Shown here: piece after piece, positions 1 to 34,721 of the stretch
Position numbering within the stretch: position 1 is the first letter of the stretch
Layout of the letters: each line of letters opens with the position of its first letter
Source of the DNA: Rubricoccaceae bacterium
GTDB lineage: Bacteria; Bacteroidota; Rhodothermia; Rhodothermales; Rubricoccaceae
DNA: 34,721 nt
Direction of reading: 5' to 3'
Assembly: GCA_024639085.1 (NCBI GenBank)
Contig: JAHEJB010000014.1
Coordinates: 1-34,721 of the forward strand
Position numbers and translations under genes: made by a program
Notes under the pieces: generated by a model
Databases searched by the model: none
Seen by the model: the letters and a program-made list of their open reading frames with translations, nothing else
Told to the model about the DNA's origin: nothing

Positions 1-1
1 C

Positions 2-1462
2 CCCAACCTTGCAATGGCCTACTGGGGCGAGGCAATGACGCACAACCATCCCATCTGGCAGGAAGTGGATCGTGATGCGGCAATAGCTGTGCTTTACTTG
101 ATGCCAGACGAAGCGCTTTCAGACATATCTGCACGCGAACAAGCCTATTTCTCCTCGCTGGATGTGCTCTTTGGTGATAGCGACGAGGATAGTGACACCA
201 AGGAAGACCGTGACGATGACTATGCTGTCGCGATGGGTGAACTCGCAGCGACGTACCCCGATGACGAAAACGCCGCTCTATTTCACGCTCTGGCAATCCT
301 CGGCACTGCTCACGAGGGCCGCGATTTTGATATCTACGACCGTGCCGGAAAGATTGCGCTGGAGGTTTTCGAACGGAACCCGCTTAACCCCGGAGCCGCT
401 CACTATGTCATCCACGCTTACGACGACCCGTTGAATGCCGAGAAGGCGTTGGAGGCGGCGCAGGCCTACTCCGTGATTGCTCCTGACGCGCCGCACGCGC
501 TCCACATGCCCACGCACATCTACTTCGCGCTCGGGATGTGGGACGAAGGCGCGGAACTCAACCGCCGTGCCCACGAAGCCGCTCGCCGCCGCGACGAAGC
601 TGCCGGGCAACCGCTAGGCGGCCACGGCTGGCATCCACTGTACTGGCTGCACTATGCCGAGCTGCAGCGTGGGAGGTTTGAGGAAGCACAAAGGCTATTC
701 GGTGAGGCCCTTGAACTAGCCGAAGTGGGCCAAACGTCTCGCGGATGGAGTAGCGTGGTCGCAATGCGAGCCAACGAGATCGTCGAGATGCGGGGCGTCA
801 ACCTTCCACTTCCAAACACAGCTGTGTACAATCTCGCTGTCAATGAGGAACTTCTAAGTGGAAAAGCACGACACCTCAATGACTTCTCGGACGCGCTGGT
901 TGCGCTCATGATGAGTGGCATGGACCGATCAAATTCGCAGATGCACGAAGAGGCGTTCGAAGGTGTGCTACAAAGAATGCGAACTCGAATCGAAAGTGGA
1001 ATAGCTGAAGACCCAGCAAGCCGCATTATGGTTTTGCAACTGGAAGCGTGGAAAGCTCATCGAGGTGATACATCCTATGCGCTTGAAATCCTCGCCGAAG
1101 CTGCTGAACTGGAAGATTCCATGCCACTCGACTTCGGACCTCCAAGTCCCGTTTGGCCGACACACGAACTGCTAGGCGAATGGCTACTGCAACAAAGTAG
1201 AGTAGGCCAGAACCTGCGACAACGCTTGAATTGGGCTATAGAGGCACAAGAGGCATTCGAATACACACTTGCCCGCCTACCTATGCGCCTGCGTTCATTA
1301 CGCGGACTCCATGACGCGGCAATCACAACGGGAGATGAAGATGTCACAATCTTTACAGAAGAAAGCCTATGCTTAGCGATGCGTGCGACTGATAGCGCCA
1401 TTCTTGAACAAGAAATGTTGATCGGCACCCTCCATTCCAGATGTAATAGTACTTCTGAATAG
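2..1462 (+). CDS. TPR-type protein, 5'-truncated by the window edge
   Basis: The frame is open to the left edge: P-N-L-A precedes the first internal ATG at 14, so the true start lies outside the window and this is a C-terminal part of about 486 residues. It belongs to a widespread family of helical-repeat (tetratricopeptide-like) proteins, recognisable by conserved His-rich stretches: MTHNHPIWQE near the first ATG, AHYVIHAYDDP around residue 130, and PHALHMPTHIYFALGMWDEG around residue 160. These are followed by degenerate helical repeats such as LHYAELQRGRFEEAQRLFGE. No enzymatic motif is visible. Such proteins are usually annotated only as TPR-repeat proteins and no function has been assigned; scaffolding is the general expectation for the fold. 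A 76-bp gap separates it from the M16 peptidase gene. Confidence 0.8.
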   Translation, partial: PNLAMAYWGEAMTHNHPIWQEVDRDAAIAVLYLMPDEALSDISAREQAYFSSLDVLFGDSDEDSDTKEDRDDDYAVAMGELAATYPDDENAALFHALAILGTAHEGRDFDIYDRAGKIALEVFERNPLNPGAAHYVIHAYDDPLNAEKALEAAQAYSVIAPDAPHALHMPTHIYFALGMWDEGAELNRRAHEAARRRDEAAGQPLGGHGWHPLYWLHYAELQRGRFEEAQRLFGEALELAEVGQTSRGWSSVVAMRANEIVEMRGVNLPLPNTAVYNLAVNEELLSGKARHLNDFSDALVALMMSGMDRSNSQMHEEAFEGVLQRMRTRIESGIAEDPASRIMVLQLEAWKAHRGDTSYALEILAEAAELEDSMPLDFGPPSPVWPTHELLGEWLLQQSRVGQNLRQRLNWAIEAQEAFEYTLARLPMRLRSLRGLHDAAITTGDEDVTIFTEESLCLAMRATDSAILEQEMLIGTLHSRCNSTSE

Positions 1463-1538
1463 CGAAAGGTTAAGCCTCGCAGAAGCTCCGAACCGGCAGG
1501 AGGGAGGCGCGTATCTTCCGCGCCCAAAGAAGTAGCAG

Positions 1539-2789
1539 ATGTCCCCACCTCTCGGTTTTCCTTCGTTCTCGCGCACCGAACTGCCCAACGGTGTGCGCAT
1601 TCTCAGCGAGCAGATTCCTTCTGTGCGATCTGTAGCGGTAGGCGCGTGGGTTCAAGCCGGTAGTCGCGACGAAACGTTGGCCGAGGGCGGCATATCCCAC
1701 TTCATCGAGCACATGGTCTTTAAGGGAACATCGAAGCGGCGAGGCTACCAGATCAATCAGCGGATGGAATCGGTGGGAGGTTACCTGAATGCCTTCACGA
1801 CGAAAGAACACACCTGTTTCTACGCCCGTAGCCTTGACGAACATCTCGACCGTGCATTGGACACCGTCCTTGACCTCGTCACCCATCCGACGCTCCCAGA
1901 GAAGGAGTTGGAGAAGGAGAAGGACGTGGTGATCGAAGAGATCAAGATGTACGAGGACAATCCGGAGGATCACATCTTTGATCACTACGAGTCGCTGATG
2001 TACCCAGATCATGCGCTAGGACGGCCGATTCTTGGCTCCCGCGAATCCGTTCGCTCGTTCACCAAAAGTGGCCTTCAAGGCTTCTTGGGGCAACATTACG
2101 TGCCCAACCGCCTGGTGGTCTCTGTTGCGGGAAATGTGAAACACGAGGCCGTCGTCCGCAAGGTCGAGAACCTCCTGAGCGACTTTGAACGACAACCCGT
2201 GGGCCTTCACCGAATCGCAGCCAACGGGTACGAGCCTTCCGATTTGTCAATCCCACGTTCGCTTCAACAGGCTCACCTCATCGTAGGAACGCGTGGTTTT
2301 GGATCGCTCGATCCTCGACGAACACAAGTTTCCCTGCTCAACACGATTCTGGGTGGAGGGATGTCCAGTCGCCTCAACCAGAACATCCGTGAGAAGTACG
2401 GATTTTGTTATTCCGTTTATTCCTTTGCCAACATGTTGGCCGACTCCGGCGACATGGGCATCTACATCGGAACGGAAACGGGCAGGGTTGACAGGGCGCG
2501 CAAGCTCGTCATTCGCGAACTCGACAAACTTGCCACAACAGCAGTGAGCGAGCGCACGCTGGCGCGGGCCAAGCAACAATTGAAAGGCTCAATGATGCTT
2601 GGGCTGGAGAGTATGAGCAACCGAATGATGCGTCTGGGTCGCGTAGAACTCACGTTCGGTCGCTACTTCACCTTGGACGAAGTGATTGCGGAGATTGATG
2701 CTGTGACGACGGAGGATGTTCGTAATGTTGCTGCGGCGCTATTTCCTTCTGAACGCCTTTCTTCCATCGCCATCGTCCCTGCCAACTAG
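1539..2789 (+). CDS. M16 family zinc peptidase (processing-peptidase-like)
   Basis: A 416-residue zinc metalloprotease of the pitrilysin/mitochondrial-processing-peptidase type. The inverted zinc motif HxxEH is intact (H54, E57, H58 in SHFIEHMVFKGT), and the third ligand lies about 76 residues on, at E134 in VIEEIKMYEDN. The C-terminal domain carries the typical GGGMSSRLNQNIREKYGFCYS stretch around residues 270-290. The length fits a single two-domain M16B unit of about 410-430 residues. No signal peptide is visible, so it is probably cytoplasmic, or exported by a route not visible here. The ATG at 1539 has only a weak AGAAG upstream. The epimerase gene begins 3 bp after its stop, so they are likely co-transcribed. 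Confidence 0.93.
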   Translation: MSPPLGFPSFSRTELPNGVRILSEQIPSVRSVAVGAWVQAGSRDETLAEGGISHFIEHMVFKGTSKRRGYQINQRMESVGGYLNAFTTKEHTCFYARSLDEHLDRALDTVLDLVTHPTLPEKELEKEKDVVIEEIKMYEDNPEDHIFDHYESLMYPDHALGRPILGSRESVRSFTKSGLQGFLGQHYVPNRLVVSVAGNVKHEAVVRKVENLLSDFERQPVGLHRIAANGYEPSDLSIPRSLQQAHLIVGTRGFGSLDPRRTQVSLLNTILGGGMSSRLNQNIREKYGFCYSVYSFANMLADSGDMGIYIGTETGRVDRARKLVIRELDKLATTAVSERTLARAKQQLKGSMMLGLESMSNRMMRLGRVELTFGRYFTLDEVIAEIDAVTTEDVRNVAAALFPSERLSSIAIVPAN

Positions 2790-2792
2790 TCC

Positions 2793-3764
2793 ATGCCTCA
2801 TCCATTCTCAGGACGTAAAGTTATCGTAACTGGCGGTGCCGGATTTATAGGCTCACACGTCTCGGATGCATTGATCGGGGAAGGCGCTGAGGTCCACATT
2901 GTCGACAATCTGGAAGGCGGAAAGCTGGAGAATATTCCTGACGCTGCCATTTTCCATGAGTTGGATATTCGTAGCGATGAGATCGCGAGCCTTTTTAAGC
3001 GTGAGAGGTTTGCAGCAATGGTTCATCTCGCTGCTCAGATGGATGTTCGCAAATCTGTTGCAGATCCAGTTTTCGACGCCGATGTGAATGTGCTGGGACT
3101 CTTGAACCTCCTTGAAGGCGGGCGAGCCAACGGACTTGAAAAGGTGGTTTTTGCGTCTACAGGCGGAGCCATTTATGGAGATCCTGACCCGAACGTAAAT
3201 GGGGGAGGGCCACAACCCGAATCGCATCCCCAGCGTCCCGCATCGCCGTATGGCATCACAAAATTGGTTTCCGAGCATTACCTCCGATTTTTTAGTGAGA
3301 CGTACGGTCTTCCCTACGTTGCTCTAAGGTTTGCGAACGTTTATGGCCCGCGCCAGAACCCGCACGGCGACGCAGGCGTCGTCGCCATTTTCACAAAGCG
3401 GCTTCTCAAGGGCGAACAACCGACCATCAACGGACCGGGCAAACAAACACGCGACTATGTGTTTGTGGGCGACGTTGTACGAGCACTATGCAGCGCACTG
3501 GCGCATGATGGGTCGGATGTCATCAACATCGGTACTGGGGTTGAAACGGATGTGAATCAGCTATTCGGCCACCTCAATCGCCTGACAGGCGGAAAGGCGG
3601 AGGAGAAGCACGGTCCTGGAATGCCCGGCGAACAGCAACGAAGTGTGTTGGATATTTCGCAGGCTGCGGATGTACTAGGTTGGCAACCGGAGGTTGCGTT
3701 GGCTGATGGCCTAGCGGAAACCGTCGCTTGGTTCAGGGCTAGGATCGCTGACCCCGTGTCGTAA
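2793..3764 (+). CDS. NAD-dependent epimerase/dehydratase (UDP-glucose 4-epimerase-like)
   Basis: A 323-residue extended short-chain dehydrogenase/reductase. The N-terminal Rossmann motif GGAGFIG occupies residues 14-20, an acidic residue at the end of beta-2 (D38) should bind the NAD ribose, and the catalytic pair Y153/K157 sits in SPYGITK after the STGGAIYG strand. The C-terminal segment RFANVYGPRQNPHGDAGVVAIF is typical of UDP-glucose or UDP-GlcNAc 4-epimerases. The exact sugar nucleotide cannot be read from sequence. It starts 3 bp after the M16 peptidase gene. It could supply sugar nucleotides to the glycosyltransferases encoded about 5 kb downstream on the same strand, which is an inference. 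Confidence 0.88.
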   Translation: MPHPFSGRKVIVTGGAGFIGSHVSDALIGEGAEVHIVDNLEGGKLENIPDAAIFHELDIRSDEIASLFKRERFAAMVHLAAQMDVRKSVADPVFDADVNVLGLLNLLEGGRANGLEKVVFASTGGAIYGDPDPNVNGGGPQPESHPQRPASPYGITKLVSEHYLRFFSETYGLPYVALRFANVYGPRQNPHGDAGVVAIFTKRLLKGEQPTINGPGKQTRDYVFVGDVVRALCSALAHDGSDVINIGTGVETDVNQLFGHLNRLTGGKAEEKHGPGMPGEQQRSVLDISQAADVLGWQPEVALADGLAETVAWFRARIADPVS

Positions 3765-3810
3765 CTTCCCTCGGACGCCACCACTCATCTTTTCGGTTCA
3801 CTCGCCTACC

Positions 3811-4638
3811 GTGTATCGCGTCCAACTTGACCAGTTTGAAGGGCCACTGGATTTGCTGCTCTTCTTCATCCGCCGCGATGAACTGGACATCTACGACATC
3901 CCCGTAGCGCAGATTACAGACGAGTACCTGGGGTATGTGCGGCTTCTGGAGCAGGTCGATCTGGATGGGGCTGCGGAGTTCATCTACATAGCGGCGCTGC
4001 TGATTTCCATAAAGGCGCGATTGCTTCTTCCGCGTCAGGAACTAGATGAGGATGGCGAGCCGATTGACCCCCGTAAAGAGCTGGTTGAGCGGCTGTTGGA
4101 ATACATTCGATATAAGGAAGCGGCTACGCATCTCGAACGCAGTTGGAATAGACGTCACGAGTTGATGCCGCGTGGTGCAGCTTCGTCCGAGCAAGACCGA
4201 CTTGCAGCTTCTGTCGAAGTGACCTACAAGGTCTCCGTCTTCGACCTTATGTCCGCCTTGCAAAGGGTGTTAGAGCGTGCACCCGACGAAGAGCCTAAGC
4301 ATGAATTGCCACCATACGAGTACACGATTGACGAACAGCGCGCGTACGTCATGTCATCTTTGTCGAGAGGCATTTCTTCGTTTGTCAAGCTCGTTGAAAA
4401 TCGTTCAAAACCCTTCGTCATAGTGACGTTTCTTGCAATATTGGAGATGCTCCAGCGCCAGACCGTCACCTTGGTGTCTGGGATAACGCCTGAGGATTTC
4501 GCGCTCAAGAAAGCTAAGCCGGTTGTGGAGGAGGAGATCCCCCAATTCGAGCAGCCACCAGACAAAGTGCGAACGATCGACGTGGAGCACATTGCAGAAC
4601 CTGAACCCATCGCCAACGGCACAGAAGTGACAGAATGA
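3811..4638 (+). CDS. scpA: Segregation and condensation protein A
   Basis: ScpA is the kleisin subunit of the bacterial SMC-ScpAB condensin complex, which organises and segregates the chromosome. The 275-residue product opens with the hallmark FEGPLDLLLFFIRRDELDIYDI and continues with IAQITDEYL-like and AALLISIKARLLLP segments, the N-terminal helical domain that contacts the SMC neck. The C-terminal winged-helix region (around residues 195-230, SFVKLVENRSKPFVIVTFLAILEML) would bind the SMC head. The start is a GTG placed directly before YRVQLDQFEGP; no better upstream start exists. Its stop overlaps the scpB start by ATGA at 4635-4638, which implies translational coupling. No smc gene is present in the window. 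Confidence 0.96.
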   Translation: MYRVQLDQFEGPLDLLLFFIRRDELDIYDIPVAQITDEYLGYVRLLEQVDLDGAAEFIYIAALLISIKARLLLPRQELDEDGEPIDPRKELVERLLEYIRYKEAATHLERSWNRRHELMPRGAASSEQDRLAASVEVTYKVSVFDLMSALQRVLERAPDEEPKHELPPYEYTIDEQRAYVMSSLSRGISSFVKLVENRSKPFVIVTFLAILEMLQRQTVTLVSGITPEDFALKKAKPVVEEEIPQFEQPPDKVRTIDVEHIAEPEPIANGTEVTE

Positions 4639-5336
4639 GCGAAAGCACTCCTCACACCCTGGATAAGGCCGCCGAGGCTATCATATTTGCCGCTGACGAG
4701 CCTGTCTCGCCTGATGCCATTCGAATCACGTATGGTGAAGTAACGGGCATCGACATAGTGGAGGCTGACGTTCTTGAATCTGTGGCCCGACTTAACGCTG
4801 CGTACGACGTGGAAGGACATGCCTTCCAGATTCATCATTGGGGCGGCGGGTTTCGAATGGCCACGGAAGAGTCCGTCGTCGGATTCGTAAAGGCCTTTCT
4901 CTTAAAAGAAGAGGAGAAGCGGTTGTCTCGTGCCCTCCTCGAAACGTTGTCTGTCGTTGCCTATAAACAACCAGTATCGAAACCGGAAGTCGACCACGTA
5001 CGCGGTGTCCAATCCGACTACGCGGTTCGACAACTGCTGGAGCGTGATTTCATTACCGTGGTGGGTAGGTCAGATTCTGTTGGTCGACCGCTTCTTTACG
5101 GAACTACCGAGCACTTCCTCGATCAGTTCGGATTGGGAACGCTTGAAGAACTCCCGAGGCCGCGTGAAATCGACGAGCTGCTGGAGGATCCTGCATTCAG
5201 CCAGGAACGCGCGATTCTGACAACGGAGATGGCCATGATGGAAGCCGAGGCCGCTTCAGTGGCTGACGAAGGGGCTTCAGATACGGTGGTCGTCGAAAAG
5301 ACGATTGAGTTTCCAGAAGAAATGTCCTATGACTGA
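4635..5336 (+). CDS. scpB: Segregation and condensation protein B
   Basis: A 233-residue ScpB, the dimeric winged-helix (kite) partner of ScpA in the SMC condensin. Recognised from AAEAIIFAADEPVS at the N-terminus, the FQIHHWGGGFRMAT beta-hairpin, and the highly conserved LSRALLETLSVVAYKQPVSKPEV followed by RGVQSDYAVRQLLER and GRSDSVGRPLLYGTTEHFLDQFGL. The C-terminal 45 residues are acidic and low-complexity, as usual for the family. The gene overlaps scpA by 4 bp and the pseudouridine synthase gene by 8 bp. The order scpA-scpB-rluB is a classical conserved cluster. Confidence 0.97.
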   Translation: MSESTPHTLDKAAEAIIFAADEPVSPDAIRITYGEVTGIDIVEADVLESVARLNAAYDVEGHAFQIHHWGGGFRMATEESVVGFVKAFLLKEEEKRLSRALLETLSVVAYKQPVSKPEVDHVRGVQSDYAVRQLLERDFITVVGRSDSVGRPLLYGTTEHFLDQFGLGTLEELPRPREIDELLEDPAFSQERAILTTEMAMMEAEAASVADEGASDTVVVEKTIEFPEEMSYD

Positions 5337-6177
5337 TCGTGGTAGCACGAAAAGCAAGTCGACCCGTCGTCGAAAGATGACACAGCGCCGCCATGGGCGC
5401 GACAAAGTGGAGACATCGTCATCAGCGGCTGAACAGGAGAACGCTCCTATGCGTCTCAATCGATTCATCGCTAAAGCTGGCATTGCGTCGCGGCGAGAGG
5501 CTGACAACATTATTTCGGAGGGTCGTGTCAGCGTGAACGGAGCCACGGTCGTTGAACTGGGGACGAAGGTTTCTCGAGAGGATGAAGTTGCCGTTGATGG
5601 GCGTCCGGTTTCGCCAAAGAGCCCGCTCTACGTTCTCCTCAATAAACCAAAGGACACGATCACGACGAAAGACGATCAGAAGGATCGCACAACGGTCATG
5701 GACGTTGTAACGTTATCTGAAAAGGAGAAATCGAGCCTTTTCCCGGTGGGGCGATTGGACCGCGACACAACAGGGATTCTTCTTTTGACCAACGATGGGG
5801 ATCTCGCTCACAGGCTCATGCATCCGCGATATGAGGTCGAAAAGCTTTACCACGTAACTACGGAGAAGCCGGTTAAACCCGATCAGCTGGATGTTCTTCG
5901 AGAAGGAATTGAGCTGGATGACGGTCCGGCCAAGGCCGATCACGTTAGTTATGTCGGCGATGACCACAGGCATGTTGCGTTACAAATCCATGAAGGCCGC
6001 AACCGACAGGTCCGCAGGATGTTTGAAGCGCTCGACCACACCGTGAGGACTCTCGAGCGCTCTCGCTACGCTGGCCTCAATCTCGAAGACTTGCGAAGAG
6101 GAAAGTGGCGGAAGTTGAAGCCGCACGAAATCAACGCACTACGGCGGAAAGTAAAACTAAAGCCGATCATTTTCTGA
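5329..6177 (+). CDS. rluB: 23S rRNA pseudouridine synthase, RluB/RsuA family
   Basis: A 282-residue pseudouridine synthase of the RsuA/RluB/E/F family, expected to modify 23S rRNA (the RluB role is inferred from scpAB linkage). An S4 RNA-binding domain starts at residue 41 (MRLNRFIAKAGIASRREAD), and the catalytic core holds VGRLDRDTTGILLLTNDG with the nucleophilic Asp at about residue 144, then the family-typical HEGRNRQVRRMFEAL. About 40 residues rich in Lys, Arg and Ser precede the S4 domain, probably a disordered RNA-binding tail. I chose the ATG at 5329 over the upstream TTG at 5305: AGAAGA at 5315-5320 lies 8 nt before it and the overlap with scpB is shorter. Confidence 0.93.
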   Translation: MTDRGSTKSKSTRRRKMTQRRHGRDKVETSSSAAEQENAPMRLNRFIAKAGIASRREADNIISEGRVSVNGATVVELGTKVSREDEVAVDGRPVSPKSPLYVLLNKPKDTITTKDDQKDRTTVMDVVTLSEKEKSSLFPVGRLDRDTTGILLLTNDGDLAHRLMHPRYEVEKLYHVTTEKPVKPDQLDVLREGIELDDGPAKADHVSYVGDDHRHVALQIHEGRNRQVRRMFEALDHTVRTLERSRYAGLNLEDLRRGKWRKLKPHEINALRRKVKLKPIIF

Positions 6178-7661
<1,484 letters not shown>

Positions 7662-7662
<1 letters not shown>

Positions 7663-8744
7663 TGGCGCGTCCGATGATGGCCCCACGTCTAGCCGCTGTC
7701 AGAGCACGGCTCGCCGAACTGGATGCTGATGCCGCGCTTCTTACGTTCCTGCCCGATATCAGGTGGGCAGTAGGGTTCACAGGATCGAATGGCATCCTGC
7801 TTGTCACAGAAAACGATGCCCACTTCCTCACAGACGGCCGGTATCAGGCGCAAGCCAACCACGAAGTTGTCGGAGCGGAGATCCATGTACCCGGCTACAA
7901 GCTGTTCGAATTCATAGCTGAGCGCAAACTGCTCGACGATTCAAAGACATGCATTGTACAGAGCGATCACCTCACGGTCGACGAACTCGATCGACTGCGC
8001 GGTATTGTTCAAGACGTCCGATTTGAGCCGGAACCACGACTTCTTGTCAGAGAAGTCGCGTCGAAATCGGAAGAGGAGATTGACAAGATCCGAGCTGCCC
8101 AAACGATCACGGACGCTGTCTACGGAGATCTGCTTCGACTTATCAAGCCCGGCGTTTCCGAGCAGAATATCGCTGCTGAGATCGTGTATCAGCATCTTAA
8201 ACGTGGCTGCGACCGGATGTCTTTTGAGCCAATCGTAGCCGCTGGCGCTCGCGGCGCCTTGCCACATGCACGCCCTTCGAACAACCAGATTAAGCAAGGA
8301 GACATGGTTGTCATCGATATGGGCGGAGTGAAGGATGGCTACGCGTCTGACATGACACGGACCGTAGCGGTTGGCGATCCTGAAGAGGAAGCTCGCGTGG
8401 TTTACCAGATCGTTCTCGATGCGCAGAATGCAGCCATTGAGGCCGCGCGCGCTGGAATGACGGGCCGGGAGCTCGACCAGGTTGCTCGCAGCGTCATTGA
8501 GGAGGCAGGATATGGCGAAGCGTTCTCTCACAGCCTGGGTCATGGGATTGGATTGCAGACACACGAATGGCCGTCTTTGTCATCTCGCACTGAGGCCAAA
8601 TTGCCCCTCGGCGTTGCTGTCACAATTGAACCCGGCATATACTTGCCAGGCAAATATGGCGTCCGCATTGAAGACATCGTGGTACTCACTGAAGACGGCT
8701 GTACAAACCTGACAGCATCGCCCAAAGAACTGCTGGTGCTGTAG
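7662..8744 (+). CDS. M24 family Xaa-Pro aminopeptidase
   Basis: A 360-residue metallopeptidase of the pita-bread fold, expected to remove N-terminal residues preceding proline in the cytoplasm. All five metal ligands are visible: D219 (VVIDMGG), D230 (SDMTRT), H294 (HSLGHGIGLQTHE), E323 (TIEPGIYLPGKYG) and E337 (RIEDIVVLTEDG). The N-terminal third is a creatinase-type domain with WAVGFTGSNGILLVT and FLTDGRYQAQA. The size fits the short bacterial PepQ/YpdF-like enzymes of about 355-365 residues. It begins at the TAATG junction with guaB, and the GT4 gene starts 1 bp after its stop, so the three genes are very probably one transcript. Confidence 0.94.
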
Positions 8745-8745
8745 A

Positions 8746-9792
8746 ATGCGCTTCACCTTCGTTCTTCCAGTTCCCATTCGCATACCTATGGGAGGTGCCA
8801 AGGTTGTATACGAGCACGCCAAAGGCCTTGCCCGGCGCGGACACAACGTTTCAGTAGTTGGGCCAGAGCGTACGGGAGGCACGGCCAGTGCCCGCATCCT
8901 ACAAACGGCCGTCTGGTTTAGAGATCGACTGCACGGTGTTTCAAAATCGCCCTACTACAAGGCGGAAGGCGTCGAGTCGCTCGTCGTTCCAGAGTCCAAC
9001 TCGGTGCACATTCCGGACGCAGACGCGATCGTTGCCACAGGCGTACAAACGGCCAGGTGGGTAAATGACTTGCCATCGCAGAAAGGTAGAAAGTTCTATT
9101 TTATCCAAGGCTATGAGGCTTTCGCAGACGCATCCGTTGAGGAAACATGGCGCCTGCCTTTAAGCAAGTTTACATGCGCCAGCTGGCTCCGTGATAAGAT
9201 CGTGGAAGCAGGGGAGGAAGTCTTGGGCGTGATTCCCAATGCGATTGACGCAACTGAATTCTATGTGACGAACTTACCTCGAGAACGTGACGAACGCATC
9301 GTGGCGATGTATCACCGCCATCCTGTAAAAGGTCCAGATGTGTTGATCGATGCGTTGCAGCAGATCAAAGAAGTCCGTCCAAACATTCAGGCGGATATCT
9401 TTTCTGCTCGCCCACCCTCTCACAAGCTGCCTTCATGGGTAGACGTTCACATTCGCCCTTCCTCAATTGAACTGCGTAGCATATACAACCGCGCAGCCAT
9501 TGTGTGGAGTACCAGCCAGAGCGAAGGATGGGGCCTCGTGACGATGGAAGGAGCGGCATGTGGCTGTGCGGTCGTAGCCACGGCAACCGAAGGTATCAAG
9601 GAATACTTGAATGACGGCGAGTCCGTGAGGCTTGTCGCCGTTGATGACTCCCACGAGCTCGCCAGAGCGACAGAAGCCCTTCTCAACGATGCGGAAGAAC
9701 GTAACAGATTAGCAGTCGCTGGTCAGGAAGCTGTTCGTGCTTTCTCGTGGGAAGAGAACACCGCAAGACTTGAGCGCATACTGATGCTCTAA
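8746..9792 (+). CDS. Glycosyltransferase family 4 (GT-B fold)
   Basis: A 348-residue GT-B glycosyltransferase that should transfer a sugar from a nucleotide donor during cell-surface polysaccharide or glycan assembly. The acceptor-side domain opens with a beta-strand and a glycine loop (RIPMGGAKVVYEHAKGLARRGH). The donor-side domain begins around residue 180 (IVAMYHRHPVKGPDVLIDAL) and contains the diagnostic E-x7-E segment SQSEGWGLVTMEGAACG near residue 255. No transmembrane helix is seen. The donor and acceptor cannot be inferred. It follows the M24 peptidase gene by 1 bp and precedes a GT2 gene by 9 bp. Confidence 0.9.
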   Translation: MRFTFVLPVPIRIPMGGAKVVYEHAKGLARRGHNVSVVGPERTGGTASARILQTAVWFRDRLHGVSKSPYYKAEGVESLVVPESNSVHIPDADAIVATGVQTARWVNDLPSQKGRKFYFIQGYEAFADASVEETWRLPLSKFTCASWLRDKIVEAGEEVLGVIPNAIDATEFYVTNLPRERDERIVAMYHRHPVKGPDVLIDALQQIKEVRPNIQADIFSARPPSHKLPSWVDVHIRPSSIELRSIYNRAAIVWSTSQSEGWGLVTMEGAACGCAVVATATEGIKEYLNDGESVRLVAVDDSHELARATEALLNDAEERNRLAVAGQEAVRAFSWEENTARLERILML

Positions 9793-9801
9793 CTTGGCTC
9801 A

Positions 9802-10740
9802 ATGCTGTCGGTAATCGTCCCCATCTTCAACGCAGGTAACATCCTGCGAACGACTCTTCCGTCTATGCTTGCCGAGAGAGAGCTGGCAGAATGGATCTTC
9901 GTGGACGATGGTTCTACTGATAACTCGCGCAAAATATTGGACGATGTTCTTTCAAATCGAAGGCAAGTCGGTAATGAATCAACGCGGGTTTTGGCCCATC
10001 CCAAAAATCGGGGTCGAGCCGCCGCACGGAACACCGGAATTGAATCTGCGCGGGGAGAAGTTCTTGTTTTCCTAGATGCAGATGCTGCACCACAGGAAAG
10101 TTTTCTGCGTGAACTTCGGCGATCTATTGAAAAGGAAGGGGTTGTCGCCGTAATTGGCCATCTTCGGTTCGAGCGCGACCAAGGCGAAGATGCCTATGGA
10201 CGCTATCTGCGTTCCAGCCGACGGGGGCCAACGCAACGTCACGCCAACCAGCCCACGCCCTGGAAGTATTTCCTCACAACTGCTGCTGCCGTCCGCTCTG
10301 ATGCGTTGGCTGAAGCCGGTGGATTTGAAGAATCGATTTCATACGGCGAGGACATGGAACTCGCTGCGCGCCTTTCTCGAATCTATCCAGACGGATTGCG
10401 GTATGCGCCGGGAGCGGTTGTTGAGCAATACGATCTCGGCTCGCTGGAGACGGCGCTAAGGAAGATGAATGAATTTGGGCGAGACAATCTCCCTGCGATG
10501 GTCTCGCGGCACGCCGAATTGGCCCAGTGGACGGGCGTGGATTTAGTAGATTCACCATCCGCCCCATTCTGGCGCAAGCTTGGAATTCGGATGTTGTTGC
10601 GGCCAACCGCGACTAAAGCCATCCACAGCATCGTACCGTACCTTCCTGCTCGATTGTCTAACCTGGCCGTGCGGTACCTCCTCGGCTCAATGCTTGCAAC
10701 CAGCTACAAAGAGGGCTCGAAAGCCCTGAGCACTCGTTAA
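9802..10740 (+). CDS. Glycosyltransferase family 2 (GT-A fold)
   Basis: A 312-residue GT-A glycosyltransferase. Visible motifs are the N-terminal LSVIVPIFNAG, the nucleotide-binding VDDGSTDNS, NRGRAAARNTGIESARGE, the metal-binding DxD-type FLDADAAPQ, and the ED motif YGEDMELAARLS that supplies the likely catalytic base. The C-terminal 80 residues have amphipathic and hydrophobic segments but no clear transmembrane helix, so the enzyme is probably cytoplasmic or membrane-associated. It forms a pair with the preceding GT4 gene. A 49-58 bp gap separates it from the large secreted protease gene. Confidence 0.9.
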   Translation: MLSVIVPIFNAGNILRTTLPSMLAERELAEWIFVDDGSTDNSRKILDDVLSNRRQVGNESTRVLAHPKNRGRAAARNTGIESARGEVLVFLDADAAPQESFLRELRRSIEKEGVVAVIGHLRFERDQGEDAYGRYLRSSRRGPTQRHANQPTPWKYFLTTAAAVRSDALAEAGGFEESISYGEDMELAARLSRIYPDGLRYAPGAVVEQYDLGSLETALRKMNEFGRDNLPAMVSRHAELAQWTGVDLVDSPSAPFWRKLGIRMLLRPTATKAIHSIVPYLPARLSNLAVRYLLGSMLATSYKEGSKALSTR

Positions 10741-10798
10741 CTGCCTATTTGCGTCGATACGTCCCCGCTTCTCCCGCTGATCTAACGACGTGCTCGAA

Positions 10799-13700
10799 AT
10801 GGTGAGTAAACATTTTCGTGTCTTTGGTTTCTTTCTGTGCGCACTTGTCGCGCTTCCTGCGACTGCTCAAACCGAGTTGATCGTGCGCCTGGAGGCAGGT
10901 TACAGTGGTCCACTCAAGGCATCGCTGGAAAGTGCTCGTGCTGTTCCAGGCGTTTCGAGTTCACTTTTCGATGAAGTTCGTGGTGTGAAACGGCTGTTTG
11001 CGGAAAACCGTGCTGCAGGAAATTGGACCGACGATGTTTTTGTCGTCGAGTTCGCCGATGCCATTATCGCAGATCGGCAGCGGAGTCAGTGGGCAGCGGA
11101 GCCGGGTGTTCGCTATGTGCAAACAAACGGCACCTACAGCCTCGATGTTGTTGAGGATCTAGACGACGAGCCATTTGCGGATAGCCTGTCCCACCTGCTT
11201 GTCATCCGCGCCGATGAAGCGTGGCTGGAGACGACGGGTTCGCCCTCAGTCATCATCGGGCTAATCGATACAGGCTTGTACATGCAGCACCCAGACTTCC
11301 AGAATCAGATATGGAATAACCCAGGCGAGATACCGAACAACGGCATCGACGATGATGGGAACGGCTTCATCGACGATGTGAATGGTTACGACTTCGTAGA
11401 TCGCAACGTCAGCGTAAATAGCGGCGACTACTACGTTCGCGACAATGATCCTTCCGAGGATGGTACACAGGAACACGGGACGTTGACGGCCGGGGTTATG
11501 TCTGCGGCCCTGAACGGTGTCGGAATTGCAGGCGTAGCGCCCGGCGCTCGCATTGTGCCTGTTCGCGCATTTGGCCGAGACGGTGTTGCGGAGGACGACG
11601 ATCTCGCGGCTGCCATTGTTTACGCTGCCGATCTTGGCGTGGATGTGATCAACCTGTCGTTTGGCAGGAATGAGGATAGCCCGTTGCTTCACGAAGCCAT
11701 TCAGTATGCATACAATCAAGGGACGATTGTTGTGGCATCCGGTGGCAACGCCGGAGGTGATGGGGCGCACTATCCGTCTGATTACCCGGAAGCCATTGGC
11801 GTTGCCTGGTTCACGGCAGATGGATCAGACATCGAGCCTATCGGCGGACAGTTCGGACCTGGAATCGATCTTGGTGCACCCGGAACCGCTATTTTTACGA
11901 CGCTCGCGCCGCACGAAAGTGATCCTCGTCCAATCGAGGAACAGCTTTATGGTCGAAGAAGTGGGTCTTCACTTTCTGCACCACAAGTCACAGGCGCTGT
12001 TGCGCTTCTACGTTCCGTTGACAGCTCACTCAGTCCAGAGTCAATTCGTGGTATCCTTACGTCAACCGCTCGTGACTTAAACGAGCCAGGCTGGGATCAC
12101 CATACAGCCGCCGGTTTGCTTGATGTAGCCAACGCCATCGGCCTCCCATATCCAACCAATGTGTCGCTTACAAGTCCTGAGCAAGACAGCGGGGGCGGGA
12201 GTGGCCTTGTGCCCATTGTGGGCTCGGCAATTGCGCCACAATTCTCGTCGTGGAGTGTCGACTACGCGTCCTACGATCCAACAGACAGTTCCACCCCCAT
12301 CGGATCGTGGATTTCGATTGTAGATCCAGTTCTGACGCAGGTAAGAAAGGACACGCTGGGTTTCTGGCAAACAAACTCACTGAGTGAGGGTCTTTACCTG
12401 GTTCGGCTCGTCGTAGCTCTTTCCAATGGCCAAACCCTTGAAGACCGGCGCCGCGTTACTATTGACCGATCTGCTCCGACTTTAGACGTTACGTACGCAG
12501 GTCCAGCCTACTTCGATGGAAGGCAAGGAGTGCTCGTCGAACTCAAAACCGACGACGTTACTGAAGCCTCAATGGAGATTGAACGAGGTGGAGGACAGGT
12601 TGCCTATATATCCGCTGAAGACCGCGAACAAAGGCACGGAATGTTCTGGCCTAATGAACGCAGCGAAGTAGGGCAGGTTACGGCTCGCATTTCTGTTGAG
12701 AACGCTTCCGGACTGAGTGTATCGTCCGAAGCAACCGTTACGTTGGATGCACTCTACTACAATGATGCGCTTTTTACCGAGACCGTTTTGGACATGCCAG
12801 CAGGGTATTTCCTTGAGAAAACGACAGACTTTGATGGAGATGGGCTCCTTGAAGTCGTTCAAAACCGACTTGTGGATGGCGAACCCAGTGATAGCGTGCT
12901 TGTATTTGAGTGGGGCCCTGAGGGGCAGTTCGTCAACGAGCGACAGCTATTGAGCGCCCTGATTCCCAGAGATGAGGGCGACACGGATGATGACGGGCGA
13001 CGAGAGCTGCTCTTTCAGTTTGGTGCCAATACCTTCCTCGCTGAGGCTGGTGCTCGCGTCGCGGGCTGCCCCGACCTGACTAACACAGAGGCATGCTATC
13101 CGTCGAATATCATCTTTGAAGACTCGACACCTCCGGGCTCTACGAGAAGGCCACTCTGGGGCGTGAAGCTGGTCGATCTGGATGGCGACGGGCTGGGAGA
13201 GATTATTGGCCACGACCTCCGGCTTCGAGATGCTGAAGGACAGGTTCCTCCCACAACGTGGCGGATTTTTGAAAGCAACGGAACGACGTTTACCGAGATA
13301 GCGGAATTAGACAACCCTACGGACAATTCAGACGATGAGGAGCCGGAAAACGTATTCAATGATTCGCAGGGCCTTGAAGGTGATTTTGATAACGACGGCA
13401 GACGGGAGTGGCTTAGCGGCGATTACGATGGTGATTACATCCTTTACGAGTACACAGGCGGAAACAGTTTCTCTCCCATCTGGACTTATGAAACTGATCG
13501 ATACAGCGCGGGAGCACGCCTCGTGCAAGGTGATTTTGATGGCGACGGGGTGGACGAATTCTGGGGTATGACGACGCCCAAGACAGCAGGAGGAATTGAA
13601 GGCGCCGCTTTCGGACTGGCAGAAGGATTTGATAACATTGGAGATAATCAGTTCGAACTCCAGCAGACCATCGCCTTCCAGAGCTTAGTTACTCGCTACG

Positions 13701-15076
13701 GAACGATGGCGGCAGCGGACTTCGATCTGGACGGAACTGACGAGTTGATCGTGGTTCATTCACCTGATCTGTGGATCTTCAGCGCTGCCAATAACTGGAA
13801 GCCGATCTACCACTCGGGCGCGATTCCCAATGCCAATGGACCAACAGGTCTTCGCAGCATTCGCGTTGTCACGGGCGACTTCGACGGGAATCTCGTTCCC
13901 GAAATCGTAGTCTCGGGTGCAGATGGACAGTCGCGTCTCTTTACGTACAACGCGGGCCAGACAGGCCTGGCCCCACCACGGTGGGCCTCGGCGCATGCCA
14001 TTGACGCTGCAAATGTTCTATTGTCATGGAGCACTCAGGCTGACTCCGTCACTGTTTTCGCTGCCGAGCCCGGACAACCGCTCGACCCGGTACTTACAAC
14101 GTCAGATTCAGAAATCGTTGTCGCTGCATCTATTGAGCAACAATATGTACTTCGTGCGTGGTTTGGAACAGCGACGTCAGCGCTAAGCGAGATGAGGCAA
14201 GTTCGTCCACACACTCCTGCAACTGTTAGCAACGTAGCGTATCCACCAGGCGACTACGTACGGCTCACATTCACCGAACGACTTGATCTGCAAACTGCAG
14301 CTGGTCAGTTCGAACTGGGAGGATCTCAAACGCCATCTGCACTCCTGTTCGAGGACAACGGCTATTCCATTGCGCTTCAGTTTGACGACCTGCCAGCAGG
14401 AGCAAATTTCCTCGAATGGAGCGATCTGCGCGATGCCGAAAACACACCTGTTGGCGAGAACCAAATCGCCATAAACATTCCAGCCGCCAATGCAGAAGGT
14501 ACACTGCTGCTCACATCCTGGGAGATTCTGGATAGCAGTCGGGCAAGACTTGTTTTTAACCAGGCGTTAAGCGCTTCTCATGCTGGAAACACAGCAAATT
14601 ACCGTGTGGATCCAACAGGACAGGTTTCATCTGTTGGGTTCAGCGCAGCCGATCCAAATGCCATAGAGCTAACGATTCAAGGGCGTGCACTCGGCGCGAC
14701 GGGTCTTCTTACAACAATCGTTGTGTCCGGTTTGGTCGGTGCTGAAGGGGCTACGCTGGCACCAGAAGGAAACGTGGCGACGCTCGGAGATTTTGCAGAC
14801 GACCTCTCGGATGTGTACGCATTCCCGAATCCGTACCGCTCCGATCAGCACTCAGGGCGTGTCATCATAGCCGGGCTTCCTCGATCTGCCACGATGGAGG
14901 TGTACTCGCTTGGTGGAGAACGCATTCGCAGTCTAGAAGAGTTTGACGGCGACGGCGGTACACCGTGGGATCTCACCGACGACAATGGCGAAGCGGTTCC
15001 TTCGGGCATCTATCTAATTCGAGTTGAAACAGATGGCCAGGATCCCGTATTTACGAAGGTCGCTATTATTCGTTAG
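10799..15076 (+). CDS. Secreted subtilisin-like (S8) protease with VCBS/FG-GAP repeats and T9SS-type C-terminal domain
   Basis: A multidomain exported serine protease of about 1425 residues (numbering below counts from a GTG at 10790). The signal peptide is VSKHFRVFGFFLCALVALPATAQ. An inhibitor-like propeptide spans about residues 28-115. The catalytic domain covers about 150-455, with D160 (GLIDTGLYMQHPDF), H229 (QEHGTLTAGVM), oxyanion N320 (ASGGNAGG) and S394 (GSSLSAPQVTGA). Roughly seven D-x-D-x-D-G-type calcium loops follow between about 675 and 1045 (for example DFDGDGLLEVV, DLDGDGLGEII, DFDGDGVDEFW). Ig-like segments come next, and from about 1342 a C-terminal domain beginning VYAFPNPYRSDQ and ending IYLIRVETD...KVAIIR resembles T9SS/FlgD-like sorting domains. 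I prefer the ATG at 10799 because it removes an acidic residue from the signal peptide n-region. Probably secreted or surface-attached. Confidence 0.93.
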   Translation: MVSKHFRVFGFFLCALVALPATAQTELIVRLEAGYSGPLKASLESARAVPGVSSSLFDEVRGVKRLFAENRAAGNWTDDVFVVEFADAIIADRQRSQWAAEPGVRYVQTNGTYSLDVVEDLDDEPFADSLSHLLVIRADEAWLETTGSPSVIIGLIDTGLYMQHPDFQNQIWNNPGEIPNNGIDDDGNGFIDDVNGYDFVDRNVSVNSGDYYVRDNDPSEDGTQEHGTLTAGVMSAALNGVGIAGVAPGARIVPVRAFGRDGVAEDDDLAAAIVYAADLGVDVINLSFGRNEDSPLLHEAIQYAYNQGTIVVASGGNAGGDGAHYPSDYPEAIGVAWFTADGSDIEPIGGQFGPGIDLGAPGTAIFTTLAPHESDPRPIEEQLYGRRSGSSLSAPQVTGAVALLRSVDSSLSPESIRGILTSTARDLNEPGWDHHTAAGLLDVANAIGLPYPTNVSLTSPEQDSGGGSGLVPIVGSAIAPQFSSWSVDYASYDPTDSSTPIGSWISIVDPVLTQVRKDTLGFWQTNSLSEGLYLVRLVVALSNGQTLEDRRRVTIDRSAPTLDVTYAGPAYFDGRQGVLVELKTDDVTEASMEIERGGGQVAYISAEDREQRHGMFWPNERSEVGQVTARISVENASGLSVSSEATVTLDALYYNDALFTETVLDMPAGYFLEKTTDFDGDGLLEVVQNRLVDGEPSDSVLVFEWGPEGQFVNERQLLSALIPRDEGDTDDDGRRELLFQFGANTFLAEAGARVAGCPDLTNTEACYPSNIIFEDSTPPGSTRRPLWGVKLVDLDGDGLGEIIGHDLRLRDAEGQVPPTTWRIFESNGTTFTEIAELDNPTDNSDDEEPENVFNDSQGLEGDFDNDGRREWLSGDYDGDYILYEYTGGNSFSPIWTYETDRYSAGARLVQGDFDGDGVDEFWGMTTPKTAGGIEGAAFGLAEGFDNIGDNQFELQQTIAFQSLVTRYGTMAAADFDLDGTDELIVVHSPDLWIFSAANNWKPIYHSGAIPNANGPTGLRSIRVVTGDFDGNLVPEIVVSGADGQSRLFTYNAGQTGLAPPRWASAHAIDAANVLLSWSTQADSVTVFAAEPGQPLDPVLTTSDSEIVVAASIEQQYVLRAWFGTATSALSEMRQVRPHTPATVSNVAYPPGDYVRLTFTERLDLQTAAGQFELGGSQTPSALLFEDNGYSIALQFDDLPAGANFLEWSDLRDAENTPVGENQIAINIPAANAEGTLLLTSWEILDSSRARLVFNQALSASHAGNTANYRVDPTGQVSSVGFSAADPNAIELTIQGRALGATGLLTTIVVSGLVGAEGATLAPEGNVATLGDFADDLSDVYAFPNPYRSDQHSGRVIIAGLPRSATMEVYSLGGERIRSLEEFDGDGGTPWDLTDDNGEAVPSGIYLIRVETDGQDPVFTKVAIIR

Positions 15077-15084
15077 CCCTCGCC

Positions 15085-15492
15085 ATGCGGTTGGTTTTAC
15101 CAAGTACGCCCGAAGCAGTATCCCAGGCGGTGCGATTCGCTGAGACTGCGGCAACCGATGCTGCGTTTCCCAATGAAGTCGTAGATCGCATGTTGCTCGC
15201 GGTCGGTGAGGCGGTTGCAAATTCAGTTGAGCACGGAAACAGAGCTGACCACGATTGCTCGGTGACCCTGGAATGGCTTGGAGACCTTCATGGTGGTTGG
15301 CTTTCCGTTGAGGATGAGGGATCTGGTCTTACCCTTGATCGGCTCTTAAGCGCGTCATTGCCAAAAGATGCATTGCAGACCGGTGGACGCGGCCTTTTCA
15401 TTATCAGAGAACTGTCGGACAACATCAAGGTCGAGGAAGAGGGAAGACGCTTGATGCTCTGGTTTGCGCCCAGAGATGTTGAATCAGCGTGA
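15085..15492 (+). CDS. RsbW-like anti-sigma factor / serine-threonine kinase (HATPase_c)
   Basis: A 135-residue single-domain GHKL ATPase of the RsbW/SpoIIAB class, proteins that phosphorylate anti-sigma antagonists and sequester sigma factors. The N box is GEAVANSVEHGN (E42, N46, H50, N52), the G1 box is VEDEGSG (D77, G79, G81) and the G2 box is TGGRGLFIIREL (100-110), all intact, so ATP binding is likely. No sigma factor, STAS antagonist or PP2C phosphatase is encoded nearby, so its partners are unknown. It lies 8 bp after the protease gene and overlaps the following glycosyltransferase gene by GTGA. Confidence 0.88.
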   Translation: MRLVLPSTPEAVSQAVRFAETAATDAAFPNEVVDRMLLAVGEAVANSVEHGNRADHDCSVTLEWLGDLHGGWLSVEDEGSGLTLDRLLSASLPKDALQTGGRGLFIIRELSDNIKVEEEGRRLMLWFAPRDVESA

Positions 15493-17369
15493 TTGGCTCT
15501 AGCCGAGTTCAGCAGGTTCTGCTTGTCGCAATGTTCCTGGGAATGGCCTTCTGTGCGCGAACCCCGGACGCAGGAGCAGGATGGCGAACCGCGTACGTCC
15601 TTTGCGCAGTGGCCGCTGGAATCATCGTGTTCATTCAATGGCAGAGTGGAAACGCCTCCATGCGTAAAGTAATTGTCGTCGGCATATTGTTGAGAGTCAT
15701 TGTCTTTCCGCTTACGCCCACGCTTTCCGATGACGGCTACCGCTATGTCTGGGATGGAATGCTTCAAGCACAGGAAGGCATCAATCCATATCACTATACT
15801 CCATCCGACTCGGAACTGAGCCACCTACACGACGATCCGGTTTTCGAAAACATCAACTCCGGAGAATACTTTTCGGTCTATCCGCCTGTCTCTCAAGTCG
15901 TCTTTGCATTAGGCGGTCTGATGTACCCGCTGGGGTGGCTGGCAAGCTGGTATTTGATCAAACTCTTGATGGTTGGAGGAGAGGTGCTTGGGCTGCTTTT
16001 GTTGAGCCGCATGGTCCGACCACGAGAGCTACTGCTGTATGCGTGGCATCCGCTCGTCGTCATGGAAACGGCCGGGCAGGCACATACCGAATCGCTAGCG
16101 GTGGGTCTACTTGTTTTAATGGTTTGGGCAATTCGACGAACAAGAAAGGGAACGACAGGATCAGCATTGTCCGCTGCTGGTTGGCTCAAACTCCTTCCGT
16201 TTGCCTTCACGCCGTTTGTCGTTCGTCGAATCGGCTGGAAGGCAGCAGTTGCTGGCTTGGTCGTAAGTGTTGCGTTGGCCGCACCATACACAGCATCGTA
16301 CGTAATCCCCCACGTGCGCGAATCGTTAAACCTGTACGTTCGGCTGTTTGAGTTCAATTCCGGTCCCTATTTGGCAATGAAGGGCATCTCCGCAGGACTT
16401 GGTCTGGGCGATGTCAGCAAAATTCTCGGTCCAGTTCTTCAGTGGACATTTGTAGGATTGTTGTTTGTGACATTCTTTCTGGACTGGAAACGCGGATGGT
16501 CAATTGAGAAGGTCCTGATTGTAGTTCTGAGTCTCTTCTTTTTGTGCGCAACGACGATTCATCCGTGGTACCTCGTCCCGCTTCTCGCACTCCTTCCTTT
16601 CGTTTCCGAACGTAAAACCGGACGATGGTTTGCCATAGCATGGAGTGTACTTGGCGTCATATCTCTGGCAACCTACTGGCGATACTCTGGACCACCCTGG
16701 GGCTATGCATTGGCCGTCTGGACAGGATGGATCCTTTGGACGGGCTTCATGCTAATCGCGTTCATCAAAGCCACTTTGCCCTCGCTAATGAGACGGCGAG
16801 CGCAAGAGAAATGGCGGTGGATTCAGAGCCAGCTCCCTCCACTACAACTTGGCAGATATTCAAGGGTGCTCGACCTCGGGGCAGGGGAGGGCTTTGTCGG
16901 CGAAGCGATCGAAAATGAAACCGGAGCACAGGTGTTGTTGGCGGATGTAGTTGACTTCAACGAAACTGACCTGCCACTGACACTCTACACTGGTTGTAGT
17001 CTCCCCTTTGAGGACGAAAGATTTGACACGACTCTTCTTGTGTTCGTTCTCCATCATGCAGAAAACGCAGAGCAAGTTCTTCTGGAAGCTGCGCGCGCGA
17101 CGAGTAGAAGAATTGTCGTCGTTGAGTCTGTGTATAGTGCGACGTGGCAACATCGTCTGCTCGATAGACTCGACCGGCTCGCTAACGCGCTACGCTCAAG
17201 CGACAAGATGGCGGATCAGGAAGAGTACCTCCATTTCCGAACTGATGCGGAATGGCGAAGCACATTCAGCCGTCTAGGGTTTACCGTTAAGCAGTTCTCC
17301 GAAAAAGGAAGGTGGATTCATCAGCAGGTTCTTTACGTCCTGCAACCTCCTAAGCACCAAGTCAATTAG
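15489..17369 (+). CDS. Fusion of GT-C-type membrane glycosyltransferase and class I SAM methyltransferase
   Basis: A 626-residue two-part protein. Residues 1 to about 430 are a polytopic membrane region with about ten hydrophobic helices. The first large loop carries SDDGYRYVWDG (80-90), followed by NPYHYTP and YPPVSQ, which match polyprenol-phosphate-mannose-dependent (GT-C, GT87-like) transferases. TTIHPWYLVPLLALLPF at about 355-370 is also typical. Residues 440-626 form a soluble class I methyltransferase with motif I VLDLGAGEGFVGEAI (460-474), an acidic strand-2 end (LADVVDFN) and motif IV-like FDTTLLVFVLHHAEN (512-526). The start is a GTG overlapping the RsbW-like stop. Acceptor and methylated product are unknown. 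Its stop overlaps the convergent miaA by 8 bp. Confidence 0.87.
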   Translation: MIGSSRVQQVLLVAMFLGMAFCARTPDAGAGWRTAYVLCAVAAGIIVFIQWQSGNASMRKVIVVGILLRVIVFPLTPTLSDDGYRYVWDGMLQAQEGINPYHYTPSDSELSHLHDDPVFENINSGEYFSVYPPVSQVVFALGGLMYPLGWLASWYLIKLLMVGGEVLGLLLLSRMVRPRELLLYAWHPLVVMETAGQAHTESLAVGLLVLMVWAIRRTRKGTTGSALSAAGWLKLLPFAFTPFVVRRIGWKAAVAGLVVSVALAAPYTASYVIPHVRESLNLYVRLFEFNSGPYLAMKGISAGLGLGDVSKILGPVLQWTFVGLLFVTFFLDWKRGWSIEKVLIVVLSLFFLCATTIHPWYLVPLLALLPFVSERKTGRWFAIAWSVLGVISLATYWRYSGPPWGYALAVWTGWILWTGFMLIAFIKATLPSLMRRRAQEKWRWIQSQLPPLQLGRYSRVLDLGAGEGFVGEAIENETGAQVLLADVVDFNETDLPLTLYTGCSLPFEDERFDTTLLVFVLHHAENAEQVLLEAARATSRRIVVVESVYSATWQHRLLDRLDRLANALRSSDKMADQEEYLHFRTDAEWRSTFSRLGFTVKQFSEKGRWIHQQVLYVLQPPKHQVN

Positions 17370-18342
17370 TCCGATTTGGAGTGCTTTCAAGGATTGCTTC
17401 AACTACATCGGGCACTGAATCAAACTCCGAAAGATCCAACCACTCGTATTCGGGACGCCTTCGGAACCACGTGAGTTGCCGCTTGGCATAGCGTCTGGTA
17501 TTTCGCTTGAGAAGCCGCACCATCTCATCGAAGTCGATCTCTCCGGAAAGGTGCGCAAAGGGCTCCTGATAGCCAATCGTCCTGAGTGGATTACTGTCAA
17601 GCTGATTGCCCGCGTCTATGAGTTTGCGAGCCTCCTCAAGCAAGCCCGATTGTAGCATATCATCCACTCGCGATTCGATGCGCGCATGAAGCTCCTCTCG
17701 AGGCCGCGTCAGGACCACGACCCGATACTGATAAGGCGGGGGCTTGACATTCTCGAAAAACGAAGACCATGGTTCTCCGGAGGTGTAGTAAACCTCAAGT
17801 GCTCGGACGAGGCGCTGGGTCTTTGTCGCATCAAGCAATGCCGCACCGATATAGTCAACTCGTTGCAATTCGTCATATAGTGCTGCGGCACCTTCGGTTG
17901 TTGATGCGCGCTCATTCAACTCGGCGCGAATCTGACAATCTCCATCTGGAATCTGGGCTAACCCATGTAGAAGTGCTTCCAGATAAAGGGTAGATCCTCC
18001 AACGACCAGGGGCTGCGTACCCCGCGTCAGAATCTCTGCAATTCGCCGGTTTGCTTCTACAGCAAACTTGCCAGCCGACCACGAGTCAGTCAGCTCCAAT
18101 TCGTCAATGAAGTGATGGGGGAGTGACTCTTGTTCCTCTACGCTCGGCTTCGCCGTCCCAATGTCTAGCCCACGAAAGATCTGTCTGCTATCGGCAGAGA
18201 TAATCTCAACTCCAATACGCTGGCCAATAGCCAAGCCAAGTGCCGTTTTGCCGACACCCGTTGGGCCAGCTAAGACAAGAAGCGGTGCGGGAGGTTTATC
18301 GCTCAATCCTTCAAATGGGTAGGACCAATCTCTTGGAACCAC
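17362..18342 (-). CDS. miaA: tRNA dimethylallyltransferase
   Basis: MiaA transfers a dimethylallyl group to N6 of adenosine 37 in tRNAs reading UNN codons. The 326-residue product has the P-loop AGPTGVGKT (25-33), ISADSRQIFRGLDIGTAKP around residues 50-70 (the substrate-binding Asp and Ser), LVVGGSTLYLEALLHGL, and the C-terminal TIGYQEPFAHLSG and RNTRRYAKRQLTWFRR. The start is a GTG inside the end of the preceding gene, supported by a strong GGAGGA 8 nt upstream. A TTG at 18306 that overlaps the upstream stop is less likely because its spacing is zero. It is the last gene of a four-gene minus-strand unit. Confidence 0.97.
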   Translation of the reverse strand: MVPRDWSYPFEGLSDKPPAPLLVLAGPTGVGKTALGLAIGQRIGVEIISADSRQIFRGLDIGTAKPSVEEQESLPHHFIDELELTDSWSAGKFAVEANRRIAEILTRGTQPLVVGGSTLYLEALLHGLAQIPDGDCQIRAELNERASTTEGAAALYDELQRVDYIGAALLDATKTQRLVRALEVYYTSGEPWSSFFENVKPPPYQYRVVVLTRPREELHARIESRVDDMLQSGLLEEARKLIDAGNQLDSNPLRTIGYQEPFAHLSGEIDFDEMVRLLKRNTRRYAKRQLTWFRRRPEYEWLDLSEFDSVPDVVEAILESTPNRTN

Positions 18343-19451
18343 GCCTGAATTCCTCCACGGAGGTTTACCACATTGTCAAATCCATTCATGCGCAAGTACT
18401 GAACGGCCTGGGCGGACCGACCACCCATGTGACAGTGCACGACCACAAGTGCATCGCTCTTGCGATCTTCCAATTCCATTGTTCGCAATGGCAGCATGGC
18501 AAGGGGAATCAAGGTGCCGCCAAGATTGCCAGTGGCAAACTCTTCGGGTTGACGAACATCCAGCAGGAACGGTGGATTGTCCGATTCAAGCAGCGTTTGA
18601 TACTCCTGAACCGTTATTTCTGGGATTCTATTCATTTGTCGGGGCTTTGAACGCGGCTGGCAAGAAGCTGCTGGCGCGCCCGATGAGGTGATTGTCGGTG
18701 ACTCGCCGCAAACGGGGCATTGTGGATCGCGGGCCACGCCCAGTGTTCGGAACTCCATCGAAAGTGTGTCCACTAGTAGCAGACGACCTTCAAGCCCTTC
18801 GCCGATACCGAGCAATCGCTTAATTACTTCTGTGGCCTGAATCGTCCCGAGCAAGCCAGGCAGAACACCCAGAACACCTGCTTCAGCACAAGATGGCACA
18901 AGATCAGCAGGAGGAGGCCCTGGGAAGAGGCAGCGATAGCACGGTCCGTCGGGCGCACAAAATACGCTGGCCTGCCCTTCGAAGCGGTTTATCGACGCGT
19001 AGACGTTGGGCACACCACACGTAACACAGGCGTCGTTTACTAGATAGCGGGTATTGAAGTTGTCACTGCCGTCTGCGACCACGTCATAGTTCGAGATAAT
19101 TTGTTCGGCATTAGAGCCATCAAGCTGTTTTTGATGAAGCTCTAGTTTGACGTGGGGATTGATCTCGCGAAGTCGCTCGGCTGCCACCTCGATTTTTGGC
19201 AAGCCCACGTCCTTCTCACCATAGAGAATCTGCCTTTGCAAATTGCTTGTATCCACAACGTCAAATTCAACCAGTCCAATTCGTCCGATGCCAGCAGCGG
19301 CTAGATACAAGGACACTGGAGATCCGAGGCCACCAAGCCCGACGATCAACACCGAGCTTTCTTTCAGCCGAGTCTGCCCCTGCTTCCCCACTTCGGGAAG
19401 AAGAAAATGGCGACTATATCGCTTTAGTTCTGCGGGAGTCAAGGTCGGCAC
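18303..19451 (-). CDS. ThiF/MoeB-family adenylyltransferase fused to a rhodanese domain
   Basis: A 382-residue E1-like enzyme that should adenylate the C-terminus of a ubiquitin-like sulfur-carrier protein (MoaD, ThiS or similar) and pass sulfur through its rhodanese domain. The nucleotide loop is VGLGGLGSP (38-45), followed by DVVDTSNLQRQ. Zinc is held by C171/C174 (CYRC) and C245/C248 (CPVC), and the conserved catalytic-type C188 is in PSCAEAGVLGVLPG. The rhodanese domain covers about 275-382 with active-site C340 in HCHMGGRS. This architecture is that of MoeBR/Uba4/MOCS3. The GTG start lies 3 bp after the lycopene cyclase stop. Whether it serves molybdopterin, thiamine, cysteine or tRNA thiolation cannot be told; its miaA neighbour is compatible with tRNA work. 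Confidence 0.92.
   Translation of the reverse strand: MPTLTPAELKRYSRHFLLPEVGKQGQTRLKESSVLIVGLGGLGSPVSLYLAAAGIGRIGLVEFDVVDTSNLQRQILYGEKDVGLPKIEVAAERLREINPHVKLELHQKQLDGSNAEQIISNYDVVADGSDNFNTRYLVNDACVTCGVPNVYASINRFEGQASVFCAPDGPCYRCLFPGPPPADLVPSCAEAGVLGVLPGLLGTIQATEVIKRLLGIGEGLEGRLLLVDTLSMEFRTLGVARDPQCPVCGESPTITSSGAPAASCQPRSKPRQMNRIPEITVQEYQTLLESDNPPFLLDVRQPEEFATGNLGGTLIPLAMLPLRTMELEDRKSDALVVVHCHMGGRSAQAVQYLRMNGFDNVVNLRGGIQAWFQEIGPTHLKD
18351..18356 (-). promoter_or_regulatory. Strong Shine-Dalgarno of miaA inside the upstream gene
   Basis: The minus strand reads GGAGGA here, 8 nt before the miaA GTG at 18342. It lies within the 3' coding part of the ThiF-rhodanese gene and decides the miaA start. 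Confidence 0.7.
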
Positions 19452-19454
19452 AGA

Positions 19455-20183
19455 TTAGGTCGTGGCTGGGTTATCGGGCAGCAACATCGCAACGCCTTGG
19501 ACAACCATCCAGTTCGTCACGAAGAAGAAAACGGCTTCTTCGATCGGGAGTCCGAACGGATCGAATCCGAGGCTGTACTGCTCGGAGATGCTCCAGACCC
19601 CATCACCCAGCGCAACTCTGTCGGCAATCCACAAATAAACTGTTGGCACAGCGATGCCAAGAGCAAGCCGTTTTCGCTCTGGCCAGATCTTTCGCAAGCC
19701 GAGCCACATCAGAACTGCCATCACTGGACAACACCACGCCAGAATCAGTGCTAGATAGAGCGTATTATCAGGCCCCCACAGGAGTAATCCGGCGCATAGA
19801 ACAGTCGTGCAGAATGGCAAAGTTACAGCTGCCACGTTCCCGCCGTTTGATATCGTATCTTCTCTCCGCGAGGGAATATCCAGGCTTCTCAGGAGAAAAT
19901 AAAACAAACCCGTCAAGAGCGGCTGAAGCATGAAGAAAGCGTACTCTTCTACTGGCACATAGCCAACGGTGCCAAGCACGCGATCTGGACCATAGAACCA
20001 CACGCCACGGTAGATGAGGTAATTGTCCCACAGACTGGTATAGACAAACGCCGCTAGAACAATCAAGCCAAGCGCGCGCAAGGCTAGGCCACGTGGTGCT
20101 CCACCAAGCGGCCTTCGCTGCAAAACGGCAAGGACGAGAATAGGAGGGAGGATAAACCAGAGATGGAACGAGAGGTACGTCAC
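19455..20183 (-). CDS. crtYcd: Lycopene beta-cyclase, fused CrtYc-CrtYd (membrane) type
   Basis: A 242-residue polytopic membrane protein with about six to seven hydrophobic helices. It is recognised as the heterodimeric-type carotenoid cyclase in fused form, which converts lycopene to beta- or gamma-carotene. Two related halves are visible: D53 with GVWFYGP and P77-V-E-E-Y in the first, and D188 with GDGVWSI and P213-I-E-E-A in the second. The paired PxEE motifs are the family signature. The length suits a fused CrtYcd, whereas separate CrtYc and CrtYd are about 100-120 residues each. No other carotenoid gene (crtB, crtI) is in the window. The ATG overlaps the recombinase stop by ATGA at 20180-20183. 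It could make a modified ring if the family branch differs. Confidence 0.87.
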   Translation of the reverse strand: MTYLSFHLWFILPPILVLAVLQRRPLGGAPRGLALRALGLIVLAAFVYTSLWDNYLIYRGVWFYGPDRVLGTVGYVPVEEYAFFMLQPLLTGLFYFLLRSLDIPSRREDTISNGGNVAAVTLPFCTTVLCAGLLLWGPDNTLYLALILAWCCPVMAVLMWLGLRKIWPERKRLALGIAVPTVYLWIADRVALGDGVWSISEQYSLGFDPFGLPIEEAVFFFVTNWMVVQGVAMLLPDNPATT

Positions 20184-21133
20184 TCGCCTTTCGGTTCGCT
20201 GCTCAGATCGATGTAGTCTGCAGCACTATCGCTAAGGCGATCTCGTTGATGCACATAAATCATTGTCGTTTCAAGGTTCTTGTGTCGTGCGTGCGCCTGT
20301 ACCTGCTGTAATGAGGCTCCCGACTCTATGGCTAGCGTACAGCCCGTATGCCGAAGTGTATGGGCTCCAACACGGGCAGTAATGCCAGCCCGCTCTGCAG
20401 TCTTACGAACAATCGTGTAAATGGATGTTGTTGACAATCTCTTGCCAAGACTATTGCGACTCAAAGAGCGCCAGACTGGGCCTGAACCGTAGCCATAGTG
20501 ACTCCTGTGTTTCGAAATGGCTTCAGCCACGTGTTCGGGCATCTTGATAAATTGATCCGTACCGCCTTTTGTAAATGGGAGATCCAAAACCCAATAACGG
20601 TCTATCGTTCTAAGATGTTGGAAATCCATCGTGTGCGCTTCGGAGCGTCGAAGAACACAATGCAGCAGAACAAGTAGCAAGGTCTTGTCTCTGACAAAGG
20701 CCTGAGACTTAGGATCAACGGCTTCTAAGAGCCGCGTGGCCTCGTACCGTGAAAGCACAGTGATTGGCCGATCGCGACGATGTACTCGAGGAATGCGGCG
20801 TATAAGCTGGCGATTCGCGGGGTTGTGCTCAATTAATTGCAGAGCCACCAGCCACGAGAAGAACCCACGCAAGGCCGCGACTCTACGCTGCATGCTAGAT
20901 GCTTTTGCGCCGTCCATGCTCATGCGTTCGAGATGCTCATTCACGTCAACGAACGAGACGGTGCGGGCTACGCGCAATGTGATGACTTCGCTTTCGAAGA
21001 ACTGTACGATGTCGTTTGTATACGAGCGACGCGTGTTCTCGGCATCAAACCGCAGCAAATACAGCGGAAGCAGGTCGGTATCCAACGAAGTGTGCTGGAG
21101 ACCATCTTGACTGGACGGAACTAGATTTGTCAA
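20180..21133 (-). CDS. Tyrosine recombinase / integrase (XerC/D-like)
   Basis: A 317-residue site-specific tyrosine recombinase. The N-terminal core-binding (SAM-like) domain spans about residues 20-105. The catalytic domain retains the full set: R162 (LRRSE), K189 in the beta-hairpin (LPFTKGG), H258 and R261 (AHTLRHTG), H284 (ARHKNLETT) and Y293 (MIYVH). The length is close to XerC/XerD (about 300), but the C-terminal segment is not a clean XerC/XerD match, so a stand-alone integrase is also possible. The start is a TTG supported by GGAG at 21141-21144 with 7 nt spacing. The stop overlaps the lycopene cyclase start, an odd partnership. No att site, excisionase or other mobile gene is visible. 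Confidence 0.9.
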   Translation of the reverse strand: MTNLVPSSQDGLQHTSLDTDLLPLYLLRFDAENTRRSYTNDIVQFFESEVITLRVARTVSFVDVNEHLERMSMDGAKASSMQRRVAALRGFFSWLVALQLIEHNPANRQLIRRIPRVHRRDRPITVLSRYEATRLLEAVDPKSQAFVRDKTLLLVLLHCVLRRSEAHTMDFQHLRTIDRYWVLDLPFTKGGTDQFIKMPEHVAEAISKHRSHYGYGSGPVWRSLSRNSLGKRLSTTSIYTIVRKTAERAGITARVGAHTLRHTGCTLAIESGASLQQVQAHARHKNLETTMIYVHQRDRLSDSAADYIDLSSEPKGE

Positions 21134-21140
21134 ACGAGAA

Positions 21141-21144
21141 CTCC
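21141..21144 (-). promoter_or_regulatory. Ribosome binding site of the recombinase gene
   Basis: GGAG on the minus strand, 7 nt before the TTG start at 21133. It supports the non-ATG start. Confidence 0.6.
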
Positions 21145-21157
21145 ATTAATGTGATTG

Positions 21158-21175
21158 CGATAATAACAGTTATCG
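21158..21175. promoter_or_regulatory. Palindrome (candidate operator) upstream of the recombinase gene
   Basis: CGATAA at 21158-21163 and TTATCG at 21170-21175 form a perfect 6-bp inverted repeat with 6 nt between them. A nested 5-1-5 palindrome ATAAC-A-GTTAT lies at 21163-21173. It covers the proposed -10 and part of the spacer of the recombinase promoter. There is no T-run, so it is not a terminator. Confidence 0.4.
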
Positions 21176-21199
21176 TAAGTATGAACAAGTAGGTATATC

Positions 21200-21232
21200 A
21201 AAAAAGGCCGCCGCACGAAGAGTGCAGCGGCC
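21200..21232 (-). terminator. Rho-independent terminator of the small lipoprotein gene
   Basis: On the minus strand the 21222-21232 arm pairs with the 21206-21216 arm: an 11-bp GC-rich stem with one G-T wobble and a 5-nt loop (TCTTC), followed by six T residues (21200-21205). It lies 21 bp after the lipoprotein stop and just before the recombinase promoter, insulating the two units. It is the clearest intrinsic terminator in the window. Confidence 0.85.
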
Positions 21233-21253
21233 CATGTGGGTACGTCTGGCGTC

Positions 21254-21487
21254 TTATTCGGCGCCTTCCGCATGTTCTTCTTCCATAGGCTCTTCCATCA
21301 TTGTGGAATCCGCCATAGTCGAGTCATCCATCATCGGCTCTTCCTCAATTACTTCCGGCTCTTCGATGACTTCCAGTTCTTCAGTGCCGTCTGGATCGAC
21401 TTCGGTTTGCTCTGCGCAAGCGGATAACGCCACTAGGCCAAATCCTAGGCTGAAAATGACGAGACCGCGCAAAAATGCGTTCTTCAT
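21254..21487 (-). CDS. Small acidic lipoprotein
   Basis: A 77-residue lipoprotein. Residues 1-20 (MKNAFLRGLVIFSLGFGLVA) form a signal peptide and L21-S-A-C24 is the lipobox, so the mature protein begins at C24. After the lipidated Cys there are 53 residues with 18 Glu and 5 Asp and no Lys or Arg. They include imperfect repeats of EEPEVIEE and DSTM type, and are almost certainly disordered. It is a monocistron with its own terminator. No function is recognised; acidic lipoproteins of this kind occur in halophilic and marine relatives, but I cannot name a family. Confidence 0.75.
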   Translation of the reverse strand: MKNAFLRGLVIFSLGFGLVALSACAEQTEVDPDGTEELEVIEEPEVIEEEPMMDDSTMADSTMMEEPMEEEHAEGAE

Positions 21488-21796
21488 GGTTTTGGTTGTG
21501 GGTGAGTGATTGGGTGAAGCTCGTGCCAGACACTGTGCCCGGGATTACTAAATACGAGAAAACGGTCTATTCCGGCAAATCTGCTGCCGACGTTTCAAGT
21601 TTAGACGGAGCACTGAAGCGTGGTCCGAGCCTTGAACGCGCACTTAACGAGTTAGGAGATATACTTCGTGCATTCGGATTGAAAAACGGACTGGTACACT
21701 TCTCCGCTTCGTTTTATAGGACCAGCGCTAGCGTATTTGAATAGTTCTCAATGACAATCCGTCGCAGTTGGCCACTTGTGAAGGTTAATTTCGATT
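21488..21796. other. Intergenic region between divergent genes, nothing clear
   Basis: About 309 bp lie between the minus-strand lipoprotein and the plus-strand ThiD-like gene, so promoters for both must be here. I see no tRNA, no repeat and no convincing terminator. A plus-strand open frame (21475-21744, 89 codons) starts inside the lipoprotein gene, resembles no family I recognise, and I do not call it. The lipoprotein leader lacks a Shine-Dalgarno sequence. Confidence 0.5.
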
Positions 21797-22630
21797 ATGC
21801 CAGAAGCACCTCCCAGCATCATATCGATCGACGCGCTTGTAACCGGAGCAGAGCGTGGATTGGTCGCTGATATTCGTGCAGCTCTCACGCTGGGAGTAAC
21901 ATCTTTTGGTGTTTGCACATCCATCGTAATTGCAAGCCACGACCAGGTAACGGATGTCACCGAAGTGCCTTCGGACACCGTTCAGGCCCAGTTGGAGCAC
22001 CTTTCCACCACGACCTCGTCGAAAGGCCTATTCATAGGCACCTTGGGTGAACACCGATCGGCTGAGCATGTGATGAACTTCGCTGAACGATTTTCCGGAC
22101 CTGTCATCATCGACTTTTCTATCTCGGGGCCTTCAGGTGAGACCGTTTTAACCAAGCGAGGGACCGAAGTCGTGCTGGACAACCTCTCCATTCCAGACCT
22201 TGTTTCGGTCAATCGAAGAGACGCCGAGCTGATCACTGGTGGCGAGATCCAGTCGCTGGATGATGCGCAGGTCGCTGTGCAACGACTGCACAATCGCGGA
22301 GCAAAACGGATTCTGATTCGATGTGGCGTGCTTCCTACTCGTTTTTTCGACGCACACGACGACCCAGGTGGTGATGGAAGTCCGTCTACCTTTATGACAG
22401 ATCTCTACTATGATGGTGACGAGTTCGCACTCTTCGAAGGGCCTCACGTCCCGCGAGCTCGCATTGAAGGTGCATCATCGGCACTACACATGGGAATCCT
22501 GACGGGGCGTATTGGAGGCGATGACTTTGAGGAAGCTATTCAACGCGGCAAGCGGTTTGCGACCGAGGGGATTCGCCATGCTTCATCGGATGGCCGATTG
22601 TCTTTTGCCAACCTTGTCGAAGCTACGTAG
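21797..22630 (+). CDS. ThiD-like (HMP-phosphate kinase/ribokinase superfamily) protein with altered active site
   Basis: A 277-residue protein with the layout of hydroxymethylpyrimidine (phosphate) kinase ThiD, an enzyme of thiamine synthesis. Visible counterparts are ADIRAALTLGVTSFGVCTSI (24-43, equal to the QADLKTF-type helix), VIIDFSISGPSG (103-114, equal to DPVM...SG), IPDLVSVNRRDAELITG (132-148, equal to TPNLPEAE.LTG) and ILIRCG (172-177, equal to the VLVKGGH strand). The N-terminal D-x-S-G-G-A-G loop is degenerate (DALVTGAERG). Where the family has G-T-G-C/D the protein reads EGASSALHM (224-232), with no Cys or Asp. The purC gene starts 12 bp downstream. It could be a diverged kinase or a non-catalytic paralogue. 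Confidence 0.72.
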   Translation: MPEAPPSIISIDALVTGAERGLVADIRAALTLGVTSFGVCTSIVIASHDQVTDVTEVPSDTVQAQLEHLSTTTSSKGLFIGTLGEHRSAEHVMNFAERFSGPVIIDFSISGPSGETVLTKRGTEVVLDNLSIPDLVSVNRRDAELITGGEIQSLDDAQVAVQRLHNRGAKRILIRCGVLPTRFFDAHDDPGGDGSPSTFMTDLYYDGDEFALFEGPHVPRARIEGASSALHMGILTGRIGGDDFEEAIQRGKRFATEGIRHASSDGRLSFANLVEAT

Positions 22631-22642
22631 CTGCCGGATTCC

Positions 22643-23596
22643 ATGCTACCCACCGCCCTTCCCCCTCCTCTTGTCGAAACGCACTTCGAACACCTGGGCG
22701 ACCGCTACGGAGGCAAAGTCCGTGATGTTTATCGTCCGGGTGGTGGCCGCATAATTCTAATCACATCCGACCGTATCTCTGCATTTGACCATATTTTACG
22801 GCAGGCTATTCCACTAAAGGGTCAGGTTCTGAACAATCTTGCGGCGTACTTCTTCCAGCAAACTGACGACATCGCACCGAACCATCTATTGACCGTGCCC
22901 GATCCGAACGTGGCCGTCGCTATTGAGTGCGATGCTTTGTCGATTGAATTCGTGGTTCGTGGCTACCTCGCGGGTCACGCCTGGCGGGTGTATCGCGATG
23001 GCGGTCGAGTTTTATGCGGCGAATCGCTTCCAAACGGCCTGAGAGAAGGCGAGAAGCTGCCTACGCCTATCCTCACGCCAGCAACAAAGGCAAAGGAAGG
23101 CCACGACGAGGACATTTCGCGAACCGAAATTGTTGAACGTGGCATCCTGAGCAAAGAAACGCTTGATGAAGCTGCAGACTTGGCTCTCCGATTATTTGAG
23201 CGCGGAACCAAGCTGGCCGCAGATCGCGGGTTGATTCTAGTCGACACGAAGTACGAGTTTGGGCGCGCACCAGACGGCCGACTTCTGGTGATCGACGAAG
23301 TACATACGCCCGACTCTTCACGCTACTACTATGCAGAAGGCTATGAAGAACGACTGGCAGGCGGCATTCCACAACGTCAGCTCTCAAAGGAATTCGTCCG
23401 CGAATGGCTGATAGAGAAAGATTTTCAGGGGAAAGACGGCCAGATTCTTCCCGACCTCCCTCCAACGTTCGTGAGAGAGATCGCGGAACGATACGTGGAA
23501 TTGTACGAGACAGTTACTGGCCTCTCGTTTGAACCAAACTTGGACGCCAATCCGATTCAGCGCATCGAGAATGCCCTTGAACACGTTCTTGACTGA
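22643..23596 (+). CDS. purC: Phosphoribosylaminoimidazole-succinocarboxamide synthase
   Basis: SAICAR synthase joins CAIR and aspartate with ATP in purine synthesis. The 317-residue product shows GKVRDVYRPGGGRIILITSDRISAFDHIL near the N-terminus (lysine loop and ATP site), VVRGYLAGHAWR, LPTPILTPATKAKEGHDE (binding the CAIR side chain), LILVDTKYEFGR and VIDEVHTPDSSRY. This is the longer yeast/archaeal-like version; the short E. coli enzyme has about 237 residues. The ATG at 22643 lies 12 bp after the ThiD-like gene, so both are probably co-transcribed. Confidence 0.97.
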   Translation: MLPTALPPPLVETHFEHLGDRYGGKVRDVYRPGGGRIILITSDRISAFDHILRQAIPLKGQVLNNLAAYFFQQTDDIAPNHLLTVPDPNVAVAIECDALSIEFVVRGYLAGHAWRVYRDGGRVLCGESLPNGLREGEKLPTPILTPATKAKEGHDEDISRTEIVERGILSKETLDEAADLALRLFERGTKLAADRGLILVDTKYEFGRAPDGRLLVIDEVHTPDSSRYYYAEGYEERLAGGIPQRQLSKEFVREWLIEKDFQGKDGQILPDLPPTFVREIAERYVELYETVTGLSFEPNLDANPIQRIENALEHVLD

Positions 23597-23603
23597 ACCC
23601 AAA

Positions 23604-23621
23604 TTGTTCGCGGCAGAACAA
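23604..23621. repeat. Short inverted repeat before the DUF6174-like lipoprotein gene
   Basis: TTGTTC (23604-23609) and GAACAA (23616-23621) form a perfect 6-bp inverted repeat around a 6-nt spacer (GCGGCA). It lies in the 43-bp gap between purC and the lipoprotein gene, without a following T-run. It may be a weak hairpin or an operator. Confidence 0.3.
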
Positions 23622-23639
23622 CGACCAGCTTTGTAAATC

Positions 23640-24077
23640 ATGTCTCGCACCCTTGCATTTATCGGCATCCTGCTATTGTTTTCTGGATGCAGCCCTTTTA
23701 GTAGTTCGGATAACAGTGAGCTGGACGACGCTCGCGCTCGCTGGGTGAACACTGCGATAACCGATTACATTTACACGCTCACGGTAGGTTGCTTTTGTGC
23801 TGAAGCTGGGTCCTATGACCTAGAGGTGCGAGGTGGTCTTGTGGTGAGCGTCACGCCTTCGAAGGGCGGTTTCTCGGGAGGCGACGACTACGTGGGAAGA
23901 ACAATAGACGAACTGTTCGGTGTTCTGGCCCAGGCTTATGCCCAAGGTGCCGACGATATCATCGTGACGTACGACGCTGCCCTTGGCTTTCCCGTAACAA
24001 TATCCATCGATTATATCCTGGACTCGAGTGACGATGAGATCTTCTACGGGGTCAGGGCTTTTGAACGCCTGAACTGA
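23640..24077 (+). CDS. DUF6174-like lipoprotein
   Basis: A 145-residue exported lipoprotein with lipobox F-S-G-C17 after the signal peptide SRTLAFIGILLLFSG. The body matches the pattern I associate with DUF6174: W35 and TDYIYTLTVGCFC (41-53, with a C51-x-C53 pair), a G-G-L-V-V-S-V strand, a TIDELF motif (88-93), a region GADDIIVTYDAALGFPVTISID (103-124) and the DDEIFYGVRAFE ending (131-142). The function of the family is unknown. It follows purC after 43 bp and ends 8 bp from the convergent nitrilase gene. No terminator is seen. Confidence 0.78.
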   Translation: MSRTLAFIGILLLFSGCSPFSSSDNSELDDARARWVNTAITDYIYTLTVGCFCAEAGSYDLEVRGGLVVSVTPSKGGFSGGDDYVGRTIDELFGVLAQAYAQGADDIIVTYDAALGFPVTISIDYILDSSDDEIFYGVRAFERLN

Positions 24078-24085
24078 GCAGATGT

Positions 24086-24895
24086 CTAGCCAAGGCCGTA
24101 ATGGTCCGGACGTCTGTCCTCGAACAAGTGATTGTGTGCTGTCAGTTGGCGGTCGCGGGCCGATTTAGGATCAACTTCGGCTGAGACAACCTCCGTTTCT
24201 GTCATCGAAGCCGTCGCGAGCACATGGCCGTTCGGGTCACATATCAAGCTTTGGCCGATAAAGTAGAGCGTCTCCTCCCCTTTTGTTTCTGTGCCAACTC
24301 GATTGGCAGTCGCAGTAAATACGTGGTTCTCGAGCGCGCGGATCGGCATGGAGCGTGGGCAATCCGGCCGCACAAGATTCGATGGATGTGCGATTACATC
24401 CGCGCCACTTAGCGCAAGTGATCGCGCAGCTTCTGGAAAGTACCAGTCGAAGCAAATCATTACGCCGAGTCGGTAGGCGTTCCCCGCGCAATCCGTGACC
24501 GTGAAAACGGGGAAACCCATGTCTCCAGGCAAGAAGTGCAGTTTTTCTTCGTAGAAGAGATGTGTCTTCCGATAGGTGCCTAACCAGCCACGCGGTGTTA
24601 CAACAACAGCACTGTTGAATAGCCTGCCATCCTCAGCTTGTTCGGGAAGGCCGGCAACGTATGTCGCCCCAGATGACTTCGCCCACTTCGCAAGGCGTTC
24701 AACGGAAGGGCCATCAGGGATGGACTCCGCGGCGGTTCGAGCGTCCTCCGTTGACCGGAAGAAATAGCCGCTCGAAAACAACTCAGGCAAAACGACCAGG
24801 TCGGCGTCTACGCCATCGAGTAAGCGTTCAACCGTATCCAGATTGCGTTCAGTTTGGAGGTATTCTGGACTGAACTGGAGAAGAGCGACGCGCAT
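24086..24895 (-). CDS. Carbon-nitrogen hydrolase (nitrilase superfamily)
   Basis: A 269-residue cytoplasmic amidase-type enzyme with the complete Glu-Lys-Cys triad: E38 (VVLPELFSSGYFF), K110 (GTYRKTHLFYEEK) and C148 (VMICFDWYFPEAARSL). It has no signal peptide and no additional domain. Members hydrolyse omega-amides, N-carbamoyl compounds, ureides or similar C-N bonds, and the substrate is not evident here. The gene follows the phosphate acetyltransferase gene after only 2 bp and is last in the four-gene minus-strand unit. Its 3' end nearly meets the lipoprotein stop. Confidence 0.92.
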   Translation of the reverse strand: MRVALLQFSPEYLQTERNLDTVERLLDGVDADLVVLPELFSSGYFFRSTEDARTAAESIPDGPSVERLAKWAKSSGATYVAGLPEQAEDGRLFNSAVVVTPRGWLGTYRKTHLFYEEKLHFLPGDMGFPVFTVTDCAGNAYRLGVMICFDWYFPEAARSLALSGADVIAHPSNLVRPDCPRSMPIRALENHVFTATANRVGTETKGEETLYFIGQSLICDPNGHVLATASMTETEVVSAEVDPKSARDRQLTAHNHLFEDRRPDHYGLG

Positions 24896-24897
24896 GG

Positions 24898-25884
24898 TTA
24901 CGGGCCCGCACTCCCTGCTTGCAGCGCCGTAATTACAGCCACGTTCACAATGTCATCCGCGTCGCATCCACGAGAGAGATCGTTGGCGGCACCGTTGAGA
25001 CCCTGCATAATTGGTCCGAAGGCTTCGGCTCCACCGATCCGCTGTGTAATCTTGTAGCCGATGTTGCCAGAGTTCAGATCCGGGAAGACCAAAACATTAG
25101 CGCGGCCCTCCACCGGGGAGTCTGGAGCCTTGCTCTCTGCTACGCTTGGAACGAACGCGGCATCAAACTGGAGTTCGCCGTCGAGGATGAGATCCGGGCG
25201 AAGCTGCCTGGCAATCTGCGTTGCCGTCTGGACTTTTTCTACAGCTTCGTGCTCGGCCGATCCTTTTGTAGAGAAAGACAGGAACGCCACACGGGGCTCC
25301 TCGCCCGTCAGGAAACGATGATTCGTGGCAGCGTCGATTCCGATAGAGGCGAGTTGTCTTGAGTCGGGGTCCGGGTTGACGCCGCAGTCAGCAAACGTGA
25401 GCGGACGACCATTTGGCAGCACCATCAAAAAAAACGACGACACGAGCGCTGAGTCATGAGCTACCCCGAGCACATGGATGGCAGCCCGAACCACATCCGG
25501 GCTCGGATGAGCAGCACCGGCTACACAGCCATTAGCCTCTCCCCTTTTCACCATCAGATCGCCGAAATACAACACATCCGATGTCATTTCGAGTGCCGCG
25601 TCGTAGGTCAAGCCCCTGTGCTTCCTCAGCTGGAAAAGGGTTTGAGCATAGTCTGATCGCTTCTCCGAGGTCATGTGGTCGATGATCGGAATCGTGTGAG
25701 GAAGGACTACGCCTTCCTCATCTGCGACAGCATGAATACGATCAGGCCGCCCGATCAACACGGGCCGAGCGAGGCCCTCTTGAACCAGACGAAACGCCGC
25801 TAGGATGGTACGAGGGTCTTCGCCCTCAGGTAAAACGATCTTCTTGTTCAGCGTGCGGGCTTTGTCGTGAAGAGCGCTAATCAT
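24898..25884 (-). CDS. pta: Phosphate acetyltransferase (single-domain type)
   Basis: A 328-residue enzyme that interconverts acetyl-CoA and acetyl phosphate. It shows IVLPEGEDPRTILAAFRLVQEG near residues 20-40, GAAHPSPDVVRAAIHV near 120-140, and FLSFSTKGSAEHEAVEKVQTA, VFPDLNSGNIGYKITQR and FGPIMQGLNGAANDLSRG in the C-terminal half, which are the PTA/PTB family landmarks. It lacks the large N-terminal domain of E. coli Pta. No acetate kinase gene is adjacent. The start overlaps the peroxiredoxin stop by ATGA, so coupled translation is likely. A phosphotransbutyrylase-like specificity cannot be excluded. Confidence 0.93.
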   Translation of the reverse strand: MISALHDKARTLNKKIVLPEGEDPRTILAAFRLVQEGLARPVLIGRPDRIHAVADEEGVVLPHTIPIIDHMTSEKRSDYAQTLFQLRKHRGLTYDAALEMTSDVLYFGDLMVKRGEANGCVAGAAHPSPDVVRAAIHVLGVAHDSALVSSFFLMVLPNGRPLTFADCGVNPDPDSRQLASIGIDAATNHRFLTGEEPRVAFLSFSTKGSAEHEAVEKVQTATQIARQLRPDLILDGELQFDAAFVPSVAESKAPDSPVEGRANVLVFPDLNSGNIGYKITQRIGGAEAFGPIMQGLNGAANDLSRGCDADDIVNVAVITALQAGSAGP

Positions 25885-26357
25885 GCAATGCTTTCCAATG
25901 CACCCGTGATCGCCTCGTAATCCGGCTCGTTGCCCGGATTATCGAGTACTTCCCTGTGGATCACCTTGCCCTCTTGATCAATTACAAAAACGGAGCGTTT
26001 GGCAATGCGGTCGTATCCCATGTTCGCAAAATTGCTCCCGAACTTGACGCCGTACATCACCGCGACCTCAGCATTGTGGTCGCTGAGGAGCGAGTAATTG
26101 AGCATGTTCTTTGCCTTGAATTCGGCCTGCGCAAATGGTGTATCGGTGGAGATACCCACCACTACCGCATTCGCATCGTTGAAGCGGGCGAGGTCATTGT
26201 TGATCGTGTTGAGTTCCGTCGTGCAGGTCCCCGAGAAAGCTGCGGGAAAGAACAGAAGAACAACGTTCTTCCCGCGTTGCTCAGAAAGTGTCCAAGCCTC
26301 TTTCTCGTCACTGTAAAGTGAGAACTCAGGGGCAGAGTCGCCAATATTGACTGACAT
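25881..26357 (-). CDS. 1-Cys peroxiredoxin (AhpE/Bcp-like)
   Basis: A 158-residue thioredoxin-fold peroxidase that reduces hydrogen peroxide or organic hydroperoxides. The peroxidatic C45 lies in PAAFSGTCTTEL (P38, S42 in place of the usual Thr). No other Cys occurs, so there is no resolving Cys in cis and the enzyme must be recycled by an external thiol. A longer frame starts at 26468, but its first 37 residues overlap the permease gene. The ATG at 26357 begins the classic MSVNIGDSAPEFSLY and leaves a 32-bp gap, which is why I chose it. The stop overlaps pta by 4 bp. Confidence 0.92.
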   Translation of the reverse strand: MSVNIGDSAPEFSLYSDEKEAWTLSEQRGKNVVLLFFPAAFSGTCTTELNTINNDLARFNDANAVVVGISTDTPFAQAEFKAKNMLNYSLLSDHNAEVAVMYGVKFGSNFANMGYDRIAKRSVFVIDQEGKVIHREVLDNPGNEPDYEAITGALESIA

Positions 26358-26389
26358 TGTATGGTTTGTCTTGTGATGAAGGATAGGAA

Positions 26390-27655
26390 TCAACCGCCGA
26401 AACGGATGGATCGGAGGGGTTCGATTTTGGCCGCCGTCCGAGCTGGGAGGTAGGACGCGAGCGTGCAAAGCGCGATTGCGATGAGCGGGACTATGACAAA
26501 GTCTAACGCACTCAACTCAACCGGCGCACGGTCAATGTAGTACGCCTCCGGCGGAAGCGGAATAACACCAAATTTGAGCTGAACAAACGCAAAGATCAAA
26601 GCCAGCAAGACGCCGAGCGTTGCTCCGGCTGTCCCAATGAATGCACCAAGCCACAAGAACAACCGCCGGACTGACACACCGGACGCGCCCATTCCGAGCA
26701 AAATCCCAATGTCCTGCGTCTTGTCGAGAATGAGCAAAAGCAGCGTGCCGATGATGTTGAATGCCGCGACAAGCACGAGAATGGAGATCAGCAGCGGAAT
26801 GATGCTCTTCTGGAGGTTCACCCACGCGAAAAGGTGCCCAAAGGCCTCGTAAATAGTAACAGCCTGAACGGGCGGACCAAAAGCAACCATGATCTGGTTC
26901 GATACATCGTTGCTTCGAAGGATGTCTGCGAGCGTGAGTTCGATTCGGGAGACCTCGTCCTGCTCATAGCCGAAGAACACGCGTGCCGCGGCGAGGTCGA
27001 TGTAAGCAAAACTTCCGTCGAACTCGGCAAATCCCGTATCGTACATCCCGGCCACATGGAACTGCTTGACACGAGGGCGACTTCCGAGCTCCCCGCCCTG
27101 CCTCAACGATCGCGTCGAGAAAGCAGTAACCGTTTGGCCCACGTCTACTCCCAATTGCTCGGCTAGTCGAGCACCCAGTACGAGACCCGGATGGCCTGCT
27201 GAGTCTGCGGCATAGCTGTACGCGCCACGACTAATGTGCTCGGCGATGAACGGTTGGGAATCCGCTTCTGCACCCCAGAATAACATCCCTTCAATGCCAA
27301 CTTCTCCATCTGGATTGCGCGCGCGGAGCAGCCCGAATTCTATAATAGAGGGTGACAAGCGCTCGACACCGTCGATTTGAGCAAGGCGCTGCTGAATGCT
27401 GTCAGCCCCAGCGAGTGGATCCCCCAAGAAGTGCTCCACGCGGACGTGTTGCCCAAATCCGACGATCTTCTCTTCTATTTCGCTGCCAAACCCGCGTACG
27501 ATCATTAGCGCGAGAAGGAGTGCCGCTGTTCCCATTGCCACACCGCCGATGGCCACGCCGGTGATGAACCGCAGGAACGCACCACTCTTGCTTCGTCCTT
27601 GTATCCCTCGCAGATAGCGCAGCGCTATGAAGCGTTCCAACGAGCGACCAGCCAT
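26390..27655 (-). CDS. LolC/LolE-type ABC transporter permease (lipoprotein release)
   Basis: A 421-residue FtsX-like permease of the LolCE/MacB class. Such proteins form the inner-membrane part of a LolCDE complex that moves lipoproteins towards the outer membrane. TM1 lies at about 30-53 (FITGVAIGGVAMGTAALLLAL), a large periplasmic loop at about 55-280, TM2 and TM3 between about 280 and 350 with LLILDKTQDIGILLGMGAS between them, and TM4 at about 380-405. It ends with ASYLPARTAAKIEPLRSIRFGG, a typical C-terminus. No LolD ATPase is in the window. It is the first gene of the peroxiredoxin-pta-nitrilase run. Confidence 0.92.
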   Translation of the reverse strand: MAGRSLERFIALRYLRGIQGRSKSGAFLRFITGVAIGGVAMGTAALLLALMIVRGFGSEIEEKIVGFGQHVRVEHFLGDPLAGADSIQQRLAQIDGVERLSPSIIEFGLLRARNPDGEVGIEGMLFWGAEADSQPFIAEHISRGAYSYAADSAGHPGLVLGARLAEQLGVDVGQTVTAFSTRSLRQGGELGSRPRVKQFHVAGMYDTGFAEFDGSFAYIDLAAARVFFGYEQDEVSRIELTLADILRSNDVSNQIMVAFGPPVQAVTIYEAFGHLFAWVNLQKSIIPLLISILVLVAAFNIIGTLLLLILDKTQDIGILLGMGASGVSVRRLFLWLGAFIGTAGATLGVLLALIFAFVQLKFGVIPLPPEAYYIDRAPVELSALDFVIVPLIAIALCTLASYLPARTAAKIEPLRSIRFGG

Positions 27656-27834
27656 GCGAGGGCGATTGAGTATTAGCGATTAAAACGGTGCTTTCGAAAG
27701 GGGAATCGAGCCTTGGCAGAGAACCCACAACGGCCCTCCGAGTATCTTGGAGCGCTGATTCTCTTATTTGTTGAAGCGCACAGGATTTCTCCTTTCGCGC
27801 GTCATTTATCCGCTCTCCGAACGCTCCAGAAGGT
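27656..27834. promoter_or_regulatory. Divergent intergenic region (permease / pruA promoters expected)
   Basis: These 179 bp separate two divergent genes and must hold both promoters. On the minus strand TAATAC at about 27674-27679 could be a -10 for the permease, but its -35 counterpart is poor. On the plus side GAAGG lies only 1 nt before the pruA ATG, too close for ideal ribosome binding. Nothing firmer can be said. Confidence 0.35.
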
Positions 27835-29514
27835 ATGAACAACACTATCGCCCGTCCACCATTCCCTATCAACGAACCAGTCCGTGGCTACGCGCCAGGA
27901 AGCTCGGAACGGGCCTCGCTGAAGCGCGCGCTCATGGACATGCGCAGCAGGGAACACATCGTGACGCCGTATATCAATGGCAAGCATGTGGAGACAGGCA
28001 AGACCGAAGACATCTTTGCTCCACACGAATTGAGCCATCGTGTTGGCACGCTGCACAAGGTCGGGACTGAGCATGTCCAGCAAGCCATTGATGCTGCAGT
28101 GGATGCTCGTCACGACTGGATGCGCATGGCGTGGACGGACCGCGCAGCCATCTTCCTCAAAGCTGCCGATTTACTTGCAGGACCTTTCCGCGACAGACTG
28201 AATGCCGCTACGATGCTCGGGCAAAGCAAGAACACCATGCAGGCGGAAATAGACTCGGCGTGCGAGTTGATTGACTTCTTCAAGTTCAACGTGCACTTCA
28301 TGACTCAGATCTACGAAGACCAACCGATCAGCTCACCCGGCGTTTGGAATCGCGTTGAATACCGCCCACTGGAGGGATTTGTTTTTGCAATTACACCCTT
28401 CAACTTCACCTCCATCGCGGGCAACCTCCCCACGGCTCCTGCGATGATGGGTAATACGGTTCTCTGGAAACCAGCATCTACTGCTACACTTTCTGCGCAG
28501 GTGATCGTGGAGCTCCTCGAAGCCGCCGGACTTCCTCCAGGTGTCATCAACCTCCTACCTGGTGATGGGGCGGCTGTTGGCGATCCCGTGATGGCGTCTG
28601 AGCATCTGACGGGGCTGCACTTCACGGGCTCGACAGGAACGTTCAATCATCTTTGGCGATCGATTGCCAACAATCTGGATCACTACAAGACCTATCCGCG
28701 AATCGTAGGCGAAACGGGCGGCAAAGACTTCATCGTCGCGCACGACTCTGCTGATCCCGCTACCGTTGCGACGGCCATCGTTCGGGGCTCGTTCGAGTAT
28801 CAAGGGCAGAAGTGCTCTGCTTCCTCGCGTGTCTACGTTCCAGAGGCCATATGGCCCGACGTTGAAAGCGAGATGACCCGCCAGCTCGCCGACGTCAAAA
28901 TGGGACCGGTCGAGGACTTTACCAACTTCGTCAACGCGGTCATTGACCGTAAATCGTTTGACAACATCACCGCCTACATTGATCGGGCAAAGTCGGCCTC
29001 GAATGTAGAGATCGTGGCAGGCGGCAACTACTCGGACGAAGAAGGCTACTTCATCGAGCCGACGGTGTTGCGCGCAGACGATCCACATTACGAAACAATG
29101 GAGGACGAACTCTTCGGCCCGGTAGCATCCGTGTTCGTGACGCCGAACTCGATGAGCTTCGACGACGTTCTCACGCTTGTGGATGAAACCAGTCCTTACG
29201 CATTGACGGGGGCCGTTTTCTCACAAGAACGCGATGTTCTTGCCCAAGCCTCGGACAGGCTCGTTGACAGCGCAGGTAACTTCTATCTAAACGACAAGCC
29301 AACTGGCGCGGTCGTTGGGCAGCAGCCGTTTGGAGGCGCTCGAAAATCAGGCACGAATGACAAAGCGGGTTCGTACGTGAACCTGCTTCGCTGGGCTAGC
29401 CTTCGTTCGATCAAGGAAACTTTCAATCCGCCAACGCACTTCAGTTATCTCTTCCACCAGCCGGAAACGACTCCAACCGAAGATGAAGTGGCGGAACGGG
29501 TCAATGGCTCCTGA
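27835..29514 (+). CDS. pruA: 1-pyrroline-5-carboxylate (L-glutamate gamma-semialdehyde) dehydrogenase
   Basis: This aldehyde dehydrogenase oxidises glutamate semialdehyde to glutamate with NAD+, the last step of proline breakdown. The 559-residue length and the N-terminal INEPVRGYAPGSSERASLKRAL resemble the mitochondrial ALDH4A1 type of stand-alone P5C dehydrogenase. Landmarks are TPFNFTSIAGNLPTAPAM, the cofactor loop LHFTGSTGTF, catalytic E293 (VGETGGKDF) and C327 (YQGQKCSASSR), and DKPTGAVVGQQPFGGARKSG near the C-terminus. No proline dehydrogenase is in the window. A small membrane protein and a GntR-type regulator follow in the same direction. Confidence 0.96.
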   Translation: MNNTIARPPFPINEPVRGYAPGSSERASLKRALMDMRSREHIVTPYINGKHVETGKTEDIFAPHELSHRVGTLHKVGTEHVQQAIDAAVDARHDWMRMAWTDRAAIFLKAADLLAGPFRDRLNAATMLGQSKNTMQAEIDSACELIDFFKFNVHFMTQIYEDQPISSPGVWNRVEYRPLEGFVFAITPFNFTSIAGNLPTAPAMMGNTVLWKPASTATLSAQVIVELLEAAGLPPGVINLLPGDGAAVGDPVMASEHLTGLHFTGSTGTFNHLWRSIANNLDHYKTYPRIVGETGGKDFIVAHDSADPATVATAIVRGSFEYQGQKCSASSRVYVPEAIWPDVESEMTRQLADVKMGPVEDFTNFVNAVIDRKSFDNITAYIDRAKSASNVEIVAGGNYSDEEGYFIEPTVLRADDPHYETMEDELFGPVASVFVTPNSMSFDDVLTLVDETSPYALTGAVFSQERDVLAQASDRLVDSAGNFYLNDKPTGAVVGQQPFGGARKSGTNDKAGSYVNLLRWASLRSIKETFNPPTHFSYLFHQPETTPTEDEVAERVNGS

Positions 29515-29517
29515 TGG

Positions 29518-30003
29518 TTGCATAACGTGACCGTCTTCCCGAGCGTCCATCACCCGGGCGATACAACGTTTTCACTCGTCGTTGCAAGAGCACAGGCGCA
29601 GCCTGTTGCCCTGGCGCTGGTCGCTATTTTGACAGTCTCCTTTGTCGCCTTGATGCAAGGGACGCCCGTGCTAGGTCTACTTGTATGGGCCACTCCACTT
29701 GCGTACGCATTGGCAGCGGCCTGGGCCTTGTACGAACTGCGAAGAAGGCCGGCCGAGATCGTTCTTCGAGGCGGCTTCGCCACTGTCCGATCCGTTTGGG
29801 AGGTTGCTCGACGCCCCGATCCTACGACTGACAAAGAACTTCTTCTCTTTCGAGTCTTTCCCCCAGCCCGTGTTGACGGCGAACTGACGGTAAGCATAGG
29901 GCACGACGTGCACACTATTCGTCCGCATGACTGGCCAAAGTTCGGGAAGCTGAGCGAAGCGTTGCAGGCTGCTTCGATGACGTTCGCTTCGACCAGCGGA
30001 TGA
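29518..30003 (+). CDS. Small membrane protein of unknown function
   Basis: A 161-residue protein (TTG start at 29518; an alternative GTG lies at 29527). Two hydrophobic helices, at about residues 27-45 (AQPVALALVAILTVSFVAL) and 48-69 (GLLVWATPLAYALAAAWALY), are followed by a soluble C-terminal part of about 90 residues with alternating strands (EIVLRGGFATVRSVWEVA, ELTVSIGHDVHTIRPHDW). This recalls PH-like or bPH membrane-associated domains, although I cannot assign a family. It starts 3-12 bp after pruA and abuts the GntR gene directly (stop TGA at 30001-30003, next start at 30004), so translational coupling with both is likely. Confidence 0.65.
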   Translation: MHNVTVFPSVHHPGDTTFSLVVARAQAQPVALALVAILTVSFVALMQGTPVLGLLVWATPLAYALAAAWALYELRRRPAEIVLRGGFATVRSVWEVARRPDPTTDKELLLFRVFPPARVDGELTVSIGHDVHTIRPHDWPKFGKLSEALQAASMTFASTSG

Positions 30004-30963
30004 TTGGGATTTCTTTCTGAGCCTGCAGATGACCGTCTTTATCGATTGATCGAACTCGACCGCTCCGCTTCCATTCCGATAAAAGAGCAGCTTGTCGAGC
30101 AGCTTCGGTATCATCTTGCCGCTGGGCGCTACGAGACAGGCGAACGCCTCCCTTCGACACGCAAGCTGGCCGATCAACTGGGCGTGTCGTTTCATACGGT
30201 CCGAAATGCCTATCAGAAGCTTGAGGAGGAAGGCCTCCTGACATCGAAGCGCGGAGGTGGATTTTACGCGGCCAAGCCTCCAACCCTATCCTCCTCGGAG
30301 CGCCGTGAACGAGGCGCGGCCATCGTTCAGGACGCACTGCGACGCCTGATTACGCTTGGATTTTCTGAGGAGGAGACGGAATACCTCTTTGGCGAACAAC
30401 TACAATTCTTCGAGTCGCCGGGCGTGCTGAGAAAGCTCGTTTTTGCGGCGTCGTTTCGCGAGCGGGCTGTTGAAATTGCTGAACAACTGTCAGGTCTGCT
30501 CCAGGAACGCGTGGAGCCAACAACCCTGAATGAACTAGGACAGTTCGAGGCAGTCGATGTCGTATTGACCCCCCTCAGTAGCTTTCAGTTGGCCATGCAG
30601 GCTGTTCCAGACGCAGAAACAGTTGGCGTTGCCCTCATGCCGTCCTATGAAGCTGCAGAACGCATAGCGCATCTCGGAACATCAGATGCGATCGCACTCA
30701 TCGTGGGAGGAAGCGACGCCATTGAACCCATCTCTTCAGAGTTGCGCACGTATGCCGGGTTCAGTGGCCACATTCTGGCACTTCCAATCGAGGGCGAACA
30801 ACGACGCCTTGAATCCTTGCTGCAGCAGGCAGATCTCGTTCTGTTCACTCCATCGGTTCGCAGAAGGCTTCGCCCGCTTCTCGATGATCATCCCTCTGCG
30901 GAATGGGTTTCGAACATCACCCCCGAAGCACTCATTCAAATTCGCAAGGCGGTTGGCCGATAG
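30004..30963 (+). CDS. GntR-family transcriptional regulator with a non-standard C-terminal domain
   Basis: A 319-residue regulator. The N-terminal winged-helix (residues about 25-90, EQLRYHLAAGRYETGERLPS and ADQLGVSFHTVRNAYQKLEEE, then GLLTSKRGGGFYA) is a typical GntR DNA-binding domain. The rest does not resemble FadR, UTRA or MocR aminotransferase domains. From about 185 it shows repeated beta-alpha elements (VDVVLTPLSSFQLAMQ, AIALIVGGSDAI, ADLVLFTPSVRRRLRPLL) that look Rossmann-like or periplasmic-binding-protein-like. The start is a TTG directly at the stop of the membrane protein gene; a TTG at 30049 is the next option. Its position suggests it may control this operon, an inference. Confidence 0.8.
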   Translation: MGFLSEPADDRLYRLIELDRSASIPIKEQLVEQLRYHLAAGRYETGERLPSTRKLADQLGVSFHTVRNAYQKLEEEGLLTSKRGGGFYAAKPPTLSSSERRERGAAIVQDALRRLITLGFSEEETEYLFGEQLQFFESPGVLRKLVFAASFRERAVEIAEQLSGLLQERVEPTTLNELGQFEAVDVVLTPLSSFQLAMQAVPDAETVGVALMPSYEAAERIAHLGTSDAIALIVGGSDAIEPISSELRTYAGFSGHILALPIEGEQRRLESLLQQADLVLFTPSVRRRLRPLLDDHPSAEWVSNITPEALIQIRKAVGR

Positions 30964-30977
30964 CGCGGGCAGCTCGC

Positions 30978-33512
30978 TTACCCCATTGAGGAGCGCTCGT
31001 TGGACGACGCGCTGCCCGGCGGTTCGTCTCCTTCAACTTTGGACGTTTGTGTTTCGCTTTGACTTCCTTTGTGACGCGGGATGTGGACGTCCAGGCCTGG
31101 CTTCGAAGAGAGTGAAAGAGTCTCGTCGTCCTCGAAATCTACCTTCTCTGCGTCAATCTCTTCATCCTCCTGATCGGGGTACTTGACACGGAAGTGATAC
31201 ACACCGCTCAAAATCGAAAGAAAGGTCTCCTTGATACGGTTTAGATCTGCGAAGGTGAGACTGCTTTCCGCGAGCTGTTCATCTTCTGTCCTCGCCTTTA
31301 TGATGGCATCGATTAACGTTTCGAGTCGCTTAGGGGATGGTTTCTGAAGAGACCGGCTTGCAGCTTCTACTGAGTCGGCGAGCATGACAATGGCCTGCTC
31401 TGTAGTAAACGGTCTCGGTCCTGGATATCTGAACTCGGCTTCATCTACGGGCTGATCGTGTGCATCCACATTCTCTTGCGCTTTGCGGTAGAAGTACTCC
31501 ATCAGTCCTGTGCCGTGGTGCGTACTGATGAAATCCAGCACAACCTGTGGCAGCTTGTACTGCTTCCCAATTTCCACGCCTTCTTTGACATGGCTGCCGA
31601 TGATGATCGCGCTCATTCGCGGCTTGACACGGTCGTGTGGGTTGTCACCGGGTTGCTGGTTCTCGATGAAATACTCCGGTTTATTCATCTTACCGATGTC
31701 GTGATAGAGCGCGCCAACACGCGCCTGCAGTGCATTCGCGCCAATCATGTCGGCAGCCGCTTCGGATAGATTTGCAACCTGAAGTGAGTGATTAAATGTC
31801 CCGGGAGCTCGGAGCGAGAGCTCTTTGAGGAGGTCTCGGTTTGTGTCGGAGAGTTCGAGCAAGGTGATGTCTGTCGTAGCGCCAAATGTTCGCTCGATCC
31901 CATACAGCAATGGTGAAGCCAGTAGCAGCATGACCGTGTTGACGAGCACGCTTCTGAGATCCAGAAAAACGCGCGGTGCCATCGGATCAGCCCGCATCAT
32001 GGAATAAGCGAAACCCATTAAGAGATAGGCGCCCAGCACCAATCCTGCGGAGATAACCAGATGGCTTCGATTCTTCACGTCTCGGACAGAGAACACACCT
32101 ACAAATCCGGCAAAGATGGTTACGAAGGTGAATTCAAAGTCATATCCAAAAACAAGGCCACCAATTAGCGCCAGCGTAACGGTGGCAAACATCCCAACGC
32201 GCGAATCGAACAGGATTGTGAGCATTATGGAAATCAGCGCTACTGGCGCAGCAAGCTCGTTCAAAAGTTCGATTTGCCCGAGCACACCAAATGTGATCAC
32301 AATACCTGCCACTAACATGGAGATAAGCAGCAAGGAGCGGGTATTGGTAAAAACAGCGGGCCGAAGCAAATACAGGTACAGGAAAAAGACAGCGTACGCA
32401 CACAGGATCAAAAGAAATTTGCCAATCCACGTTCGGTAGGTGCTGATGTCTCCCGCTCGCAATCGTTGTTCGCGCTCAAGCGATACCAATTGCTCAAAAA
32501 CATCTTCTGTAACAACATCCCCCTGCCTGATAATTGTCATCCCCTCCTGGATCCGTCCTCGTGTGGTACTGACCGTTCGCATGTCCTCTTCAAGGCGTTG
32601 ATCGGTCGCTGCTTTATCGTGGGTGAGCGGTGTCCGATATGCATGCTCAAAGATTGTCATCGCCAAACGGACAGTGTCGCGCTGGCTCTTGAAGTCGCGA
32701 TCAAAGGTGCTTTGCGCCAACGCGTAGGCCTCATCAATTCCCAGCAGGTCTTCCATCGATCGGCTCCTCTCATCCCGAACTGCCGGATCCGTATTGCGGA
32801 CAACGACGCGGGTCGTACGCACACTATCTCGCGGGATACTTAAAACATTGTTTGCCAGCGCCCCGGTACTCAAGCTCAATACTGATCTGAACACCAAATC
32901 ATCAAGAGCCGGGGATCCTTCGCCGAGTCGAGTTGGCGTAGGAAGAACGCCGGAATGGGTTGCATACGAGACCAACAAGGCATTCCACTGTCCCTCGGAT
33001 ATTGAGAGTGGGAAACTGGACCGCAATCGGAGATAGGCGGTAGAATCGACTGGTATGGTTCCTTCCTCTTGCCCCCTAGTCTCGGAGAGCTGCCAGTCTG
33101 AATACGCTTGGAATACTTGCTCAAGGCGTGTTTTTAGCGTGTCCAGAATTGCCTGGGTTTCTTCGGATGCGTTCTGGTTTAGAGAGAATACCGGTGGCTC
33201 CGTCCTGCGAATTGAATCCCGCTTTGCCTGAATCTCTTCCTCAAGCAGGTGAATGGGGAAAGGAAACGGAGCGACCAGGTCTTCGTCGAGCCACACATCA
33301 CCAAACTCTGCCGTATTGCGATGAAACTGCACACGCGGGAATGCAGCGAGCGCCAATGCAACCAGTACCAAGAGGAGGCCAGAGCGCTCTAAAACTGCGC
33401 GCCGAGAAAGCTTCTGACGAGCGCTAGCCCGCGAGCTCTCAAGTTTTCTATTAGGTCTGCGCGGCCGCGTTCCCCCTTTTGGCTTTAGTCCTACGCGATC
33501 CAGAATGCTCAT
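30978..33512 (-). CDS. PgpH-type 7TM-HD cyclic-di-AMP phosphodiesterase
   Basis: An 844-residue membrane-bound phosphohydrolase. The order is: a basic N-terminal tail, TM1 at about 44-62, an extracellular 7TMR-HDED-type domain (about 65-355), a seven-helix block (about 362-545), and a cytoplasmic HD domain with H575 (GTFNHSLQVANLSEAA), H604-D605 (ALYHDIGKMNKPEYF) and further metal ligands in IGSHVKEG and STHHGTGLMEYFY. The HD ending continues with MLADSVEAASRSLQKP. A charged, disordered tail of about 80 residues follows. The family (PgpH) hydrolyses cyclic di-AMP, which points to c-di-AMP signalling, often linked to potassium and osmolyte control. The gene starts 42 bp after the symporter stop. 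Confidence 0.93.
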   Translation of the reverse strand: MSILDRVGLKPKGGTRPRRPNRKLESSRASARQKLSRRAVLERSGLLLVLVALALAAFPRVQFHRNTAEFGDVWLDEDLVAPFPFPIHLLEEEIQAKRDSIRRTEPPVFSLNQNASEETQAILDTLKTRLEQVFQAYSDWQLSETRGQEEGTIPVDSTAYLRLRSSFPLSISEGQWNALLVSYATHSGVLPTPTRLGEGSPALDDLVFRSVLSLSTGALANNVLSIPRDSVRTTRVVVRNTDPAVRDERSRSMEDLLGIDEAYALAQSTFDRDFKSQRDTVRLAMTIFEHAYRTPLTHDKAATDQRLEEDMRTVSTTRGRIQEGMTIIRQGDVVTEDVFEQLVSLEREQRLRAGDISTYRTWIGKFLLILCAYAVFFLYLYLLRPAVFTNTRSLLLISMLVAGIVITFGVLGQIELLNELAAPVALISIMLTILFDSRVGMFATVTLALIGGLVFGYDFEFTFVTIFAGFVGVFSVRDVKNRSHLVISAGLVLGAYLLMGFAYSMMRADPMAPRVFLDLRSVLVNTVMLLLASPLLYGIERTFGATTDITLLELSDTNRDLLKELSLRAPGTFNHSLQVANLSEAAADMIGANALQARVGALYHDIGKMNKPEYFIENQQPGDNPHDRVKPRMSAIIIGSHVKEGVEIGKQYKLPQVVLDFISTHHGTGLMEYFYRKAQENVDAHDQPVDEAEFRYPGPRPFTTEQAIVMLADSVEAASRSLQKPSPKRLETLIDAIIKARTEDEQLAESSLTFADLNRIKETFLSILSGVYHFRVKYPDQEDEEIDAEKVDFEDDETLSLSSKPGLDVHIPRHKGSQSETQTSKVEGDEPPGSASSNERSSMG

Positions 33513-33554
33513 TAAGTCACAATGATGGCTGCTGCAAGCTACGATGAAGTCGTG

Positions 33555-34721
33555 TCACGATGACGACAGTTCGATGTACCCATGATCTGCGTTCGGAGGT
33601 GGTGCCGAAGCATGGCGCAGTCCAAGGAGGCTGCCAAGGAGAACCATCCCTGCAGATCCAAATACGGTATAGAGCGGCCATGCCAGAGCTACAAGTCCTC
33701 GTTCGGCTTTGATGGCCGCACTCGGACGCCATTCAAACACCCAAGAGGCATCAACTGAACTGTAGTAGAAACCAAAAATCACAACGGTCATCACTACAAT
33801 TGTTACCACGAAGGCAAGAATGGCATCAAGCTCGCGCGCCTTCTTGCTGATCATGCCTAGCAGAAACGCACCTAGTAACCCACCGTACGTAAAGCCCGCA
33901 ATGCCAAGCCCCAGTTCCACAACAGGATTTTGCATATCCGTAAAAAGCATGGCAAAACCGATGAATACTACTCCCCAGATGGCCGTCATGAACCGACTCA
34001 GTCTCATAGTCGATTTGTCCTCAAGCCTTCGGCCCGTGAACCTGGCAATTACATCCATAACCGATGCCCCGGCTAAGGCGTTCAACGACGACGATAGCGT
34101 GCTCATGGCCGCCGCGATGATCCCTGCCAGGAGCAGACCTGAAACACCTACTGGCATACCTTCGACAATGAACTTGGGGAAGACCTCATCGCCACGGGAC
34201 AGGCCGAGCGAATCCAGCGAAACCCCATGGTAGTAGGCCCACAACAGAAGACCGACAAAGAGGAAAAGCGCAAACTGGACGATGACTCCGACCCCACTCC
34301 AGATCATCGCTCGTTGGCCGTCTTTTAGTGATCGACACGCAAGAATGCGTTGCACAATGAGCTGATCGGCTCCATGCGAGGCCATCGAAAACACAGCGCC
34401 GCCCAAAACAGCGGTGAGTAGCGTGTAAGGCTGGGTCAGCCAATCCGTGAGGCCTCCTCCCCAGTTCAACATTTGCGTCTTCCCCTCACTAGCTGCGTAC
34501 TCAAACCAGCCTGCAGGAAGATGCCCTAGCAGGATGAAGACAGCCAGCACAGCCCCGCCAACGTAAATGAACATCTGTACGGTATCGACCCAGACGACAG
34601 CCTTCAGGCCACCTACATAAGTATAGCAGATGGTCACTAGTCCAATTACGATAATTATAGTCGCGTAACTAATGTCCCAGCCTGCGGTTAGAGCAATCAC
34701 TTTAAGCGGGATGGCTGTCGC
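33555..34721 (-). CDS. Sodium:solute symporter family protein, 5'-truncated by the window edge
   Basis: The frame is open to the right edge and has no true start; the apparent first residue at 34700 is an internal GTG preceded by A-T-A-I-P-L-K. At least 388 C-terminal residues are present with about nine to ten membrane helices. Recognisable SSS signatures are ITYVGGLKAVVWVDTVQMFIYVGG-like (TCYTYVGGLKAVVWVDTVQ), MASHGADQLIVQRILACRS (the GGTDQ..QR-type element), LLLAGIIAAAMSTLSSSLNALA and GLGIAGFTYGGLLGAFLLG. The transported solute is not clear; proline, sugar, iodide or pantothenate types share these motifs. The next gene, PgpH, may be osmotic-signal-related. Confidence 0.9.
   Translation of the reverse strand, partial: ATAIPLKVIALTAGWDISYATIIIVIGLVTICYTYVGGLKAVVWVDTVQMFIYVGGAVLAVFILLGHLPAGWFEYAASEGKTQMLNWGGGLTDWLTQPYTLLTAVLGGAVFSMASHGADQLIVQRILACRSLKDGQRAMIWSGVGVIVQFALFLFVGLLLWAYYHGVSLDSLGLSRGDEVFPKFIVEGMPVGVSGLLLAGIIAAAMSTLSSSLNALAGASVMDVIARFTGRRLEDKSTMRLSRFMTAIWGVVFIGFAMLFTDMQNPVVELGLGIAGFTYGGLLGAFLLGMISKKARELDAILAFVVTIVVMTVVIFGFYYSSVDASWVFEWRPSAAIKAERGLVALAWPLYTVFGSAGMVLLGSLLGLRHASAPPPNADHGYIELSSS

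Follow-up and report, generated by a model that had tools for sequence, protein, structure and literature searches.

Dimer resolution by XerCD/dif is generally regarded as nearly universal, and the few described exceptions, XerS, XerH, XerA and XerL, are systems that use a single recombinase (PMC5357621, PMC9765430), whose origin is treated as an open question in a review of the subject (PMC5357621). One survey gives dif predictions for Bacteroidetes (19 of 19) and Gemmatimonadetes (1 of 1; PMC3025954); Salinibacter or Rhodothermus may be among its species, with another site predicted for them. Among the open-licence papers covered, none that we found describes Xer or dif in Rhodothermales. 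Here we describe a locus from this order that probably belongs with the exceptions: we are fairly confident that its tyrosine recombinase, together with a 28-bp palindrome beside the gene, forms a Xer/dif system with a single recombinase, comparable to XerS/difSL and XerH/difH, that takes the place of XerCD.

The window, meaning the whole 34,721-nucleotide stretch analysed, corresponds to contig C103 in the draft genome (2.83 Mb, 88.7% complete) of a Rubricoccaceae bacterium. On its minus strand, positions 20180 to 21133 hold an open reading frame of 317 codons whose Pfam matches, catalytic set and position in a tree mark it as a tyrosine recombinase of what we call clade A, a candidate single-recombinase Xer protein. 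The protein matches Phage_integrase (88.9 bits) and a SAM-like N-terminal domain (30.2 bits), and, as the earlier note had recognized in describing an apparently active enzyme, all six catalytic residues are kept (R162, K189, H258, R261, H284 and Y293), giving it both the R-K-H-R-H/W-Y set and the domain expected of a tyrosine recombinase; its activity is predicted from these residues. The catalytic set is invariant in a 23-row alignment of clade A, and RKHRHY is present in 68 of 69 distinct clade A sequences. TTG is the sole start option at 21133, and because two further in-frame TTG codons (21085, 21058) are next in line and alignments with homologues begin around residue 7–20, the exact start is uncertain. 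A structure predicted with no templates (mean pLDDT 87.6) matches the folds of XerA, integron integrase, XerH, Cre and lambda integrase, a model that supports the recombinase fold and does not speak to function.

Clade A proteins share 44–65% identity across Rhodothermales, the closest named records come from the same order (Rhodothermus, Rubrivirga, Longimonas and Roseithermus among them), and the clade A profile matches 63 of 114 genomes of the order at the threshold used for all clade A and clade B genome counts (E <= 1e-40). The window's recombinase falls far below the NCBIfam cut-offs for XerD (TIGR02225, 121.8 bits against 329.6) and XerC (TIGR02224, 119.1 against 335.15), and likewise below those for archaeal XerA (NF040815, 105.9 against 220), XerS (41.3 against 267) and integron integrase (TIGR02249, 69 against 265), while a profile match to a XerH chain reaches 50.7 bits. 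In a maximum-likelihood tree of 87 sequences, unrooted and with its deep joins flagged as sensitive to long branches, A forms a 33-member clade (support 100/98) apart from Bacteroidota XerC, Bacteroidota XerD and the E. coli pair. Model scores and tree together exclude XerC/XerD orthology, and the equation of a housekeeping role with such orthology, on which the earlier note had built its refuting case, breaks down here.

The canonical pair is missing from the order as a whole. Of 60 Rhodothermales genomes, not one reaches the XerD cut-off (best 188 bits); outside the order, a sample spanning the phylum gave passing scores in 53 of 53 genomes, including seven from the same class, and most of the 53 carry a second, XerC-like match at about 230–320 bits. 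Whether another xerC or xerD exists elsewhere in the window's genome, a question already raised in the earlier note, is answered negatively for its four Phage_integrase matches, none of which is XerC or XerD; because that genome is only 88.7% complete, the absence rests on its relatives. The same draft assembly also includes an integron integrase gene (L001, G000:C7:1-1014; 401.9 bits, cut-off 265) that is cut off at the end of a contig that may be the organism's own. A search for canonical dif (KCGCATAA-N6-TTATGTWAANT with 3 mismatches) found nothing convincing in Rhodothermales and found dif-like sites in Bacteroidota outside the order, a comparison of weak specificity since a control pattern is equally frequent in AT-rich genomes.

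The recombinase gene is instead accompanied by a site of its own. At 21153 to 21180 on the minus strand, 19 bp from the TTG start, lies a candidate dif-like recombination site of 28 bp, with 11-bp arms and a 6-bp spacer, which reads ACTTACGATAA CTGTTA TTATCGCAATC in the gene sense and is laid out as dif is, 11-6-11. Shuffles never contain its core, the window contains it once, and the site pattern has a single occurrence in the window's genome. Among 58 A-type loci drawn from Rhodothermales and from Latescibacterota/Gemmatimonadota, 37 carry GATAA-N6-TTATC within 1 kb upstream of the gene (dinucleotide shuffles gave a mean of 0.04 loci and a maximum of 1), and in each of the 32 distinct A sites the arms are symmetric over their five inner base pairs. 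Whole-genome scans of the 114 genomes with a fuller pattern returned 26 places in 23 genomes (reversed control, 0), with 19 of the 26 less than 5 kb from an A gene; the pattern is present in 22 of 63 genomes that carry A and in 1 of 51 that lack it (p = 4e-6). Sites of the same kind also stand upstream of A-type genes with 36–40% identity from records whose titles name Latescibacterota, Gemmatimonadetes and Magnetovibrio, one example being ACTACCGATAA CAGGCA TTATCGGTAGT. The association is incomplete: an exact-core site within 1 kb is lacking at roughly one in three of the sampled A loci, including that of G001, from the window's own genus, and in the genus that includes Rhodothermus matching sites lie 5–75 kb from the A gene or on another contig, a few of which may be chance matches. 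In several loci an additional reading frame lies between site and gene (L041:6376-6924, L042:5332-5967, L254:3412-3960, L258:3324-3968, L260:3187-3882, L265:2882-3457 and L049:6542-7984, the last in frame with the recombinase); Pfam identifies NUMOD4/HNH in L041 and HNH in L049, the rest look similar by eye, and these frames are possibly homing elements at a Xer locus.

A dif-like site is expected in the region of the replication terminus, and in complete relatives of the window, which is itself a MAG contig, the module lies near it. As a fraction of the chromosome measured from dnaA, the A gene is found at 0.467 in G010, 0.476 in G019, 0.531 in G015, 0.459 in G041 and 0.537 in G002; for these five genomes of different families the range of 0.459–0.537 has p of about 4e-6 if positions are uniform and independent, though they are not fully independent because gene order is conserved. 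A sixth genome (G004) has A at 0.572, and in G032 it is found at 0.605 from the full-length dnaA or 0.532 from a second dnaA-like gene. With GC skew sampled in 20-kb stretches, the site lies 54 kb from the local cumulative maximum in both G041 and G032, and in G010 a matching site at 1678614, 75 kb from the A gene, coincides with a local skew change. On a Latescibacterota chromosome, skew calculated in 2-kb bins switches sign where the site lies (4856963), with coarse genome-wide skew being noisy.

One recombinase whose residues predict activity, a linked dif-like palindrome, a position near the terminus and no canonical partner are the grounds on which we read the locus as a single-recombinase Xer/dif system. 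Under this model, two dimers of A would bind the 28-bp palindrome directly upstream of their own gene, cut it, and recombine two copies of the site, converting chromosome dimers to monomers at the replication terminus; A would act at this task without a partner. Activation by FtsK may form part of the mechanism: all 20 genomes tested, also those with neither A nor B, encode FtsK with a gamma domain, which makes such activation possible.

A second set of recombinases, clade B, suggests that A is one of two modules of this kind. Found in 43 of the 114 genomes, B is also active by the measure of its catalytic set, since 27 of its 28 distinct sequences retain RKHRHY. It has its own, different upstream palindrome, ATGTAACATAA-N6-TTATGTTACAT, which occurs in 27 of 43 genomes that carry B, in one place each, and in 1 of 71 that lack it (p = 6e-14), and both modules lie near the replication terminus where checked. 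The A and B genes stand side by side at L035:4978-7523 (G001, opposite strands) and L066:624-2457 (G057, tandem); the stretch around both pairs keeps the B site and yielded no A-type site, so these loci may capture B in the course of displacing A. Across the sampled loci, no A-type site was found near B genes or near those of a third clade, C. A B-type palindrome also lies about 140 bp upstream of another recombinase's match in G014, a genome with no B (L344, G014:C184:49836-49855), and may mark yet another module of recombinase and site. Both A and B are absent, at the threshold used, from several genomes that are nearly complete (G018, G016, G034, G009 and G046), and the A/B system is therefore not universal in the order.

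The palindrome might alternatively be nothing other than an operator for the recombinase-crtYcd unit, bound by the recombinase or by another regulator and never recombined, and this explanation, which we consider unlikely, is the one that fares best among those opposed to ours. Operators are often palindromes near promoters, and 19 bp from the start codon is where one would be expected; indeed, the window's site overlaps the likely promoter region and could for that reason have an operator role. As a sole function, however, regulation fits poorly with distances between site and matched gene start that range from 42 to 883 bp and reach nearly 4 kb in L039, with HNH-type frames that separate site and gene in several genomes, and with some B-type genomes in which the single site is 1–33 kb from the gene. 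An operator would likewise leave unexplained why the sites have the 11-6-11 geometry of dif and coincide with changes in GC skew.

Clade C raises a different alternative, in which A and a catalytically dead C would assemble as a hetero-tetramer, a half-dead counterpart of the XerCD pair. Members of C are Xer-like and near-universal (L055:4870-5886, L060:4529-5467, L061, L063 and others), occurring as a single copy in 104 of the 114 genomes and, in several of them, adjoining a 2-oxoacid dehydrogenase E2 gene; C was not found in the window's incomplete genome and is present in G001. Both catalytic arginines are lost in 36 of 36 distinct C sequences, and three from the window's family have lost the tyrosine also, so C cannot be an ordinary recombinase and is rejected as a universal active Xer partner; its conservation makes a non-catalytic role probable. 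That C is single-copy and so widespread, and that the unrooted tree places it beside A, would suit a mixed complex, but the A–C join is flagged as possible long-branch attraction, C is equally present in genomes that have B or that have neither A nor B, and the sites are palindromes, near-perfect in the case of B and with complete symmetry of the inner arms in the case of A, as suits one protein on both arms. We accordingly judge this arrangement improbable, somewhat more so than the operator. A broader scenario, which we rate as somewhat less likely than not, is that Rhodothermales exchanged the ancestral XerC/XerD pair for A and B as interchangeable, self-contained modules of recombinase and dif, each able to oust the other at the terminus, with the dead C retained in nearly every genome in a structural or regulatory capacity; the A module, which Latescibacterota and Gemmatimonadota also have, may then have crossed phyla together with its site.

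A crtYcd-type lycopene cyclase gene (19455–20183, minus strand; CarR_dom_SF, TIGR03462, 140.9 bits) overlaps the end of the recombinase gene by four nucleotides, reported in the earlier note as ATGA and in fact GTGA, a GTG start over a TGA stop. Behind it on the same strand, in the order and with the 3-bp gap previously described, come a gene for a ThiF/MoeB-like adenylyltransferase with a C-terminal rhodanese domain (18303–19451) and miaA, encoding IPP transferase (17362–18342), which overlaps its neighbour only if the GTG at 18342 is used. crtYcd is probably co-transcribed with the recombinase, and crtYcd, thiF and miaA are probably downstream passengers on its transcript. Among the genes downstream of clade A recombinases, miaA is the most widely conserved, with A upstream on the same strand in most sampled loci; between them lie, variably, a crtI-like oxidoreductase gene, crtYcd, and ThiF-rhodanese or a lone rhodanese, and since the window has no crtI-like gene, crtYcd follows A directly, as it does in G001 of the same genus. 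This neighbourhood is the usual one in Rhodothermales, and clade A orthologues from many families hold it, both with and without carotenoid genes downstream. This variable link to pigment genes indicates that the recombinase is older than the link, and the carotenoid genes are its downstream neighbours, not its targets.

Of the two origins entertained in the earlier note, an integrated element whose integrase came to control a pigment gene is not supported, given this synteny; the housekeeping Xer-type protein in a shared operon is supported as regards function and synteny, the gene being vertically conserved in the order, near the terminus and beside a dif-like site, with a product that is no XerC/XerD orthologue. 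Still more improbable than either rival above is that A is a mobile-element integrase and its palindrome an attachment site whose place near the terminus was inherited by chance, since, although integrases are frequently found beside their own att sites and extra non-syntenic A copies exist in G006, G014, G047, G053 and G059, A is vertical and syntenic in many families, most genomes have one site, neither cargo genes nor a second flanking site is seen in the window, and canonical XerCD has been lost in exactly this order. No attachment sites or element remains were seen. Extra A-type recombinases outside the usual neighbourhood and with no clear site (L052, L053 and the further copies in G047, G053 and G059) are possibly mobile.

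If the single-recombinase reading is true, an entire order lives without canonical XerCD and carries two gene-plus-site modules, offering a view of how an essential-looking system is replaced and how single recombinases arise. The 28-bp sites would also be new candidate targets for dif-integrating elements, and since they are short and specific, the claim is amenable to simple excision assays. Compared with XerC/XerD and dif, the A system has the same fold and catalytic set, an 11-6-11 site near the terminus and FtsK gamma, and departs from them in relying on one active recombinase where they use two, in its palindromic arms and cis-linked site, and in its separate clade. XerA of archaea is likewise a single recombinase, and its structures are the top fold matches of the A model, but A scores 105.9 bits where the archaeal model demands 220. 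XerL/dif of Legionellales, a comparable find, resembles A as a single-recombinase system in an order thought to be Xer-less (PMC9765430), the recombinase and host being different. With XerH/difH of Helicobacter and Campylobacter the locus shares one recombinase and a site near the gene (PMC5357621), and XerH is among the structural neighbours of the predicted A fold; A is only distantly related to it in sequence (50.7 bits) and occurs in another host group. XerS/difSL of streptococci and lactococci is also a module of one tyrosine recombinase with its site immediately beside the gene, and differs in that difSL spans 31 bp with an 11-bp centre (PMC5357621), whereas the A site spans 28 bp with a centre of 6 bp.
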